The notes under the pieces were generated by a model that saw only the letters and a program-made list of their open reading frames with translations, was not told where the DNA came from and did not search any database. Shown one piece after another: positions 1 through 64,000 of a stretch of DNA of 64,000 nt (its first letter is position 1; each line of letters starts with the position of its first letter). Source of the DNA: Thiotrichaceae bacterium (GTDB lineage: Bacteria > Pseudomonadota > Gammaproteobacteria > SZUA-140); NCBI GenBank assembly GCA_002401765.2, contig NVTY02000079.1, positions 62,001 through 126,000 on the forward strand, read 5' to 3'. The translations under genes and the position numbers were made by a program.

Positions 1-2
1 GT

Positions 3-116
3 CTGGTAACAGAGAGTGCCCAGCTGGATGCTTCTATTGAAACACGTCTGGCCGCGGTTGTAGCGGAACTGATGGGCGGTGAGCGTGAGGGGGACGATAG
101 CCATGCATCTACGTAG
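3..116 (+). CDS. fliH: FliH flagellar export ATPase regulator, C-terminal fragment
   Basis: Only the last 37 codons lie in the window; the frame is open from base 3 to the TAG at 114-116. The translated tail (ending [13 protein letters not shown]) carries an acidic helix of the kind that ends FliH. FliH is the cytosolic stator-like regulator that binds the FliI ATPase. The stop overlaps the proposed fliI start by 14 bases, the usual translational coupling of fliH and fliI. The call rests mainly on this position, since the fragment is too short to diagnose alone. Confidence 0.75.
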
Positions 117-1473
117 TAAAATTTGGAAAGACCGAGTTGCCCGCTACCGTGAAAAACTGGGTGACCCCCCTGCTTTGGTTGTTGAGGGTAAGTTAACCCG
201 CATGGTTGGTTTAGCACTTGAAGCCGTGGGCTGCCAGGTTGCCGTTGGTGGGCGTTGTTTAATCAGTAGCATTAGTTCCCCACCGATTGAAGCGGAGGTG
301 GTTGGCTTCTCGGGTGATAAAATCTATTTAATGCCCAGTGGTGAGGTGCGGGGGATTGTGCCGAATGCCAAAGTTGTTCCATCGGCACAGGCTTATGAGG
401 CATTGGTGGGTAGAAAAATGTTGGGCAGAGTGATTGATGGTGCGGGGCGACCGTTGGATGATAAAGGTCCGCTGCTCACCGATGCGAGTGTGCCGTTGAG
501 CGCACGGCCGATGAATCCACTGCGTCGGCCACCAATTAGAGAACCGCTTGATGTTGGCGTGAGGGCGATTAATACCCTGTTGACGGTGGGGCGAGGTCAG
601 CGCCTGGGGTTATTTGCAGGCAGTGGTGTGGGTAAAAGTGTCTTGCTCGGCATGATGACGCGCTATACCAATGCAGATGTGGTGGTGGTGGGTTTGATTG
701 GAGAACGAGGGCGTGAGGTAAAAGAATTTACCGATCATATTTTGGGGCCGAAGGGGATGGCCCGAGCAGTGGTGGTGGCGACACCGGCCGATAACCCGCC
801 ATTAATGAGAATGCATGGTGCGATGTTGGCAACCAGTATTGCGGAGTATTTTCGAGATCAAGGTAAGCGGGTCCTGCTATTAATGGATTCATTGACACGC
901 TATGCGCAAGCGCAACGTGAAATTGCGCTGGCGATTGGTGAGCCTCCAGCAACCAAGGGTTACCCACCCTCAGTATTCGCAAAACTACCACAATTGGTAG
1001 AACGTGCCGGTACCACGGAGAATGGTGGTTCAATTACGGCTTTTTATACAGTGCTGGCAGAGGGTGATGATCAGCAGGATCCGATTGCAGATGCTGCACG
1101 CGCGATCCTTGATGGTCACTTTGTCTTATCGCGTAAGCTGGCGGATGCGGGGCACTATCCTGCGATTGATATTGAGAAATCCATTAGTCGTGTGATGACA
1201 GAAATCATCACTGACGCTCATCAGAAAGAAGTGATGCGCTTTAAACAACTTTATTCCTGTTATCAACAGAACAAGGATCTGATCAATGTCGGGGCTTACA
1301 CCAAAGGCAGTGATCCTGAAATCGATGAGGCGATTGAGTTCTATCCATATTTGAGGGATTTTCTACAGCAAAATGTTTCAGAGTCGGTGAATCTGCAAAG
1401 TGGTATGCAGCAGTTAACGGCGTTGCTTAATCGACCGATGGCCGCTGCTAATCCAGTCATGCCGCCGCCATAG
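103..1473 (+). CDS. fliI: Flagellum-specific ATPase FliI
   Basis: FliI is the F1-beta-like ATPase that energises export of rod, hook and filament subunits. The 456-residue product has the usual family length. A Walker A loop GSGVGKS is near residue 173 and a Walker B segment [12 protein letters not shown] near 259, followed by the family hallmark [13 protein letters not shown]-like stretch (here [12 protein letters not shown]). I chose ATG 103, preceded by a GAGGGGG ribosome site, over GTG 79, which would extend further into fliH. It is followed after 18 bases by fliJ, so fliH-fliI-fliJ-fliK form one operon. Confidence 0.97.
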
Positions 1474-1491
1474 TTATTGAGCTGAAGAGAC

Positions 1492-1938
1492 ATGTTGAAA
1501 TCGAAACGGCTACAACCAGTGGTTAAAATTGCTCAAAATCGTGAAGATGATGCTGCGCAGGTATTAAATGAATATCGTAAGGTGATTGACCAGCAAGAGG
1601 CAAAGTTGATTGAATTGCGACAGTATCATACTGAATATACACAGCGTTTGAGTGACAGTGGGCGCAACGGACTGCATATTGCACAGCTAAATGATTACCG
1701 CAGTTTTATTGCCCGCCTCGCAGTAGCCGTTAAGCAGCAAGAGGACCAGCTGGCGGTGTGCGAAGTTGAGCTGAAAGAAAAATACGACGCATGGTTACTG
1801 ACGCGTGTACATCATCAGGCCCTTGATAAAGTCGTTGATCGTTACCAGCAGCAAGAGATGCAGGAGAGTAATCGGCGTGAGCAAGCTGAGAGTGATGAGC
1901 GTTCGCAGCAGATGGGGAGAAATCGTCACCCTAAATAG
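1492..1938 (+). CDS. fliJ: Flagellar export protein FliJ
   Basis: This 148-residue protein is almost entirely alpha-helical and rich in Gln, Glu, Lys and Arg, with heptad-like spacing through about residues 10-140, as expected for the coiled-coil FliJ stalk/chaperone-escort protein. FliJ binds the FliI hexamer and FlhA and helps turn over export chaperones. The family is poorly conserved in sequence, so size, composition and position between fliI and fliK carry the call. The C-terminal 25 residues are very polar (REQAESDERSQQ). Confidence 0.9.
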   Translation: MLKSKRLQPVVKIAQNREDDAAQVLNEYRKVIDQQEAKLIELRQYHTEYTQRLSDSGRNGLHIAQLNDYRSFIARLAVAVKQQEDQLAVCEVELKEKYDAWLLTRVHHQALDKVVDRYQQQEMQESNRREQAESDERSQQMGRNRHPK

Positions 1939-2032
1939 AAAAATCGATCCTCGCTCCTATGCTGGCATGTACTTTGCTCTATATCCTATGTAATTGAAAT
2001 TTTTTGAATACAGGAGTCGCGAGAATACTGTT

Positions 2033-3193
2033 ATGCCGGGCCTAGTGAGCAATTTAGCATCAGGGTTAAGCGCCGTAGATAGTGCTTCACAGGCTGAAAA
2101 TGGCTTGAATAGTGCTATTAATAGCGCCTCAGGTGGTAATCAGGCATCCTCGCCGCTTTTTTCTAATCTATTGGCTTCCGCCGCTCAGTCTGAGCAAGCT
2201 CAATTTCAAGCCCATGGCATGAATGCGTTTGAGTCACAAACGTTGCCGCTTGAGCGGCAATTATTGCCGCACAGCATCAGGTTGACGCCGAACCTTGCGG
2301 GCCAGAGTGACGCGGCTGCGCAGCAACTGCTGATGGATGAGGGCGCGTTATTGCATGGATTTGATGTTAGCAAGCAGGTTTTTGTGACGCCTACAGTGGT
2401 CGCTGAAAATATGATTAGGCCTCAAGAGCTGGCCGCGCAAATGGTGGCTCAAATGGGTCAGGGGCAGGCAAAGTTGCAGCAAGATTTAATGATGAGACAG
2501 CTGGCGGCCGCTCCGCTTGAAACCACTGATGGTGATCTTGCTGGTTCACGTTTGGTACCGACATTAGAGAATAGTGCGGTGGTCGGTGCGGGTGCTCAGC
2601 TTTCAAACATGTTGCGAGATTCTATGTTGCTCAAGCAGCAGTATTCTGGTGGTGAAAGCAAAGTGGGTGACTCCTTTAGTTCTGCGCTGGGTAATTTGAC
2701 TACGTTAGCAGGGGATGCGAAGGGAAGCGGTGAAGCAAAGCCACTGATGCAGGCATCGATTAATACCCCTTTTTCTCAGCAGGCTGGTTGGGGTGAAGAG
2801 GTGGGCAGCCGGATTAAGTGGATGGTAAATAGCCAGGTTCAATCTGCTGAACTAAAAATGAACCCCGCTAACCTTGGCCCTATCGAAGTTAAGATTAGTG
2901 TTCAAAATGATCAAACAACCATTCACTTTAGTGCTCAAAATAGTGTGGTGCGCGAGGCATTGGATGCCGCGATGCCTCGTCTACGAGAAATGCTGGGTGA
3001 TAATGGCGTGAATTTGGCCGATGTCGAGGTCTCTGACCAGTCATTTGCACAGCAGCAAAAGGCATTTGAGCAAGCGAATGATGCTATGGGTGACGAATAT
3101 GCCTCTGGTGATGAGCTTGATGGTGAGGATGCGATAGAGAGTGACGAAGGCGAAATGTTGCTCTCTTCTAAAATAGTAGATTATTACGCTTGA
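2033..3193 (+). CDS. fliK: Flagellar hook-length control protein FliK
   Basis: The 386-residue product has a low-complexity Ala/Gln/Ser-rich N-terminal half and a conserved C-terminal hook domain at about 265-350, with LKMNPANLGPIEVKI and the following AQNSVVREALDAAMPRLREML helix. FliK is exported, measures the hook and switches export from hook to filament substrates by touching FlhB. I chose ATG 2033; an AGGAG lies 16 bases upstream, which is longer than ideal, and TTG 1994 is possible but has no ribosome site. The acidic C-terminus (GDELDGEDAIESDEGE) is strongly charged. It is the last gene of this flagellar operon; fliL does not follow. Confidence 0.93.
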   Translation: MPGLVSNLASGLSAVDSASQAENGLNSAINSASGGNQASSPLFSNLLASAAQSEQAQFQAHGMNAFESQTLPLERQLLPHSIRLTPNLAGQSDAAAQQLLMDEGALLHGFDVSKQVFVTPTVVAENMIRPQELAAQMVAQMGQGQAKLQQDLMMRQLAAAPLETTDGDLAGSRLVPTLENSAVVGAGAQLSNMLRDSMLLKQQYSGGESKVGDSFSSALGNLTTLAGDAKGSGEAKPLMQASINTPFSQQAGWGEEVGSRIKWMVNSQVQSAELKMNPANLGPIEVKISVQNDQTTIHFSAQNSVVREALDAAMPRLREMLGDNGVNLADVEVSDQSFAQQQKAFEQANDAMGDEYASGDELDGEDAIESDEGEMLLSSKIVDYYA

Positions 3194-3314
3194 TCCCATT
3201 GACCCGCTGATGTTTACGCTGGTTTTCCCTATTGTGAAGCTAAAATATCTCTTAGCGTTATGCGATTGATGCATTGACGGTGTAAAATAGCGCATTTTTA
3301 TCTGAGGTTAGGCA

Positions 3315-3794
3315 ATGAAGGTTGAAGACAAAAAGGTAGTCCAGTTTCTCTATGTGTTGAAAGATGAGCAGCAGAAGGTGCTTGAGTCGACAGATGGTGA
3401 GCCGGTGGCCTACCTACATGGTTATAACAATATAATGTCAGGGCTTGAGAATGCACTGGTTGGCAAGGCGGTTGGTGATAAGTTTAGTGCTGTATTAGCG
3501 TCTGAAGATGCTTATGGTGAGCGTGTCGAAGGGGCAGTGCAGCGCGTACCGGTTAAGCATTTACAGGGAGCCAAGAAATGGAAGCCTGGTATGGTTGCGA
3601 CGGTTGAAACTGAGCAGGGCTCACGTCAGGTCAGCGTGATCAAAATGGGTAAGTTTATGGCGACGGTTGACAGTAATCACCCTTTTGCAGGCAAAATACT
3701 CACCTTCGATTTGGAAGTCGTTGATATTCGTGATGCGAGTGTGGAAGAAGTTACCCATGGGCACGCACATGGCGCCGGTGGGCACCAACATTAA
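3315..3794 (+). CDS. slyD: FKBP-type peptidyl-prolyl isomerase, SlyD-like
   Basis: The 159-residue protein has an FKBP fold interrupted by the SlyD insert-in-flap chaperone domain: N-terminal strand KKVVQFLYVLKD, the YLHGYNNIMSGLENAL substrate loop near 33-48, an IF domain around 65-125 and return to FKBP at NHPFAGKILTFDLEVVDI. These proteins speed proline isomerisation and act as cytosolic folding chaperones. The His-rich tail (HGHAHGAGGHQH) is a metal-binding feature seen in SlyD. It sits alone between the fli operon and arsM and has its own 120-base leader, so a separate promoter is likely. Confidence 0.93.
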   Translation: MKVEDKKVVQFLYVLKDEQQKVLESTDGEPVAYLHGYNNIMSGLENALVGKAVGDKFSAVLASEDAYGERVEGAVQRVPVKHLQGAKKWKPGMVATVETEQGSRQVSVIKMGKFMATVDSNHPFAGKILTFDLEVVDIRDASVEEVTHGHAHGAGGHQH

Positions 3795-3896
3795 TTCTCT
3801 GTTCAGTGCTAAAGTCTAGCGCTTAATATGGCTCTGATTTCATCGTCTGTTAACGCAAGTGTAGCCGCCTTGCTGGTGACTCTTTTCGTGTAGCCA

Positions 3897-3921
3897 TAAA
3901 AAAGGGGCGAAAATCGCCCCT
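3897..3921 (-). terminator. Rho-independent terminator of arsM
   Basis: Read on the minus strand there is a perfect 7-bp stem AGGGGCG/CGCCCCT with a 5-base loop, followed at once by six T residues. It lies 28 bases past the arsM stop. On the plus strand the hairpin is not followed by T, so it is a one-way terminator facing slyD. Confidence 0.88.
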
Positions 3922-3948
3922 GGTTAAGCCGTTCGGTGGTTGTTTAAG

Positions 3949-4806
3949 TTAGCAGCAGCTACCACCCGGTTTAACCCCTTCGATGCTGGCGGACACAACA
4001 TAATCGGTCACGTTATGGTCTGGTGCCCAATCGCGAATGAATGCTTTAGATTCATCTTTCGGTTCGATTCGAACATTGCAGAACCCCGCTGCTTTAATCA
4101 TCTCTTCAAGGTCGTTGATCAATGATGCGTTGCCCATGCAGCCAGCAATCAGTGCCGGGTCGTTACGCATCGCTTCCGGTAGTTCAACCGTTGCGACTAC
4201 ATCTGAAATGGCTAAACGGCCGCCGGGCTTAAGGATGCGAAATGCATCCTTGAACACCTGGGCTTTATTGGGAGATAGGTTGATGACACAGTTGGAAATA
4301 ATGACATCAATAGTCGCATCCGGAACGGGCAAATGCTCGATCTCACCCAGGCGAAATTCGACGTTTTTGAAGTGCCCTTTTTCCGCATTTTTCCGCGCCT
4401 TGCTGAGCATATCGGGTGTCATATCGATGCCGATGACTCGGCCCGTTTCACCGACTTCATGGGCCGCAAGAAAGCAGTCGAAACCCCCACCCGCACCCAG
4501 ATCCACCACGATTTCACCCAATTTCAGTGATGCAATCGCACGCGGATTGCCGCAGCCCAGCCCCATATCTGCACCGCTTGGCACCTTGGCCAGGTCTTCT
4601 TCGCTATAACCAATGCGAGTCGAAATAAGGGTGTTGATTGCACTGTCATCAGAGACACCGCAGCAACTGCTCTCAATGCCAATCGATTCATTGTTCTTTT
4701 CGGCACGTGCCACCTGCCCATATGCATCACGTACACTTTGGCGATGTGCATCTTGTGTGGCTTGTGTGGTGTCAGTTTTAGGGCTGCAACAGTTCGATTT
4801 TGCCAT
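3949..4806 (-). CDS. arsM: Arsenite methyltransferase ArsM
   Basis: ArsM transfers methyl groups from S-adenosylmethionine to As(III), giving methylated, partly volatile arsenicals. The 285-residue product has the SAM motif VVDLGAGGG at 100-108 and the family signature SNCVINLSP at 171-179. Cys48/49, Cys173 and Cys223 match the positions expected for the conserved arsenic-binding cysteines. Extra Cys pairs at 6-7 and at the C-terminus (GGSCC) are common in bacterial ArsM. ATG 4806 has AAAGGAAA upstream; a 27-codon upstream extension is open but has no support. The gene is 215 bases downstream of arsR on the same strand and ends at a strong terminator. Confidence 0.96.
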   Translation of the reverse strand: MAKSNCCSPKTDTTQATQDAHRQSVRDAYGQVARAEKNNESIGIESSCCGVSDDSAINTLISTRIGYSEEDLAKVPSGADMGLGCGNPRAIASLKLGEIVVDLGAGGGFDCFLAAHEVGETGRVIGIDMTPDMLSKARKNAEKGHFKNVEFRLGEIEHLPVPDATIDVIISNCVINLSPNKAQVFKDAFRILKPGGRLAISDVVATVELPEAMRNDPALIAGCMGNASLINDLEEMIKAAGFCNVRIEPKDESKAFIRDWAPDHNVTDYVVSASIEGVKPGGSCC

Positions 4807-4930
4807 GATAATTTCCTTTGGTATGAATAATAGTGGCTGTTTGTTAGTCAAACAGCCTAACCCGGGTATTTCATAAATCATGCACAATCTCGCTTGTCTC
4901 TTGATTCCACAAGCAATATTTTTTCAGTCG

Positions 4931-5017
4931 CCCGTAATCACCGATACGGGACTTCTTCAGAAATTTCCTTGTGAAACCAATATCCTGCGCGATATTTGCG
5001 CAAATTCATGAAATATC
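4931..5017 (-). promoter_or_regulatory. arsR-arsM intergenic palindromes (possible operator/leader)
   Basis: The arsR-arsM gap holds a perfect 12-bp palindrome ATTTGCGCAAAT at 4994-5005, itself inside a looser repeat GATATTT/AAATATC (4991-4997 and 5011-5017). There is also a 6-bp stem CCCGTA/TACGGG at 4931-4950 without a T-run. Such dyads are where an ArsR-type dimer could bind in front of arsM. The binding role is inference; I only see the symmetry. Confidence 0.4.
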
Positions 5018-5021
5018 CGGG

Positions 5022-5348
5022 CTAATCGTTTTGGACGGGTTTAAAAAATGTCGTTAATTTTGCTAGCTTGGCTGGCTCAACCCAGCATTCGACATTTTTT
5101 CCTTTTCGTTCCATTTCAACTAATCCTGCCCGGTTTAGTTCCTTGAGGTGGTGTGAGAGTGTTGAGGGTGCAATATCGAGCCCTTCGCCAAGTTCACCGA
5201 CGCAATAGCGCACTGCCACAGCAGGGCTGCATTTGGTTCCTGGTGCGCAGCAATTCAACAGGCGATTAAAGAGCGCAAGCCTGTGTGGATTGCTGAGTGC
5301 TTTGAACGCCTCGCATAACAATGCGCTGTTAATTTTATAGTTCGACAT
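5022..5348 (-). CDS. arsR: ArsR-family As(III)-responsive repressor
   Basis: A 108-residue winged-helix regulator with the ArsR signature: recognition helix region LDIAPSTLSHHLKELNRAGLVEMERKG near residues 57-83, followed by the wing. Cysteines at 33, 34, 40 and 49 (NCCAPGTKC) are a plausible metalloid-binding set. They lie before the recognition helix, unlike the E. coli plasmid R773 ArsR site within the DNA-binding helix. The gene precedes arsM in the same orientation, so repression of both by ArsR until As(III) binds is the simplest reading. No arsenite pump or arsenate reductase gene is present in the window. Confidence 0.92.
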   Translation of the reverse strand: MSNYKINSALLCEAFKALSNPHRLALFNRLLNCCAPGTKCSPAVAVRYCVGELGEGLDIAPSTLSHHLKELNRAGLVEMERKGKNVECWVEPAKLAKLTTFFKPVQND

Positions 5349-5355
5349 ATTTCGA

Positions 5356-5383
5356 ATTATAAATTGATCGAGGCTAAAGTCAA
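5356..5383 (-). promoter_or_regulatory. Sigma-70 promoter of arsR
   Basis: Minus strand: TTGACT (5378-5383), 16-base spacer, perfect TATAAT (5356-5361). Transcription should start near 5349, one base before the arsR ATG (5348), so the mRNA would be essentially leaderless. A TTCGAA palindrome (5351-5356) lies between the -10 and the start, a likely place for autorepression. Confidence 0.7.
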
Positions 5384-5447
5384 GTCTTCGCTGGATGATG
5401 AATATTAGGCTGTGATAGTATCTACTATAAAAGCTGTTGCTGGCTAA

Positions 5448-7847
5448 TTATATAAGCACCTTAGGTTGTCCGAAGAGGTAGCCTTGCGCATAGTCCACAC
5501 CTAATATTTTGAGCTTTTTGAGTACTTCTTCGCTCTCAACGAATTCAGCAATGGTTTGCATGCCAACAACGTGACCAATATCGTTGATCGATCGTACCAG
5601 GGCGAGGTCCATGGGGTCGTGAGTAATATCTTTCACAAAGCCGCCATCAATTTTAAGGAAGTCGACGGGCAGGTTTTTAAGGTATAAAAACGATGACATC
5701 CCGGAACCGAAGTCATCAAGCGCAAAGCGGCATCCTTTTTTCTTTAGGGCTCTGATGAATCGAGTGGCACTGGTTAGGTTTACGATGGTGGCAGTCTCGG
5801 TGATTTCAAAGCAGATCTTACTGGGTGAGATGTTATATTTTTCAAATAGGTCGATGGTGTACTGTAAAAATTTCTCATCGCCAACTGAATGCCCCGATAG
5901 ATTGATGGCGCACATATCAAGGTCGGAGAGTGCATCGTTAGTGTCACTTAACCATTCAAAGACGGTGTTGATCACCCAGCGGTCAAGTTTAGGCATTAAA
6001 TTATAACGTTCAGCAGCCGGTAGAAATGAATTGGGCATGGCAAGTGCACCTTCTTCATCTTTCATGCGAATTAGTACTTCATAGTGCTCGCCTGTTGCCT
6101 GGTTTTTGCCAATGGGGGTGATGTCCTGGCGATAAAGGGTGAAGTTATTGTCCTCAAGCCCTTGTGTTATCCGGGATACCCAGCGCATTTCACCATGGCG
6201 CTGTGCAACGGTGGTGTCATCTTCAACGTAGCTATGGATACGATTTCGCCCGGCTTCCTTTGCGGCGTAGCACGCGCTGTCAGCGATACTCATTACCACG
6301 CCGAGGCTGCCACTGCTCTTGTTGATGGGCACAAGCCCAATGCTCACGCCAACGGCGAAGCTGTTACCTTCCCAGGTGAAACGATAGGCTTCGACCGCTT
6401 CGCACAGTCCTTGAGCTACATTGCGCGCTTCATCTGGCGCACAGTATTCAAGTAATACCGCAAATTCATCACCGCCTAGTCTTGCGAGCGTGTCGTGTTT
6501 GCGCATTTGTGACTGCAGCAGTGAGGTGATTTGGCGCAGCAGTTCATCGCCAGCCGCATGGCCGCAGGTGTCATTGACGACCTTGAATTGATCCAGGTCC
6601 ATGTAGAGCAGTGCATGCTCATATTGATTGATGCGTGCCTGTTCGATTGAGTGTTCGAGCCGCTCTTCGAATTCACGTCGGTTAATGAGGCCGGTTAATG
6701 CATCGTGGCGTGCTTGATAGATTAATTGTTGCGAAAGTTTCCGTGACTCGGTCACGTCGTGGAAAACCATCACAACCCCGATCAGCTCGCCAGCCTGGTT
6801 TCTGATGGGGGCAGCTGAATCCTCAATGGCTATTTCGCTGCCATCCTTGCAGATAAGGACGGTATGATTAGCGAGTTCAACAATGCGCCCTTCGTTAATG
6901 CATCGCTCTACTGGGTTTACTGATTTTTCGCGAGTTATTTCATTGATAATTCTGAATACCTGTTCGACAGGATGGCCTGATGCCTCTTCATGGCTCCAGC
7001 CGGTGAGGTTTTCAGCAACGGTATTCACATAGTCGATTTTTCCGTGGATATCGGTCGTGATCACCGCATCACCGATTGACTCAAGTGTAACCTGGGCGCG
7101 TTCTTTTTCTTCAAAGAGTTCTTTTAGTGCTTTATCCCGCTCTTGCTTACGTTGCGAGATGGTATCTATCATTTTGTTAAAATCGTCATACAGGGTTCCG
7201 ATTTCGTCATTGCTTTGTTTCTCGACGCGGAAGGTGTAGTTGTCATCCTGAGCGATTTTATGTGTCGCTTCTGTCAGTTTGATAATGGGTCCAGAGATGA
7301 TGGTTTGTAGGCGGCTGGCAAGGTAATAGGAGATCGCAATTAAGCCAAGCATGATGTATAGAATTGTAAGAAGATAGGTCTTTATTTTTTTATCAAGTGC
7401 CTGAGTTGATACGCGAAGATAGATATAGCCGTAAAGTTCATCCTTATAAATAATCGGTTGATGTATGTGTAACCACTTTCCCTCGTATTCCACTAGTGCT
7501 GTTTTTATCAGAGGCGGTTGAAAAAATATATTTGCATCATCTTTGTCATAGCTTGCAAAAAGTGCATCGTTATGGTCATAGATGATGGCATTAGTCACTG
7601 ATGGAATTGAATTGAATCGCTGTAATATTTCTTGCGCCCCCTCAGGGTCCGAGAAGGCCAGGGGACTGACGCTTTCATCACCGACCAGGCGGGCGTTAAT
7701 GATACTATTGTTGCTGACATCAAGCTTGAATTCATTGATATCATTGTAGATGATAACACTAAAACCAATCGTCATTACCGTGCTGGTTGCGATGAGGATA
7801 ATTGCAATTAATTTTTTCTTAATTGAGAGGTTTTGTAGCATTTTCAT
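5448..7847 (-). CDS. Membrane diguanylate cyclase/phosphodiesterase (CHASE8-HAMP-PAS-GGDEF-EAL), YfiN-like N-terminus
   Basis: This 799-residue inner-membrane protein has TM1 at about 12-34, a periplasmic sensor of about 120 residues, TM2 near 160-182, HAMP, PAS (about 250-370), GGDEF (380-545) and EAL (560-799). The GGDEF motif is intact (RLGGDEFAVLL). The EAL motif reads EVL, but the other catalytic positions are present: NLS, FEITET, LDDFGSG, KIDGGF, and the Gln of AQGYLFG. It can therefore plausibly make and break c-di-GMP. The periplasmic part and the coupled upstream gene (ATGA overlap with a YfiR-like protein) match the YfiBNR arrangement, in which YfiR represses the cyclase from the periplasm. 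Classical YfiN lacks PAS and EAL. Confidence 0.93.
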   Translation of the reverse strand: MKMLQNLSIKKKLIAIILIATSTVMTIGFSVIIYNDINEFKLDVSNNSIINARLVGDESVSPLAFSDPEGAQEILQRFNSIPSVTNAIIYDHNDALFASYDKDDANIFFQPPLIKTALVEYEGKWLHIHQPIIYKDELYGYIYLRVSTQALDKKIKTYLLTILYIMLGLIAISYYLASRLQTIISGPIIKLTEATHKIAQDDNYTFRVEKQSNDEIGTLYDDFNKMIDTISQRKQERDKALKELFEEKERAQVTLESIGDAVITTDIHGKIDYVNTVAENLTGWSHEEASGHPVEQVFRIINEITREKSVNPVERCINEGRIVELANHTVLICKDGSEIAIEDSAAPIRNQAGELIGVVMVFHDVTESRKLSQQLIYQARHDALTGLINRREFEERLEHSIEQARINQYEHALLYMDLDQFKVVNDTCGHAAGDELLRQITSLLQSQMRKHDTLARLGGDEFAVLLEYCAPDEARNVAQGLCEAVEAYRFTWEGNSFAVGVSIGLVPINKSSGSLGVVMSIADSACYAAKEAGRNRIHSYVEDDTTVAQRHGEMRWVSRITQGLEDNNFTLYRQDITPIGKNQATGEHYEVLIRMKDEEGALAMPNSFLPAAERYNLMPKLDRWVINTVFEWLSDTNDALSDLDMCAINLSGHSVGDEKFLQYTIDLFEKYNISPSKICFEITETATIVNLTSATRFIRALKKKGCRFALDDFGSGMSSFLYLKNLPVDFLKIDGGFVKDITHDPMDLALVRSINDIGHVVGMQTIAEFVESEEVLKKLKILGVDYAQGYLFGQPKVLI

Positions 7848-8470
7848 TTGCTATTCGCCCCTACTATTTTGGCGAAGGATAGTAGCTTATAGCTAATGTA
7901 TAAATTGGACTGTTTGATGGCCTGCTGATTTATTTCAAAGCGAATTTTTTTCTTTCTGGACATAAAAAAATTAATCATGACACCTCTTTCTGCAAAGCCT
8001 TCTGCATCTGAAATGGTGAGGATGGAAGTATTTTGTACTTTTCCAAGCACCTTCTTAAGCTTGCTATCTGAGATGTTTGCAATAAATAGCAAATGAGTAT
8101 TTTGTAGCGTCTCTAAATGGTTGAGGTCTTTAACAATGACTCGCCTCCCCTGGATCTTCTGGTCTTGATAGATCTCTCTGAGTAGTGCGGAAAAATCGGG
8201 CTTTCCGATGATGCCAATGACGAAGGGGGTGGTTTTTTCACCGGCTGTTTTATCATTGGGCCAATCAATAAAGCGAGTAAAACGCTCAAGAAATACCGCT
8301 TTTAGCGTGTACTCTCGGGTATCAAAGTTGGTAGTGAAAGCCGGGCTACTGAATAATAGAGTGGTTATGAGTAAGGTCAGCTTGAGGGATGGCCATCTCA
8401 CATTTTGAGTGTGGCTTGGTGGCGAGGTACTATGGCTTCCGGCGTGATCTATGAGCTTCAAGGGGCGCAT
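7844..8470 (-). CDS. YfiR-like periplasmic regulator (DUF4154)
   Basis: A 208-residue protein with a hydrophobic export segment (LKLTLLITTLLF, about 29-45) and then the YfiR/DUF4154 opening REYTLKAVFLERFTRFIDWP. Later family features are VIGIIGKPDF, the HLLFIANIS strand and the closing KLLSFAKIVG. YfiR proteins sit in the periplasm and hold the CHASE8 domain of a partner diguanylate cyclase inactive. The stop overlaps the GGDEF-EAL start by 4 bases, so the two are translated as a pair. The N-terminal 28 residues before the signal are unusually long; an internal start nearer residue 25 is possible. Confidence 0.87.
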   Translation of the reverse strand: MRPLKLIDHAGSHSTSPPSHTQNVRWPSLKLTLLITTLLFSSPAFTTNFDTREYTLKAVFLERFTRFIDWPNDKTAGEKTTPFVIGIIGKPDFSALLREIYQDQKIQGRRVIVKDLNHLETLQNTHLLFIANISDSKLKKVLGKVQNTSILTISDAEGFAERGVMINFFMSRKKKIRFEINQQAIKQSNLYISYKLLSFAKIVGANSK

Positions 8471-8712
8471 TAATTTTTTAATGTTTTGCTAGCAATCTAA
8501 ATAGAGAACAGGAACGTAAGTATCATCAACTTAGCAGCTGTTTATAATTGTAGGGCTATCGTTCCTACGGTAATTTTCTTTAATCATGCATGTTACAGGT
8601 CAGCTTGCAAGCAGACAATCTATATTGTTAAGTTTTATAGATTAAAACTATCTTTCTGAAATAGACCGATTGTTTATATAAAATAGAGATTGTGAATATA
8701 TAAAATATTTTA

Positions 8713-9876
8713 GTGGGGTTGCGCACCGGTATACGAGCTTGGAATGCCTTGAGGGCATTGGAGTAAGGCGATTTTATCGGTTTGATTAAAGGGCATCTCT
8801 ATTCATTCATGAGCGTGGCAGATTGAATGCCCAATGCGTTACCTCAAGGCGTCAATAGCAGGTAATACCCAAGGGGCACACCGTAGCGGGACTATTGCCA
8901 AAATGGGCAACGCTGATGTAGCGGATTGGGGCTTTAAGCGCTGCGTTCATGAATGAATAGAGCTGCCCTTTAGTTGATGAGGCGGTTAACGGTCTTGGCG
9001 ATTGGCACCACGTTAGGCGAGCTAGAGACGGGTGGCTGGTGCAATACGGCGATATTAAATGACAAGCTAATTCATGTAGACTGGGCAACAGAGAATTTTT
9101 CCCGCTCACCAATGGCTCGCTTACATGTTTTTGGTCATATTAAAATATTGTTCACAACGCTGATCAATGCATTCAGTCATCGCCGTAAGAAGCATACAAT
9201 AGGGGGAATGAAGTTACTTGATACTTTATCGCCTTCGCTAGGTGATTATAGGTGCGCGAATAAACGACAAAAACTGATGGCGCTGAGTCAAGTTGCAAAT
9301 GCGAAGGATGGTACCGATAATGATATAAAAGGCCCGTTGATTAAACCACAGTTATTAATGAGAGCGTTACCTAAGCGCTTGCCTGATAATACGCACTATT
9401 ACATTGATGCCAGAAATGCATGGGCATGGGCGACTCATTTACTGCACTTGCGGGATTCAGAGGCTTATCAGATTGGAATGGGCTTTGGTGCGATGGCCTG
9501 GGCGATTGGCGCTTCCATCGGCGCCTCTATTGGCCGTCAGAAAAAAGGTGCCAATTGCCTGTATTACGGGTGATGGTAGCTATTTGATGAGTGGACAGGA
9601 AATTACGGTAGCGGTTGCTGAGCAATTACCCGTTATCTTTGTTGTGCTGAATGATGGCTGTTTAGGGATGGTGAAACATGGTCAGGCATTGGGGGGAGGC
9701 GAGCCGATTGGCTTTCAGTTGCCGTGCAAGGCTCTGTGATTAAAAATACCATTGAGTTATTGGAGTTTGACTACGAACAGCTTTATCATAATGATGGGCC
9801 AAGCTTATTAGGTATTCATATTGACGGTGATGAGGTGCCTCCCATGGGGGCGAGGATGAAGACGCTTGATCGATAA
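8713..9876 (+). pseudogene. Broken thiamine-diphosphate (acetolactate-synthase-like) enzyme gene
   Basis: Fragments of one TPP enzyme occur in order but in different frames. An N-terminal piece (LECLEGIGVRRFY) ends at the small element at 8787-8972. The middle domain resumes right after it (AIGTTLGELETGGW, NDKLIHVDWATENFSRSPMA), and the TPP-binding half follows (ITGDGSYLMSGQE, FVVLNDGCLGMVKHGQ). The frame shifts at the A-run near 9541-9546. A second shift with a small deletion follows QLP near 9720, and the last piece (DEVPPMGARMKTL) ends at TAA 9874-9876. About 150-200 residues between the N-terminal and middle domains are missing. It lies just upstream of the citrate-synthase-like pair and probably once belonged with it. 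The N-terminal piece is the least certain part. Confidence 0.85.
8787..8972. mobile_element. Miniature inverted-repeat element (MITE-like)
   Basis: Two 29-base ends at 8787-8815 and 8944-8972 are inverted copies matching at 27 of 29 positions. The core reads AAGGGCATCTCTATTCATTC on the left. Both ends abut a TA dinucleotide (8787-8788 and 8971-8972), as in IS630/Tc1-type target duplication. A flanking TTGAT also occurs on both sides (8782-8786, 8974-8978), so the true target repeat is undecided. The 186-base body encodes no transposase. It interrupts the TPP-enzyme pseudogene exactly where a large part of that gene is missing. Confidence 0.72.
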
Positions 9877-9913
9877 GGATCGCTTGATTGATAGGGACAT
9901 AGGGGAGGGCGCG

Positions 9914-10741
9914 ATGGAAAAACGACAGCATCAGAAAGCCACGTCACGTAATGACGTGTTTGCTGATAAGATTACCACGCGGATTTGGGAGGAGGTACCT
10001 TCCAAAGGCAATCCGTATATAGCGGCGAGTCATCGTTGTCATGGTTATGACCTGCTTGAGCTAATGCAGCAGAAGAGCTATGTTGAGATGTTCTATCTGC
10101 TTTTCCGGGGTAATCTTCCTTCATCAGATGAATGTCAACTGTTAGAGCAGTTGATGGTCGGCCTGATTAATCCAGGGCCGCGTCATCCTGCCACCCGAGC
10201 GGCGATGAATGCCGGGGTGGGTAAGAGTGATCCGCAAAATGTGTTACCGATTGGCCTGATAATAATGGGTGGTGAGCACCTGGGTGCTGGTGCAGTGGAA
10301 GACGCGATACGTTTCATGAGAAAACACTACAAAGAAGATCCTATTGAGACGGCTGAGACGATGTTGACTGAGCTGGCTGAGCAACGCCCGCAAGAAGGGG
10401 ATTGGTATATCGCCCCCGGGTTTGGCAGCCACTTTAGTGGGATAGAACTTATGCCGTCTCAGTTAGCTTCGGTGCTTGCCAAGTTGCCGGGTAGCGGTTC
10501 GATGCTTGAATGGGGTGAAAGATTTTCATCAGCCTTGAATAAAGAGGGGATGGGGTGGTTAACAGTTGGGGTGGCGGCGGCGGTGTTTGCCGACCTTGGA
10601 TTTCATCCGCGTTATGGTGCGGGGTTATTTCAGTTGCTCTCCGCGCCAGGATTACTTGCGCATGGCATGGAACAGGCTAATAAACCGATTACCGCGATGC
10701 CTTTTGTGAGTGATAGCGCGTATGTCATCGACTATGACTAA
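9914..10741 (+). CDS. Citrate-synthase-family protein, subunit A of a tandem pair (citryl-CoA lyase-like)
   Basis: A 275-residue protein with citrate synthase fold features. The small-domain start is HRCHGYDLLELM followed by YLLFRGNLPSSDE, then NPGPRHPATRAAMNAGVG and GGEHLGAGAVEDA. The helix AAVFADLGFHPRYGAG precedes the LLAHGMEQ segment that carries the C-terminal active-site region in this family. It is shorter than full citrate synthase (about 370-430). Homologues are usually annotated citryl-CoA lyase or citrate synthase. ATG 9914 is preceded by a strong AGGGGAGGG; a longer TTG start at 9866 is unlikely. It overlaps the next gene by 20 bases. The actual substrate is unknown. Confidence 0.8.
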   Translation: MEKRQHQKATSRNDVFADKITTRIWEEVPSKGNPYIAASHRCHGYDLLELMQQKSYVEMFYLLFRGNLPSSDECQLLEQLMVGLINPGPRHPATRAAMNAGVGKSDPQNVLPIGLIIMGGEHLGAGAVEDAIRFMRKHYKEDPIETAETMLTELAEQRPQEGDWYIAPGFGSHFSGIELMPSQLASVLAKLPGSGSMLEWGERFSSALNKEGMGWLTVGVAAAVFADLGFHPRYGAGLFQLLSAPGLLAHGMEQANKPITAMPFVSDSAYVIDYD

Positions 10742-11546
10742 GCCTGATACCTCGCTGTGGGATCAGCAGCGCAATAAAATTGTCAGCAAAAAGGGTGGTT
10801 GGTTTGTTGGCGATGGTATCTATTGTCATGGCTATGACATGATGGATGAACTGGTAGGAAAGGTCTCCTATATGCAGGTAGTGATGTTAAATGCGACAGG
10901 ACGACTACCGGAAAGGCATGTCGCAGACTGGTTTGAAGCGGTGCACATCTGTCTAAGCTGGCCGGATTCTCGTATCTGGTGTAACCATATTGGCGCGCTG
11001 GGTGGCACTATGCGTGCTTCGGCGGTGGCATCAACGGTTGCGGGTGTACTGGCGACCGATTCACGTTCGTATGGCATTAAGCCACTAAAGGAAGGGGTTG
11101 CCTTTATTCAAGCGGCGATGGCATCGCTGAAGGGTGGCTTGTCTGTTGAAGCGATTGTGGTGAATGAGTGTGAAAAACATGGTGGTAAACCCTATATCAT
11201 GGGCTATGCAAGACCCATTGCTAAGGGTGATGAGCGGGTGCTGGCGATGGAGCTAGTGGCTAAAAATCTTGATTTCTCAGATGGAGAGCATTTGAAGTTA
11301 GCTTATGACATCGATAGAGAGTTGTTGGCACGGTTTAACGAAGGGATGAATATTAATGGTTATATGTCCGCTTTTTTATCTGATCAGCACTTTACCCCTG
11401 AGGAGGTCTACCGTATATGCGCGACGTTAGTAGCGAGTGGGGTGAGCGCTTGTTATGTCGATATGCGTGATCGCCCTGCAGAGACATTTCTACCATTAAG
11501 GTGCGATGATATTGATTTTCAGGGAAAGCCTCATCGTACGCTGTAA
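10722..11546 (+). CDS. Citrate-synthase-family protein, subunit B of a tandem pair
   Basis: A 274-residue partner of the preceding gene, almost the same length, with matching early motifs (CHGYDMMDELVGKVSYMQV; ATGRLPERH) but a divergent centre: LSWPDSRIWCNHIGALGGT and GYARPIAKGDER. It lacks the LLAHGMEQ segment of subunit A and ends differently (SGVSACYVDMRDRPAETFLP). The pair may form a heteromer in which the subunits supply different active-site residues; that is inference. Start choice is between ATG 10722 and ATG 10734; neither has a strong ribosome site, consistent with coupling to the upstream stop at 10739-10741. Confidence 0.75.
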   Translation: MSSTMTKPDTSLWDQQRNKIVSKKGGWFVGDGIYCHGYDMMDELVGKVSYMQVVMLNATGRLPERHVADWFEAVHICLSWPDSRIWCNHIGALGGTMRASAVASTVAGVLATDSRSYGIKPLKEGVAFIQAAMASLKGGLSVEAIVVNECEKHGGKPYIMGYARPIAKGDERVLAMELVAKNLDFSDGEHLKLAYDIDRELLARFNEGMNINGYMSAFLSDQHFTPEEVYRICATLVASGVSACYVDMRDRPAETFLPLRCDDIDFQGKPHRTL

Positions 11547-11866
11547 AAGCCAAATGTAACTTGATCGATTCAATATGAGCGGCGTATTTTTGAGGTTCTC
11601 TACTATTGTAGTTGTATCAAAATTCGATAATGGTGGTATTGATGCTCAACAATTAATCACAGTTTTCAGCGGGAAGATGGTTGAAAAAGTTACGAATATG
11701 TAGGAATATTGCTACAGTTTGATGGGGTTTTTAGAGGTGAGGCTGCTGTGAAGTTCTAAAATGCTCGCAATTAAGCGAAGTTAGGGAAGATTAGTTGTGC
11801 AAGGGTATCGCCGTCGAAAATTAGAACTGGTGGTGTCTGAATAGAGATAGAGGGATAGCGGCGTAA
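11547..11866. other. Intergenic region before the TonB receptor; no gene seen
   Basis: In these 320 bases I found no open frame with a ribosome site, no RNA gene and no convincing Fur box or cobalamin riboswitch. The GATAATGG at about 11627 is only a weak partial match to a Fur half-site. It presumably holds the receptor promoter. Confidence 0.5.
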
Positions 11867-13933
11867 ATGGTTAAAAAATGTAATACGTTTTTTGTATCTT
11901 GTGGAGTGATAGCTGTATTCGCGCTGCCATCGTTTGCGTGGGGTGATATATCGACGGATGATATGTTTGAACTCTCTATGGACGAGTTACTGGATATCGA
12001 AATTGAGATAGCGACTGGTAAGTCTCAAAAACTCTCGCTCGCACCTGCTGTTGCTAATGTTATTACAGCCGCTGATATTAAAGCCATGGGCGTGACTGAA
12101 TTTAGACAGGTATTAGAGATGATACCCGGTGTTCATCATTACCCTGACCCGCTAGGGCGTCTCGACCCCCATTTTTCAATTCGGGGTATTCATACTACTG
12201 ATAATTCACAGGTGTTGGTGCTCGTAGATGGGCATGATATTACTTACGCCGTAACAGGCTCTTCTCCTTCTGGATTTCGTCTGTCTGTGGCTAATATTGC
12301 TCGGGTTGAGGTGATGCGCAGTCCGGGCTCAGCCCTTTATGGCGCGGATGCATTCGCTGGGGTGATTAATGTGATCACAAAGAGCGCCTCTGAAATTAAT
12401 GGAACCCAATTTGGCTGGCGCCGTGGATCATTCAATACGCAGGATATCTGGTTACAAGGTGCTGTACGTTTAGATAATGAATGGGATCTTAGTGTTAGCC
12501 TCGAAAGCAGCAGTAGTGACGGCGACGATGGTAGGGTTATTGATTACAACGATGAGATTATTGGCTTTACAGGGCGCGCACCACTAGAGACACACTATGA
12601 TTACACTAATGCTCAGATTTTTCTGAGTAATCAAGAGTGGGAATTTAAACTTTGGAATTGGAACCTTAATGATGCAGGTACCGGACAAGGCGCTGCATTT
12701 ATTCCTAGCCCAACAGATTTTGATAAAGCAGAGCTAAGCCTGTTAGATATCCAAAATAAAAAACAAAATGTATTCCCCGGCCTGAGTGTCAATTCGCGTT
12801 TGAGCTACGAAGTACAGGAATTAGATTCCCAGTTTTTAATTTTCCCAGCGTTTGGTTCCTTTGTGGATGGAATGAGGGGCTATCCTGGCGCGACACAGTA
12901 CAAAGGTATGTTTTCAGTTCGTGCTGATTATAGTGGTTTTCAACGGCATCGTTTATTAGTCGGAGTGGGTTCGGAGTGGCTTGAGGTGGATCCGCGTGAG
13001 GCCAAAAACTTTGATTCAAATCAGCCGCCATTACCTTTTGGCTCGATGCTGAATGTCACTGGGGATCCTGACAATATCTTTATGTTAAGGCAAGCAAGAA
13101 CGGTGAATCATCTATCGCTTCAGTATGAGTGGGAGGTGAATGAGGCATGGGCTGTAACCACTGGAATTCGTTATGATGACTATTCTGACTTCGGCAGTAC
13201 CACTAACCCACGTTTAGCTGTTATCTGGCGAGCACACCAAAAGCTCACCACCAAAATATTGTATGGGCGAGCCTTTCGTGCCCCATCATTTAGTGAGCTC
13301 TATTTTATTAATAATCCATCGGTTCTCGGTAATCCGGATGTAAACGCAGAGCAGATTGAAACCTATGAGGCGGTGATCGATTATCGCCCTGTAAGAGAAT
13401 TTAACCTGGTATTGAGTATTTTTGATTATCGCATCGAAGATTTGATCGATAGATCTGGCGTGGCCGCTCATAACATTGGCAAGCAAGATGGTAGTGGTTT
13501 TGAGCTTGAGGCCAACTGGCATGTGAACGCACAACTGCAATTGAGGGGGTTTTACGCCTTTCAAAATTCAGAGGATGGTGTGACGGGGGCTGATGTACCC
13601 AATGCACCTCAGCAACAGTTTTATACGAGTGCCCATTGGGGCTTCCAGCCTCAGTGGTCATTAGGCACGCAGCTAAAATGGATTGCAGATCGTAAACGAG
13701 CCGCAGATGACGATAGACCTGATATTGCAGACTATACCGTTGTTGATACCACACTAAGGCGGCGTAATTTACTGCCTAATATGGACTTCTCATTCTCGGT
13801 ACGAAATGTGTTTGATGAGGATGTGAGAGAACCTTCCGTTTATGATGCCGGTAATTCTCTGGGAGCGGCTATCGCCAATGACTATCCTATGCCAGGGCGA
13901 AGTGCTTATGCTGAGGTAAGTTTTAATTACTAG
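11867..13933 (+). CDS. TonB-dependent outer-membrane receptor
   Basis: The 688-residue protein has a signal peptide (cleavage near residue 25, FAWGD) and then the segment MDELLDIEIEIATGKSQKLS, typical of a TonB-box/plug entry. The plug domain (about 55-170) has VLVLVDGHDI and EVMRSPGSALYGADAFAGVINVIT. A 22-strand-type barrel follows, with GIRYDDYSDFG, YGRAFRAPSFSELYF and closing NVFDEDVREP. The last residue is Tyr (EVSFNY), acceptable for the BAM signal. The substrate cannot be read from sequence; no siderophore synthesis or periplasmic binding genes are adjacent. Its MDELLDIE entry resembles receptors often found with YfiR-like and sensor-kinase genes, which do lie within 4 kb on either side. 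Confidence 0.93.
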   Translation: MVKKCNTFFVSCGVIAVFALPSFAWGDISTDDMFELSMDELLDIEIEIATGKSQKLSLAPAVANVITAADIKAMGVTEFRQVLEMIPGVHHYPDPLGRLDPHFSIRGIHTTDNSQVLVLVDGHDITYAVTGSSPSGFRLSVANIARVEVMRSPGSALYGADAFAGVINVITKSASEINGTQFGWRRGSFNTQDIWLQGAVRLDNEWDLSVSLESSSSDGDDGRVIDYNDEIIGFTGRAPLETHYDYTNAQIFLSNQEWEFKLWNWNLNDAGTGQGAAFIPSPTDFDKAELSLLDIQNKKQNVFPGLSVNSRLSYEVQELDSQFLIFPAFGSFVDGMRGYPGATQYKGMFSVRADYSGFQRHRLLVGVGSEWLEVDPREAKNFDSNQPPLPFGSMLNVTGDPDNIFMLRQARTVNHLSLQYEWEVNEAWAVTTGIRYDDYSDFGSTTNPRLAVIWRAHQKLTTKILYGRAFRAPSFSELYFINNPSVLGNPDVNAEQIETYEAVIDYRPVREFNLVLSIFDYRIEDLIDRSGVAAHNIGKQDGSGFELEANWHVNAQLQLRGFYAFQNSEDGVTGADVPNAPQQQFYTSAHWGFQPQWSLGTQLKWIADRKRAADDDRPDIADYTVVDTTLRRRNLLPNMDFSFSVRNVFDEDVREPSVYDAGNSLGAAIANDYPMPGRSAYAEVSFNY

Positions 13934-14031
13934 GGATCTATATGCGATACCGCAACGCTTATTTCAGATTTCCTGACTAAACTATGCCGTATTGTCAGGG
14001 CGATAAACTGGCACAGCTTAGTGGTTGTCGC

Positions 14032-16023
14032 TTAGATGACACGCTCATTACCGCCATCAAGCGGGATGTTTGCGCCGGTCGTTTTTGAAAACAGCGCATC
14101 ACACATCTCAGCTGCCAGTGCAGCGACATCATCAGAATTGATTTCAACTTTCAACAGGTTTTTCTTTTTGTACTCCTCAATACTCATTGAGTAGTGATTA
14201 GCGCGGGATTCAAGCACTTCATCACTCCAGATGGCGGTATCAAACACGGCATCAGGGTGGATGCTGTTAATGCGAATGTTATCGGCACTCCATTCGAGTG
14301 CCGCCACGCGCGCTAACTGGCCAAGTGCTGCCTTAGATGCAGAATAGGCGGCAGCACCAGGGCCCGGTGCAGCGATGTTTTTAGAGCCGATCACCACCAC
14401 TCGCCCGCCCTTGTATGCACGCTTTAGCAGTGGATGACACTGCCGCATGATGCGCAGGTTTGCATCCAAATTGACTGACATGACCATTGACCACAGTTCA
14501 TCACTCAGTACTTCTATTCGCTTGCTAGCCGGGAATATTCCGGCATTAAGCACTAACATATCGATGCCGCCAAAACGGCTGACACCTTTTTCAATGGCGG
14601 CAGTCAATTGTTCTGCCGCGGTGATATCACATGTGATGCCGATATAGTTGGCACTGGTGTGAAGTTCGGTAATGGCATCATTGATATCAAGTGCAATCAC
14701 TGCGGCACCCTTGTTAATAAATTTTTCGACACAGGCTTTGCCAATGCCTGACGCCGCACCGGTTATGAGTACCACTTCACCAGCAAAGGCGGGCACTGAA
14801 CCAGACTTCTGTAATTTTGCTTGTTCAAGACTCCAGTATTCAACATCAAATATGTCGTTTGCAGGTAGGGCCTGATAACCACCAAGCTTCTCAGCGCGCA
14901 GGATAATATCGATGGTGTGACGGTAAATATCGGCAATAATATCGCTCTCTCTGCCACTTTTCCCCAGGGTGCAGAGCCCTAGCTCAGGGTCGATAATAAC
15001 GCGGGGACAGGTATCAAGGATCGATTTTGCTTTACTGGCCTGCGCGCTCTGTTCGTTAAAGTATGCCGTGTAAGCGGCACTGTATTGGTTAATATCTCGG
15101 CCAAGTTGTGGCACGCGCTTGGTGCGAATGACGTGGTCTGGGGTTGCTGGTCCCGATTGGGTGATGGTCGCAAGGTCGTCACGCTGCGAAAAGGCAATGG
15201 TCGCATTTTCGGCATGACTGCAGAGCAGCATGGGTGCTCCAGCTACCGTGGACGCCATGCGGCGTAGCTCAGATAGCGCGTTGATATCTGTTTTAGTCGC
15301 GTTTACTGTTTCCCGTTTATCATCCACCTGCCAGGCGTTATGTTGATGCAGATACGCCCTGGCACGTGAAACGAGGTCTATCATACGGTCGTATGACAAC
15401 TTGGCCGTTTCACCAAATGAAAAGACACCGTGATTGAGTAAAATCATCCCGATGGTTTTATCTGTCGCTTCTGCGCGAAAGCGCTCGGCGCATAAGCGAG
15501 CAAGGTCAAAGCCGGGCATTACATATGGGATAACCACTACGTCATCGCCATATATCTCACGGATGCGAGTTTCACCATCTTTAGTGTTTGTGATCGAGAC
15601 CACGTCGTTAGCGTGGGTGTGGTCAACAAACTTATGTGGAATGGTCGCATGCAGTATCGCTTCTACTGATGGCGTTGGTGCCGAGGCACGCGTCATATGT
15701 GTACGAAGCTCATTGACCATATCAATATCTGACAGTTGCTCAAGGTTTGCGAGTTTAATCAGGTGTTGCAGCCTAACGGGCGAAAAACCAGGAGCCTCAA
15801 TTGTTTCCAGGTCCCAGCCGCTACCTTTTACGTAGAGGATCTCCTCTCGTTCACCCGTAATACTAGTCTCTTCAATTTTGACGGATGTATTGCCGCCACC
15901 ATGCAGTACCAGTGTTTTATCTTGCCCTAATAGGCGAGAGGTATAGACACGCAGTGATAGGTCATCCGTTAATTTTGCGGCGTCATCGTCATTCCAGCGG
16001 TTACTAATTTTGCTTGAGTCCAT
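14032..16023 (-). CDS. Bifunctional class II aldolase / short-chain dehydrogenase
   Basis: A 663-residue fusion. Residues 1-400 are a class II aldolase (rhamnulose-1-phosphate/fuculose-phosphate aldolase type) with VLHGGGNTSVK, VKGSGWDL and the metal-binding HTHAND and NHGVFSFG motifs. Residues 415-663 are an SDR domain with cofactor loop TGAASGIGKA, the NAGIFP segment and the YSASKAAL catalytic Tyr/Lys. Such fusions cleave a phosphorylated deoxysugar and oxidise the lactaldehyde-type product, or act on related sugar acids. No kinase or isomerase of such a pathway is nearby, so the substrate is undetermined. It is convergent with the TonB receptor gene, 98 bases apart. Confidence 0.93.
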   Translation of the reverse strand: MDSSKISNRWNDDDAAKLTDDLSLRVYTSRLLGQDKTLVLHGGGNTSVKIEETSITGEREEILYVKGSGWDLETIEAPGFSPVRLQHLIKLANLEQLSDIDMVNELRTHMTRASAPTPSVEAILHATIPHKFVDHTHANDVVSITNTKDGETRIREIYGDDVVVIPYVMPGFDLARLCAERFRAEATDKTIGMILLNHGVFSFGETAKLSYDRMIDLVSRARAYLHQHNAWQVDDKRETVNATKTDINALSELRRMASTVAGAPMLLCSHAENATIAFSQRDDLATITQSGPATPDHVIRTKRVPQLGRDINQYSAAYTAYFNEQSAQASKAKSILDTCPRVIIDPELGLCTLGKSGRESDIIADIYRHTIDIILRAEKLGGYQALPANDIFDVEYWSLEQAKLQKSGSVPAFAGEVVLITGAASGIGKACVEKFINKGAAVIALDINDAITELHTSANYIGITCDITAAEQLTAAIEKGVSRFGGIDMLVLNAGIFPASKRIEVLSDELWSMVMSVNLDANLRIMRQCHPLLKRAYKGGRVVVIGSKNIAAPGPGAAAYSASKAALGQLARVAALEWSADNIRINSIHPDAVFDTAIWSDEVLESRANHYSMSIEEYKKKNLLKVEINSDDVAALAAEMCDALFSKTTGANIPLDGGNERVI

Positions 16024-16313
16024 TGTCAGTCGGGGTCCTAATGGCTAATTGAAAAGGAAGTACTTGATATATTCGTTATCTTACTAATGGCAGTATAATG
16101 CACTGCTTATGAATTATATCGTAAAATCATAGCGTTATCTCTAATGCCGGTTAATTAAATGCCGATATGAAATGTGCGGATATTTGAGTGGGGAAATGAT
16201 TTGAATTGCTGAGTAATAGTGGCAATTAAGAGCACTTCACTCGGTTGCTGTCGCCTTGAGTCGCAGAATGAAAAAGAAACGTAAAAATGCCTTAAGTTGG
16301 GTTAAATCATAAA

Positions 16314-19300
16314 ATGAAAAGAATGGGACAAGGGATTGTGGTCGTTTTTGGCTTTATTGCCATTTTCATCATGTCATGGCTCCATCATCAGCAATTATCT
16401 GAACTCACTGCTAGCTTTAAGCTAGAAGAAGGCCACCATGTTGATCACATAATGGCATCAGTTGAGCGGGAATTGGAGGTGATTGACTTAGAGCTTACCG
16501 GCGTACTTCGCCATATTGCTAGGCAGCGCAAGACTAGTGATGTTGGTATAGGCACGATTATACCCGCCACTGGGCGTGATAGATTGCTACGTGAGGAGAT
16601 CGCTCACCTACAAATGTCGATTTTGTTAAGCGATATGATTGTAACCCAATATAAAGATCACTTTATAAGCGCAGCAATGCTTTCTGAAAAACCGTACACC
16701 TTCGATAATATACATATTCAAAAACACTATGATTGGCTGTCTCAGCATAGCGCTGCTCTTGATGTCCGAGAGCCGCTTAAAATCATTAGCTCTACATCGG
16801 GTCAGCGTCTTAATCATCTTTATTACTCCTCCTTTATTGATAGCCGGAAGGTGGGTGTAATGCCAATGATGGCAACATTTATCATTGATATTGATCAGTT
16901 ACAAGGAGCACTACTTAAAGGTTACTATTTACAATTCGATGAAGTTAAATATATGTCTGATAGTAATATTGAATACCTTAACCTCTCGACGGTTAGTAAT
17001 ATAGGCAGGGTTTACGAATTTAATGATGTGATTGGCAGCCGAAATATTTGGGGGCGATGGGCAGTTGGAGCAGATGAAGGGTGGCACGGTGCTAATAAAA
17101 CTACATTCGCCATTATGAAGCAAGATTATAAGGAAAATATATTATTGATTATCATTTTCATGGTGACCTTTATAGTGATGCTTGAACTCTTAATTCGGTC
17201 CAGTAAATTAAGGTATATTGATAATCAAAAAATAATCAAAGAACTCGCGCAGAGAGAATCGGAATTACGTAAGTCAAAAGAATATCATCAAGCGACTAAT
17301 TTAGATTTAGAGAAGAGTGAGCTTAAAATGCATAGCATCATTAATGCTTCTACCGATGGCGTGGTTATTTGTGATAGTGAGGCGGTTATCACCAATATTA
17401 ACCAAGCAATAAAAGGGCTCTTTGGGTATTCTGAAGATGATGTACTGGGTAAGGGGGTGGGTTTCTTATTCCCAGATTATTCACCTAAGGGGGCGGATAG
17501 TGATTCGTCTTCTGAGGGTTCTGCTGACAGCTGCCCGGCCACGTTTATGGCGACGAATGCAATATCAAAAAACAATGTTTTTTTGGAAGTGGAGCTTTGC
17601 GTGAGTTGCGTTAAAATTTTAGATCATGATGTTTATACGATCATCGTTCGCGATATTTCAGATCGAGTAAAAAAGCAAAACAAAATAAGAGATATCCAGG
17701 AAAATCTCCGTGCGGTGATCGATAATATCGCAGAAGGAATTATTACATCGGATGAAAAGGGTAACATTTTGACATTTAATCCTGCAGCTGAAGATATTTT
17801 TGGTTGGAAGGTGAGTGAAATTAGGGGTGAAAATGTTTCAACACTGATGAGTAATCAAGATAAAGAGGGGCATGATCGTTTTTTAAATAAATACATTCAG
17901 TCGCATAACCGAAAAATCCTGGGTAGCGGGCCAAGAGATGTGATTGGGATTAAAAAAAATGGTGATCTATTCCACATGGAACTAGCCACTAGTGAGATGT
18001 TTAGCGATAAAAAACGTGTTTTTATCGCTATTTTTCGTGATGTCACTGAAAGAAAGGTGATTGAAAAAAATATGTATATGTCATATTCCGAGCTTGAATC
18101 AGTGGTTGATTCCCATACTGATAACTTGACAAAGGTGAATAAAGAACTCGTTAAGGCGAGAGATGAAGCGCTGGTCGCTGCGCGCAGTAAAGCCGAATTT
18201 TTAGCGATGATGAGCCATGAGATTAGAACACCCATTAATGGTGTGTTAGGTATGTTGAGTCTTGTGCGTGATACTGAACTTAATAGCGAACAGCATGATT
18301 ATATTGAATCCGCGTATTCTTCCGGTGAAATACTTTTAGCACTATTAAATGACGTGCTTGATCTATCTAAGATTGAAGCTGGCCGTATGACACTTGATTG
18401 TAGTGATTTTGATCTTTATCGATTAGTCGAGGCGGCGGTTAGTATTACATCAAAGACACTGCATGATCCTAGCATTGAAATTGCCTGTGCTATCTCAAGT
18501 AAAATACCACGATATGTTAATGGTGATGGGGGCCGTATAAGGCAAGTTCTCTCAAATTTACTGAGTAATGCAGTGAAATTTACTGAACGTGGTGGTATTT
18601 TAGTATCAGTAACACTTGCTTCAACAGCATCAAATCACATTGTTTTGAATTTTGATGTGGCTGATACGGGTATCGGTATTGAAGAGAGTGATAGTGAGAT
18701 GATTTTTGATGAGTTTACACAGGCCGATAACTCAGAAAGGCGAAACTATGGAGGCACTGGTTTAGGCCTTTCAATCTCTAAACGTTTTGTTGAATTAATG
18801 GGCGGAGGGATTTCAGTTTCATCTGAGATTGGGAAAGGGAGTTGTTTTTCTTTTACCGTGAATGTGACCCCAGATGGATATGATATCGAACTACCATCTT
18901 TTGAGTTACAGCAGGTATTTGTTTTATCCGATCATAAGACCATCAACAAATCTTTGCTGATACAGCTTGATGATTGGCAGCTCCCCGTGAAAAAACTTAC
19001 CGTAGATGAGATTATGGATGGTTTTTTTGACGATATGATAATGGATAAATCAATCCTTATCGTTGACCTAAATCGTTACCAGCATGATGATATAGAGGGA
19101 TGTGTAGAGGGCATTATTAAGGTGGTGACTAAAAAAAATATTAAGTGCCTTTTTATTGAGATAAATGGTTTTAATTTTAACTCCTTTATTGATCGTTCAT
19201 TTGAAAATAGCATCGCTTTTTTATCTCGCCCTATACTCCCTAATAAATTGCAATCCAGCATTAGAGGGCTGCTGAGGGGGCGCACGACAGTGTATCATGG

Positions 19301-19733
19301 CCCTAAAATAGAGATTGAGACTAAAGGGGGTATCCTGGAAGCGGATGAAAAAGAAAGCGCTTCAGTGCTGGTTGCAGAAGACAACTTGGTGAATCAGAAG
19401 GTGCTTATTTCAATGTTGAAAAAACTGGGTGTCCGTGCGGACATCGCCAATAATGGCAGTGAGGCATTATTGGCATTGTCCGAGCCAGATCACAATTACC
19501 GACTCGTGCTGATGGACTGCCAAATGCCGGAAATCGATGGCTATGCTGCAACACGGCAGCAACGCCGTATAGAAAAAGAAGACCCGAATCTTAAGCGTAT
19601 ACCCATTGTTGCCATGACAGCGCATGCCTTACCTGGGGATCGTGAAAAGTGCCTGGATGCGGGAATGGATGACTATATTACCAAACCGATCAGTCTTGAA
19701 GTGGTTGAAAAGGTGATTGACGACTGGCTATGA
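16314..19733 (+). CDS. Hybrid sensor histidine kinase with two PAS and two receiver domains (one degenerate)
   Basis: A 1139-residue inner-membrane kinase: TM1 about 7-22, a roughly 250-residue periplasmic sensor, TM2 about 277-297, PAS1 near 340-455 and PAS2 near 463-580. HisKA follows with MMSHEIRTPINGVLG (about 630), then HATPase with LSNLLSNAVKFTE and GGTGLGLSI. A divergent receiver-like stretch at about 870-995 lacks an obvious phospho-acceptor context. A canonical receiver follows at about 1015-1135 (LVAEDNLVNQKV, LVLMDCQMPEIDGY). There is no fused Hpt, so a separate Hpt is needed for relay; the hptB-like gene 2.5 kb away is a candidate. It is transcribed away from the aldolase gene and ends 82 bases before the tRNA. 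Confidence 0.94.
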   Translation: MKRMGQGIVVVFGFIAIFIMSWLHHQQLSELTASFKLEEGHHVDHIMASVERELEVIDLELTGVLRHIARQRKTSDVGIGTIIPATGRDRLLREEIAHLQMSILLSDMIVTQYKDHFISAAMLSEKPYTFDNIHIQKHYDWLSQHSAALDVREPLKIISSTSGQRLNHLYYSSFIDSRKVGVMPMMATFIIDIDQLQGALLKGYYLQFDEVKYMSDSNIEYLNLSTVSNIGRVYEFNDVIGSRNIWGRWAVGADEGWHGANKTTFAIMKQDYKENILLIIIFMVTFIVMLELLIRSSKLRYIDNQKIIKELAQRESELRKSKEYHQATNLDLEKSELKMHSIINASTDGVVICDSEAVITNINQAIKGLFGYSEDDVLGKGVGFLFPDYSPKGADSDSSSEGSADSCPATFMATNAISKNNVFLEVELCVSCVKILDHDVYTIIVRDISDRVKKQNKIRDIQENLRAVIDNIAEGIITSDEKGNILTFNPAAEDIFGWKVSEIRGENVSTLMSNQDKEGHDRFLNKYIQSHNRKILGSGPRDVIGIKKNGDLFHMELATSEMFSDKKRVFIAIFRDVTERKVIEKNMYMSYSELESVVDSHTDNLTKVNKELVKARDEALVAARSKAEFLAMMSHEIRTPINGVLGMLSLVRDTELNSEQHDYIESAYSSGEILLALLNDVLDLSKIEAGRMTLDCSDFDLYRLVEAAVSITSKTLHDPSIEIACAISSKIPRYVNGDGGRIRQVLSNLLSNAVKFTERGGILVSVTLASTASNHIVLNFDVADTGIGIEESDSEMIFDEFTQADNSERRNYGGTGLGLSISKRFVELMGGGISVSSEIGKGSCFSFTVNVTPDGYDIELPSFELQQVFVLSDHKTINKSLLIQLDDWQLPVKKLTVDEIMDGFFDDMIMDKSILIVDLNRYQHDDIEGCVEGIIKVVTKKNIKCLFIEINGFNFNSFIDRSFENSIAFLSRPILPNKLQSSIRGLLRGRTTVYHGPKIEIETKGGILEADEKESASVLVAEDNLVNQKVLISMLKKLGVRADIANNGSEALLALSEPDHNYRLVLMDCQMPEIDGYAATRQQRRIEKEDPNLKRIPIVAMTAHALPGDREKCLDAGMDDYITKPISLEVVEKVIDDWL

Positions 19734-19815
19734 ATTGGCCTGAACTTAGAATATGGCCCGCACCAGCGTACCCTTTCCTGTCTAGGGAGGGCCCGTTTCT
19801 AAGGGCGGTAGCTCT

Positions 19816-19892
19816 TGGTGCCCCGAAGAGGATTCGAACCTCTGGCCTTCCCCTTAGGAGGGGGACGCTCTATCCAGCTGAGCTATCGGGGC
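19816..19892 (-). tRNA. tRNA-Arg (anticodon CCT)
   Basis: The minus strand folds as a full cloverleaf: acceptor GCCCCGA/TCGGGGC, D-arm GCTCAGCTGGATAGAGC, anticodon stem TCCCC/GGGGA with loop CTCCTAA (anticodon CCT, reading AGG), T-arm AGAGGTTCGAATCCTCT, and an encoded CCA end (19816-19818). I saw no direct repeat of its 3' end nearby that would mark an integrated element. Confidence 0.97.
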
Positions 19893-20027
19893 ATTTATAT
19901 TTTTTCAGCCAGGGGATTATAACGAATTTTGATCACTCAATGTAGCCATTATACTCGCAGCAGATACCGGCGGCTAGCTGCATTGCGAACAAGGCGAGAT
20001 TGGGAGGGTAATTCTGTGATCGACCTA

Positions 20028-22121
20028 TTAAATATTAGGTTTCTTTCGGGCTACCAAAAATTCTTCAAGTAAAGCCGCTAGTTGCTGCTTGTTGATTGGC
20101 TTACTTAAGTAGCCATCCATTCCTGCATCCAGGCACTTTTCATGGTCACCAGATAATGCATTGCCGGTCATGGCGATGATGGGCGTTTTATTCTCACGGG
20201 AACTTTCTTCCTGGTTCCGTATTATGTGAGTTGCTTGATAGCCATCAAGCACTGGCATTTGACAGTCCATAAAAATAATATCATAGTGACCAGCGGTCAT
20301 TTTTGTGACGGCTATTTCACCATTATTTGCGATGTCCGAGTTGATGCCATGCTTCTGTAAGTACGATGAAATAATCATTTGATTAACGTCATTATCTTCA
20401 GCAATTAATGCGAGTGGTTTCTGTGCGCTGTAGTCAATGGGGAATGTATCGGTGCTGGTGGAAACTATATTGGCAGAAGAATTGGCCGGTTTTTTTGAGA
20501 ACACCGCAGTGAACCAGAATGTACTGCCACTCTCCGGAATGCTTGTGACACCTATCTCACCGCCCATTATTTTTGAAATTTTTTGACAAATGGATAGCCC
20601 TAAGCCGGTGCCCCCATGTGTTCGATTCGTTGATGTATCTGCTTGTGAATACTCATCAAAAATACTATTTTGCTGTTCAATTGTTAGTCCGATACCTTGA
20701 TCAATGACTTTGAATAATAAAACCAGCATGCCGTTCTCATTGCTTTTGACTGAAACACTCGTTGTTATTTCACCATGATCAGTAAACTTTATCGCATTAT
20801 TGACGAGATTGATTAATACCTGCTTTAGTCGTACTGGGTCACCATATATCGTGGCTGGGAGGGCCGTTTTATTTTCAATCTTTAAGTTAATACCTTTAGA
20901 TGATGCCGTTTCTTCAAATAATTTATGGACCTGATTGATGGTCTTAACTGGGGAGAATTCAATACTTTCTAAGTTCATTTTTCCCGCTTCGAGTTTGGAG
21001 AAATCGAGGGTATCATTCAGTATTCTGAGTAAAGACTCCGTTGAACTAAGGATGATGTCAGCAAGCTCCTTTTGTTCTGGCTTCAGCGCTGTATGTATGA
21101 GTTTGTCTAAGATGCCCAGTATGCCATTGATTGGCGTTCTAATTTCATGGCTCATTGTCGCAATCAAGCGACTTTTTAATGCTTCAGCAGATTTTGCAGT
21201 TGTGAGTGCGCTGTCTAGATCGAGGGTCTTGGCCTTTAATTCAGAGGCAATCACCTTGAGGTCTGATGAAATGAGGTTGGCTTCAATTGTTCGTCTGGCG
21301 CGGTTGGATATGGTGGCCACTAATCGTTCGGGGCTAACTGGTTTAGATAAAAAATCATCGCCGCCAAACTCCATGGCAGCCATCTGCTCATTGAGGCTTG
21401 ATTCCGTCGATAAGAATATAATGGGTATACCTGAATATTCCTCTTTTTGCCTTATGATTCGAGAAAGTTCAGAACCTGAACATATCGGCATATAGAGGTC
21501 CATTAGGATTAAGTCGGGTTTGAATTCATCGATAGCGATAAATGATTCTAGTGGTGAATGGATGATTTTTGCTTTCATGCCTGCTCGACGGACTACCATT
21601 TCATGAAATGATGCTAGCATTTCATCGTCATCTATAATTAATATTTTATAAGTATAAGGTGATCTAGGAATCATCGCTTTATCGATAGTGCTACGTAATA
21701 AGCCCTTATCAATAGGCTGTGTTATATAATAGCTACCATCATTTCGAACAGAGTCGATGCGAGATGCAATGGTATCTTTACTTGATACTGTGATGATAGG
21801 GATTCCTAATGAAGATGATTTTGATGCTGTTTTATGGCTTGCGAATTTCGGTGAAATCAATAAAATTGAGTGAGTTTCCATTAGATGAGCAGGATTAAAC
21901 TCCACTTTTTCTGTTAGGACTATGACATTATAACCATGATCCTCTACAAACTGGGATAATTCATTTTCTAGCTCTTTATCTGATATAAATAAATAAATAT
22001 TATTCTTGATGAATGCCGGTTTTTTAGCATCTGAATGAGGTGATGAAATGATAGGCTTATTTTTTTCACCTTGATTACCACTGCTTAGATCTTTAGTAAA
22101 TTTTTGATGGTTTTTATCCAT
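20028..22121 (-). CDS. Cytoplasmic hybrid histidine kinase (REC-like, REC, HisKA, HATPase, REC)
   Basis: The 697-residue protein has no membrane segment. Order: a degenerate receiver-like domain at about 40-150, a canonical receiver at about 158-280 (KILIIDDDE, LILMDLYMP), HisKA with ATMSHEIRTPINGILG near 325, HATPase (VNNAIKFTD, GGTGLGLSI) and a C-terminal receiver (LIAEDNDVNQMI, IIFMDCQMPVLDGYQ). It is the last gene of the long minus-strand run, 54 bases after hptB. With no sensor domain beyond receivers, it looks like an integrator of other phosphosignals. Its output receiver could pass phosphate to the adjacent Hpt protein. Confidence 0.93.
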   Translation of the reverse strand: MDKNHQKFTKDLSSGNQGEKNKPIISSPHSDAKKPAFIKNNIYLFISDKELENELSQFVEDHGYNVIVLTEKVEFNPAHLMETHSILLISPKFASHKTASKSSSLGIPIITVSSKDTIASRIDSVRNDGSYYITQPIDKGLLRSTIDKAMIPRSPYTYKILIIDDDEMLASFHEMVVRRAGMKAKIIHSPLESFIAIDEFKPDLILMDLYMPICSGSELSRIIRQKEEYSGIPIIFLSTESSLNEQMAAMEFGGDDFLSKPVSPERLVATISNRARRTIEANLISSDLKVIASELKAKTLDLDSALTTAKSAEALKSRLIATMSHEIRTPINGILGILDKLIHTALKPEQKELADIILSSTESLLRILNDTLDFSKLEAGKMNLESIEFSPVKTINQVHKLFEETASSKGINLKIENKTALPATIYGDPVRLKQVLINLVNNAIKFTDHGEITTSVSVKSNENGMLVLLFKVIDQGIGLTIEQQNSIFDEYSQADTSTNRTHGGTGLGLSICQKISKIMGGEIGVTSIPESGSTFWFTAVFSKKPANSSANIVSTSTDTFPIDYSAQKPLALIAEDNDVNQMIISSYLQKHGINSDIANNGEIAVTKMTAGHYDIIFMDCQMPVLDGYQATHIIRNQEESSRENKTPIIAMTGNALSGDHEKCLDAGMDGYLSKPINKQQLAALLEEFLVARKKPNI

Positions 22122-22175
22122 GAGAATAATCCAATCTAATGCTTATTAATATGTCGCAACACTATTAGTGCTATT

Positions 22176-22526
22176 TCATGTGAAATCGATGAGGGATTTC
22201 TGAATATGGCCGAACTCACTAAAGGCATGCTGTATGTATTCATTTTGATTGGTAATGGTTCCATTTTTTGATAAACGCTCAATTTCCCCGAATATTTTTG
22301 ATAATTTTAAGACGCCAATATTGCTGCTGCTTCCTTTTAGGCAATGTGCTTCTTCTTGAATTGCCTTAATGTCATTTTTATCAAAGGCCATTTGAAGTAG
22401 CGCCAGTCTTTTGGGCGTGTCTTCAAGATAGACTGCGATAATCTCAGGGAACATCTCTTCAGTTGCTTCTTTAAGTGCTGCTAACGCTGCATTATCAAGA
22501 GAAGGCTCATTTAATATGTTCATCAT
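22176..22526 (-). CDS. hptB: Stand-alone histidine phosphotransfer protein, HptB-like
   Basis: A 116-residue Hpt domain with the phosphoryl site His61 in EEAHCLKGSSSNIG. It overlaps the end of the upstream hybrid kinase gene by 20 bases and is followed by another hybrid kinase. In Pseudomonas aeruginosa HptB collects phosphate from several hybrid kinases and passes it to the receiver of HsbR. The same parts (Hpt-less hybrid kinases, a single Hpt, HsbR and HsbA) are all encoded within 8 kb here. The symbol rests on context plus fold; Hpt domains are too short for certainty. Confidence 0.85.
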   Translation of the reverse strand: MMNILNEPSLDNAALAALKEATEEMFPEIIAVYLEDTPKRLALLQMAFDKNDIKAIQEEAHCLKGSSSNIGVLKLSKIFGEIERLSKNGTITNQNEYIQHAFSEFGHIQKSLIDFT

Positions 22527-25512
22527 GGGTAACCTGTGTATTGTTAGTTTTATTATTATTGGGACATTCTATATTTGAGCCAGTTAGCGGGCCTCGTTCA
22601 TCGCCAATCCATGTACTGATCTTTGAAATTAGTGTCGATTTATTGATGGGCTTAGACATGTAGTCATCCATTCCCACCGCAATGCATTTTGTATCATCAC
22701 CATGAAGTGCATTTGCTGTAAGGGCAATGATAATTGTTTCTTGGTTTGGACCTATCTGCTTACGAATATGATTAGTTGCTTCATAACCGTCCATTTTAGG
22801 CATCTGGCAATCCATTAATATAAGGTCGAATTTTTCATTGCGCGATTTTTGAAGCGCTTCTTCACCATCATTTGCGATGGTCACCGTGCAGTTTAATTTT
22901 TTCAGGATTGCAAAGGCAACTTTTTGATTGACAAGGTTATCTTCTACTAGCAGTATCCTGATGTTGGTAACATTTAAAGTATTCGATAGTTTCTTCTCCT
23001 TTCTGGTGGGAAGTTCTGGTGAATCATAATGGATTAAGCATAAATCAATCCAAAAAATACTGCCATCCTGTTCGTTTGAAATAACGCCTATATTCCCATT
23101 CATTCTTGAAACTAATTGCTTGCAGATAGAAAGCCCGAGGCCGGTTCCACCGTAGTTCCTGGTGGTAGATGCATCACCCTGTGTAAATGTTTCAAATATT
23201 GATGCATGTAACGCTTGCCTGATCCCTATACCGTTGTCTTTAACTTCGATATGAATATGATCACTATTACTATCTGTGAGGAAAGCGCTTATATATAAGG
23301 TAATGCTACCATTTTCTGTGAATTTAATGGCATTACTCAAAAGATTCGTGAGTAATTGTTGAATCCTAGTTGGATCGCCAATAAGGATGTCGGGAAGATT
23401 TTTAGAGATATCTTTATGGATTTCTGTGCCTCTTTTATTTGCGGCGGGAATTTGATGAGAAATTATATTCTCAATAAGGTCGCGTATATTAAATGGAATG
23501 GACTCAAAAATAAGCTTACCAGACTCAGATTTGGTAAAGCATAGCAGATCATCAAGGACTCCCATCAGGTTATTCCCGCATTCTTGAGAGGTGTTTAAAT
23601 ATCCTATTTGTTCAGCGGTAAGAGGGCTATCCGATAAAAGTCCTAGTGAACCAAGTATTCCATTCATTGGGGTTCGTATCTCATGGCTCATATTCGCTAA
23701 AAATTGAGATTTAGCTTTGAAAGCACTGATTGCAGAGTCTCTGGCTTTTTTTAATTCAAGTTCGTAGCTTTTTCTTTCAGTGATATCCCTTATAGCAGCG
23801 CATATTACAGTGGTATCATTAATCGAAAATGAACCATATGAAATCTCAACATCGAACGATTTCCCAGAAATATCAACATGTGTCATTTCAGGGCGTTGTG
23901 ATTTTATATTATTATCTATTATCAGAGCGATATCATCTGATGTTAATCTATCGTTGGACAGACGGTGGTAACTTATCCCTGAAATGGTGTCGTGTGAATG
24001 TCCATATAATATTAATGCTGCGTTGTTAACCTCGATTATTAACTGTGTTGCTGAATCAAAAATGATAATGGCATCTGATACGGCACTAAAAATCTGCCTA
24101 TATTTTTCTTCATTTTCTTTTAGTTTATGTTCAGAAGCCTTTCTTTTTGTTATATCGTTAAAGACAACAACAGACCCTGTGATTAGCCTGTCATCTAGAA
24201 TCGGGCGTGTAGAGTATTCAACCGGAACTTCAGAATAGCCCTTTTTAATGAATACAGCATCATCTATGTGGGCTGATTCACCCTCTGTGTATGTTCTAAA
24301 TATAGGGTTTTTTGCTATATCATCATCGTTACTGCTGATGATCATTCTTAATAGTCTTTCGCCAAGGAGTTCATCTGGGTTCGAGTACCCTAATAATTCG
24401 ACAGCAGATTCATTTATAAAGGTACATACGCCACCAAGATTTATCCCAAACACACCCTGATCGGTCGATTCTAGGAGCATCCTAATATGCCGGTTTAATT
24501 TCATTCGCTCATCTTCTGCCCTCATTCTTTTTGTTGTATCTTCACTGATTAATACAACCTCATCAATATCCCCATCGTTATTATAGACAGGGAAAATCTG
24601 GCTTTGGACCCACCGATTAGTGCCAATAGAGTTTATTAGGTCGAAGAGGGTGACGGGAATGGTCGATGACTTGCCATTAAACGCCATTTCAATATGCTTC
24701 ATCAGGCCTTTTCGTTTAAGATTTTCATCTTTCAGAATGTTATAATTCCCTACTACGCTGTCGTCAATTCCCCATAGTGATTTCCACGCTCCATTGACGT
24801 TTGTTAAAATGCCTTCAGTATTAAATATTTGTATACTGAATGGGAACTGTTCTATGCAATTAGTAAATCGAGTGGTTGATGCTGCTAACATCTGTTCAGC
24901 ATGAGTTCTTTCAGATATGTCTCGTATGATGCCAACGTGCTCATTATTGTAGCTACCTTCGATATTATTAATCGATATTTCTATATCAACACTAGAACCA
25001 TCTTTTCTTCTACCCTTGAATTCTCTGGGGCCATTATTAACCATTCCAGAGCGCTTTGTTTCTTTGTAATATTTCAAATAGGTATCATGATTTGATTTAT
25101 GGTCATCACACATGATGATATTGATGTTTTTTCCAATAACCTCATTTTCAGAATATCCAAATATTATTTCAGACGAACGGCTGAAAAAGGTAATGCTACC
25201 CTGGCTATCGATTGTAATGATGCCATCAACTGCATTTTTAATTAATGCCTTTAGCTTTTCATTGTCTTCTATTATGTCATCTAACTTTTTTAAATATTTG
25301 TCTTCCGTAATGTCAGCCGTGTCTGGATTACGCTTGGGCGTTGTGTTTTGTAGTGTTATATAGGCTGAGGCGGTTATTATTAACAGGGAAATTAGTAATG
25401 TTAGGTGAAACCGTAATTCTTGAATAATGCCTTCTGAGCGCGAAATTAATAGCGATGAGATAACTAGAATAGTTATCAATACCGCCATGGTTTTAATGTG
25501 ATTTTTTTTCAT
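22507..25512 (-). CDS. Multi-PAS hybrid sensor histidine kinase
   Basis: The 1001-residue protein starts with two closely spaced TM segments (about 7-24 and 32-52) and almost no periplasmic loop. About four PAS domains follow, between residues 80 and 580 (for example IKNAVDGIITIDSQGSITFF, LLESTDQGVFGINLGG, IFSAVSDAIIIFDS). Then come HisKA with ANMSHEIRTPMNGILG near 612, HATPase (LSNAIKFTENG, GGTGLGLSI) and a receiver (LLVEDNLVNQKVA, LILMDCQMPKMDGYE) near 860-980. There is no Hpt. Its 3' end overlaps hptB, which argues that HptB is its phosphate acceptor. Confidence 0.94.
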   Translation of the reverse strand: MKKNHIKTMAVLITILVISSLLISRSEGIIQELRFHLTLLISLLIITASAYITLQNTTPKRNPDTADITEDKYLKKLDDIIEDNEKLKALIKNAVDGIITIDSQGSITFFSRSSEIIFGYSENEVIGKNINIIMCDDHKSNHDTYLKYYKETKRSGMVNNGPREFKGRRKDGSSVDIEISINNIEGSYNNEHVGIIRDISERTHAEQMLAASTTRFTNCIEQFPFSIQIFNTEGILTNVNGAWKSLWGIDDSVVGNYNILKDENLKRKGLMKHIEMAFNGKSSTIPVTLFDLINSIGTNRWVQSQIFPVYNNDGDIDEVVLISEDTTKRMRAEDERMKLNRHIRMLLESTDQGVFGINLGGVCTFINESAVELLGYSNPDELLGERLLRMIISSNDDDIAKNPIFRTYTEGESAHIDDAVFIKKGYSEVPVEYSTRPILDDRLITGSVVVFNDITKRKASEHKLKENEEKYRQIFSAVSDAIIIFDSATQLIIEVNNAALILYGHSHDTISGISYHRLSNDRLTSDDIALIIDNNIKSQRPEMTHVDISGKSFDVEISYGSFSINDTTVICAAIRDITERKSYELELKKARDSAISAFKAKSQFLANMSHEIRTPMNGILGSLGLLSDSPLTAEQIGYLNTSQECGNNLMGVLDDLLCFTKSESGKLIFESIPFNIRDLIENIISHQIPAANKRGTEIHKDISKNLPDILIGDPTRIQQLLTNLLSNAIKFTENGSITLYISAFLTDSNSDHIHIEVKDNGIGIRQALHASIFETFTQGDASTTRNYGGTGLGLSICKQLVSRMNGNIGVISNEQDGSIFWIDLCLIHYDSPELPTRKEKKLSNTLNVTNIRILLVEDNLVNQKVAFAILKKLNCTVTIANDGEEALQKSRNEKFDLILMDCQMPKMDGYEATNHIRKQIGPNQETIIIALTANALHGDDTKCIAVGMDDYMSKPINKSTLISKISTWIGDERGPLTGSNIECPNNNKTNNTQVTHDEHIK

Positions 25513-25585
25513 CTTCAGGATCCGTTGAAGGTGATGATTTTCTTGATAGGTAGGTCAAAATATTTTTCTTATACCCATTCCCTGG

Positions 25586-27313
25586 CTACCACTGATAATG
25601 TGCTTCAACTCGAGTTCCTTTTTTTGTGTATAAAAGGGATGTGCAGAGCGATTTCACAAGGTTAATGCCTCGGCCATGAGAATTTTTATTGTCTTCTAGT
25701 GAACTATTACTACTTGATATGTCAAAACCAGTGCCTGTATCTTCAATAATGATGATAATATTCCCGCCATGATTAGACGGCAGTGGGTGATGTTCAATTG
25801 AAATTTCAATGGATGAGTTTTTAAGGTTTGATAGCGCCAATTCTCTAGCATTATAGTACTCAGTAAATCCCTGTGGATTTTCTTTGATAGACGAATCTAG
25901 TCTCAAAATTCCGTGCTCTAGTGAATTTGAATATAATTCTGATAGTATCGTGTATATCCTTTCTCTGTGCTCTGATAATCCCTGAATTTCCATTATAGAT
26001 TGAGTAATCAGCGGGCATGGGTTGGTTTGCTGTAATGCACCGGCACCAAGTTTCATCGATAAAGCCCAGTTCACAGATACTAGCACCTGGTCATTTTTTT
26101 CAGTGTGTGTATTATCTATGGTATCAAGTGGTTTTGCTGCGATTTCAATAAGTGTAATGTCATCAAACTGTTCGGTATTTCTACAAAATTGATTGATAGA
26201 GTCTTCTATTGCGGAAAATGGGTTACGATTATTTTGGGATTCAAGTAACACGGCGTCTAGTCTTTCTTGGGTATACATATTTCCCTGGCTATTTTGTGCC
26301 TCGACGACACCATCAGATACCATGTAAATTTTATCATTGGCACCCAGCTCAATAAACTCTACACTTCTGTCAAACTCATCACTATTAAGAACACCTAAGG
26401 GCAGGTGACTTGATGGGATTTTAATTGGAGGGGCATCATTTGTGGTAATAATGATGTCAGGGTTCCCCCCATTCCAAACCGCGACCGTCCTAAATGCCTC
26501 ATCAGCTTCAATTAGGCATGTGGCGCAAAAAAAACCTGACGGTAATGTCTCTTTTAGGCGCTTATTGATATTGAACGCGATGTCGCCGATAGAGTAGCCC
26601 TTAGAGGACAGGCTATAAAAGGTGTCAGAGACCGGTATAGCACCTATAGCGGCTGAAAGCCCATGCCCTGTAAAGTCACCTAGCATGACATGCATGCCAC
26701 CAGATGGGGTTCGTGAACAGAGTAAAATGTCGCCACTGGTAATGGACATCGGCTTGAGCAGATATTGAATATTAGCTATCTCAAGGTTTTTTGGATTCGT
26801 GATGTTGGTGAAAATGGTTTCAGCAATTTCATGTTCTAGCTGTAGTCGACTATGATGTTCTTGTAACTCAGACTTACTATCTGCGATTCGGTTATACAGC
26901 CCGCGCACGCGCACCATTGCATTAATTTTTGCATTTATAATGGTGCTGTTATACGGCTTTGTAATGAAGTCATCACCACCATATTCGATGCATTTCGCTA
27001 ACGCATTTTCATCTGTGATTGCGGTTAGAAAAATAATAGGAACAAAGACCTCGCCGCAAATACGCTTTATTTCTACTGCTGCATCATAGCCATTCATGAC
27101 GGGCATCATGACATCCATTAATATAATATCAGGGCGGTTATTGCCATACATCCTCACTGCCTCTTCTCCATTTACAGCAGAAATGACGTTGTAGCCTAGT
27201 TTTTTAATTAGTGTAGAGAGAATTAGTCTATTTGTCTTATCATCATCGACAATAAGGACTGAAAGAGGGGGGGGATCTGGCATGCCAGTAGTACTAATGC
27301 TTACATCGTCCAT
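25586..27313 (-). CDS. hsbR: HsbR-like response regulator: receiver, PP2C-type phosphatase and anti-sigma kinase domain
   Basis: A 575-residue protein of three parts: receiver (15-135, LIVDDDKTNRLIL, phospho-acceptor Asp67 in ILMDVMMP), SpoIIE/RsbU-type PP2C (about 175-385, with DFTGHGLSAAIGAIP and YMVSDGVVEA) and a C-terminal GHKL anti-sigma-type kinase (about 425-575, with LYSNSLEHGIL, IIEDTGTGFD and GRGINLVKSL). This is the HsbR architecture, a switch that phosphorylates or dephosphorylates its STAS partner depending on receiver phosphorylation. The gene directly follows hsbA (42 bases), as expected for a partner-switching pair. Confidence 0.93.
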   Translation of the reverse strand: MDDVSISTTGMPDPPPLSVLIVDDDKTNRLILSTLIKKLGYNVISAVNGEEAVRMYGNNRPDIILMDVMMPVMNGYDAAVEIKRICGEVFVPIIFLTAITDENALAKCIEYGGDDFITKPYNSTIINAKINAMVRVRGLYNRIADSKSELQEHHSRLQLEHEIAETIFTNITNPKNLEIANIQYLLKPMSITSGDILLCSRTPSGGMHVMLGDFTGHGLSAAIGAIPVSDTFYSLSSKGYSIGDIAFNINKRLKETLPSGFFCATCLIEADEAFRTVAVWNGGNPDIIITTNDAPPIKIPSSHLPLGVLNSDEFDRSVEFIELGANDKIYMVSDGVVEAQNSQGNMYTQERLDAVLLESQNNRNPFSAIEDSINQFCRNTEQFDDITLIEIAAKPLDTIDNTHTEKNDQVLVSVNWALSMKLGAGALQQTNPCPLITQSIMEIQGLSEHRERIYTILSELYSNSLEHGILRLDSSIKENPQGFTEYYNARELALSNLKNSSIEISIEHHPLPSNHGGNIIIIIEDTGTGFDISSSNSSLEDNKNSHGRGINLVKSLCTSLLYTKKGTRVEAHYQW

Positions 27314-27355
27314 GATTTAGTTTTCACCCACTGCGGTTGTAGTGCTAATATGGAT

Positions 27356-27664
27356 TTATTCGATGGTAAAAAGCTTGTCAAAATTTGATATCGACAGAAT
27401 GTTCTTTATCTCTTTGTTACAGTTTTTGAGGGTAATCGCAGTTTCTCCTCCTCCTGTACGTTCTTTTAGAACTAGAAGCATGCCGAGAGCAGAGCTGTCC
27501 ATATATTCAGTCTGTGAGAGATTGATAATGAATTTTATGTTACCTTTGCTCAGAGTACTTTCATATGCATCTCTGAAATCTTTGTATAGATTAAAATCAA
27601 AACGACCATTGATTGAGATGGTGAGAGATGTTCCATCTCTAGATAATTGAGTTGTTAGAGCCAT
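27356..27664 (-). CDS. hsbA: HsbA-like anti-sigma-factor antagonist (STAS)
   Basis: A 102-residue single STAS domain with the phosphorylatable site in YMDSSALGML (Ser57/Ser58). In P. aeruginosa HsbA, when unphosphorylated, binds FlgM and thereby frees FliA; when phosphorylated it turns to the diguanylate cyclase HsbD. FlgM is encoded 12 kb upstream in this window. The gene sits between the MCP-like gene and hsbR, all co-directional. STAS proteins are short, so the specific HsbA identity is inferred from the neighbouring hsbR and hptB. Confidence 0.86.
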   Translation of the reverse strand: MALTTQLSRDGTSLTISINGRFDFNLYKDFRDAYESTLSKGNIKFIINLSQTEYMDSSALGMLLVLKERTGGGETAITLKNCNKEIKNILSISNFDKLFTIE

Positions 27665-27711
27665 GTTATTTTACCTGTTGTTTTTAAGCGCATCTATTTC
27701 GTCGGACATTG

Positions 27712-28935
27712 TTAGAAGAGTTCTACTTCTCCTTCAACAATTGATTCCTGGTGCGCGGGTTTATCTCTTTCATGATTCAACTTTGATCTTGAATCCTTTA
27801 ACTTAGATTTTAATGCATTGATGGATGCTTCATATGTGACATCACTGCCGATAGTATCTAGTTCAGAAATGCTACCGAGGATGTCATTTGAAAAGACTTT
27901 TAATTTTTCTAGGTATTTTTGAGATGAATCTATTTGTTGGCTAACAATATCCTCAAACTGAAGTCCTCGTACCGCCTGGTTCACATTATTGTTAATGTTA
28001 TCTGAGATTAATGAGACCTCACAAAGGTTTTCAGAGACTCGGCTGTTCATGTTTCCGACCTCTTCAAGCATCATATCGACTCTACTTTTTGCGGAAATGG
28101 CCATATTCATATCTTTGGATGCGACATCACCCACAATTCTTCTAGCATCAGTGATTGATACCCTTGTCTTTTCAACATGGTCTCTAATTTCATCATTGAA
28201 CTTATTTGAATGTTGAGACAGTTTTCTAACTTCATCTGCCACCACTGCAAAACCACGGCCGGCCTCACCTGCATGCGCAGCTTCGATGGCAGCATTAAGT
28301 GCAAGTAGGCTAGTTTGGTCTGCGATTGTCTTAATGTCTTCTAAGAGCTTAAATATTTCGTCCATTTGATAGACCATGTCATCTATCTTATGTACTGTCT
28401 CTATACTCTGTTTACTCACATTAACTAGAAGGTCAATGAAGTATGTAAGAATTTCAGATGTTTCGTTAGCAAATTCTTTGATGCCAATAGCCTTATCATT
28501 ATCCCCCGTTCCTTTTAGAGATGCCCCTGATACATTGTCAATCAGTGACGCAACCATCCCTTTTTGGTTCTGTATGTCGTTGTTTAGCCCGCTAAAGCTA
28601 CTCCCCAGATTAGAGACAGCATCGCCAATGACCCCACGCGCCTGTTTTAGCTCTTTACATGAACTTTCAACTTCAGTGTTCAGTGCATCGTTTATGATGG
28701 TGACGAAGTCGATTAAGTTTTCGTGACTTGATATTTCAGATTGAGATTTTTTCTCTTGAGCTGTGATATTTGTGCTTGCTGATGATTGTGATCTTAGCGA
28801 GGCGTAAACCCATAAGGACAGCGTAATAACCAGAGCGGGGGTCTCAGCTTGTCCGTCTCCACCATTTATCACCAGCGCCATGAGAATAATGCTTGCGGTC
28901 AGCGGTACAAAATAACTTTTAAGGTATGCGCTCAT
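27712..28935 (-). CDS. Short membrane MCP-like signalling protein with a CheZ-like DxxxQ helix
   Basis: A 407-residue protein with two N-terminal TM helices (about 8-25 and 33-48) and no periplasmic domain. The cytoplasmic part holds an MCP hairpin ([21 protein letters not shown]) near 210-235, so it can join receptor arrays. Towards the C-terminus [11 protein letters not shown] places Asp329 four residues before Gln333, the same spacing as the Asp/Gln pair in the CheZ phosphatase helix (FQDLTGQ). The protein ends in VELF. It has its own near-perfect FliA promoter and starts the second half of the run (hsbA, hsbR, kinases). Phosphatase activity is inference. Confidence 0.85.
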
Positions 28936-28976
28936 TTTTTGTCAATGTACCTATCAATAACAATTGCTGTAAACAT

Positions 28977-29003
28977 TTATCGGTCTCATGAAATGGAACT
29001 TTA
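28977..29003 (-). promoter_or_regulatory. FliA (sigma-28) promoter of the MCP-like/hsbA/hsbR unit
   Basis: Minus strand: TAAAGTTC (28996-29003), exactly 11 bases, then ACCGATAA (28977-28984). The consensus is TAAAGTTT-N11-GCCGATAA, so 14 of 16 positions match. It lies about 40 bases before the MCP-like start and just past the cheB stop. Confidence 0.8.
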
Positions 29004-29012
29004 TATAATTAC

Positions 29013-30104
29013 TTATTTGATTTTATTTACAAGTGTGATTATCTTTGCTGATATAGAATTAAGCGGTAGTATGCTATCCACGCCACCTAATTTTACGGCC
29101 TCGCCAGGCATACCCCACACAACACTTGTTTTTTCATCCTGAGCGATGGTGGCAGCACCCACTTCATTCAACTCTTTCATACCTGCAGCGCCATCATCCC
29201 CCATACCCGTGAGTATCACTCCGATGGCATTATGGCCGACATTCTGAGCGACTGAGCGGAACATGACGTCTACAGAGGGGCGATGTCTGTTTACAGGCAG
29301 GCCATCGTTTAGGCGGCAGACAAAGCGTGCACCATCTCGCTCAATCAGCAAGTGATGGCTTCCCGGTGCAATATATGCATGCCCAGGAAGTATTTGTTGA
29401 CCATCGTGAGCTTCATATACGGTCATGGCAGAGCAGCCATTCATTCTTTTAGCGAATGGCGTACTAAATGCTTCGGGTATATGCTGTGAAATGACCATGC
29501 CTGGCGCATCTGCTGGCATTTTCATTAAGACTTCCTTAATTGCTTCAGTGCCACCTGTTGAAGCACCCAGCGCAATAATCGTATCGGTAGTTTTGAAGTG
29601 TCGTTTAGTGGCGCGATTGTTTTTCTCTAAGATGACATCGGCTGAATTTTTAGCGGCTACTTCGCCAATTGAATTGGACGATTCTGTCATGGCATGGACA
29701 TTAGCAGTTGATGCAGCTTTTACTTTGCTAGTTATTTCATAAGTATAATCAGGCAATGAATGGGCAAGGTCTAGTTTTGGTTTAGAGACAAAATCAACCG
29801 CGCCAGATGCAAGTGCTTCTAGTGTGATATCCGCACCTTTTTCGGTGAGTGATGAGATCATGATGACGGGTATTGGGTGCAATCTCATTAGATTCTTAAG
29901 GAATGTGATTCCATCCATGCGGGGCATTTCAACATCAAGTGTGATCACATCTGGCTTGAGTTTTTTTATCTTTTCTCTTGCGACAAATGGGTCCTGTGCA
30001 GTGCCAACAACCTCAATATCTTTATCAGTTTCTAGTATCTCACTAAGAAGCTTACGAATCAGAGATGAGTCGTCAACGATGAGTACTTTTATTTTTTTGA
30101 TCAT
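29013..30104 (-). CDS. cheB: Chemotaxis methylesterase/glutamine deamidase CheB
   Basis: A 363-residue CheB with an N-terminal receiver ([14 protein letters not shown], Asp57 in [12 protein letters not shown]) and a C-terminal esterase. Catalytic elements are visible: Ser in [11 protein letters not shown], His in SQHIPEAFS and Asp in [12 protein letters not shown]. Phosphorylated by CheA, it removes methyl groups from receptors. The start is 9 bases after cheD and the gene closes the Che2-like block R-D-B. Confidence 0.97.
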
Positions 30105-30113
30105 GTTAGCCCC

Positions 30114-30746
30114 TCAGAAAAGTTCAATATCGCTTTTAACGGGCTTATTGATGAGGTCTTTCATGTAGTCTGCTTCACGCTCAATCACAGTTTCATTATG
30201 GAGTTTTCTTAGTTTCTTGATCCTCACGCGACCAGAATCAGGGAAATAATATACTTTTCTTGGGTGAGCGGAACCGACGTCACTTGAAAGTAAGTTTAGC
30301 CCTTCAGTTTTTATATAAGTAATTGCAAACTCAATATTCCGTTCTCCTACATCCGTCACATTCCTTAAGATCTTTCCGCCACCAAATATCTTTACTTCAA
30401 GGTTTTTCTTCTTCCCTCCATTTTTTAAAATTTCATTGATTAACATCTCCATTGCGAAGTTACCATACCGTGCTGATTCACTGAGTTTGGCGCCATTCCC
30501 GCTATTATCAGCTGGAAGCATGAAATGGTTCATCCCACCTATACCCGCTTGGGGGTCTCGTATGCATGCCGATATGCAAGATCCTAACACCGTTACAATG
30601 GCTTCATTTTCTTTGGTGACGTAAAATTGTCCTGGTAGGATCTTTGCAGAGATCAGTTCATTTTGCTTGTCCCAGTAACGATTTATGTGAGAAAACCCTG
30701 GTAGGCATTCTGAAATCTGGACGTTATTTCCACTTTGTAAAGGCAT
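30114..30746 (-). CDS. cheD: Receptor glutamine deamidase CheD
   Basis: A 210-residue CheD with the catalytic Cys57 in VLGSCISACIRD and His74 in GGMNHFMLP. CheD deamidates receptor glutamines and can bind CheC/CheX-type phosphatases; a CheX-like gene is present at 60.8 kb. The C-terminus SDIELF resembles the VELF end of the MCP-like protein in the same run. The protein lies 10 bases after cheR and 9 before cheB. Confidence 0.96.
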   Translation of the reverse strand: MPLQSGNNVQISECLPGFSHINRYWDKQNELISAKILPGQFYVTKENEAIVTVLGSCISACIRDPQAGIGGMNHFMLPADNSGNGAKLSESARYGNFAMEMLINEILKNGGKKKNLEVKIFGGGKILRNVTDVGERNIEFAITYIKTEGLNLLSSDVGSAHPRKVYYFPDSGRVRIKKLRKLHNETVIEREADYMKDLINKPVKSDIELF

Positions 30747-30756
30747 TAGACTTCTC

Positions 30757-31590
30757 TTATTTTATTTTCTTATAGATAGTTTGCCCAAGTAGACTAAATC
30801 GATCAGATACTTTAAAGAGTGACTCAGAGTGCCCTATAAATAAATGTGCATCATTTTTTAAAACGTTTGCATATCTGTTAAATAGAGCTTTCTGTGTCTC
30901 TTTGTCAAAATAAATCACGACATTTCTACAGAATATAAAATCAAATGGCCCTTTTGTTGGCCATTCACGTAGTAAGTTAAGCTGTTTAAAGGTGATTAAA
31001 TCCTGTAGCTCAGGTCTGACACGCACGGTTCCTGCGTTATCACCTTTGCCCTTAAGGAACCATTTCTTTTTACGTCCACTACTCAAACTATCAATGCGGT
31101 CGCTCTTATAAACACCATTTTTAGCGGTATTTAATACATCAGAGTCCAAGTCTGTTGCCAGTATCTTGACATCCCATGAGTCGACCGAAGGGATTGCCTC
31201 TTTCATTGCAATGGCAAGTGAATAAGGCTCTTCGCCTGTCGAACATCCTGCCGACCAAATCCTAATGCGTTTATCACTGTTGGATTTAGTTAACGCTGGA
31301 ATGAGCGTTTTTGCCAGGTGCTGAAAGTGGTGGTCTTCTCTGAAAAATGCAGTCAGGTTAGTGGTGATCGCATTCGTAAACTTAATAAGTTCATCACCAT
31401 CTCCGCCCTCAACAAGCGAGCAATAATCTGAAAAATGGTCGATTTTAAGGGCTCTCAGTCGCCTGGATAGGCGACTGTAAACCATGTCCTTTTTGGCATT
31501 AGATAGCGAGATCCCAGTGTGACTCTTGACAAGGGTTCTAACCTTTTTGAAGTCCTTATCAGTAAAGTCAAAATCACGAATTTTTTCCAT
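30757..31590 (-). CDS. cheR: Chemoreceptor methyltransferase CheR (Che2-type)
   Basis: A 277-residue CheR with an N-terminal helical domain (VKSHTGISLSNAKKDMVYSRLSRRL) and a SAM-binding domain (IRIWSAGCSTGEEPYSLAI; DLDSDVLNTAKNGVY; FDFIFCRNVVIYFD). It lies directly after the receptor gene whose product ends in EWEEF, the type of pentapeptide that tethers CheR or CheB, so it is probably the dedicated methyltransferase of that receptor. A second cheR lies at 41.9 kb with the flagellar genes. Confidence 0.96.
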   Translation of the reverse strand: MEKIRDFDFTDKDFKKVRTLVKSHTGISLSNAKKDMVYSRLSRRLRALKIDHFSDYCSLVEGGDGDELIKFTNAITTNLTAFFREDHHFQHLAKTLIPALTKSNSDKRIRIWSAGCSTGEEPYSLAIAMKEAIPSVDSWDVKILATDLDSDVLNTAKNGVYKSDRIDSLSSGRKKKWFLKGKGDNAGTVRVRPELQDLITFKQLNLLREWPTKGPFDFIFCRNVVIYFDKETQKALFNRYANVLKNDAHLFIGHSESLFKVSDRFSLLGQTIYKKIK

Positions 31591-31624
31591 GTTATTATGA
31601 ACTCATCAGTTGTCTTGATATGGT

Positions 31625-34429
31625 TTAAAATTCTTCCCATTCATCGCTGTCGACGGTTGTATTTTTCTGTTTAGCGCGTGGCGCTGATTTTTTTTTTGGT
31701 GCAGCAGTACGCGCTTCGGGTGCTCTGTTTCGAGCCTTAGCTCTTGGTCTTGCTGGCGGTGCTTCATCACTATCATCAGCGCCAAAAAACTCCATCAGTT
31801 GTGAGAGCCCTTTAGATTGCTCATCCATCGATTCACTGGCGGCGGCGGCTTCTTCAACCAGTGCGGCGTTCTGTTGTGTTACCTCATCCATCTGGATAAT
31901 GGCTTTATTGACCTGGTCAATGCCGGCTGATTGTTCCTGACTTGCGGCTGCGATTTCGGCGATAATATCACTTACTTTTTTCACAGCAGTTACAATTTCT
32001 TCTAGTGTTTTTCCCGATTCATCAACCAGTTTGCTGCCTTCATCAACCTTCTCAACACTGTCATTGATTAAGGCCTTGATCTCTTTTGCAGCAGCTGCAC
32101 TTCGTTGTGCCAGATTTCTTACTTCACCTGCGACAACTGCAAATCCTCTTCCTTGTTCGCCTGCACGAGCTGCCTCGACGGCTGCATTCAGTGCTAATAA
32201 ATTTGTCTGGAATGCTATTTCATCAATGACACTAATGATGTCTGCTATTTTCTTACTGCTGTTGTTGATTTCGGACATTGCCGATACTGCTTTGCCAACA
32301 ACTTTCCCGCCTTTTTCTGCTTGTTCTCGCGCACCACTGGCCAACTGATTGGCCTGGTTTGCATTATCAGCATTTTGTTTCACTGTCCCTGTTAATTGCT
32401 CCATGCTGGATGCCGTTTCTTCGAGTGAAGAGGCTTGTTCTTCTGTGCGCTGGCTTAGATCCTGATTACCTTGGGCGATCTCACCAGCACCAGATGTGAT
32501 GGCGGATGCAGATTCTCTTATATCACCTACCATATTGCGAAGATTATTAACTGAAGTATCAATCGCCTCTTGTAATATGGCGAATTCACCTTCAAATTCT
32601 CCGTTCATATTTTGAGAAAGATCGCCTTCCGCAAGGGCTTTCATCACTCTTGTCCCTTCTTGTACTGGGTCTACGACTGCATCTAGCATCTGATTAATGC
32701 CATCTGAAAGGGTTTTCATGAAACCCTCATATGAGGATGAGTCAATTCTTTTGGACAGATCACCAGCAGATGCAGCGTCAATCAGCGCTTGCATTTGGCG
32801 TTCAGCATCTTTCTGTTCGGTGATATCTCGCCATTCCACCATGTTGCCCATTAAGTTTCCTTCGCCATCGATGATTGCGGTGGCATTAACCTCGAATTCA
32901 AGATCTGCTACACGTAACTCAGCCTTTGCAGGCAAGTTGTTTTTATTGCCGAGCAGGGCACGCTGGTGTGATGGGTTTTTATGGAATTGGTCAATACATT
33001 GCCCAACCAGGTTATGAGGATCAAACCCCGGGAATGCGGCACGAAGTTGCGTTTCTCGCTTCACTAGCATCTGAATGACTGAAGGGTTGACGTATGTAAT
33101 AGTGAGGTCGGTATCACATAGCATCAAATTTGTTTGTGCACCATCAACGGCTGATTGCAATCTTGCCACTTCGAGTTCTTTGATACGCTGCTCTGTTACA
33201 TCAGACCATTCGAGTGAATTTCCGATATATTCCCCACTGCTATCAAGCATCGCGCTGACATTAATTCTGAATTTTAATGGCCCTACTGCGATGTCAGTAG
33301 AATAGGGGAAATTGTTAGGATTATTTAACAATTGTCTTTGATGTGCTGGATTTTTATGAAATATATCGATACAGGTACCAATGATATTATTGACCTCAAA
33401 GCCTGGATATACGGATTTTAGTGCGTTTTCATGTGATCTCAATAAGGCAATGGTGGAGTCATTCGCATAGGTGACTACCAGGTCTCTATCGATCATCATA
33501 ATGGATGTCATGGCGTTATCAACGGTTGATTGCAGGCGCATTACATCATCTTCTTTTTTCCTCACTTCGGTTACATCGGCCCATTCAAGTGAATTTCCTA
33601 GGTGGTTCCCATCATGATCGAGAATGGCGCTGGCATTGATATTAAACTTCAAGGGGCCAACCTGAATATCAGTTGAATAGGGCATATTGGCTGGATTGGC
33701 TAGGATTTTTCGTTGATGCGAAGGATCTTTATGAAAGATATCAATACATGTCCCTACAATGCCATCGACAGTAAATCCAGGAAAAAGCGAGGTCAGGGCC
33801 TCTTTATTTTTTTTGAGTAATGCGATAGTTGCATCATTTGCGTAGGTGATGACTAAGTCTAAATCGATCATCATAAAAGGTGTCATGGCATTATCAACGG
33901 CAGCTTTCATTCGCAGCGCATGATCGTCCTTGACTTCTTTAATTCCAGATTTTACTGATTTTGTTGATGATGCCATGATTGAATTCTCCATTTTCCTGTA
34001 GTTGCCTATCATTGTAGTTGCGACGTTATTTAATGCCATCTGCCACATGCTTTCGATTTTCCCTGACCATTCATCTTCGGCAACTTGTTTCATTACATCA
34101 AGTAATGTAGTAACTACCGCTTCATAATGTTCTGGTTTAGCACCATATTGAATATGTTTTTCACCCAAGGATGACAATATGGTTTTGAGTTCATCAGGTT
34201 TTCTCAGGCTGCTGACAACGGTTGAGAGTGCTGATATAAGTTTTTTTTCCTGCTCTTTTATGCGGGTATTTTTAAATAAAGGTTTTACAGCGGGGTGCCT
34301 TAAAAATAGCTCTTTGTAGAATAGCTTTGATATCTGATTAGCCTTAGGAGCTAATTTCTCAAAGCTAACTTCAATTAATGAAATATCTAACTTCATTTCT
34401 TCTTTGGGTTTTTCAAGTAACGACGTCAT
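31625..34429 (-). CDS. Soluble chemoreceptor: globin, three PAS, HAMP repeat, MCP signalling domain, EWEEF tail (Aer2-like)
   Basis: A 934-residue protein with no TM segment. Residues 15-150 are a globin close to the flavohaemoglobin/Vitreoscilla type, with Tyr38 (B10), Phe52 (CD1) and proximal His92 in [14 protein letters not shown]. Three PAS repeats follow (about 165-285, 290-410, 415-535). Each carries FHKxPxHQR and a closing EWxDxTE, which resembles the haem-PAS of Aer2 including its conserved His and Trp. Then come two HAMP-like units (about 540-635), an MCP hairpin ([19 protein letters not shown]) and a C-terminal EWEEF pentapeptide. The order cheY-cheA-cheW-receptor-cheR-cheD-cheB is that of Pseudomonas Che2, where the receptor is Aer2. 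Oxygen or NO sensing is inferred from the haem residues. Confidence 0.92.
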
Positions 34430-34479
34430 TTTTTCACGCCCCTGTTAGACGTTAATGTTACTGCTATTTTAATCGGCAT
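34426..34479 (-). CDS. 17-codon leader peptide ORF coupled to the receptor start
   Basis: A short frame with a good ribosome site (AAGGAG, 8-base spacing) encodes [17 protein letters not shown]. Its TGA overlaps the receptor ATG as ATGA. The peptide has no recognisable domain. The arrangement would make receptor translation depend on ribosomes finishing this ORF. It may instead simply mark a strong initiation region; there is no direct evidence of expression. Confidence 0.45.
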
Positions 34480-34500
34480 TTTACCATCTCCTTAGCTAAT

Positions 34501-34668
34501 CTAGCCGTACCATGTCATATCTGAAAATATCTGTTCTAGTATTTTAGTATTTTCATTGTTAGATCGAGAATCATCATTTCTAGTTTTATTATCGACATGA
34601 TGATTTCCTTTATCATTACGCTGTTTTTGATTTTTTTGATGAGTCGTACTGATTTTAGAACTTTTCAT
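34501..34668 (-). CDS. 55-residue uncharacterised protein between cheW and the receptor
   Basis: This small gene starts at ATG 34668 with AGGG 8 bases upstream and ends at TAG 34501-34503. The first 40 residues are extremely polar (Lys, Asn, Asp, His, Arg; for example KNQKQRNDKGNHH), and the last 13 form an amphipathic or hydrophobic end (KILEQIFSDMTWYG). I do not recognise it. It is 26 bases after cheW and co-directional, so it is probably translated with the array components. A disordered linker plus a short docking helix would fit a tether or adaptor, which is only a guess. Confidence 0.6.
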   Translation of the reverse strand: MKSSKISTTHQKNQKQRNDKGNHHVDNKTRNDDSRSNNENTKILEQIFSDMTWYG

Positions 34669-34694
34669 TTGTCAAACCCTAGTTATAAAGTCAC

Positions 34695-35207
34695 TTATTG
34701 AAGAAGTTCATCGGCATTATCCATGATGCCACTATTCAATAATTTGTCGATCTCAAGTACGATCACCATTTTTTCTTCTAGCGTTGCCAGGCCTTTAACG
34801 TAGTCGATACTGATTGTTCCGAAATCTGGTGGCGGCTTCATCTCGTCTTCTGAAACGTTATATACATCGGACACTGCATCAACAACGATGCCCATTGTTC
34901 TATTACCATTTTCACTTTCGACTTTCAGTACGATCACCACCGTCGTTGCACCATAAGGAATTTCATCGAGTGAAAAACGGTGTCTCAAATCAATGATGGG
35001 CACAATGGTACCGCGAAGATTAATCACCCCTTTAATATAGTCGGGTGTATTTGGAATAGGGGTGACACTATCCCAGCCCTTTATCTCTTGTACCCGTAAT
35101 ATATCTACTCCATATTCTTCGCCTGCAAGAATGAATGTTAGGTATTGATCTGTATCTGTCATGACATCAACGGCGGTGTTTGTATCGACATGTTGTGCTG
35201 TACTCAT
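34695..35207 (-). CDS. cheW: Chemotaxis coupling protein CheW
   Basis: A 170-residue single CheW domain with YLTFILAGEEYGVDILRVQEI, TPIPNTPDYIKGVINLRG and VVIVLKVESENGNRTMGIVVDAVSD-type strands (shown in part). It couples receptors to CheA. It starts 12 bases after cheA, and the N-terminal 20 residues before the domain are polar. It belongs to the Che2-like block rather than to cheV of the flagellar cluster. Confidence 0.97.
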   Translation of the reverse strand: MSTAQHVDTNTAVDVMTDTDQYLTFILAGEEYGVDILRVQEIKGWDSVTPIPNTPDYIKGVINLRGTIVPIIDLRHRFSLDEIPYGATTVVIVLKVESENGNRTMGIVVDAVSDVYNVSEDEMKPPPDFGTISIDYVKGLATLEEKMVIVLEIDKLLNSGIMDNADELLQ

Positions 35208-35219
35208 AGTTTCATCTCC

Positions 35220-37295
35220 TTACGCAACTTCCCTTACGCCACTTTCCGGGCTGCGCTTGGGTGTTGGTGGATTTCGTGATAGATCAATTAACCCATCGAC
35301 ATCTAGAATTAGTGCAACTGTTCCATCGCCAAGAATGGTGGCCCCTGAAACACCATCGACACGTTTGTAATTCGTTTCTAAGCTCTTAATCACGACTTGT
35401 TGTTGTCCAAGCAGTTCATCGACAAGTAACCCTACTTTTTTACCATCACCTTCAACAACAACTAGTAAGCCACCTTCAAGGCTTTTTCTTTTGATCTTAA
35501 TCCCGAAAATATCGTGCATTCGTACGATAGGGATGTATTCATCACGGACTTTATAAAGCTCAGTTTGGCCTGCAATGTTATTCACAAATTCTTTTTTAAT
35601 CTGTAGTGATTCAACGATTGAAACCAGTGGGGTGATATAAATTTCGTCGCCGACACAAACAAGTTGTCCATCAAGAATGGCAAGTGTCAATGGCAATCTT
35701 ATTGTAAATGTGGTGCCATTACCTGCTTCTGATTTAACATCAATATTTCCACCAAGCTCTCTAATGTTTCTTTTCACGACATCCATGCCTACACCGCGCC
35801 CAGATATGTCACTCAACTGCTCAGCAGTGGAGAATCCTGGTTGGAATATAAGGTCATAAATCTTATCATCTGTAAGATTTTCATCACTACCGATAAGTTC
35901 TTTTTCAATTGCTTTGGCCTTTATTTTTTCCTTATTAAACCCAGCACCATCATCCTTAATCTCTATAATGATGTTTCCACCCTTGTGAAATGCATTCAAC
36001 TCAATAGTGCCAGATTCTGGTTTTCCTGCGGCCAGGCGCTCTGCTGGCATTTCAATGCCGTGATCAATGGAGTTTCTGACGAGATGCACGAGCGGGTCGC
36101 CAATTTTCTCCATCACAGTTTTATCGAGTTCGGTCTGTTCGCCGGTGGTCTTTAGCTCAATTTTCTTATCTAATTGTTGGCAAAGATCGTGTACCATTCT
36201 GGGGAATCGGTTAAATGCAAAGCTAATGGGAAGCATGCGGATGCGCATGACACTCTCTTGAAGCTCGCGGGTGTTTCGTTCTAATAACGTTAATCCATCG
36301 CGGAGTTTTTCCATGCGAGTGATATCAAAGTCGTCAAAATCGCAGTCGAGCTGTCCAATCATTGACTGTGTAATGACCAGTTCACCAACCATATTAATCA
36401 GCGCATCTACCTTATCAATACTGACCCGAATTGATGCGCTATCAGTATTGACTGGATATTTATTTGCCGTTGATTTCGCTGCTGCCTTAGGTGTGGGGGA
36501 TACGGATTTTGTATTGTTTTCAGCGACAGCCTCTTTTGATACCTCATTTGACTGTGGGGCATCACTTTTGATCTCAATAATCTCAAAGTCACATTCATCC
36601 TCAACCCATTCAAATATTTCTTTAACTTTTTCAATTTCAATATTTTCCTTGAGCGTCAACTCCCATGATAAATATGATTCTTCTGGATCAAGGTCATCAA
36701 GTATGGGCAGTTGAGAAATATCCACTTCAACTGACAGTGCCCCCAATTCTGCTAGCTCTCTAAACATTCTAACCGGATCATTACCTGTTTTAAGCATGTC
36801 ATGATAAGGCTTAAACTTTATCTTCCATCCTTCACGATCATCACTGGAGCCTGGTGTGGCCGTCGTTTTGTTTTTTTCAATGGTATGAGTTGCTGCGCTG
36901 TTGTTACCGGACGCTAAAATTTCTTCTAGCTCAGATTTTAGCTCGGCAGCACGCTCTGTATCGATAGGTGTTTTGTCCCTTGATGCGGCTAGCATTTGAC
37001 GTAAACAGTCTACTGACTGGAGGAGTGTATCGACAGAGACTTGTGTGACATCACGACTGCCATCCCTCATTTCATCAAGCAGCGTTTCCATTCCGTGGGT
37101 GAAATCTGCGACGTCGGTAAAGCCGAAGGTTGCACTGCCGCCTTTAATAGAATGGGCAGCGCGAAAAATTGAATTAACGGTTTCATCATCCGCTGCGCCA
37201 ATGTCCAGGTTTAATAACCCTGATTCCATTATGTCGAGTCCTTCGAAGCTTTCTTCGAAGAAGGTGCCGTGAAATTGTGTGATATCTATTGTCAT
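35220..37295 (-). CDS. cheA: Chemotaxis histidine kinase CheA
   Basis: A 691-residue CheA: Hpt/P1 with His48 in FRAAHSIKGGS, a linker and CheY-binding P2-like region (about 150-250), the P3 dimerisation helix (about 290-350), P4 ATPase (LVHLVRNSIDHGIE, DDGAGFN, GRGVGMDVVKRN) and a P5 CheW-like regulatory domain (about 545-680). It autophosphorylates and feeds CheY and CheB in the same operon. All catalytic motifs are intact. cheY ends 6 bases before its start. Confidence 0.97.
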   Translation of the reverse strand: MTIDITQFHGTFFEESFEGLDIMESGLLNLDIGAADDETVNSIFRAAHSIKGGSATFGFTDVADFTHGMETLLDEMRDGSRDVTQVSVDTLLQSVDCLRQMLAASRDKTPIDTERAAELKSELEEILASGNNSAATHTIEKNKTTATPGSSDDREGWKIKFKPYHDMLKTGNDPVRMFRELAELGALSVEVDISQLPILDDLDPEESYLSWELTLKENIEIEKVKEIFEWVEDECDFEIIEIKSDAPQSNEVSKEAVAENNTKSVSPTPKAAAKSTANKYPVNTDSASIRVSIDKVDALINMVGELVITQSMIGQLDCDFDDFDITRMEKLRDGLTLLERNTRELQESVMRIRMLPISFAFNRFPRMVHDLCQQLDKKIELKTTGEQTELDKTVMEKIGDPLVHLVRNSIDHGIEMPAERLAAGKPESGTIELNAFHKGGNIIIEIKDDGAGFNKEKIKAKAIEKELIGSDENLTDDKIYDLIFQPGFSTAEQLSDISGRGVGMDVVKRNIRELGGNIDVKSEAGNGTTFTIRLPLTLAILDGQLVCVGDEIYITPLVSIVESLQIKKEFVNNIAGQTELYKVRDEYIPIVRMHDIFGIKIKRKSLEGGLLVVVEGDGKKVGLLVDELLGQQQVVIKSLETNYKRVDGVSGATILGDGTVALILDVDGLIDLSRNPPTPKRSPESGVREVA

Positions 37296-37301
37296 TTCAG
37301 A

Positions 37302-37664
37302 TCACCCCAGCACTTTATTGATTGTTGCTAGCAATTGATCGGGATCAAATGGCTTAACAATCCACCCAGTTGCACCCGCGTCTTTTCCTTCCTGCTTTTT
37401 ATGAGGCGCAGATTCAGTGGTGAGCATTAATATAGGTGTGAATTTGTAATCGGGTAGATTACGCAGCTCTCTAATTAGCTGGATACCATCCATATTAGGC
37501 ATATTGACATCTGTGAGGACCAGGTTTACCTTATTTTCCTGAGCTGCTTTTAGGCCATCAACGCCATCAACCGCCTCTACAACATCATGCCCTGCATTCT
37601 TTAGCGCAAAAGACACCATTTGACGCATTGATGCCGAATCGTCTACTGCTAGAATACTTGCCAT
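37302..37664 (-). CDS. cheY: Chemotaxis response regulator CheY (Che2-type)
   Basis: A 120-residue single receiver: acidic pair Asp8/Asp9 in LAVDDSASMR, phospho-acceptor Asp52 in LVLTDVNMPNMDG, switch Thr in MLTTES and Lys in WIVKPF. It is the cognate output or phosphate sink of the adjacent CheA. In Pseudomonas Che2 systems the corresponding CheY does not obviously bind the flagellar motor, so a role outside swimming bias is possible. Confidence 0.96.
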   Translation of the reverse strand: MASILAVDDSASMRQMVSFALKNAGHDVVEAVDGVDGLKAAQENKVNLVLTDVNMPNMDGIQLIRELRNLPDYKFTPILMLTTESAPHKKQEGKDAGATGWIVKPFDPDQLLATINKVLG

Positions 37665-37718
37665 AATTTAATCTCCTTCACGCATTTTTATGCTTAAATA
37701 TAGGGTCTTAATACTTGA

Positions 37719-38036
37719 CTAGCTAGTAGCTGGAATTTCAAGGTGCTCACTAAGGCCTAATTGTTCTATGGATTTTGAAAATATACCTGATGGGGGAGTC
37801 CATTCGCATTTGATTTTTTTTGACTTCGCATCTTGATAAAATGCACACAACATCTGTGCGCCTGCTGTATCAATGCGTTCTATATTTGATATGTTAATGG
37901 ATATGTCACGCCCGGCACTGAGGGATTCTTTGAGCTTTTGATTGATCTCATTGACCATGGAAATGTCTAGCAGGTCTCCGCAGTCAATCGTAATATCTTG
38001 TGCGGTTGACTTATTTTTTTTCGAATTTTTGGCCAT
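37719..38036 (-). CDS. STAS-domain protein heading the che operon
   Basis: A 105-residue STAS domain preceded by a Lys/Asn-rich tail (AKNSKKNK). At the position where anti-sigma antagonists have a phosphorylatable Ser it has Asp56-Thr57 (ERIDTAGAQML). I start it at ATG 38036, inside a longer open frame whose upstream part lies across the FliA promoter and cannot be translated from that transcript. Its role is unknown; it could be a second target of the HsbR switch. The other STAS protein in the run (HsbA) has Ser-Ser here. Confidence 0.88.
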   Translation of the reverse strand: MAKNSKKNKSTAQDITIDCGDLLDISMVNEINQKLKESLSAGRDISINISNIERIDTAGAQMLCAFYQDAKSKKIKCEWTPPSGIFSKSIEQLGLSEHLEIPATS

Positions 38037-38091
38037 TGATTTATCGTCCCTGGTGGTTCTTCGACAACATCCTGTTGCTACTGCAATCCAG

Positions 38092-38118
38092 ATATCGTCA
38101 GTCAAATCTAAAACTTTA
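38092..38118 (-). promoter_or_regulatory. FliA (sigma-28) promoter of the STAS-cheYAW operon
   Basis: Minus strand: TAAAGTTT (38111-38118, 8 of 8), 11 bases, GACGATAT (38092-38099, 6 of 8 with GCCGATAA). It lies 55 bases before the STAS start and downstream of the flgAMN-PilZ operon terminator. Confidence 0.82.
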
Positions 38119-38149
38119 ACGAATGTCAAATCCGTTATATTCGTGGTTT

Positions 38150-38169
38150 AAAACTGCATAAAAATGCAG
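38150..38169 (-). terminator. Probable terminator after the flgA-flgM-flgN-PilZ operon
   Basis: On the minus strand CTGCAT-TTTT-ATGCAG forms a 6-bp stem followed by TTTT. It is 86 bases past the PilZ gene stop and just before the che promoter. A second hairpin AAGCCT/AGGCTT at 38198-38216 has no T-run. Confidence 0.55.
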
Positions 38170-38254
38170 CCTTGACTAGATGTATGTCGACAGAATTAAG
38201 CCTAGCTTTAAGGCTTATTTATCTGCGGTTAACATAAGGTCCTCTATTTGAGGG

Positions 38255-38992
38255 TTACTTAATTGAAGTTCGTCTTCTTTCTCGATCCAGTGCCATTACA
38301 AATTGGGTGATTTGGCGGTGAACTGGCTGTGGTAAGCTCTCAAAGGATGCGCCAATCTTTGGAGATGTGGTTTCGTGCTTATGCTTTATGAAGCGAATAT
38401 TCAGTTGGCAGATGATGCCCTCATTATCTGGAATGGTAAAATGACATGCTGAGATGAGGTAACCGACCTGTAGTGAGTGTGGTAAATCATTAGTAAAGGT
38501 AATGGAAACCCCGCCAATCGATATATCCTCAATCATTCCATCAAGGTAACTTCCATCCTCAAGCTGAATGGTTACCGGCACAGGGGTTTCATTTGAAGTG
38601 GTGGCGCGGTGTGCTGTTCTTTTTTGATAATAGATGAGTTGATTGGGTTGCTCTATCTGATAGTAGAGGTCGCCATCTTCGTTGATGAGTATTTCTAGGT
38701 GGGCGTCAAATCTGATCTGAATGCCGCTGAAGAAAGACCTTATTTTCATTCTTTTTTCTTTTAGAAACCGTTGATGTGCCTGCTCCGATATTAATTTATT
38801 GATGAGGATGAATTTTTTATTTTTATTGACCTCAACAATCAGGCTATCACCTCTATCGTTACCGTAGCCAGGCCGCGGGAATGTAACAGAAAGAATACAA
38901 CGACCCCCATGCATATTTTGTAATATTGTTGTGATTCTATCGGGATCAGTGATGATCTCCGGTGGCTCATCTTCTTTACGGGCGTTTTCCAT
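38255..38992 (-). CDS. ycgR: YcgR/FlgZ-like PilZ c-di-GMP receptor
   Basis: A 245-residue protein with an N-terminal YcgR domain (about 15-120) and a C-terminal PilZ domain. The c-di-GMP motif RxxxR is RTAHR at about 128-132, followed by DISIGG, which fits D/NxSxxG. Such proteins bind the flagellar motor or stator when c-di-GMP is high and slow swimming. It is the fourth gene after flgA-flgM-flgN, the same place as flgZ in Pseudomonas. It would read c-di-GMP made or degraded by the GGDEF-EAL and EAL-HDOD proteins in this window. Confidence 0.93.
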   Translation of the reverse strand: MENARKEDEPPEIITDPDRITTILQNMHGGRCILSVTFPRPGYGNDRGDSLIVEVNKNKKFILINKLISEQAHQRFLKEKRMKIRSFFSGIQIRFDAHLEILINEDGDLYYQIEQPNQLIYYQKRTAHRATTSNETPVPVTIQLEDGSYLDGMIEDISIGGVSITFTNDLPHSLQVGYLISACHFTIPDNEGIICQLNIRFIKHKHETTSPKIGASFESLPQPVHRQITQFVMALDRERRRTSIK

Positions 38993-39080
38993 ATGCTTGC
39001 CTGCTACGCTTGATTATGGGTGTGCAATACTATCGAATGAAACGATATCTCTTTAGCTTTCGGCCTGTGTCCTGTGATAC

Positions 39081-39530
39081 TTAGGCTTTCACAATCGTGC
39101 GTGCTTGATTTTGGTTGATTTTTTCACCTGTACGGCCGTACTGGAGCTCTGTAGTGGGCTCTTTTCCAAGAAGGATGGCGGTAGCCTGTTCAATGAATTT
39201 TTTTGTCGAATGGATAATGATGCCATTAATCTGATTTTGTTGCTGGCAATCGAGTGCTAATACTTGTAGCTGCTGCCATTGGGGTTTAAGTGATGGTGTG
39301 AGTAACTCGGAATCGGAAGGGGGTATTTTCGCCATTCTATTCTGGCTTGCTTGCTCTAAGGATTTTATTTGCTGCTCCTTCTGCGTGGCTAGGCTGGAAA
39401 TTTCTACGGCACTGGTTTGCGGATTAGAAAGCGCCTCATGCTCTTTTTTGAGTAAAGAAAGAAGTTCGCTAGCACCTTTCAGCTCTTCATTGATTAGATC
39501 TGCTTTGATGGATTGATTATTGCGCTTCAT
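39081..39530 (-). CDS. flgN: FlgN-like chaperone for FlgK and FlgL
   Basis: A 149-residue helical protein with the FlgN pattern of LLSLLKKEHEALSNP near 22-36 and a polar C-terminus (NQNQARTIVKA). FlgN binds the hook-filament junction proteins FlgK and FlgL before export. It follows flgM by 26 bases. Sequence conservation in this family is low, so order (flgA-flgM-flgN) supports the call. Its clients here are enlarged, see flgK and flgL. Confidence 0.9.
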   Translation of the reverse strand: MKRNNQSIKADLINEELKGASELLSLLKKEHEALSNPQTSAVEISSLATQKEQQIKSLEQASQNRMAKIPPSDSELLTPSLKPQWQQLQVLALDCQQQNQINGIIIHSTKKFIEQATAILLGKEPTTELQYGRTGEKINQNQARTIVKA

Positions 39531-39556
39531 CGCAGTGACTCCTTTTCATTATTGTT

Positions 39557-39889
39557 TCAATTAAGTTGTGTTTCAATGCGCAATATATTGTCTGCCAGCT
39601 TATGACTATCAATCTCGAACTCGCCACTTTCAAGGCGATATTGTATTGCTTCGACGCGCGCCATGTTTACGATAGGTATATCTTCAATTTCAGTGGCGAT
39701 TGCTTGCAATTGTGTGGCAGTTTCAGTGAGTGTCACGGTGTCGGTATAAGACGCATTTTCCGTTTTATTCTCAGATCGATTGGAAGGGCTGTTATCTGCC
39801 TGCGCTCGATTTGTTACCGTGCCCTCATGACTGTCTGTGGTGGCGCTGGAGCGCTGTGCTGTTGGTAAATTGATAACTTCGATGGGCAT
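39557..39889 (-). CDS. flgM: Anti-sigma-28 factor FlgM
   Basis: A 110-residue protein with a disordered Ser/Thr/Asn-rich N-terminal half and the conserved C-terminal FliA-binding segment: IPIVNMARVEAIQYRLESG (about 73-91) then FEIDSHKLADNIL. FlgM holds FliA inactive and is secreted when the hook is done. It is also the known partner of HsbA. A second, FliA-dependent promoter may lie directly upstream (39912-39938). Confidence 0.95.
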   Translation of the reverse strand: MPIEVINLPTAQRSSATTDSHEGTVTNRAQADNSPSNRSENKTENASYTDTVTLTETATQLQAIATEIEDIPIVNMARVEAIQYRLESGEFEIDSHKLADNILRIETQLN

Positions 39890-39911
39890 AACTTTAAACC
39901 TCTTATGACTA

Positions 39912-39938
39912 ATATCGGCCCGTCAGCGGGCGCGCTTA
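39912..39938 (-). promoter_or_regulatory. Possible FliA promoter of flgM
   Basis: Minus strand: GCCGATAT (39912-39919, 7 of 8) with a poor -35 (TAAGCGCG) 11 bases upstream. FliA autoregulation of flgM is common, but the weak -35 and an overlapping small hairpin GCCCG/CGGGC keep this tentative. Confidence 0.4.
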
Positions 39939-39967
39939 ATGGTGGCTTTGATAAACGATTGACCTAT

Positions 39968-40693
39968 TTATAGCCGTACGCCAACGACGCCCTCTGACAA
40001 CACAGTTCCTTCAATTATGCGTTTTGAGCTGAGGTTTCGGACGCGTATGACCTCGCCTTTTACACCACTTTTTAGCGCCTTTCCCTTCATGTGAACTTTC
40101 ACGCCTGTGTTTTGCGCTAATATGGTGACACGGTCACCTCTTTTAACCAGCATTGCTTCTGTTAGGGCGTTGGGGGGAATGATACTGTTATGGCGCAATG
40201 GCCGGCGTAAAATTTTCCCTTCAATTTCGTTAATGTCTGTTATGTAGCCGATAGACTGATTACTGATGTCGTGTCTTTCAAGTGCATAATCATCTTGTTT
40301 CAGTTTTTTTCCGCGTGACAAAAAACGTGTGGCAACATATATGTCTGCATATTTGATGATTTTTGCTGAAACATAGAGTGACCACGGTTTGTTGTCTTGG
40401 CAGCGGATACCCACACTGGTATTGCCGCTAAGATTTGCCCCTGTCGGCAAGAATGGTTCTAACGCAGTTTCACATTGTCGCAGCCTTAGGCGTGGGTCTA
40501 GGCGGCTAGTGATGACTTTGATGTCCATCTGGCCTCGATTATGGGGTGACATTTTGCTCATCAGGAATGTCACCGCGCTCTCTTTAATCGAGTCATGTGA
40601 TTGATAACCAGAAGAAAATGATGGTGCTGAATGCAATAGGGTGAGGCTAACGCATAACATTGAACTCAATATGTAGCGGGTCTTTTTGCTCAT
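39968..40693 (-). CDS. flgA: Flagellar P-ring assembly chaperone FlgA
   Basis: A 241-residue periplasmic protein with a signal peptide (KKTRYILSSMLCVSLTLLHS, then PSFSS) and a C-terminal SAF domain: ATRFLSRGKKLKQDDYALER, GKILRRPLRHNSII, LVKRGDRVTILAQ and the end IIEGTVLSEGVVGVRL. FlgA helps FlgI assemble into the P ring. I start it at ATG 40693, which places the signal peptide correctly; ATG 40708 is also open. It has its own sigma-54 promoter and leads flgA-flgM-flgN-PilZ. Confidence 0.94.
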   Translation of the reverse strand: MSKKTRYILSSMLCVSLTLLHSAPSFSSGYQSHDSIKESAVTFLMSKMSPHNRGQMDIKVITSRLDPRLRLRQCETALEPFLPTGANLSGNTSVGIRCQDNKPWSLYVSAKIIKYADIYVATRFLSRGKKLKQDDYALERHDISNQSIGYITDINEIEGKILRRPLRHNSIIPPNALTEAMLVKRGDRVTILAQNTGVKVHMKGKALKSGVKGEVIRVRNLSSKRIIEGTVLSEGVVGVRL

Positions 40694-40732
40694 TTCGATT
40701 ATTACCATTGAGAGTGAATTACACACTTACAA

Positions 40733-40748
40733 AGCAATTAGCATGCCA
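40733..40748 (-). promoter_or_regulatory. Sigma-54 promoter of flgA
   Basis: Minus strand TGGCATG-CTAA-TTGCT matches the -24/-12 consensus TGGCACG-N4-TTGCW in all but one base. It lies about 40 bases before the flgA start. Confidence 0.8.
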
Positions 40749-40773
40749 TGGCAGGCGGGCTTGATATCAATAT

Positions 40774-40800
40774 TAAGGTTAAGAGGTGCAGAGACGATAT
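40774..40800 (+). promoter_or_regulatory. FliA promoter of cheV
   Basis: Plus strand: TAAGGTTA (40774-40781), 11 bases, GACGATAT (40793-40800); 12 of 16 consensus positions. It is 36 bases before the cheV start and lies back to back with the flgA sigma-54 promoter. Confidence 0.68.
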
Positions 40801-40835
40801 CCTTGAATGATAACGATAGTTTAATGGAGAAAACC

Positions 40836-41786
40836 ATGAGTAGCCTGCTAGATGATGTCAACCAACGCACCCAGCTGGCTGGGTATAACCGGCTAGAAAT
40901 TTTGATGTTTCATCTGGGCGGAAAGCAGCGTTATGGGATCAATGTTTTCAAAGTTCAAGAGGTGATTCAGTGTCCGCCGTTAACAAAGCTGCCTAACTCA
41001 AATCCGGTGGTGAGAGGGATTGTGAACATTAGAGGCAAGACACTGTCAGTGATCGATCTGGCAATGGCAATTGGTAAGCGGCCGCTCGGTGATGAAAAGG
41101 ATTGCTTTTTGGTGGTTGCTGAATATAACCGGGTGACTCAGGGTTTTTTAGTGAGTGCAATGGATCGTATTGTGAACATGAACTGGGAAGAGATTAAACC
41201 GCCACCGCAAGGGATAGGGTCTGCATGTTATCTGACGGCAATTACTACCGTCGATGAGGAGTTTATTGAGATCATTGATGTTGAGAAAGTACTGGCCGAT
41301 GTGACTGGGACAAGCATGGAGGTTTCACAGAAGCAGATAGACGAAGGCAAAGGTTTTGATCTTTCTGAAAAATTTATGCTTGTTGTCGATGATTCAGCGG
41401 TTGCCCGTAAGCAGGTTCAGCGTACGCTTGAGCAGCTGGGTGTTGCATCTGTTATTGCAAAGAATGGACGAGAAGGTCTTGATCTGCTTCAACAATGGGC
41501 TGACGATGACCCGGATAAAATCCAGAACAATCTTATGATGGTGATTTCGGATGTAGAGATGCCTGAAATGGATGGCTATACATTAACGACTGAAATTAGA
41601 AAGGATCCACGTCTGGCAGAAATCTATATTATCCTTCATACCTCATTGAGTGGTGTATTTAATACCACAATGGTAGAGAAAGTGGGGGCTAACGAATTCA
41701 TTTCGAAATATGACCCTGATATTTTAGGGGCGGCGGTGCTGGGTCAGATAAAACGATTTTCTGAGGAGCACGGCGCAGCCGCATGA
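40836..41786 (+). CDS. cheV: CheV coupling protein (CheW domain plus receiver)
   Basis: A 316-residue protein: CheW-like domain (about 20-165, KQRYGINVFKVQEVIQCPPL, GIVNIRGKTLSVIDL) followed by a receiver (about 180-310, LVVDDSAVARKQV, MVISDVEMPEMDGYT, ending YDPD). CheV couples receptors to CheA and adapts by phosphorylation. ATG 40836 has TGGAG at the right distance and lies downstream of the FliA promoter; the longer frame does not. It precedes cheR and the flgB operon, as in Pseudomonas and Vibrio. Confidence 0.95.
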   Translation: MSSLLDDVNQRTQLAGYNRLEILMFHLGGKQRYGINVFKVQEVIQCPPLTKLPNSNPVVRGIVNIRGKTLSVIDLAMAIGKRPLGDEKDCFLVVAEYNRVTQGFLVSAMDRIVNMNWEEIKPPPQGIGSACYLTAITTVDEEFIEIIDVEKVLADVTGTSMEVSQKQIDEGKGFDLSEKFMLVVDDSAVARKQVQRTLEQLGVASVIAKNGREGLDLLQQWADDDPDKIQNNLMMVISDVEMPEMDGYTLTTEIRKDPRLAEIYIILHTSLSGVFNTTMVEKVGANEFISKYDPDILGAAVLGQIKRFSEEHGAAA

Positions 41787-41887
41787 ATGGCGGGGTCAAT
41801 AATCAGCTTCATTTTATATTGCATAGTAAGGTTGGAATGTTGATTGAGGTTGTATTGAACATATTTATTATCAGGGATGATACCTAA

Positions 41888-42730
41888 ATGCCAGCTGATT
41901 TTGGCTCAAAAAATGTGATTGATCCGCAGGAATATGATGCCTTTTGCCACTTTTTAGCGACGGCTTGTGGCATTATTCTAGGTGAGAATAAGCAGTACCT
42001 AGTGAGCAGTCGTCTCGCTAGGTTAATGCAAGAGCATGGTATCGTATCACTTGCCGCATTGGTGCAGGATCTAAAGCTGCACCCGGGTTCAAAAATCCAC
42101 ACCGCGGTTGTCGATGCCATGACGACTAACGAGACTTCCTGGTTTCGGGATGGTTACCCATATGATTTTCTTTATGAACAGATTTTACCTCATGCCGCGA
42201 CTAAACATAAAAATTTACGTATTTGGTCTGCCGCGGCATCATCTGGGCAAGAGCCTTACTCAATTAGTATTATTGCCGATGAATTTTTGAAAAATAAGCA
42301 TCACTCACGGATCTCTGTGAATATCGTGGCGACTGATATATCACAGTCGGTACTGAGGAGTGCCAAAGAAGGCATCTTTCCTCAAAGCTCATTAGATAGA
42401 GGGATGTCACAGGCTCGCGTTGCTCATTATTTTGATGAAAAGGAGGCTTTGTGGGGGATTAACGATGAGATTAAACGACGCATTACCTTTCGTGATTTTA
42501 ATCTGCTCGGTAGTTTTTCGGCATTAGGTAAATTTGACATCATTTTTTGTCGTAATGTATTAATCTATTTTTCCTCGGAAACCAAGATAGATATTCTTGC
42601 CCGAATCGCGGTGGCATTAAATCCACAGGGCTACCTGGTGCTTGGAGGTTCAGAGTCTATTGCCAATTATTCTGATAGCTTTAATGTTGTGCGGTTTAAA
42701 AATGGTGTGGTGTATCAGCTGAAAAAGTAA
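41888..42730 (+). CDS. cheR: Chemoreceptor methyltransferase CheR (flagellar cluster)
   Basis: A 280-residue CheR: N-terminal domain with FLATACGIILGENKQYLVSSRLARLM, TNETSWFRDGYPYDFL and the SAM domain IWSAAASSGQEPYSISI, then VATDISQSVL and FDIIFCRNVLIYF. It is a paralogue of the Che2-type gene at 31 kb and is the one linked to cheV and flagellar assembly. It lacks the C-terminal TPR extension seen in some CheR fusions. The gap after it holds a long AT-rich palindrome and the flgB promoter. Confidence 0.95.
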   Translation: MPADFGSKNVIDPQEYDAFCHFLATACGIILGENKQYLVSSRLARLMQEHGIVSLAALVQDLKLHPGSKIHTAVVDAMTTNETSWFRDGYPYDFLYEQILPHAATKHKNLRIWSAAASSGQEPYSISIIADEFLKNKHHSRISVNIVATDISQSVLRSAKEGIFPQSSLDRGMSQARVAHYFDEKEALWGINDEIKRRITFRDFNLLGSFSALGKFDIIFCRNVLIYFSSETKIDILARIAVALNPQGYLVLGGSESIANYSDSFNVVRFKNGVVYQLKK

Positions 42731-42810
42731 GCCCCAACCTTCCCCTCCGGTGGCAACAAAGCTTGCCGCTGATTACAATATCTTGCCTGTTCAGACTTTT
42801 CTATTTAACT

Positions 42811-42854
42811 AAAATTAAATATAACTAATTGAATTATTAGTTATATTTAATTTT
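42811..42854. repeat. 19-bp perfect AT-rich inverted repeat next to the flgB promoter
   Basis: Arms AAAATTAAATATAACTAAT (42811-42829) and its exact complement (42836-42854) flank a 6-base loop TGAATT. The right arm runs into the first base of the sigma-54 -24 element. It could end cheR transcripts, extrude as a cruciform, or be an activator site; none of these is proven. Confidence 0.9.
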
Positions 42855-42870
42855 GGCACGACCATTGCTT
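42854..42870 (+). promoter_or_regulatory. Sigma-54 promoter of the flgB operon
   Basis: TGGCACG-ACCA-TTGCTT matches the -24/-12 consensus exactly, with correct 12-base spacing of GG and GC. Start of transcription should be near 42880, about 27 bases before the flgB start. It needs an NtrC-type activator such as FleR/FlrC, whose gene is not in the window. Confidence 0.92.
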
Positions 42871-42906
42871 TGTATCAGAGCAAGGTCAATGAACAGGAGT
42901 CAGATA

Positions 42907-43308
42907 GTGGCATTTAATCTGGATAATGCATTTGGGATACATGCAGACGCACTAAAATTACGTGCTCAACGTACTGCTCAGCTGGCGGCCAATATTGCCA
43001 ATGTTGATACCCCGAACTACAAGGCTAAAGACATTGATTTTCAGGCGGCGATGAAGCAGGTGCAGCAAACTAATGGAGCCTCTACGCTGACACGTACTCA
43101 GGCTGGTCATCTATCGGCATCCAGTGATACGACACCCACCGCACCGTTATTGTATCGCATCCCACTTCAACCTTCGCTGGATGGCAACACGGTTAATGCT
43201 CAAATTGAGCAAGCCGCATTTGCCAAGAATACAGTGGAATATCAGGCGTCATTTAGTTTTCTCAATGGACGTATCAAAGGTCTGATGACCGCGCTTAAAG
43301 GAGAATAA
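42907..43308 (+). CDS. flgB: Flagellar proximal rod protein FlgB
   Basis: A 133-residue rod protein with the family start FNLDNAFGIHADALKLRAQRT and the shared axial motif LAANIANVDTPNYKAKDIDF. The C-terminal helix carries AFAKNTVEYQASFSFLN. I chose GTG 42907, preceded by AGGAG with 7-base spacing; upstream ATG codons overlap that ribosome site or the promoter. First gene of the flgB-L operon; flgC starts 2 bases later. Confidence 0.96.
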   Translation: MAFNLDNAFGIHADALKLRAQRTAQLAANIANVDTPNYKAKDIDFQAAMKQVQQTNGASTLTRTQAGHLSASSDTTPTAPLLYRIPLQPSLDGNTVNAQIEQAAFAKNTVEYQASFSFLNGRIKGLMTALKGE

Positions 43309-43310
43309 TC

Positions 43311-43718
43311 ATGTCACTTATGAGTGTCTTTAATATTTCTAGTTCTGCGATGAATGCGCAGTCCATCAGGTTAAATACTACCGCGAGTAATCTTGCCAAT
43401 GCAGAAAGCGTTAGCAGCAGCGAAGCGGGGGCCTATCGTGCCCGTCAGCCCATCTTTGAAACCGTGTTGAATAATATTACCGGTGAAGTTGAGGGGGTGA
43501 CCGTGACGGGGGTGGTTAAAAGTGAAGCGCCGGTGATGAAGCAGTATTCACCGGGTAACCCGATGGCGGATAAAGAGGGTTATATCTATCGTTCTAATGT
43601 GAATGCGATGGAGGAGATGGCCAACATGATCTCCGCTTCGCGTTCATACCAAAATAATGTGCAAGTGATGAACACCTCAAAAGAGATGTTGATGAGCACT
43701 TTAAGACTTGGCCAATAA
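43311..43718 (+). CDS. flgC: Flagellar proximal rod protein FlgC
   Basis: A 135-residue rod protein with SMSVFNISSSAMNAQSIRLN-like N-terminus (starting SLMSVFNISS), the axial motif TTASNLANAESV and a C-terminal NVNAMEEMANMISASRSYQ helix, all typical of FlgC. It assembles with FlgB and FlgF on the MS ring side of the rod. GGAG precedes the ATG. Confidence 0.97.
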   Translation: MSLMSVFNISSSAMNAQSIRLNTTASNLANAESVSSSEAGAYRARQPIFETVLNNITGEVEGVTVTGVVKSEAPVMKQYSPGNPMADKEGYIYRSNVNAMEEMANMISASRSYQNNVQVMNTSKEMLMSTLRLGQ

Positions 43719-43747
43719 CCCCTTTCGCGTGATTTTGGAGATTTAAC

Positions 43748-44410
43748 ATGTCAGTAATAGAGCAGAGCGTACTGGATAATCTGAATATCTCTCGGCGCCC
43801 GCAGGCATCCGGTGGCGACAAGATTGGTCAGGAGGGTTTTTTAACGCTGATGACGGCACAAATGAATAATCAGGACCCGACCAAACCAATGGAAAGTGGT
43901 GAGTTTTTTGCTCAGATTGCACAGTTTAGTACGGTTGCGGGGATTCAGGATTTACAAAATTCATTTAGCCAGGTGGCGACGGCATTGCAATCTAACCAGG
44001 CCCTACAGGCATCCACCATGGTGGGGCGTACGGTGATGATTCCATCGGGTGAGGCGGTGTTTAATGGTGAAGACCCTGTGGTTGGCAAGGTGGGAGTACC
44101 GGATGCTACCAATCAATTACTCATTAGTGTGATAGATGATACTGGGCAGGTGGTAAAAACCCTGAATATGGGGACTAGAGACGCTGGCGTGGTTGATTTT
44201 TCATGGGATGGACGTAATGAAGCGGGTGAATTAATGCCTAAAGGCGACTATACCATTGAGGCGATCGCCACCACCAGTAGTGAAAGTATCGAGCTGGGTA
44301 CGTTACTGGCTGAGCGGGTGGAGAGTGTCACATTGGGCAGTGGTGGCATCACGCTGGATCTTGCTAGTGATCGCTCGGTGCCAATGTCTGGCATCAGACA
44401 AGTACTTTAA
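43748..44410 (+). CDS. flgD: Hook cap protein FlgD
   Basis: A 220-residue scaffold protein: N-terminal signature KIGQEGFLTLMTAQMNNQDP (about 25-44) and MESGEFFAQIAQFSTVAGIQ, then the FLG-Ig domain with DFSWDGRNEAGELMPKGDYT. FlgD caps the growing hook and is lost once FlgK is added. Normal length and intact motifs. Confidence 0.97.
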   Translation: MSVIEQSVLDNLNISRRPQASGGDKIGQEGFLTLMTAQMNNQDPTKPMESGEFFAQIAQFSTVAGIQDLQNSFSQVATALQSNQALQASTMVGRTVMIPSGEAVFNGEDPVVGKVGVPDATNQLLISVIDDTGQVVKTLNMGTRDAGVVDFSWDGRNEAGELMPKGDYTIEAIATTSSESIELGTLLAERVESVTLGSGGITLDLASDRSVPMSGIRQVL

Positions 44411-44436
44411 TTGAGTTTAAGTAGAGGAGAAGTAAC

Positions 44437-46077
44437 ATGCCATTTCGTATTGCATTAAGTGGACTAAACGCAGCATCATCAGAGCTTCGTGTTATCGGTA
44501 ACAATGTGGCCAATGCTAGTACCACGGGTTTTAAAAAGGCTCGTGCAGAGTTTGCGGATATCTTTGCCTCATCGAACCTGGGCTCGTCATCGAATGCCAT
44601 CGGTAGTGGTGTCAAGCTTTCATCGGTTACGCAGCAATTTTCGCAGGGCAATATTGGTTTCACCGATAATAACCTTGATCTAGCGGTGAGCGGGCAGGGG
44701 ATGTTTGTGTTAAATGATAACGGCGTACCCGTCTATACCCGCGCAGGTGCCTTTGGTGTGGATCGTAATGGTTTTATTGCCAATAGCCAGGGGCAGATTT
44801 TACAGGGTGATATTGCAGATCGAAATGGTAACTTAACCAACACTACTGGTGACCTGCAGTTAAATTTTGATAACATTGAACCGCAAGCGACCTCGTCCGC
44901 AGAGATTGCATTGAACCTGAATTCATCGTTACCGGTTCCAGGTGCAACGCCGACATCTAGTTTAAATGTCCCTAGTACGACGATTCTCGATGAGGATGCA
45001 CCAATAGCACCGGCCGCAGGTTCGACTATTGTAGGTACTGCATTTAATATGCAAGATAACTATGGTGTTAATCGTTCAGTGCAAATTGAATACACCCATA
45101 CGGCGGCTAACACCTGGACGGCGACTTTGCGGGACAATGTTTCAGGTAATATCTTTCCTGGTTCTACACCGATCGATACGAGCGGTACCAGTGTCTCGCC
45201 CAGTTCAGTAGACTTTGGCTGGGTACCTCAAACGGGCACCGGGGCACAAGACCCGATTATTGTTGCTGCTAATATATCCGCTATCACATTGCTGGCGGCG
45301 GCCGCGGACGGTGATACATCGGTTAGTACGGCTTCTACGGTAAACAACGGTACCGCACAGGTTCCCTTTAGCGAAAATGATGCGACGACCTATAGCCATT
45401 CTACCTCCATGACGATCTTTGACTCTCAGGGCACGCCACATCTCTTGACGCAGTACTACCGCAAGTCGACCCAGGCCAACCAATGGGAGGTGTTTACCTT
45501 TAGAGAAGGCAATCGAGTGGATGCGGCTGTCGGCCAGCCGGGCCAGACCGTTCAGTTTGATACGTCTGGACAGCTGCAGTCCCCCAATCCTAATCTCCCC
45601 GCGATTTCATTTAATCCAGGTGGCGGTGCGGCATCGATTACCATGAGCGTTGATATCTCAGGTGTGACCCAGTTTGGTAGCTCTTTTAGTATTTCATCGC
45701 TGACGCAGGATGGTTTTTCTACCGGGCAGTTGAGTGGTATTGATATCAGTGATACCGGCATTGTGCTATCTCGTTTTACCAACGGCCAAACGCAAATCTT
45801 GGGTCAGGTACGGTTGGCTAACTTTACCAATCCTCAGGGCTTGCGTCAGTTAGGCGATACTACCTGGGCCGAGTCGTTTGAGTCTGGCCAGGCGGTTGTT
45901 TCACAGCCGGGTTCATCGGGCTTAGGTTTGGTGCAGTCAGGTGCGCTAGAGGGTTCGAATGTCGATCTCACCGAGCAGTTGGTTGGCATGATCACCGCAC
46001 AGCGTAATTTTCAGGCGAACGCGCAGGTGATCTCAACCGCAGACACCATCACTCAGGCAATTATCAATATCCGTTAG
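44437..46077 (+). CDS. flgE: Flagellar hook protein FlgE
   Basis: A 546-residue hook subunit, at the long end for the family because of an enlarged middle region (about 150-330). The N-terminus (LSGLNAASSELRVIGNNVAN) and C-terminus (GSNVDLTEQLVGMITAQRNF) carry the axial D0/D1 helices. The FxxDAPA-like D2 core is replaced by a Ser/Thr/Ala-rich surface domain. Length is controlled by FliK at 2.0 kb. Confidence 0.96.
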   Translation: MPFRIALSGLNAASSELRVIGNNVANASTTGFKKARAEFADIFASSNLGSSSNAIGSGVKLSSVTQQFSQGNIGFTDNNLDLAVSGQGMFVLNDNGVPVYTRAGAFGVDRNGFIANSQGQILQGDIADRNGNLTNTTGDLQLNFDNIEPQATSSAEIALNLNSSLPVPGATPTSSLNVPSTTILDEDAPIAPAAGSTIVGTAFNMQDNYGVNRSVQIEYTHTAANTWTATLRDNVSGNIFPGSTPIDTSGTSVSPSSVDFGWVPQTGTGAQDPIIVAANISAITLLAAAADGDTSVSTASTVNNGTAQVPFSENDATTYSHSTSMTIFDSQGTPHLLTQYYRKSTQANQWEVFTFREGNRVDAAVGQPGQTVQFDTSGQLQSPNPNLPAISFNPGGGAASITMSVDISGVTQFGSSFSISSLTQDGFSTGQLSGIDISDTGIVLSRFTNGQTQILGQVRLANFTNPQGLRQLGDTTWAESFESGQAVVSQPGSSGLGLVQSGALEGSNVDLTEQLVGMITAQRNFQANAQVISTADTITQAIINIR

Positions 46078-46106
46078 TTTGGGTTTGATCACTTAGGAGG
46101 CCACCA

Positions 46107-46850
46107 ATGGATCGCATGCTCTATCTTGCCATGTCTAGCGCCAGCCACACGATGAAGGCGCAGGCCGTGAATGCGAATAACTTAGCCAACGTGAGCACCA
46201 CTGGTTTTCGTGCAGATCTGGCGGCCTTCCAAAGCGTGCCTTTAGAAGGTGCGGGGCACAATAGCCGTGTTTATAGTGTTGCGAAAGAGAATGGCACCAA
46301 TCTTTCGCAGGGCGCGATGTTGACGACCGGGCGCGAACTGGATGTCGCCATTAACGGTGATGGCTGGTTTGCGATACAGACGAAAGAGGGTGGCGAAGGC
46401 TTTACCCGTGCTGGCAATTTTCGTATCACCGCTAGTGGCCAGCTTGAGACCGATCGTGGCCAACCGGTATTAGGCAATAGTGGCTTGCCTATTATTATCC
46501 CACCGTCGGAAAAGATTGAGATTGCGCCAGACGGCACGGTCTCTGCGCGCCCGGTTGGGCAGGCAGCATCGACGCTGGTGGTCATTGACCGGGTTAAGAT
46601 GGTGAACCCAGATCCGGCCACGATGCAGAAGGGCCATGACGGTGTGATGCGGCTTAATGATGGTTCTATTAGCGTCGCGGATGCCGCGGTGACATTGTCA
46701 TCTGGCATGTTGGAAAGCAGTAATGTGAATGCGATTGATGCGATGGTGGGGATGATTGCCTTATCACGTCAATTTGAGATGAATGTGAAAATGATGAAGT
46801 CGGCGGAAGATAATGATAAGGCGTCGGCACAGTTATTGCGTATGAGTTAG
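46107..46850 (+). CDS. flgF: Flagellar rod protein FlgF
   Basis: A 247-residue proximal rod protein with [35 protein letters not shown], the [15 protein letters not shown] core and the C-terminal [20 protein letters not shown] helix. AGGAGG precedes the ATG. flgG follows after 40 bases. Confidence 0.96.
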
Positions 46851-46890
46851 TCAGCGGCAACGAATCAAGACGATTAAAGAGGACGATGTT

Positions 46891-47679
46891 ATGACAAGCC
46901 AAGCACTTTGGATAGCGAAGACAGGATTGGATGCACAGCAGACGCGGATGTCGGTGATCGCGAATAATCTAGCCAATGTGAATACCACCGGTTTTAAGCG
47001 TGGCAGGGCCGTCTTTGAAGATTTGCTTTATCAGAATGTACGCCAGGTAGGCTCGCAGGCTTCACAGGACTCACAGCTGCCGACAGGGCTGATGTTGGGC
47101 ACCGGCGTGCGCACCGTTGCAACAGAGAAGCTCTTTACGCAAGGTAACAGTGTCGAAACTAAAAGCCCCTTAGACCTTGGTATTCAAGGGCGTGGGTTTT
47201 TTCAGATTCAACTGCCGGATGGAACGCAAGCGTACACCCGCGATGGTTCTTTTCACTTAGATGCACAGGGGCAAATTGTGACCGCAAGCGGCAATGTATT
47301 GCAGCCAGCGATTACCATTCCAGAAAATTCATTGAGCATTAGTATTGGTGCGGACGGCAGCGTGAGTGTCACCCAGCAGGGTAACGCTGCCCCCACTAAT
47401 GTTGGCAACATCCAGCTGGCAGATTTTATTAACCCAACCGGATTGCAGCCGATGGGGCAGAACTTGTTGCTGGAGTCAGCTTCGAGCGGTTCACCGCAAA
47501 CAGGTACACCGGGTATTACCGGGATTGGTTCTTTATCTCAGGGCACGTTGGAGACATCGAATGTCAATGTGGTGGAAGAGCTGGTCGGTATGATTGAAGC
47601 GCAACGCGCGTATGAAATGAACTCGAAGGCGATTTCAGCATCTGATCGTATGTTGCAATTTATTAATAACAACCTTTGA
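46891..47679 (+). CDS. flgG: Flagellar distal rod protein FlgG
   Basis: A 262-residue protein of standard length with [34 protein letters not shown], the [19 protein letters not shown] core and [20 protein letters not shown] at the C-terminus. It forms the distal rod that passes through the P and L rings encoded just downstream. Confidence 0.97.
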
Positions 47680-47718
47680 TTTAACCCGATAGGTGCTTTG
47701 GAAAAGAAGGTGATGTAT

Positions 47719-48417
47719 ATGAGTACTAAAAATATTAAGTTGATGGCGGGTGTGGTAGGGCTACTGCTATTAGTCGGATGCACCACTGCACCAAAAGATA
47801 GAATTGCAACAGCAGAAGAGATCTTTGCGATGTCTGCACCGCAGCGGATTGATAATGGGGCAATCTTTCAGCCGGCTCAAGGAATGGTGCTGTTCGAGGA
47901 TATTAAAGCGCGCAACGTAGGTGACATGATTACCATCATATTGTCCGAGCAGACCAATGCCACCACCTCAGCCAGTACCAGCACATCAAAAGATAATGAT
48001 ATTGATATTATTAATCCCATTTTATTGGGATTACCGGGGGTGATCAATTCCACGCTATTGAGTAACCGTCAGATGACGCTTGAATCGTCATTAGACTCTA
48101 ATAAATCTTTTTCAGGTGACGGTGATAGTGCTCAAAGTAACCAGCTAACTGGCAGTGTGACCGCGTTGGTGATTGCGGTTTTACCCAATGGTTATCTTAG
48201 GATTGAAGGTGAAAAGAATATCAGTATCAATCAGGGCGATGAGTATGTGCGCATCAAAGGAATTATTCGTCCGGTTGATATTCGCTCAAATAATACTATT
48301 TCTTCAACACAGGTGGCGAATGCTGAGATCTCATATGGCGGTAATGGGATTATTGCAAGTGCCAATGACATGGGTTGGTTGGCCAAGATGTTTAATAGCA
48401 TTTGGTGGCCTTTCTAA
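47719..48417 (+). CDS. flgH: Flagellar L-ring lipoprotein FlgH
   Basis: A 232-residue outer-membrane lipoprotein with a lipobox LLVGC (Cys near 22) after a short Lys-containing signal. The FlgH core has GMVLFEDIKARNVGDMITI and LSEQTNATTSAS, and it ends in ANDMGWLAKMFNSIWWPF. I chose ATG 47719, with AAGG 8 bases upstream, over the alternatives TTG 47698, GTG 47710 and ATG 47713. Confidence 0.95.
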   Translation: MSTKNIKLMAGVVGLLLLVGCTTAPKDRIATAEEIFAMSAPQRIDNGAIFQPAQGMVLFEDIKARNVGDMITIILSEQTNATTSASTSTSKDNDIDIINPILLGLPGVINSTLLSNRQMTLESSLDSNKSFSGDGDSAQSNQLTGSVTALVIAVLPNGYLRIEGEKNISINQGDEYVRIKGIIRPVDIRSNNTISSTQVANAEISYGGNGIIASANDMGWLAKMFNSIWWPF

Positions 48418-48458
48418 GATCAGTGAACCATCTTTAAGCGATAGAAGGACTGGACGTA

Positions 48459-49571
48459 ATGAATAAAAAATGGCTATTAACCCCCTTTCTGTTGGCAACT
48501 ATTTTTATGGCGGGCGCGGCGCAGGCTGAACGAATCAAAGATATTGCGAATGTTGCGGGTGTGCGCGCCAATCAATTGGTTGGCTATGGCCTTGTAGTGG
48601 GTTTAGATGGCACGGGTGATCAAACTAGTCAGACCCCATTTACCATTCAAAGCATGCTGAGTATGTTGGCTCAGTTTGGCATCACTCTGCCACCGGGTAG
48701 CAATCCACAGTTAAAAAATGTTGCAGCAGTGTCACTACACACCAATCTGCCGGCATTTGCAAAACCGGGGCAATTGCTTGATGTGACTGTTTCATCATTG
48801 GGTAATTCTAAAAGCCTACGGGGTGGCAGCTTGTTAATGGCGCCATTGAAAGGTGCAGATGGACAAATTTATGCCATTGCACAAGGCAACCTGGTGGTGG
48901 GTGGTTTTGGTGCTGGTGGCAGTGACGGCTCCCGAATTACCGTTAATATTCCCAGTGTCGGTCGGATCCCCGGTGGTGCGACGGTCGAGCGTGCGGCACC
49001 GACATCCTTTGGTTCTGAGGACAGCATTGTATTGAATCTTCACGGGCCAGATTTTACCACTTCAAAACGTGTTGCCGAGGCGATCAATAGCGCCATTGGC
49101 ATGGGCACCGCATACCCTATTGATGCCTCTTCGATTAAAGTCAATGCACCTAGATCACATGCGCAGCGGGTGATATTTTTATCGATTGTTGAAAATATTA
49201 CGCTAGAACCCGGTGAAGCCTCGGCCAGAATTATTGTTAACTCAAGAACGGGCACGGTGGTGATTGGTCGTCATGTCCGAGTGACTTCTGCGGCAGTTGC
49301 GCATGGCAGCTTGACGGTCACGATTGTTGAACAGGTTGCGGTGAGCCAGCCCACCGGGCCGCTTTCAGGTGGTTCAACCGTGGTGGTGCCGGCATCGGAC
49401 ATAGCGATTAGCCAGGAGACTAATCGTATGTTTATGTTTAGCCCGGGTGTTTCTCTGAATGAGATTGTGCAGGCGGTGAATCAGGTGGGTGCCGCACCGG
49501 GGGATCTGATCGCAATTCTTGAGGCATTGAAAGAGGCCGGTGCACTGCGCGCTGAGCTAATTGTGATTTAA
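48459..49571 (+). CDS. flgI: Flagellar P-ring protein FlgI
   Basis: A 370-residue periplasmic protein with a signal peptide ending AGAAQAE, then [33 protein letters not shown] and the closing [20 protein letters not shown]. It builds the peptidoglycan-level bushing with help from FlgA. Normal length. Confidence 0.97.
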
Positions 49572-49593
49572 AAGGGACTGGAGTAATCATATT

Positions 49594-50523
49594 ATGACTT
49601 CAACCTCTTCTGTTTATACTGACTTTCATGGTCTGTCCCAGTTAAAGGCAGATGTGCGTAATGGTGCCACGGATGAGTCGATAGAGCAGGTTGCGCGTCA
49701 GTTTGAATCAATCTTTACTCAGATGATGTTAAAGAGTATGCGGGATGCCAATCAAATAGAAGGTGGTCTATTTGATAATGACCAGAGCAAGACGTACCGT
49801 GAAATGTTCGATAAGCAGCTTTCATTGACCCTGTCAGAAGGGCGTGGTATTGGCTTAAAAGAGATGTTGATCCGCCAGTTGGGTGGTGCGCCAGACGGGA
49901 CTCCGACGGCGGTTGATGATGAGATGGTGTTTAACCCTTTGCCAGAACGGATGGCTTCACAGAGTGTGGTTCATTCAGTGCATGGGGCGAACGCGGTTGA
50001 ATATCGAGCTGGCCGAATTGAGTCACCGCGTGATTTTGTTGAGCAGATGAGGCCGGCGGCTGAACGCGCAGCAGAAAAACTGGGGGTTTCAGCGGATGTA
50101 CTCATTTCTCAGTCGGCACTTGAGACCGGCTGGGGCAAGGCGATCATTCAAGACCCAAACGGCAACAATAGTCATAACATGTTTGGCATTAAAGCAGATA
50201 GCCGTTGGCAGGGCGAGCGGGTCGCGGTACCTACGGTTGAATATGAAAATGGCGTTGCTAGAAAAGAGCTGCATCTGTTTCGAGCATATGATTCCTATGA
50301 GGAAAGCTTTAATGATTATGCCAATTTTATTCAGTCAAATCCACGTTATGAAAACGCCCTGTCGGTGGTGGCTGTTCCGCAGCAATACCTAGCAAGTTTG
50401 CAGCAGGCAGGTTACGCAACGGATCCAAAATATGCTTCAAAAATCAGTAAGATAATGGAGTCTAATGTGATCCAGCAGAAGCCTGAACCGATTCAGGATT
50501 CAGGCTATCAGCCGCTAATATAG
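49594..50523 (+). CDS. flgJ: Rod-cap/peptidoglycan hydrolase FlgJ
   Basis: A 309-residue bifunctional FlgJ: N-terminal rod-cap domain (about 25-100, VARQFESIFTQMMLKSMRDA) and a C-terminal glucosaminidase domain (about 150-300, SQSALETGWGKAII, NNSHNMFGIKA, DYANFIQSNPRY). It opens the wall for the rod. The C-terminal enzyme is present, as in gammaproteobacteria. Confidence 0.97.
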   Translation: MTSTSSVYTDFHGLSQLKADVRNGATDESIEQVARQFESIFTQMMLKSMRDANQIEGGLFDNDQSKTYREMFDKQLSLTLSEGRGIGLKEMLIRQLGGAPDGTPTAVDDEMVFNPLPERMASQSVVHSVHGANAVEYRAGRIESPRDFVEQMRPAAERAAEKLGVSADVLISQSALETGWGKAIIQDPNGNNSHNMFGIKADSRWQGERVAVPTVEYENGVARKELHLFRAYDSYEESFNDYANFIQSNPRYENALSVVAVPQQYLASLQQAGYATDPKYASKISKIMESNVIQQKPEPIQDSGYQPLI

Positions 50524-50535
50524 GAAGGATTGACG

Positions 50536-50601
50536 ATGAACATTTTAGTATTAAAACGCAACATTCACCATGCGATGAAACGCGCATTTGGGGTGGTTTG
50601 A
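50536..50601 (+). CDS. 21-codon ORF coupled to flgK
   Basis: A short frame with a strong ribosome site (AGGAAGG, 8-base spacing) encodes MNILVLKRNIHHAMKRAFGV plus V and ends TGA, one base before the flgK ATG (TGAGATG). flgK itself has only a weak ribosome site, so this mini-ORF may bring ribosomes to flgK. The basic peptide has no recognised domain. Expression is unproven. Confidence 0.45.
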   Translation: MNILVLKRNIHHAMKRAFGVV

Positions 50602-50602
50602 G

Positions 50603-52906
50603 ATGGCTGGCGGGATACTGGCCTCTGGTGTTTCAGGCCTGTTAGCGGCCCAGCGTGCATTAGCCACTACTGCCCATAATATCAATAACGTTAACACCGA
50701 AGGGTATAGTCGCCAGCGTGTTGAGTTTGCCACGCGTACTCCCGATGCGACCGGTTATGGCTTTGTTGGCAATGGTGTGCAAATCAACTCTATTGAGCGC
50801 AGTTTTGATGCCTTTGTGACTTCTCAGTTACGTTCTAGCACCTCTTCTAGCGAGCAAGCCAGTGAATTTAATAAATTGGCAAGCCGTGTTAATAACCTCT
50901 TGGTTGATGCCGATGCGGGCCTGATGCCCAGCCTGCAAGCCTTCTTTAACTCGGTACAGTTAGTGTCCGAATCCCCTGGTGACAATGTTGCTCGTCAAAC
51001 ATTGGTCAGCGATAGTGAAACATTGGTGGCGCGTTTTCAGAGCTTTAGTCAGGGGCTGGCGGATACCCGAGCAAGCCTTAATCAAACGATTCAGACAGAG
51101 GTGACCGCAATTAATGGCTTGACGACGGCAATCGGGAATGTGAATAGAGAAATTTCAAGTGCCATTTCAAACGGCAGTGGTAATACGCCCAATGATCTGC
51201 TTGATAAGCGTGATCAATTGGTATTAGAGCTTTCAAAGCATGTCTCGGTGACGACGGTTGAAGATGGCAGTGGTGCACTGAATGTCTTTATCGGCACCGG
51301 TCAGGCGGTGGTCGTTGGATTTGAATCACGTGATCTACTGACGATGAATAATGCGTATGACCCAGAGCAATTAGAAGTGGGTTTTGCAGCGGGTTCGGGT
51401 GCCGTTGAGTTGTCTGCTCAGTTAAGGGGAGGGTCACTAGGTGGCCTATTGAACTTTAGAACACAGCTGCTCGATTCCGCAGAGGATGGCCTTGGCCATA
51501 TTGCGATGGGACTGGCTGAAACCTTTAATCAACAGCATCAGTTGGGTATTGACCTTAATGGCGCGCTGGGCGGTGATTTTTTTAGTTCATTGGGCGCGAA
51601 TACACCACAAATTCTAGGGAACCAGAATAATACCAGTTCAGCCTCTCAAATCGATGTGAGTGTAACGGATGTTACCCAATTGACAGGCAGTAACTATCGC
51701 CTGGATCGAACAGGGACCAACTACACCTTAACGAATCTCGATAGCAATAATACTGTGTTGTTGACGTCATTCCCTGGTGGCCCGGAAACCGTTGATGGCA
51801 TCACGTTGGATTTAACCGTTGGTACCATTGCCGATGGTGATAGTTTTTTGATAAGGCCCGTGCGCAATGCGGCGCAAGATATGGGGCTAGCAATTACAGA
51901 CCCTAGAAGTATTGCGATGGCAGTACCGGTACGAGCCACGCACTCACTAGAAAATACGGGTAGTGGCGCGATAGATTCAGGCCGCGTCACCAACTCAGCG
52001 GCTTATATTGCAGATTCTTATGCTGTGATCATGGCAGATACCACTAGTGGTGTTGCTGATGGTGCCACCATTGGTTTAATTAATGATGATGTTGCAACGG
52101 CGAATACACTTCAATACCGTTTGATGATCAATGGCACGGCAGTCTACACGCAGAATGAAGGTGATCCACTATTAGCCGATCAGGATGCACTTGCAGCGCA
52201 GATTAATCTGAGTACTGCGACTACCGGGGTAAGGGCATATGTGGACAATGTGAGTGCTACGCTTTATATGGCACAGGATCCACGCAGTGCGCTGCCATTT
52301 ACCGTGACTGAAGCGTTGCTTGATAGCGGTGCGACGCCACTGGATGCGGCGGATTCTGTGACGGGTTATTTTGGTGCCGCCTTAACCGGTGCCGCACCCG
52401 CCAGTACGGTGACATATGGTGGTGTTGCTGATAGTTATATTGTGCTTGATAGTGCCGGTAATACCGAGGCCAGTGGTCTCTATACATCCGGCGATCCGAT
52501 TACGTTTAATGGCATTGAAGCATCGGTGAGTGGTGATGCTAATAGTGGTGACAGTTTCAGCATTGTCCATAACAGCAGTGGCGTGAGTGATAACCGTAAT
52601 GCACTGTTATTAGGGGCGCTGCAAACAGGCCTTACCCTTGATGGCGGCACGTCCAGCTATGAGGATATCTTTGGCTCATTGGTGGCGGATGTTGGCTCAC
52701 AAACGCACCAATCTGAGGTCAGTAGTAAGGCACACAACAGTGTTTTACAGGCCAACCTTGAAGAAAGAGCCTCTATCTCCGGGGTTAACCTGGATGAAGA
52801 GGCTGCGAACCTGATGCAGTACCAACAGGCCTATCAGGCAGCTGCACAGATTATTTCGGCAGCAGACTCGATGTTTCAGACATTGCTAAATAGCATTGGC
52901 AGGTAG
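50603..52906 (+). CDS. flgK: Hook-filament junction protein FlgK (HAP1), enlarged
   Basis: A 767-residue FlgK, longer than most. The N-terminal axial part is ILASGVSGLLAAQRALATTA and INNVNTEGYSRQRVEFA; the C-terminal part is SISGVNLDEEAANLMQYQQA and ends LLNSIGR. Residues about 500-655 form an extra domain (LQYRLMINGTAVYT, TGVRAYVDN, DSYIVLDSAGNTEASG, ITFNGIEASVSG) that has a clear counterpart in FlgL. Start ATG 50603, coupled to a 21-codon ORF. Confidence 0.95.
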   Translation: MAGGILASGVSGLLAAQRALATTAHNINNVNTEGYSRQRVEFATRTPDATGYGFVGNGVQINSIERSFDAFVTSQLRSSTSSSEQASEFNKLASRVNNLLVDADAGLMPSLQAFFNSVQLVSESPGDNVARQTLVSDSETLVARFQSFSQGLADTRASLNQTIQTEVTAINGLTTAIGNVNREISSAISNGSGNTPNDLLDKRDQLVLELSKHVSVTTVEDGSGALNVFIGTGQAVVVGFESRDLLTMNNAYDPEQLEVGFAAGSGAVELSAQLRGGSLGGLLNFRTQLLDSAEDGLGHIAMGLAETFNQQHQLGIDLNGALGGDFFSSLGANTPQILGNQNNTSSASQIDVSVTDVTQLTGSNYRLDRTGTNYTLTNLDSNNTVLLTSFPGGPETVDGITLDLTVGTIADGDSFLIRPVRNAAQDMGLAITDPRSIAMAVPVRATHSLENTGSGAIDSGRVTNSAAYIADSYAVIMADTTSGVADGATIGLINDDVATANTLQYRLMINGTAVYTQNEGDPLLADQDALAAQINLSTATTGVRAYVDNVSATLYMAQDPRSALPFTVTEALLDSGATPLDAADSVTGYFGAALTGAAPASTVTYGGVADSYIVLDSAGNTEASGLYTSGDPITFNGIEASVSGDANSGDSFSIVHNSSGVSDNRNALLLGALQTGLTLDGGTSSYEDIFGSLVADVGSQTHQSEVSSKAHNSVLQANLEERASISGVNLDEEAANLMQYQQAYQAAAQIISAADSMFQTLLNSIGR

Positions 52907-52908
52907 AT

Positions 52909-54477
52909 ATGCGTATATCAACAGGACAGATACAGTTAAGTGGGCTTAATCGAATGCTGGAGCAGCAAGCGCAGTTACTGAGAACACAGCAACAGCTATC
53001 GACGCAGAAACGCATCCTGAATCCTGCCGATGACCCCGCTGCATCTGCTAAAATAGTGGGCCTTGATCAGACATTAAAGGTGACCGAGCAGTTTCAGATT
53101 AACATTAACTTTTCCCGCTCGCGCCTTGAATTAGAAGAGGGGGTGGTTTCCGGTATCAATTCTACGCTTGATCGAGTGCGCGAAATTGCTGTTCAGGGTA
53201 ACAACTCAGCGCTGACTAATGCAGACCGCCGTGCACTGGCGGCTGAGGTGAGTCAAAATTTAAGTGAATTGCTTGGGCTTGCTAATTCTCGGGATGCTGG
53301 CGGTGAATACCTTTTTTCGGGTTACCAAGGGCATACACAACCTTTTACTGCAACGGCCTCTGGGCCCTATGTCTACAATGGTGATGACGGACAGCGTTCA
53401 ATCCAGATCGGTACCAATCGTCAGTTGGCGGTGACGGATTCAGGGACGTCAGCCTTTCGTGAAATACGTAATGGCAATGGAACATTTACCACACTTGATA
53501 ATCCATCGAATACCGGGTCGGGTATTATCGACCCTGGTAGCGTCTCAGATCCAACCTTGATCGATGGTGATACTTATACTGTCTCATTTTATACCCCGAC
53601 GACAGCAACAGGCAGTTTGACCTATAACGATGACCTCACCACGCCTGATAACCTTGATTATACATTAGCGATTAACGGTGCAACAGTTTATACAAGCGAT
53701 GAGGCGGATGCGACACCAATAAATACGCTGGATGACTTAGCGATTGAAATTAACAACGCATCTATTGCAACAGGGGTGAGGGCCCATGTCGACAATGGCG
53801 AACTCTACCTCACTAATACCGCTGCACCGGCAACCGCGATCACCATCACTGAAACCATGGCTGGGGCATCGGATGGTGGGCTGGATAGCATGGTGGGTTA
53901 TTTTGGCTCGAACCTGGATGGTTCCGGTACCTCAAGTGTCACGAGGACTGTTGAGCCTGCGGCAGAATTTTACCTGGTTGAAGATAGTCGCGGCAATGCA
54001 GAAGCATTTGGCCGCTATACGGATGGCGGCTCAATCGGGTTTAATGGCATACAGACAAACATTAAAGGTGGGCCTAACCTGGGCGATCAGTTTGTTATTA
54101 GCCCGAGTCTTAATCAAGATGTCTTCTCAACGGTGCGCAATCTGCAAGATGCATTAGAGGGTATCGGTAATAATGGTACTGCTGAAGGTTCGACCCAACT
54201 TAATAATGCAATCAACCGTTTTTTTGTGGATATTGATCGTGCAATGGAGAATTTTAATGGGATTAGAGCGCAGCTTGGTGCGCGAATGAATGCGCTTGAT
54301 TCTCAGCAGAGCTTGAATGAAGACTTTATCTTGCGCACTCGAGAGACAATTTCTGAGTTGGAAGACCTTGATATTACGGAAGCGATTACACGCTTTACGC
54401 AACAAGAAGTGGCACTTCAGGCGGCGCAGCAATCCTATACACGTATTCAAGGGTTATCGTTGTTTAATTTCCTTTGA
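52909..54477 (+). CDS. flgL: Hook-filament junction protein FlgL (HAP3), enlarged
   Basis: A 522-residue FlgL, well above the usual 300-430. Flagellin-like ends: N-terminal MRISTGQIQLSGLNRMLEQQ and ILNPADDPAASAK, C-terminal LGARMNALDSQQSLNEDF and TRFTQQEVALQAAQQSY. The inserted region at about 245-400 (LDYTLAINGATVYT, TGVRAHVDN, EFYLVEDSRGNAEAFG, IGFNGIQTNIKG) parallels the FlgK insert. The start is 2 bases after the flgK stop. Last gene of the operon. Confidence 0.94.
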   Translation: MRISTGQIQLSGLNRMLEQQAQLLRTQQQLSTQKRILNPADDPAASAKIVGLDQTLKVTEQFQININFSRSRLELEEGVVSGINSTLDRVREIAVQGNNSALTNADRRALAAEVSQNLSELLGLANSRDAGGEYLFSGYQGHTQPFTATASGPYVYNGDDGQRSIQIGTNRQLAVTDSGTSAFREIRNGNGTFTTLDNPSNTGSGIIDPGSVSDPTLIDGDTYTVSFYTPTTATGSLTYNDDLTTPDNLDYTLAINGATVYTSDEADATPINTLDDLAIEINNASIATGVRAHVDNGELYLTNTAAPATAITITETMAGASDGGLDSMVGYFGSNLDGSGTSSVTRTVEPAAEFYLVEDSRGNAEAFGRYTDGGSIGFNGIQTNIKGGPNLGDQFVISPSLNQDVFSTVRNLQDALEGIGNNGTAEGSTQLNNAINRFFVDIDRAMENFNGIRAQLGARMNALDSQQSLNEDFILRTRETISELEDLDITEAITRFTQQEVALQAAQQSYTRIQGLSLFNFL

Positions 54478-54508
54478 GGTAGCGCTACTATCATACTTGG
54501 TTTAAAAG

Positions 54509-54529
54509 GTGCCGGCAGGCATATTTTTT
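54509..54529 (+). terminator. Possible terminator of the flgB-L operon
   Basis: GTGCC-GGCA-GGCAT (5 bp with one G-T) followed by ATTTTTT, 31 bases after the flgL stop. The stem is short, so this is tentative. Confidence 0.4.
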
Positions 54530-54628
54530 GTTTACACCGCTCTGGCCAGGGGTGGGGGAGAGTATATTTGTGATGCTGGGAGTGCAGTTATATAATCACG
54601 GCTGACACTTAGATAAAAAATAGCATTC

Positions 54629-56371
54629 ATGAACTCCAATAAAAAAATCGTTCGTCGCAATACCCCTTCTGAGAAGAGCCATTTTGATGTGGGGCTATCA
54701 CCGTTACTGCAACGCGTTTATGCTGCTCGTGGGGTCGTTGGTCACCAACAGCTTGATTACGCTTTATCTAAACTACAGCCATTTTCTGTACTAAAAGGGA
54801 TTGATACGGCGGTTCAGCTCTTAGCGCAGGCGCTGGCTGAACAACAGCACATCATGATTGTGGCTGATTTTGATGCTGACGGCGCAACTAGTTGTACGGT
54901 TGCCATGCGCGCGTTACGTGCGATGGGTGCAGGTAAGGTCAGTTATCTTGTGCCAAATCGATTTGAATATGGTTATGGCCTGACCCCAGAAATTGTGGAG
55001 TTGGCAAAACAGCAGCAGCCAGATTTGATTGTGACCGTTGATAACGGTATTTCAAGTGTTGATGGAGTGCGTGCGGCTAAAGACTCGGGTATCAAGGTGT
55101 TGGTCACGGATCATCATTTACCGGGTAAGGTGATACCGGATGCCGATGCTATCGTGAACCCTAATCAGCCAGGTGATGAATTCCCCAGCAAAAACCTGGC
55201 GGGTGTGGGGGTGATATTTTATGTGATGCTTGCGTTGCGCGCTTACCTTCGTGAGTCTGGTTGGTTTGAACAGCGCGGAATTGAACAGCCTAATCTGGCC
55301 ACGATGCTGGACATTGTGGCACTGGGTACTGTTGCGGATGTGGTGCCGCTTGATCATAACAATCGTATTCTTGTTTCACAGGGGCTGGCGCGCATTCGAC
55401 GTGGAATATGTTGTGCCGGCATTAGTGCGTTGTTAAATGTCGGGAAGCGAAATCCCGCTAATATTGTTGCATCGGACCTTGGTTTTGCCGTCGGCCCAAG
55501 GTTAAATGCTGCTGGTCGTCTTGAGGATATGTCACTTGGTATCGAGTGCCTGTTAGCGGATGACCCAGACGCTGCGATGTTGCTTGCACAGCGTCTCGAT
55601 GAACTCAATCGAGAACGGCGTGAGATAGAAGGAGAGATGCAGGCGCAGGCGTTGGAGTGCCTAGCGGATATCAAGCTTGATATTGATGATGAAAGCGCCC
55701 CGATCGGCCTGTGTCTGTTTGATGCAAGCTGGCATCAGGGGGTGGTTGGTATTGTTGCCTCGCGGATCAAAGATCGCTACCACCGGCCGGTGATCGCTTT
55801 TGCGCTCGCCCATCCTGATATTGACAGTATTGACGCGGAAATTAAAGGTTCTGCGCGATCTATCAAAGGGATACACATGCGGGATGTACTGGATGCTGTT
55901 GCTACGACACATCCGGGGTTGTTAACCAAGTTTGGCGGCCATGCAATGGCGGCGGGGATGACCTTAAAGGCCTCTGATTTTAAGGCATTTGAAGCGGCTT
56001 TTAATCAAGCACTTCGATGTTGTGTTGATGATGAAATTTTGCAAGATGTGATTCACAGCGATGGTGAGCTCGAGCAGGATGAGTTTTCACTAGAGCTTGC
56101 TGAGGCATTACGTGCCGCTGGGCCATGGGGGCAGGCATTTCCTGAACCGGTTTTTGATGGTGATTTTGAGGTAGTACAGCAGCGTATTGTGGGTGAGAAA
56201 CATTTGAAGTTAGTATTGCAGCCAGTAGGTAGTGGAAATACCATTGATGCCATTGCATTTAACCATAGTGAGATGGTGGGTGACCAACTGCAAGCGGCCT
56301 TTCGCCTGGATGTCAATGAATATATGGGGCGGAGAACGGTGCAGTTAATGATTGAATATATAGCCGATTAG
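54629..56371 (+). CDS. recJ: Single-strand 5'-3' DNA exonuclease RecJ
   Basis: A 580-residue RecJ of normal length: DHH-phosphoesterase motifs ADFDADGATSCTVA (near 79-92), VTVDNG (near 136) and TDHHLPG (near 158), then the DHHA1 domain around GSARSIKGIHMRDVLDA and FGGHAMAAGMT, and the C-terminal OB fold. RecJ resects 5' ends in recombination and mismatch repair. No strong ribosome site precedes ATG 54629. It is functionally unrelated to its flagellar neighbours. Confidence 0.97.
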   Translation: MNSNKKIVRRNTPSEKSHFDVGLSPLLQRVYAARGVVGHQQLDYALSKLQPFSVLKGIDTAVQLLAQALAEQQHIMIVADFDADGATSCTVAMRALRAMGAGKVSYLVPNRFEYGYGLTPEIVELAKQQQPDLIVTVDNGISSVDGVRAAKDSGIKVLVTDHHLPGKVIPDADAIVNPNQPGDEFPSKNLAGVGVIFYVMLALRAYLRESGWFEQRGIEQPNLATMLDIVALGTVADVVPLDHNNRILVSQGLARIRRGICCAGISALLNVGKRNPANIVASDLGFAVGPRLNAAGRLEDMSLGIECLLADDPDAAMLLAQRLDELNRERREIEGEMQAQALECLADIKLDIDDESAPIGLCLFDASWHQGVVGIVASRIKDRYHRPVIAFALAHPDIDSIDAEIKGSARSIKGIHMRDVLDAVATTHPGLLTKFGGHAMAAGMTLKASDFKAFEAAFNQALRCCVDDEILQDVIHSDGELEQDEFSLELAEALRAAGPWGQAFPEPVFDGDFEVVQQRIVGEKHLKLVLQPVGSGNTIDAIAFNHSEMVGDQLQAAFRLDVNEYMGRRTVQLMIEYIAD

Positions 56372-56477
56372 AAAAAGAGTGGTTCGATAACCAATGGGCT
56401 GCCGCACATTGGAACGCTTGTTTAACGGCTATATGGCGAGGTGTTTACGCCGTCTTGGGACACCGGCAACTACCTTG

Positions 56478-56511
56478 AAAAACACCGATGGCAACAATTC
56501 AGCGTTGCCAT
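56478..56511 (-). terminator. Possible terminator after the large surface-protein gene
   Basis: On the minus strand an 8-bp perfect stem ATGGCAAC/GTTGCCAT with an 8-base loop is followed five bases later by TTTTT. It lies about 145 bases past the stop of the minus-strand gene. The offset T-run makes it moderate at best. The rest of 56372-56655 shows no gene. Confidence 0.4.
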
Positions 56512-56655
56512 TAGCCCCCATATATTTGATGACATATTGGTATGTGTTCTAGCGCCTGATCCACTCATGCGGCTTTATTGGGGGAACAGAAGATCTTGGT
56601 GGGGAGGTAGGATTAGCCGTTTATTTTCCTGCTTTATCCCGTTGGATGGGTAGAT

Positions 56656-59600
56656 TTAAACGTGTGTTTGTGGCGCAGAACTGCGATAGCATCGGTATGA
56701 GCGCGAGCATGCAAATACCAACAGCAAAAGCAGTGTGCTATACAGGGCTCCACCGCCAATGTCTGGCAAAGCGAGGCGCTCTTTAGGCGCTGGTCGTACG
56801 CTCGCCACCGGTTTGACTGCTACCCCACCGGGATCGATAATAATGCCATTGGCGACACCATCGGCATCATTGTGGCCACCATCTTCGAGTAAAAGCTGTA
56901 CGCACAGATGACCAGGGGTCAGGCCTAAACGATAGGCACCGCTGTTGACTGGCGGGCAACTACCGTTGCTGCCGGCAGCTGAGGCGAGGGCGTTGTTGTC
57001 ATCAATAATAAAATTCTGCCAGCCAGTGGGCATCAGTTTTCGGTAGTATGGGTTAGTAGGAATTTTGTTTCGTAGTGGGATCACCACTTGAGCAGAGTCG
57101 CCAGCGGTAGCGAGGCCATGAATCTCAAAGTCGAACAGCCCGCCGACGTTAAAGTAGTCATCCTTTGGAAATCGGATGCTTGTGGCGTATGTTTCGATGG
57201 TAGACGCGCTTACCTGCAGGCCATTAGTGGCTGATTCAAAGGCGATGGCACCGAGGCGTAGTTGCAGACCAGGCTCTGTTTCAACCAGGTGCTGAGATTG
57301 ATTCGCCTGTTGTAACGCAATAACATGTCTTAGTTCAATTTTATCATGTTGATTGGCGATGCCATCACGGTCTTTATCTTCATGACTTTCATCTGCGGGG
57401 ACACTGACCACGACTTTGAAACGGTGGTTTTGGCTCGTGATGGGGCTAGGGTCAGTGACGTCCTCGCCCTCATCTACACCAATGATTTCGAGCACATCAA
57501 CCACAATGGTGTATGTGCCGACATTTAACTCGCTTGGGTCAAACGTAAAGGTGTTATTGGTAAAGTCAATCTTGCTGCCGACTAACGCGTTATCACTTTT
57601 GCTCCAGTCCAGTTTCATTTCTGCAGTGAGTTCTGGGACTATATTAGCAGTGACGACAACCTCATTGACAGCAGGGTCCTCTGTCGGTGGCGTGGTGACG
57701 GCAACCACGGTTGATGTGTGTGGCCCGCCATTTTGCTTCATCGTTAAGGAACTTTTCGGTACGATGTATTGCTCTGTGATCGTGATGGTATGAGTGCTTT
57801 TATTGCCCGCAATGACATCTAAACCGGTTAAGTCCCCCAATGTGAAAATAAGCGTTTCATCACCTTCGATGGCATCAGCATCGGTAATATTGAAAGAGAT
57901 GTCGCCGCTTACATGGTTCGAAGCAATGGTGATGTAATGATCGGCTAGGTCAGCGCTGATGTTGTGATCGGCTGAGTCAGCTGTGCCACTGAGTGTAAAT
58001 GGGATTTCAAGTAGAGTACTGACGGGGCCGTTGAGGTGTGCTGACACTAACACGCTCACACTTGAGCCTAATTCATTGCTGATCTGGTCAATTGAAAAAT
58101 TAACCATCGGGATCACAGTAACCGTTTGTGTGGTACTGGCCGTGGTGGAGTTGCCTACCGCATCGGTTGCCGTCCAACTGATGGTATGAGTGCCGGGCCA
58201 AAAGGGGCCGCTGTTATCGGGAATAGCAGTAATTACACCATCTTTTCCATCAATGGCAGTGGCGATGCCAAGGTCTACAGTTGTTAGTAGACCGGTTGAA
58301 TTGATGGTAGGAGGATCAACGGGCGCATCGAAATCTGCTGGTGGATAATCATCCTTTGTTGGATCCTTTGTGTCGAAACGAGACTCCTCGTAGTTGCTCG
58401 CGCCGTCGCCATCAAGATCGAGGTCGCGATCACTGTCGTCAAGTGGATTTAGGCCATGTTTGATTTCATAACGGTCGCTCATGCCATCACCATCACTATC
58501 ATGATCTAGATCCATTGTGACCGGGTCACTTGTGACACTTTCACTATAGCCTGCTCCGTCGGTGTAGCTGACGGTAACGGTAATGATTTGATTGACATCG
58601 GCTGTAGTGAGTAGATAGCTACTATCTGTGCCGACAACATCGGCAGTACCACTGTGGTGCCACTTGTACGAGAAGATGCCCAGGACATCACCATCAGTCA
58701 GGTCGCTGGTGACGGCACTTAATGTCTGCCCAATGTAGGGCAGACCACTAATGGTGACGTCACCTTGCACTGGCTTATTACCCGTGATGGTACCTGCATT
58801 AATATAGACTGATTCATCAGTACCACGTCTGTCGGTATAGCTGACCGTGACACGAATGGTCTGGCCGACATCGGCATTAACCAGTTGGTAGCTGCTATTA
58901 GTGCCGATGTTGGTAGTGTCATTGATGCCTATACGCTGCCATAGGTAACGAAATGGCCCCGGGCCATCATCATCATCTATTAATGACGCTGTATGGACTG
59001 TTAACAACTCCCCTTCTTGGGGGGTTCCAGAAATACTGATGCTGTCGGGTAGGACTTCGTTGCTGTTGCGGGGTAGATCGTTAATGTTATGAACTGTAAT
59101 GCTGAAAGGCGGAAGAGAGGTGCTTTTGCTTTCAGCATATTCATTACCTTCATCATCAGTATCCGTGACCGTGAAGCTTAAGTTGTTATAGGTGCCAACA
59201 TCATCGTTATTGGGACGAGATCCTTCACTGCTAAGTAAGCCGGTCTCAGGGTTAAAATTAAGCCAGGCAGGCAGGGATGTGCCGGGTGTGATGCTAAATA
59301 CCAGCTCTTCTTTGGTGCTATCGACATCCGTTGCAGTAAAAATGAAGTGGTAGTCAGCATCCTCATTGATGCTGGTGGGCGGGCTGTTGGTGAAGGTCGG
59401 TGCATCGTTGATCGCAATGACAGTGATGTCAAATGATGGGAGTGTGTCACTTTCCCCAACTGAATCGGTAACTGTAATTGAGATGCCGGTGTAGTCACCA
59501 GTATCGTCATTTGTCGGTGTTCCGCTAAGTATGCCACTGCTAGTATCGAAGTCTGCCCAGTTGGGTCGGTTAGTAATACTGAACTCTTCTGTATCGCTGG

Positions 59601-60381
59601 CATCGACTCTATCGACAACTGCTTTAAAGCGATAAGGGGTGTCTTCATCGACGGTTGTGGTCGGAATGCCACTAATGATCGGAGCATCATTGGTGTTGTT
59701 AACGGTAATGCTAAAGGCCGGTAGTGGTGTGCTAACCCCGTTATCATCTACAACGGTGATGATTATGTTGCTATGAATGCCGACGTGACTGTTCTCGGGA
59801 GTGCCGCTTAACTCGCCTGTCGTTGTATTGAGGGGTGCGGCCCATGCTGGTTTATTTTCAATAGTGAAGATGGGGTTGTCGTAATTGTTATCCTCATCAA
59901 CATCGGCGAGGTCTGGGACAAAGCTATAGGGGCTACCTTCATCAACAGCGGTGATAGGTGGGGCGTCGAAGGTTGGTCGGTCATCGACAGGTAGCACATC
60001 AATGGTGATTGTGTAGAATTCTGTGCTGTTGTTAGTACCATCATTGACTATAAATTGAAAACTGTCGTAGCCATTCCCAGATTGATTCAAGGCGGGTTTG
60101 AAAGTGAGATTGGCTAAGTTTGATGCATAAATTTCTTGATCGATCTCTACGTGGCTGAAAACAAAACTTAAAGTGCCCGTGGTTTCGAGCGCTGTGATCT
60201 TAATGCTGGTAAAGGGGTCATCATCAGCATCGAGGTATCCAAAATCAGCCTCTAAAAATGTATAAGTACTATCTTCACGGATGGTGATTGTGTTGTCACT
60301 CGCCGTCGGTACCGCGGCCAGTGCACCAGGTAGTGTCACTATGGATACTAATGATAATAAAATCAGCGAAAATATCCGCAT
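56656..60381 (-). CDS. Large secreted surface protein with Ig/cadherin-like repeats, choice-of-anchor U and GlyGly-CTERM-like end
   Basis: A 1241-residue exported protein. A signal peptide (cleavage near residue 23, GALAA) is followed by a cadherin-like unit, three putative-Ig (He_PIG) repeats at about 150-430 (each with NDAPxxxxxP and LSGTP) and two Ig-like repeats with ISGxPxxGxxL and VTVSYTD. A Ca-binding Asp-rich segment (SDGDGMSDRYE), a HYR-like unit (WTATDAVGNSTT) and a Calx-beta-like unit come next. Near 1090-1190 is a choice-of-anchor U domain (LMPTGWQNFIIDD, GLTPGHLCVQLLLEDGG). The end IGGGALYSTLLLLLVFACSR then Arg resembles GlyGly-CTERM, a rhombosortase sorting signal. Likely an adhesin or surface-anchored protein; no ligand can be read. 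Confidence 0.88.
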   Translation of the reverse strand: MRIFSLILLSLVSIVTLPGALAAVPTASDNTITIREDSTYTFLEADFGYLDADDDPFTSIKITALETTGTLSFVFSHVEIDQEIYASNLANLTFKPALNQSGNGYDSFQFIVNDGTNNSTEFYTITIDVLPVDDRPTFDAPPITAVDEGSPYSFVPDLADVDEDNNYDNPIFTIENKPAWAAPLNTTTGELSGTPENSHVGIHSNIIITVVDDNGVSTPLPAFSITVNNTNDAPIISGIPTTTVDEDTPYRFKAVVDRVDASDTEEFSITNRPNWADFDTSSGILSGTPTNDDTGDYTGISITVTDSVGESDTLPSFDITVIAINDAPTFTNSPPTSINEDADYHFIFTATDVDSTKEELVFSITPGTSLPAWLNFNPETGLLSSEGSRPNNDDVGTYNNLSFTVTDTDDEGNEYAESKSTSLPPFSITVHNINDLPRNSNEVLPDSISISGTPQEGELLTVHTASLIDDDDGPGPFRYLWQRIGINDTTNIGTNSSYQLVNADVGQTIRVTVSYTDRRGTDESVYINAGTITGNKPVQGDVTISGLPYIGQTLSAVTSDLTDGDVLGIFSYKWHHSGTADVVGTDSSYLLTTADVNQIITVTVSYTDGAGYSESVTSDPVTMDLDHDSDGDGMSDRYEIKHGLNPLDDSDRDLDLDGDGASNYEESRFDTKDPTKDDYPPADFDAPVDPPTINSTGLLTTVDLGIATAIDGKDGVITAIPDNSGPFWPGTHTISWTATDAVGNSTTASTTQTVTVIPMVNFSIDQISNELGSSVSVLVSAHLNGPVSTLLEIPFTLSGTADSADHNISADLADHYITIASNHVSGDISFNITDADAIEGDETLIFTLGDLTGLDVIAGNKSTHTITITEQYIVPKSSLTMKQNGGPHTSTVVAVTTPPTEDPAVNEVVVTANIVPELTAEMKLDWSKSDNALVGSKIDFTNNTFTFDPSELNVGTYTIVVDVLEIIGVDEGEDVTDPSPITSQNHRFKVVVSVPADESHEDKDRDGIANQHDKIELRHVIALQQANQSQHLVETEPGLQLRLGAIAFESATNGLQVSASTIETYATSIRFPKDDYFNVGGLFDFEIHGLATAGDSAQVVIPLRNKIPTNPYYRKLMPTGWQNFIIDDNNALASAAGSNGSCPPVNSGAYRLGLTPGHLCVQLLLEDGGHNDADGVANGIIIDPGGVAVKPVASVRPAPKERLALPDIGGGALYSTLLLLLVFACSRSYRCYRSSAPQTHV

Positions 60382-60796
60382 GGTACTAGCCTATTTTAAA
60401 GTGTCTGTGAGTGGTGAAAAAACGGCGTCCATGCGCGCGACTGTCATTGGTTTTTGTATTGGGAAAAGAGCTGACAGTGGCAGGTATATATCGACATAAC
60501 TGATAGCATCTTAACCTAATATTCATCAATGATGTGCTTGTTTCTGATGTATCTTGTTGTTTATTCTGAAAAGTTTGTTGGAGTCCCTGGTAAAAAGAGA
60601 TCGAGGTTATTGCGCTGATTGAGGTGGCTGTGTAGGTAATTCATATTCTGGCGGCAGAGATAGTGGTGATCTCTAATTTGTTGCCGATAGCATTTGTGGC
60701 TGCAATGCTGATTTGTGTTGGATGGTAATTGCCGTTGATTTTTGTTAACTTTTTGAATTTTATCGTAATTATTGCTATGAGGAAGGATTGGGTTAA
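60382..60796. other. Divergent intergenic region; no gene seen
   Basis: These 415 bases separate the surface-protein gene from the CheX-like gene and must hold both promoters. I found no good sigma-28 or sigma-54 match, no RNA gene and no open frame with a ribosome site. A small dyad GAGAT/ATCTC occurs near 60656-60680. AGGAAGG upstream of 60797 is the CheX ribosome site. Confidence 0.5.
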
Positions 60797-61261
60797 ATGG
60801 ATGCAAAATTTATAAATCCAGTGCTAAAGTCCGTAGTCAATATCTTGCAGACGATGGCGCAGATTACGCCACAGCCAGGAAAGCCTGAGATCAAGTCGGA
60901 TGATATTGCTTGTGGCGTCATCAGTGGTTTTATTGATCTGTCAGGCCGCGATGCAAGGGTTTCGGTGGCGGTGACTTTTTCGAAAGAGGCGATACTCGAT
61001 ATTGGTAGTCGGATGATGCATATGGAGTTAAAAGAGGTCGACGACATTATCAAAGATCTGGTCGGCGAAATGGCCAATATGGTGGCGGGGGGGGCAAAGG
61101 CCAACCTTCAGGAGGCTGGATATGATTTTGACTTGACCTTGCCATCGATTGTCGTTGGCGAGAAACATCAAGTAAAGCATAGTGTTGAAGGTGTTACCTT
61201 GATTATGCCATTTTCGATAGAGGCGGGGCAGTTTTATGTGGAAGTGTGCGCGCCCGATTAA
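60797..61261 (+). CDS. cheX: CheX-like CheY-P phosphatase
   Basis: A 154-residue CheX-family protein (CheC/CheX/FliY fold). The active-site helix with the ExxN pattern is KDLVGEMANMVAGGAKA (about 92-108), and the N-terminus is MDAKFINPVLKSVVNILQTM. A single active helix of this type matches CheX rather than CheC. It would dephosphorylate a CheY and may dimerise or pair with CheD. It lies outside the che operons, next to an EAL-HDOD gene. Confidence 0.87.
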   Translation: MDAKFINPVLKSVVNILQTMAQITPQPGKPEIKSDDIACGVISGFIDLSGRDARVSVAVTFSKEAILDIGSRMMHMELKEVDDIIKDLVGEMANMVAGGAKANLQEAGYDFDLTLPSIVVGEKHQVKHSVEGVTLIMPFSIEAGQFYVEVCAPD

Positions 61262-61339
61262 CGAATAGTATCGGCATGGTCGATATAATACTGCCTTTTG
61301 CTACTGAAATATACGGTATTTGTCTTGTGAGGAAATGAA

Positions 61340-62572
61340 GTGCCTGGTCAAATTTATGTTGCTCGACAGCCAATTTTCGATCGAAACGGCCAAGTTTACG
61401 CCTATGAATTACTCTATCGATCTAGCCTAGAAAATTATTTTTCTCATCATCATGATGGTGATGAAGCCTCCTCTTCCGTTATCAATAACAGTATGTTTGG
61501 CTTTGGCTTGGAGAACTTAACGGGCGGTAAGACCGCGTTTATTAACCTGACACGCACCGTTTTGTTGAAAGAGTGGATAACGCTTATTCCAAAGGAATTA
61601 GTGGCTGCTGAGGTATTGGAGACGATTGAACCGGATGAGGCAGTTATTGAGGCGTGTCGAAAATTAAAAAAGAGTGGCTACATGGTGGTGCTGGATGATT
61701 TTGTCTACGATGCAAAATTTGAGCCATTATTAGCGCTGGCTGATATCGTTAAAATAGATTTTATCGTTTCATCAAAAGAAGAGCGCGCGGCCATGTGTCA
61801 GCGTTTTGCAGATAAACCATTTTTGCTGCTGGCTGAAAAGGTTGAAAATCATGAGGAGTACCAAGAAGCCTTAGCGCTGGGCTTTACATATTTTCAAGGT
61901 TATTTCTTTTGCAAGCCAGAAGTCGTTACGCGTAAGGATATACCTGGATTTAAGTTAAATTACTTGCGGTTTTTGAAGGAGCTGAATCGTCCTGATCTTG
62001 ACTATGCCAATATGGAGGCGATTATTAAGCATGATATTGCGCTTTCATATAAGTTGTTGCGCTATATCAATTCCGTTGCTTTTGGTTGGCGGAGAAAAGT
62101 TGAAACAATAAAGCAGGCACTGGTGATGCTGGGCGAACGACCGCTGAAAAAATGGGCATCGTTAGCTGCCTTTTCCAGTATTGCCGAAGATAAACCGCCA
62201 GAGCTACTCATTACATCATTGGTGCGAGCCTCGTTTTGCGAATTGATTGCCGCGGATGTTGGCATGAAAGGAAAAGAGCTAGATTTATTTTTCATCGGAA
62301 TGTTGTCCGTTGTGGATGCATTGGTGGACCGTCCTATTGAAGAGATCCTTGATGAAATTGGTATATCGGATGAAGTGAAAGAGGCATTGGTCGATGGCGG
62401 TACTCCTGCCGCGAATGTGCTGCAGTTGATTGTTGCTTACCAGCAGGCCGATTGGGAGCAGGTGGCAGAAATGGTCGCGTTGCTAGAGGTTGATGAAGCG
62501 CGCGTACCGGAACTGTATTACGAAGCCATTGCGTGGGCGGATGAGGTGGGATTGCCTGAATCGATCAAGTAA
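61340..62572 (+). CDS. EAL-HDOD signalling protein (CdgJ/YuxH-like)
   Basis: A 410-residue protein: variant EAL domain at 1-200 (YVARQPIFDRNGQVYAYELL, FINLT, LETIEP, VVLDDF, IVKIDF, QGYFF) then an HDOD domain at 205-395 (DIALSYKLLRYINSVAFG, IKQALVMLGERPLKKWA). The motif reads ELL instead of EAL and DDFG has lost its Gly, yet the acidic and Asn/Lys/Gln positions seem kept, so activity cannot be excluded. Related proteins (CdgJ of Vibrio) control motility. Start GTG 61340 has GAGGAAA upstream. Confidence 0.92.
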   Translation: MPGQIYVARQPIFDRNGQVYAYELLYRSSLENYFSHHHDGDEASSSVINNSMFGFGLENLTGGKTAFINLTRTVLLKEWITLIPKELVAAEVLETIEPDEAVIEACRKLKKSGYMVVLDDFVYDAKFEPLLALADIVKIDFIVSSKEERAAMCQRFADKPFLLLAEKVENHEEYQEALALGFTYFQGYFFCKPEVVTRKDIPGFKLNYLRFLKELNRPDLDYANMEAIIKHDIALSYKLLRYINSVAFGWRRKVETIKQALVMLGERPLKKWASLAAFSSIAEDKPPELLITSLVRASFCELIAADVGMKGKELDLFFIGMLSVVDALVDRPIEEILDEIGISDEVKEALVDGGTPAANVLQLIVAYQQADWEQVAEMVALLEVDEARVPELYYEAIAWADEVGLPESIK

Positions 62573-62655
62573 ATAAATAGTTAAGGGGCCGATCCCAGTG
62601 GTGACTTTATTAGTGTAGAATGCGGTGTTTTATAATCAGTGTAATAGCTAACCCC

Positions 62656-63594
62656 ATGACTGCTGCGATTTCAATCAACAATGTAAAAAAATCCTATGGC
62701 TCGCTTGATGCCCTGAAAGGGGTTGACTTAACGATTAACCGCGGTGAGTTCTTTGGCCTGCTGGGGCCGAATGGCGCGGGTAAATCAACCTTGATTAATA
62801 TCATTGCTGGATTGGCGAATGCCGATGCTGGTTCGGTGAGTGTGCTGGGCCATGATGTGGTGGGTGATTACCGGCAGGCGCGGCAGGCGCTTGGCGTGGT
62901 ACCGCAGGAACTGGTGTTTGACGCCTTCTTTTCTGTGCGTGAGGTACTGAAGATCCAGTCGGGCTATTTTGGTCTGGGAAGAGAAAATGATGCGTGGATT
63001 GATGAACTACTTGAGGCGCTGGCGCTCACTGATAAGGCGGATGTCAATATGCGCGCACTTTCTGGCGGTATGAAGCGACGTGTGTTGATCGCTCAGGCGC
63101 TGGTGCATAAGCCGGAAGTGGTGATTCTGGATGAGCCGACGGCCGGGGTTGATGTTGAGTTGCGTAAGCTGTTATGGAACTTTGTGGAACAGCTTAATCA
63201 AAAAGGGCATACCATTGTATTGACGACCCATTATCTGGAAGAGGCAGAGAAGTTGTGCGACCAGATTGCGATCCTTAACCACGGTGAAGTGATCGCATTA
63301 GATACTAAGGCCTCTTTATTACAGAGTGAAATTTGCAATAAATTACATCTGATTATTAAAACCGCTGAGCCGATGGCGCAACTGCCTGATGCACTTTCGC
63401 CATCCATTCGGGACAAGGTGAAGCATCTGGATGGTTGCCAAATGCGGCTCGAGCTGCATAAAGATAAAGATGTTATCGTTGATGTGTTAGCAGCGATTGC
63501 CGATGCTGGGATTAAGGTGGTTGATTTAGAGACAGAGCGGGCAGACCTTGAAGATGTTTTTGTTGAGCTAACCAGCAAAAAGGCATCGTCATGA
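62656..63594 (+). CDS. yadG: ABC exporter ATP-binding protein, YadG-like
   Basis: A 312-residue ATPase with Walker A GPNGAGKST (about 38-46), Q-loop VVPQELVFD, signature LSGGMKRRV, Walker B VVILDEPTAGVD and H-loop TTHYLEE. The C-terminal 70 residues form the extension typical of ABC-2 exporters. I chose ATG 62656; the longer frame from 62620 has no support. The stop overlaps the permease ATG. Substrate unknown. Confidence 0.93.
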   Translation: MTAAISINNVKKSYGSLDALKGVDLTINRGEFFGLLGPNGAGKSTLINIIAGLANADAGSVSVLGHDVVGDYRQARQALGVVPQELVFDAFFSVREVLKIQSGYFGLGRENDAWIDELLEALALTDKADVNMRALSGGMKRRVLIAQALVHKPEVVILDEPTAGVDVELRKLLWNFVEQLNQKGHTIVLTTHYLEEAEKLCDQIAILNHGEVIALDTKASLLQSEICNKLHLIIKTAEPMAQLPDALSPSIRDKVKHLDGCQMRLELHKDKDVIVDVLAAIADAGIKVVDLETERADLEDVFVELTSKKASS

Positions 63595-64000
63595 TTAATC
63601 GCGGTTTTTATACACTCTTTTATAAAGAGACGCTGCGTTTCTATAAGGTGGCATTGCAGACGATCCTTGCGCCGATCATCACCACGTTACTCTATTTTCT
63701 GGTTTTCTCGCATGTACTGAAAGACCGCGTAATGGTTTTTGAAGACCTGAGCTACACCTCTTTTCTGATTCCTGGGCTGGTGATGATGACGATTATCCAG
63801 AATGCCTTTGCGAACAGCTCGTCTAGCCTGATTCAGTCAAAGGTGACGGGCAATATTATTTTTGTATTGTTGGCTCCGCTTTCGTATGTTGAGTTTTATA
63901 TGGCATTCATGCTCGCATCGGTGGTGCGTGGCCTGGCAGTGGGGGTTGGTGTATTTTTAATTGCGATCTGTTTTGTACCTGTGCCGGTGCATAGCTATGC
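63591..64000 (+). CDS. yadH: ABC-2 type permease, YadH-like (cut by window end)
   Basis: The frame from ATG 63591 is open to the window end (136 codons seen). The product starts MINRGFYTLFYKETLRF and has hydrophobic segments LQTILAPIITTLLYFLVFS and, further on, FMLASVVRGLAVGVGVFLIA, with SFLIPGLVMMTIIQNAF between, as in ABC-2 permeases. It overlaps the ATPase stop by 4 bases (ATGA). Confidence 0.92.
   Translation, partial: MINRGFYTLFYKETLRFYKVALQTILAPIITTLLYFLVFSHVLKDRVMVFEDLSYTSFLIPGLVMMTIIQNAFANSSSSLIQSKVTGNIIFVLLAPLSYVEFYMAFMLASVVRGLAVGVGVFLIAICFVPVPVHSY

Follow-up and report, generated by a model that had tools for sequence, protein, structure and literature searches.

A conserved small gene, unnamed in databases, beside the globin-type receptor gene of an F7 chemotaxis operon in a Thiotrichaceae bacterium

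Introduction

F7 chemosensory systems are ancestral to the E. coli array, according to the excerpts of PMC7184735 used here. The same excerpts describe the stage-1 F7 cluster of V. cholerae and M. alcaliphilum as consisting of STAS, cheY, cheA, cheW, an aer2-like receptor, cheR, cheD, cheB, a second receptor, an antagonist and a phosphatase, with two cheW-like genes, and give no cheZ for stage-1 or stage-2 F7 clusters. A gene set like that analysed below is also found at the che1/crs locus of Shewanella oneidensis, which the excerpts of PMC9855816 describe with 10 genes, none of them of a microprotein kind. The early inputs of F7 systems are poorly understood, and a microprotein largely tied to a globin sensor would offer a direct way into the question of how such arrays incorporate a soluble oxygen receptor. 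More generally, operon annotation misses parts even of a well-known machine. Here we analyse a 64,000-nucleotide stretch of a Thiotrichaceae genome (the window) that carries such an operon with a small gene between cheW and the receptor gene.

Results and discussion

A stage-1-like F7 operon with one cheW and a small gene

The window operon matches the stage-1 F7 cluster in gene order, as that order is set out in the excerpts of PMC7184735, with cheB and the antagonist assigned by sequence and place only. It differs from stage 1 in having one cheW (two were seen in 12 Alteromonadales loci), in the globin domain of its receptor and in the microprotein gene between cheW and that receptor. The features are as follows.

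25586..27313, minus strand: receiver-SpoIIE phosphatase-ATPase protein in a CrsR-like position (PF07228, PF00072, HATPase_c)
27356..27664, minus strand: 102-aa protein in the position of CrsA, an anti-sigma-factor antagonist (gene order as in the excerpts of PMC9855816 and PMC7184735)
27712..28935, minus strand: second receptor, McpA-like position (PF00015)
29013..30104, minus strand: cheB, named by sequence alone
30114..30746, minus strand: cheD (domain scan)
30757..31590, minus strand: cheR (domain scan)
31625..34429, minus strand: receptor with globin (PF00042, 2.3e-15), PAS repeats, HAMP, MCP signalling domain (PF00015, 2.8e-60) and C-terminal EWEEF; proposed partner of the small protein
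34501..34668, minus strand: small gene, 55 aa, ATG to TAG (ORF list, relatives, motif and codon counts)
34504..34536, minus strand: codons of the conserved C-terminal motif EQIFSDMTWYG (family profile)
34537..34668, minus strand: variable, polar, presumably disordered N-terminal part, without cysteine in the window's member
34695..35207, minus strand: cheW, single copy (PF01584, 1.1e-39)
35220..37295, minus strand: cheA, 691 aa (sequence; relative L093 aligned)
37302..37664, minus strand: cheY (PF00072)
37719..38129, minus strand: STAS protein, 5′-most in the cluster (domain scan)

The first-pass annotation had reported a complete 55-codon frame with a ribosome site between cheW and the receptor gene. 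The frame is present, running in the direction of the operon from ATG to TAG, and the plus strand of 34501..34668 holds no open frame. A ribosome site is likewise present upstream but is weak in the window (AGGG about 8 bases 5′ of the ATG); the relatives G003 and G004 have AGGA at this site. GC content around the small gene is 33%. The encoded protein has the C-terminus KILEQIFSDMTWYG, ends in TWYG and contains no cysteine over its whole length. A second mini-frame, of 17 codons and with a ribosome site, lies at 34426-34479 on the minus strand and shares an ATGA overlap with the start of the receptor gene; G009, G003, G004 and G006 have comparable frames.

The small gene is conserved in relatives

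A protein search of 55 related genomes recovered the small gene from five genomes of the same genus, in the same position and at 67 to 38% identity, and matched one same-family genome through the end of the small protein. The gene is kept in all five same-genus genomes in which cheW and a downstream F7 receptor were found (G001, G003, G004, G006 and G009), while the remaining four of the nine same-genus genomes yielded no such receptor locus, three giving no receptor match and one a paralogue. Translation of cheW-receptor gaps of further families revealed short frames with the same end. At the codon level, dN was lower than dS in all five pairs counted. Over the last 14 residues, G004 and G006 differ by five synonymous and no nonsynonymous changes, and L093 and L094 by three and one; pairs with the window's own sequence gave raw synonymous to nonsynonymous counts of 2:4 and 3:5, the nonsynonymous rate per site still being the lower one. 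Both signs that the first-pass annotation had suggested looking for, a frame kept in relatives with the same operon and a synonymous-rich end, were therefore seen, the synonymous excess in some of the pairs. Because the frame is conserved in the same gap of relatives and shows synonymous-biased change, we conclude that it is a conserved gene, unnamed and overlooked by databases.

A family defined by its C-terminal tail

We examined 97 loci, 80 of them found by receptor alignment and 17 from whole genomes. In 78 of the 97, cheW is followed by a globin receptor, and 72 distinct gaps remained after duplicates were dropped by gap sequence. When scored with a leave-near-out profile that covers the 11 C-terminal residues, 42 of these 72 gaps contained an ORF with the tail motif at a threshold of 8, and 44 at the lower threshold of 6; the antisense control gave 0/72, and dinucleotide shuffles (n=30) a mean of 0.03/72 at score 8. 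These counts, with the same placement in relatives, bear out the earlier preference for a gene over a chance frame. The gap is AT-rich and the N-terminal part of low complexity, as a chance open frame would have it, but such a frame would not be expected to be kept in relatives, to recur by its tail in 42/72 gaps or to change with a synonymous bias, and we give this explanation next to no credence.

With the 44 proteins found at score 6 and two added by eye (L143 and L146), the family has 46 members of 25 to 86 residues. Its C-terminal motif has I, V or L at −8, F or L at −7, S or A at −6, L, M or I at −4, A, S or V at −3, W or F at −2 and G at 0, positions −5 and −1 being free. S or A at −6 and W or F at −2 are found in 46/46 tails and G at 0 in 41/46; in L125 and L127 an otherwise similar tail has R where the motif has W. 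The N-terminal part varies freely, conservation being confined to the last ~12 residues. Mean hydropathy has maxima at −12/−11, −8/−7 and −4/−3, as in an amphipathic helix. Judged by this pattern, the conserved tail is a predicted amphipathic segment ending W-x-G.

AlphaFold was run on two natural read-through chains, CheY-CheA-CheW-small from L135 (1112 aa) and CheA-P5-CheW-small-globin-PAS1 from L098 (745 aa). A helix is drawn at the tail in both models, with low confidence. In the L135 chain, the tail helix has a pLDDT of 46-60 and shows no confident docking on CheY, CheA or CheW, CheW itself being poorly modelled, and in the L098 chain the tail has a pLDDT of 25-35 and makes no confident contact with CheA-P5, CheW, globin or PAS1. 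The underlying alignments were thin (43 and 26 rows), so that CheW was poorly modelled and the result is weak evidence either way. The first-pass annotation had pictured a disordered tether with a docking helix for an array component; the architecture is plausible and fits a variable N-terminal part followed by a conserved terminal helix, but the docking draws no support from tails modelled at these pLDDT values.

Pfam and NCBIfam scans of 38 members gave no family match, only isolated single hits (best E 0.032 and 0.037); a Pfam scan of the window's protein gave no match, a PDB profile search returned no match up to E 10, and a description of this small protein was not found in the literature searched. 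C-terminal fusions were considered as a clue to the partner, and the candidates from the profile search, L071 and L088, proved false. We also considered the N-terminal part, which has a median net charge of +0.11 per residue, as a basic nucleoid tether (cf. the excerpts of PMC5716589); this is no general rule, as members such as L098 are acidic. The receptor pentapeptide tether for CheR/CheB, given in the excerpts of PMC7184735 as C-terminal x-[HFYW]-x2-[HFYW], resembles the small protein in having an aromatic residue near the C-terminus and in belonging to the same operon, but TWYG, and W-x-G in the family, do not fit its pattern. A pentapeptide-like end, EWEEF, is carried by the operon's receptor itself.

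The C-terminal helix of CheZ binds CheY. Like the tail of the small protein it is C-terminal and amphipathic, with an L-L-S-x-L-G-F like spacing, and because of this similar spacing we considered that the tail may bind CheY-P as the CheZ helix does, acting as a sink, shield or guide. In relatives, CheZ has the C-terminal sequence VDDLLSSLGF; under a 9-column family profile, scores at least as high are reached by 8 of 690 background protein ends. In the excerpts of PMC7184735, cheZ is missing from stage-1 and stage-2 F7 clusters. That profile rank is weak, however, tails such as IWILSGLAWMG are without an acidic part, and the small protein differs from CheZ in its W-x-G end, in its occurrence with globin receptors and in having neither a CheZ domain (PF04344 was absent from all 38 members scanned) nor a phosphatase domain. 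Moreover, the AlphaFold model is without confident docking on CheY, and a CheY-binding role would leave the tie to globin receptors unexplained. We regard it as improbable. CheZ is encoded by a separate gene in 14 of the 20 genomes searched.

The small gene mostly accompanies globin-type receptors

A cheW-anchored sample was drawn from 369 genomes of the class, 84 of which matched, with 88 matches, and 71 loci were read (30 + 40 + L173). Removal of 24 that duplicated members of the 72 left 47 new loci: 12 had a globin receptor, 32 had none, and L216, L232 and L233 were excluded from the count for having too little downstream sequence. Among the 32, about 3.2 kb downstream was read for 22 and about 1.4-1.5 kb for ten, and a receptor of some kind lies downstream in 21. 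In a first count the tail ORF was present in 6/12 new loci with a downstream globin receptor and in 0/32 without. One of the latter, locus L200 of G322, has the order cheA-parA-small-globin receptor-cheW-cheR, with the globin receptor upstream of cheW, which argues that the small gene goes with the receptor and not with cheW. With G322 moved, the small gene is found in 7/13 loci with a globin receptor versus 0/31 without (Fisher p 4.5e-5, a value that ignores relatedness). Ten other loci without globin were read upstream (L264 in part) and showed neither globin nor tail.

The small gene thus occurs far more with a globin-type receptor than with F7 operons whose receptor lacks globin. Because loci with the conserved tail almost always have a globin sensor on the adjacent receptor, the product of the gene is presumably a small helper of that receptor. 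On a CheW tree, the presence of the small gene requires 18 changes, and supported branches force only two; the tree has only three supported independent globin contrasts, and on average the small gene follows the globin in 1.7 of them (p 0.5 in a sign test that carried G322 as without globin).

The operon of G369 resembles those of its relatives except that it contains neither small gene nor globin; downstream of its cheW lies a PAS receptor gene. The flanks align to L121, which has both, at 83-84% DNA identity and frame a missing block of ~700 bases, and the G369 cheW is very close to those of L121 and L129 in the CheW tree. This single event may be a loss or a gain. The joint absence of the small gene and the receptor's globin end would also suit a regulatory leader or arrest peptide that controls translation of the downstream receptor, as would the usual position directly upstream of the receptor gene and the restriction of conservation to the C-terminus. 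That position is not fixed, however: in L154 and L160 the small gene is separated from the receptor gene by parA and by a STAS gene carrying a DPLAW motif, and is therefore not invariably placed as its leader. In addition, the point at which the protein terminates varies by one to two residues (WNG, WNGW, WKGA, WTTKG), and 34300-35000 gave no Rfam match, a search that would miss an undescribed element. Control of receptor translation by this peptide is hence, in our estimation, quite doubtful.

A parA gene is present in 21 of the 46 loci with the small gene, which is accordingly not fixed to parA; the parA genes here go with the receptor DPLAW motif and not with the microprotein. The array-positioning proteins ParP and ParC, as presented in the excerpts of PMC5706961, are likewise accessory to arrays, whereas the small protein is without any Pfam domain. 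Where a ParA-like gene stands between cheW and the receptor gene (ParA+ loci, L096-L171), the N-terminus of the receptor carries a DPLAW motif; in L154 and L160 this motif is found instead on a separate STAS-like protein.

Exceptions and absences

In G001, from the window's genus, the small gene is intact and its product ends ERIFEQILSNVAWYG, yet the neighbouring receptor begins with PAS and carries no globin domain. Nor was a globin found elsewhere in the 9 kb read around the small gene; a CheW-globin fusion is encoded on another contig. G001 falls outside the 72 gaps because its receptor is without globin. Strict dependence on globin, which we had considered, is ruled out by this receptor: globin on the receptor is not required, and the small protein can persist without it. 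Either the globin was lost recently or the helix docks on the remaining part of the receptor.

Conversely, 26 of the 72 globin loci are without the small gene (by-eye additions counted as present), and no such ORF lies near the orphan globin receptors L142, L145, L151 and L152. A globin domain in CheA was considered as the reason for absence. It is found in 4/4 ParA+ loci that have a complete CheA and no small gene, but G178 and six further loci without the small gene have a plain CheA, so that it explains only some cases. In L097, L102, L132 and L156 the CheA globin domain is an insertion that precedes the dimerisation domain (PF00042, E 9e-12 for L132 and 7e-14 for L156).

Because the small gene sits where stage 1 has its second cheW-like gene (excerpts of PMC7184735), we also weighed a core-array adaptor, whose helix would dock on CheW/CheA or the receptor tip and replace that gene. 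Consistent with this, the small gene is absent from 12/12 two-cheW loci, loci with the small gene and a complete cheA have one cheW in 29/29 cases, and G001 retains the small gene without a receptor globin. The 12 two-cheW loci, however, all belong to one Alteromonadales clade, eight single-cheW loci are also without the small gene, and the gene is absent from 31/31 F7 cheW loci without a globin receptor; nor did the tail dock confidently in the L135 chain, where CheW was modelled poorly. An adaptor of this kind is unlikely, if still to be taken seriously.

A candidate accessory protein of the receptor

Taken together, the genomic comparisons suggest that the small gene is associated with the globin-type receptor rather than with the cheW/cheA core, G001 being the one exception. 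Our preferred reading, tentative and at slightly less than even confidence, is that the small protein acts as an accessory to the globin-type (Aer2-like) F7 receptor, in stage-1-like F7 operons whose receptor usually has an N-terminal globin. We infer the accessory role, the partner and the mechanism, and in particular the docking of the terminal helix because of its conservation and pattern. The variable N-terminal part would serve as a spacer, and the terminal helix may pack into a groove of the sensory end of the receptor, at the globin, the globin-PAS junction or a PAS domain. This helix has hydrophobic positions at −12/−11, −8/−7 and −4/−3 and the tryptophan at −2, with small residues at −6, −3 and 0. 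Its binding could adjust how the receptor responds to oxygen or how this array layer is packed.

A Cys-Pro-hydrophobic motif lies upstream of the helix in 14 of the 46 members, distributed over several tail types, where about one would be expected by shuffling. This motif of about one third of the members resembles haem regulatory motifs and leaves room for a role linked to haem. In a haem-linked subunit, the helix would dock on the sensory module while the motif binds or hands over haem, thereby loading or gating the oxygen sensor; we consider this very improbable.

Further globin genes

The window's own genome also encodes a CheW-globin-globin fusion of 469 residues (L175:3242-4651, plus strand), and a similar globin pair is present in G009. 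A second globin-PAS receptor of this genome lies outside a che operon (L174:4545-7175, minus strand), and its counterparts are L142 and L145. L135 was considered as a stand-alone globin and rejected as a frameshifted receptor. At L111:2694-5399, six tandem globin matches lie in and before the receptor, in a frame of 1844 residues.

What the first reader, a model, noticed from the sequence alone, without database searches (positions are those of the whole stretch)
52100..54115. FlgK and FlgL share the same inserted domain
Seen: FlgK about 500-655 and FlgL about 245-400 align along their whole insert (LQYRLMINGTAVYT / LDYTLAINGATVYT; TGVRAYVDN / TGVRAHVDN; TGYFGAALTG / VGYFGSNLDG; ITFNGIEASVSG / IGFNGIQTNIKG). 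Known: these two proteins form adjacent rings at the hook-filament junction and vary only in outer domains. Inference: one domain was copied between neighbours, giving matching surface features such as adhesion, and both are probably FlgN clients.
Basis: partly seen in the sequence, partly recalled or inferred. Interest (0 to 1): 0.6.

Follow-up and report, generated by a model that had tools for sequence, protein, structure and literature searches.

The report
FlgK and FlgL share outer domain
The two proteins that form the stacked rings joining a bacterial flagellum's hook to its filament carry the same two-part outer domain; its building blocks are already known, but it seems to have been copied between the two neighbouring genes, possibly more than once.

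Summary
FlgK residues 456-659 and FlgL 201-397 align at 42% identity (blastp 2e-31); nowhere else in the genome matches. The "insert" has two parts. The outer part is the ordinary beta-sandwich of FlgL (D2), sitting at the D3 position of FlgK. Nested in it, at the same point in both, are about 120 residues of Flagellin_IN type, predicted like outer domains of flagellin and FliD. Across Gammaproteobacteria most carrier genomes have it in both proteins, some in only one. The sandwich of domain-bearing FlgKs scores closer to ordinary FlgL D2 than to ordinary FlgK D3 (27 of 28; control 1 of 19), favouring copying from FlgL to FlgK. Three FlgLs in other lineages carry the FlgK-type version, two of them closest to their own FlgK; tree tests are borderline. 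Shared adhesion has no support. FlgN is encoded nearby, but clienthood is the general rule for FlgK/FlgL and says nothing about this domain. Both parts were known (beta-grasp in FlgL/FlgK/FliD, 2007; FlgL D2 resembles FlgK D2, 2018). New variant of a known kind, moderate interest.

The parts
50603..52906 (+). flgK (ATG at 50603; an upstream TTG at 50588 gives the 772-aa frame P0001 used for numbering)
   Evidence: TIGR02492 flgK_ends 345.8 bits over cut-off 170.75; PF22638 FlgK_D1 E = 8e-71
51617..51859 (+). FlgK D2 (aa 344-424), ordinary FlgK beta-sandwich next to the shared domain
   Evidence: PF21158 flgK_1st_1 E = 5.7e-14
51953..52048 (+). FlgK copy of the shared domain, first half of the beta-sandwich shell (aa 456-487)
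   Evidence: blastp to FlgL; A1 model positions 1-32
52049..52426 (+). FlgK copy, nested Flagellin_IN-type module (aa ~488-613)
   Evidence: A1 positions ~33-151, absent from ordinary FlgK/FlgL; Flagellin_IN 23.4 bits over cut-off 22.7; PDB flagellin/FliD outer-domain matches Z 6-7
52427..52564 (+). FlgK copy, second half of the beta-sandwich shell (aa ~614-659)
   Evidence: A1 positions 152-198; shell matches FlgL D2 of X. campestris, Z 11.8, 2.2 A, 86 residues
52909..54477 (+). flgL (522 aa)
   Evidence: TIGR02550 flagell_flgL 311.3 bits over cut-off 127.2
53509..53604 (+). FlgL copy, first half of the D2 shell (aa 201-232)
   Evidence: ordinary ~400-aa FlgLs match A1 1-32 then 153-198 without the middle
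53605..53958 (+). FlgL copy, nested Flagellin_IN-type module (aa ~233-350)
   Evidence: A1 positions ~33-151; Flagellin_IN 19.8 bits, just under cut-off; secondary-structure order as in FlgK
53959..54099 (+). FlgL copy, second half of the D2 shell (aa 351-397)
39081..39530 (-). flgN, export chaperone of FlgK/FlgL
   Evidence: PF05130 E = 1.4e-15

Best explanation
FlgK and FlgL carry one homologous, surface-facing domain. It is FlgL's D2 beta-sandwich with a Flagellin_IN (beta-grasp-like) module nested in one loop. SHOWN: homology of the two copies along ~200 residues, the same nesting point, the same order of predicted strands and helices, presence in both proteins through most of the window's family with a few single absences, and closer profile similarity of the FlgK copy's shell to FlgL D2 than to ordinary FlgK D3. 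INFERRED HISTORY: an FlgL already carrying the nested module donated the whole domain to the adjacent flgK, replacing FlgK's D3 in place, before the window's family diversified; elsewhere the domain sometimes moved back (FlgK to FlgL). INFERRED FUNCTION: structural rather than adhesive. In the assembled junction 11 FlgK and 11 FlgL stack along shared protofilaments with D2 domains outside, so like domains on the two rings can make quasi-homotypic contacts that stiffen the junction and set the room available to the FliD cap when filament growth starts.
For: Homology: 42%, 2e-31; only two copies in the genome; 26 FlgK and FlgL domains of relatives align. Nesting: ordinary FlgLs match A1 1-32 then 153-198 contiguously. 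Fold: AF2 domain mostly pLDDT 70-92 with the same strand/helix order; shell = FlgL D2 (5ziz Z 11.8, 2.2 A, 86 residues, 30% id; 7c7z Z 10.0, 36% id) and FlgK D2 (4ut1 Z 9.8, 19% id); nested part = flagellin/FliD outer domains (9yh1 Z 7.1, 3k8w 6.7, 5h5w 6.1). Flagellin_IN in 21 of 26 members. Direction: insert-bearing FlgK shells score 76.7 bits on the ordinary-FlgL model and 62.5 on the ordinary-FlgK model (27 of 28 prefer FlgL); leave-one-out control: ordinary FlgK 43.6 against 61.1 (1 of 19 prefers FlgL, that one from the window's own family), ordinary FlgL 24 of 24 prefer FlgL. Age: own-genome FlgK-FlgL identity is mostly no higher than cross-genome in the window's family. Function: D2s of FlgK and FlgL are exposed on common protofilaments and a bulky FlgL D2 limits FliD D3 (PMC12221982); D2-D2 quasi-homotypic contact was proposed for B. 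pseudomallei (PMC6155364).
Against: A tree forcing insert-bearing and ordinary FlgK shells into one clade is not rejected (p-AU 0.41, only 77 columns), so copying from FlgL to FlgK rests on profile similarity. Ordinary FlgK D3s are very diverse (29% mean identity among themselves), so slow change in the domain-bearing FlgKs could imitate copying. The domain occurs in FlgK or FlgL alone in 9 of 29 carrier genomes, so a paired contact is not essential. No contact between the copies was modelled. Whole-model AF2 confidence is low (pLDDT 56 and 67), and the alignments held both families, so the two predictions are not independent.
Confidence: 0.6

Rival explanations
1. Ancestral retention: FlgK D3 and FlgL D2 descend from one ancient beta-sandwich; in some lineages both kept the old form and each gained the nested IN module separately, with no copying between the genes.
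For: Ordinary FlgK D3 is itself a weak homologue of FlgL D2 at the same position (mostly 8-38 bits); FlgL D2 and FlgK D2 folds are known to resemble each other (PMC6155364); a joint clade of FlgK shells is not rejected.
Against: Needs the same module inserted at the same loop twice; nested cores of FlgK and FlgL lie together apart from the flagellin modules; 27 of 28 domain-bearing FlgK shells prefer the FlgL model while 18 of 19 ordinary FlgKs prefer the FlgK model.
Confidence: 0.25
2. Repeated exchange: the domain is copied back and forth between flgK and flgL as a recurrent process (gene conversion between neighbours), not a single old event. This extends the best explanation rather than excluding it.
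For: G402 FlgL core is 63% identical to its own FlgK and sister to it (UFBoot 95-99), although its backbone sister G291 has no FlgL copy; G289 FlgL is sister to its own FlgK (91-97 in the full-domain trees); G201 FlgL falls among FlgKs; G102 FlgK core falls with FlgLs. Reciprocal monophyly rejected on the core with LG+G4 (p-AU 0.011).
Against: With the mixture model p-AU is 0.062 on the core and 0.25 on the full domain; single rows are not rejected one by one; the full-domain mixture tree does not hold the G402 pair. The groups were named after seeing the tree. No such sign in the window's own family.
Confidence: 0.4
3. Adhesion or glycan-binding surface shared by the two rings.
For: Flagellin outer domains can serve adhesion in general (PMC10256154 abstract); the domain is expected to face outward.
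Against: Structure matches are flagellar junction, filament and cap domains; adhesin-like rows (GbpA, SiiE, UafA) score only Z 2.4-3.4, among unrelated antibodies. Eleven copies per ring is a small surface beside the filament.
Confidence: 0.05

Closest known systems
FlgL D2 beta-sandwich (X. campestris 5ziz/5zj0, L. pneumophila 7c7z/5yti; Hong et al. 2018, PMC6155364)
   Same: Shell fold, position between the D1 helices of FlgL, 30-36% identity of the FlgK copy's shell to it; the authors already noted that it resembles FlgK D2
   Different: These FlgL D2s lack the ~120-residue nested module; here the same domain also occupies the D3 place of FlgK
Flagellin_IN (PF07196) / beta-grasp domain of FliD, FlgL, FlgK (Burroughs et al. 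2007, PMC1949818)
   Same: Nested module matches PF07196 in 21 of 26 members and has beta-beta-alpha-beta-beta-beta order
   Different: Here it is nested inside a beta-sandwich at one fixed site, and the whole composite is shared by the neighbours FlgK and FlgL
FlgK D2/D3 (Burkholderia 4ut1, Salmonella 2d4y/9go6)
   Same: Same beta-sandwich fold as FlgK D2 (Z 9.8 and 9.0); same place in FlgK as ordinary D3
   Different: Lower identity (16-19%) than to FlgL D2; no nested module
Flagellin and FliD outer domains (H. pylori FlaB, Sphingomonas flagellin, E. coli FliD, P. aeruginosa FliC)
   Same: Nested part aligns over ~90 residues, Z 5-7; flagellins of several other genomes carry it by sequence
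   Different: The own flagellin (1112 aa) has IN repeats but only 18.5 bits to this core, so the close sharing is between FlgK and FlgL only

Membership tests
FlgK (TIGR02492) | curated equivalog score | tested here: met
   345.8 bits, cut-off 170.75
FlgL (TIGR02550) | curated equivalog score | tested here: met
   311.3 bits, cut-off 127.2
Flagellin_IN (PF07196), nested module | score over the gathering cut-off of 22.7 bits | tested here: inconclusive
   FlgK copy 18.5 bits in the protein scan but 23.4 in the genome search; FlgL 16.1 and 19.8; 21 of 26 domains of relatives match at E <= 0.01, best 2.3e-8
Beta-grasp fold, nested module | beta-hairpin, helix, further strands; fold match to known members | tested here: inconclusive
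   strand/helix order fits; Z 6-7 to FliD and flagellin outer domains, a level at which Z alone does not exclude chance
FlgL D2 beta-sandwich, shell | fold and sequence match to solved FlgL D2 | tested here: met
   5ziz Z 11.8, 7c7z Z 10.0 at 36% identity; profile matches to 7c7z and 5yti at E ~2e-9 and 5ziz at 5e-7
FlgK D3 (PF21159) | match to the Pfam FlgK D3 model | tested here: inconclusive
   no match in the window FlgK, but ordinary FlgKs match it only weakly or not at all, so the model is a poor test
FlgN client | binding of FlgK/FlgL by the FlgN chaperone | not testable with these tools
   flgN present at 39081-39530; binding needs experiment
Adhesin | ligand binding | not testable with these tools
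   no adhesin family among the Pfam matches

The most novel reading that the evidence does not exclude
The outer domains of the two hook-filament junction rings evolve by repeated copying between the adjacent flgK and flgL genes, so that the rings keep presenting matching faces to each other: a form of concerted evolution inside a flagellar operon.
Probability: 0.35. Interest if true: 0.55.

Novelty: new variant of a known kind. Interest (0 to 1): 0.36.

Why it matters
What the variable outer domains of FlgK and FlgL do is still open. A domain shared by both rings, with natural single-copy and no-copy relatives, gives a ready test of whether ring-to-ring outer contacts matter for junction stability or for the start of filament growth. 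It also shows how neighbouring flagellar genes may trade parts.

Tried and rejected
Low complexity or chance: rejected by E = 2e-31 spread along 206 columns. Recent gene conversion in the window's own genome: rejected; FlgK-FlgL identity there (41%) is below the cross-genome mean, rank 16 of 20. Strictly paired gain: not supported, and supported independent contrasts were too few to test it. First trees used wrong column slices (insert columns counted) and were redone. Viral-contig search with A1 failed for lack of conserved stretches. A paper search for gene conversion or domain shuffling between these genes returned nothing; the held library is partial. PHROGs gave one marginal hit only.

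Full report
WHAT IS THERE. flgK (50603-52906) and flgL (52909-54477) lie at the end of a flgB-to-flgL run of flagellar genes on the + strand. FlgK is 767-772 aa and FlgL 522 aa, longer than the usual ~640 and ~400 seen in relatives. BLASTP aligns FlgK 456-659 with FlgL 201-397 at 42% identity, E = 2e-31. In the whole genome only these two places match the FlgL stretch.

ANATOMY. A 198-position profile (A1) was built from 26 FlgK and FlgL domains of the window's genome and relatives. Ordinary ~400-aa FlgLs match positions 1-32 and then 153-198 without a gap in the protein, so they have the outer part and lack the middle. The domain is therefore a shell, which is the normal FlgL D2, with a nested part of about 120 residues at one site. 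Ordinary ~640-aa FlgKs have a weak homologue of the shell at the same place, about 447-537, their D3. The nested part belongs near Pfam Flagellin_IN: 21 of 26 members match at E <= 0.01, best 2.3e-8; in the own genome the FlgK copy passes the cut-off and the FlgL copy is just below it.

FOLD. AlphaFold2 models of FlgL and of FlgK 336-690 predict the domain mostly at pLDDT 70-92, with the same order of strands and helices. The rest of the FlgL model is poor, as expected from six sequences, and the alignments held both families, so the two models are not independent evidence of one fold; the 42% identity is. VIA-align on the FlgK model matches the shell to FlgL D2 of X. campestris (Z 11.8, 2.2 A, 86 residues, 30% identity) and L. 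pneumophila (Z 10.0, 36%), and to FlgK D2 of B. pseudomallei (Z 9.8, 19%). The nested part matches outer domains of H. pylori FlaB (Z 7.1), a cell-surface flagellin, 3k8w (6.7), and E. coli FliD (6.1).

DISTRIBUTION. In the window's own order 16 of 20 genomes have a match. In an even draw of 370 genomes of the window's class, the full domain was found in both proteins in 11 genomes, in FlgK alone in 4 and in FlgL alone in 3 (my count). In the 50 genomes assembled for trees, which are not a random sample, 20 have both, 5 only FlgK, 4 only FlgL and 21 neither. On a tree of the FlgK and FlgL backbones each label needs only 5-6 changes against about 17 for shuffled labels, so the pairing is mostly inherited. 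Supported independent contrasts were too few to test whether gains go together.

WHERE THE FLGK COPY CAME FROM. Profiles of ordinary FlgL D2 and ordinary FlgK D3 shells were used to score all shells. Domain-bearing FlgKs prefer the FlgL model in 27 of 28 cases (mean 76.7 against 62.5 bits). As a control, with the query's own genome left out, ordinary FlgLs prefer the FlgL model 24 of 24 times and ordinary FlgKs prefer the FlgK model 18 of 19 times; the exception, G011, is in the window's family and looks like a FlgK that lost the nested part. This favours transfer of the whole domain from FlgL into FlgK's D3 slot. It is not proved: a tree test on the 77 shell columns does not reject one FlgK clade (p-AU 0.41).

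DID IT HAPPEN MORE THAN ONCE? Trees of the nested core split into a FlgK group and a FlgL group (97/91 with the mixture model). Three FlgL copies (G402, G289, G201) fall in the FlgK group and one FlgK copy (G102) in the FlgL group. G402 FlgL is 63% identical in the core to its own FlgK, more than to any other row, and sister to it (95-99 ultrafast bootstrap), while its backbone sister G291 has the domain in FlgK only. Own-genome identity ranks first of 20 in G402 and G289 and is unremarkable in the window's family. Against this, full reciprocal monophyly is rejected on the core with LG+G4 (p-AU 0.011) but only borderline with the mixture model (0.062) and not on the full domain (0.25), and the groups were named after the tree was seen. 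I treat repeated exchange as suggestive.

HOW IT PROBABLY WORKS. In the solved junction 11 FlgK and 11 FlgL share protofilaments, their D2 domains are exposed, and in C. jejuni a bulky FlgL D2 may keep FliD D3 from moving down (PMC12221982). Hong et al. suggested that similar D2 domains on FlgL and FlgK make quasi-homotypic contacts that reinforce the junction (PMC6155364). In P. aeruginosa, outer-domain contacts in flagellin are needed for motility in viscous surroundings (PMC10256154). A common enlarged domain on both rings fits a structural role of this kind. This is inference; no contact was modelled. Natural single-copy relatives show that matching is not essential.

Adhesion: nothing supports it; matches are to flagellar junction, filament and cap domains, and adhesin-like rows are at noise level. 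FlgN: the gene is in the window at 39081-39530 and both proteins are FlgN clients in general (PMC6155364), so the guess is reasonable but independent of the shared domain.

WHAT IS KNOWN ALREADY. Beta-grasp domains in FliD, FlgL and FlgK were reported in 2007 (PMC1949818), and the resemblance of FlgL D2 to FlgK D2 in 2018 (PMC6155364). What I did not find described is the composite domain shared by the two neighbours, the FlgL-like nature of the FlgK copy, and the signs of exchange. The held library is partial, so absence there is weak evidence.

Noticed in passing
L133 (own genome contig C64, about 46400-49760; upstream of the window): The only flagellin found in the genome is a 1112-aa frame with two Flagellin_IN repeats around aa 794-924 that are only distantly like the FlgK/FlgL module.
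   Followed up: partly
L107 (G309), L108 (G120); L098 (G340), L100 (G292): Some FlgLs (483-533 aa) carry two copies of the D2 beta-sandwich in tandem, and some FlgKs (723-737 aa) show extra matches to it.
   Followed up: no
L080 (G221 FlgK, 908 aa); L082, L087, L118 (FlgL ~635 aa): Junction proteins with further large unassigned outer regions beside or instead of this domain.
   Followed up: no
L090, L091, L112, L113 (flagellin genes of G222, G116, G170, G328): Flagellins carrying the nested module by sequence (42-69 bits to A1) without the FlgL-type shell; in G222 and G116 the gene lies next to flgL.
   Followed up: partly
56656-60381 (-): Large predicted protein of Ig-like (He_PIG) and TSP3 repeats with a signal-like start and a hydrophobic C-terminal tail, beyond a recJ-like gene.
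   Followed up: no
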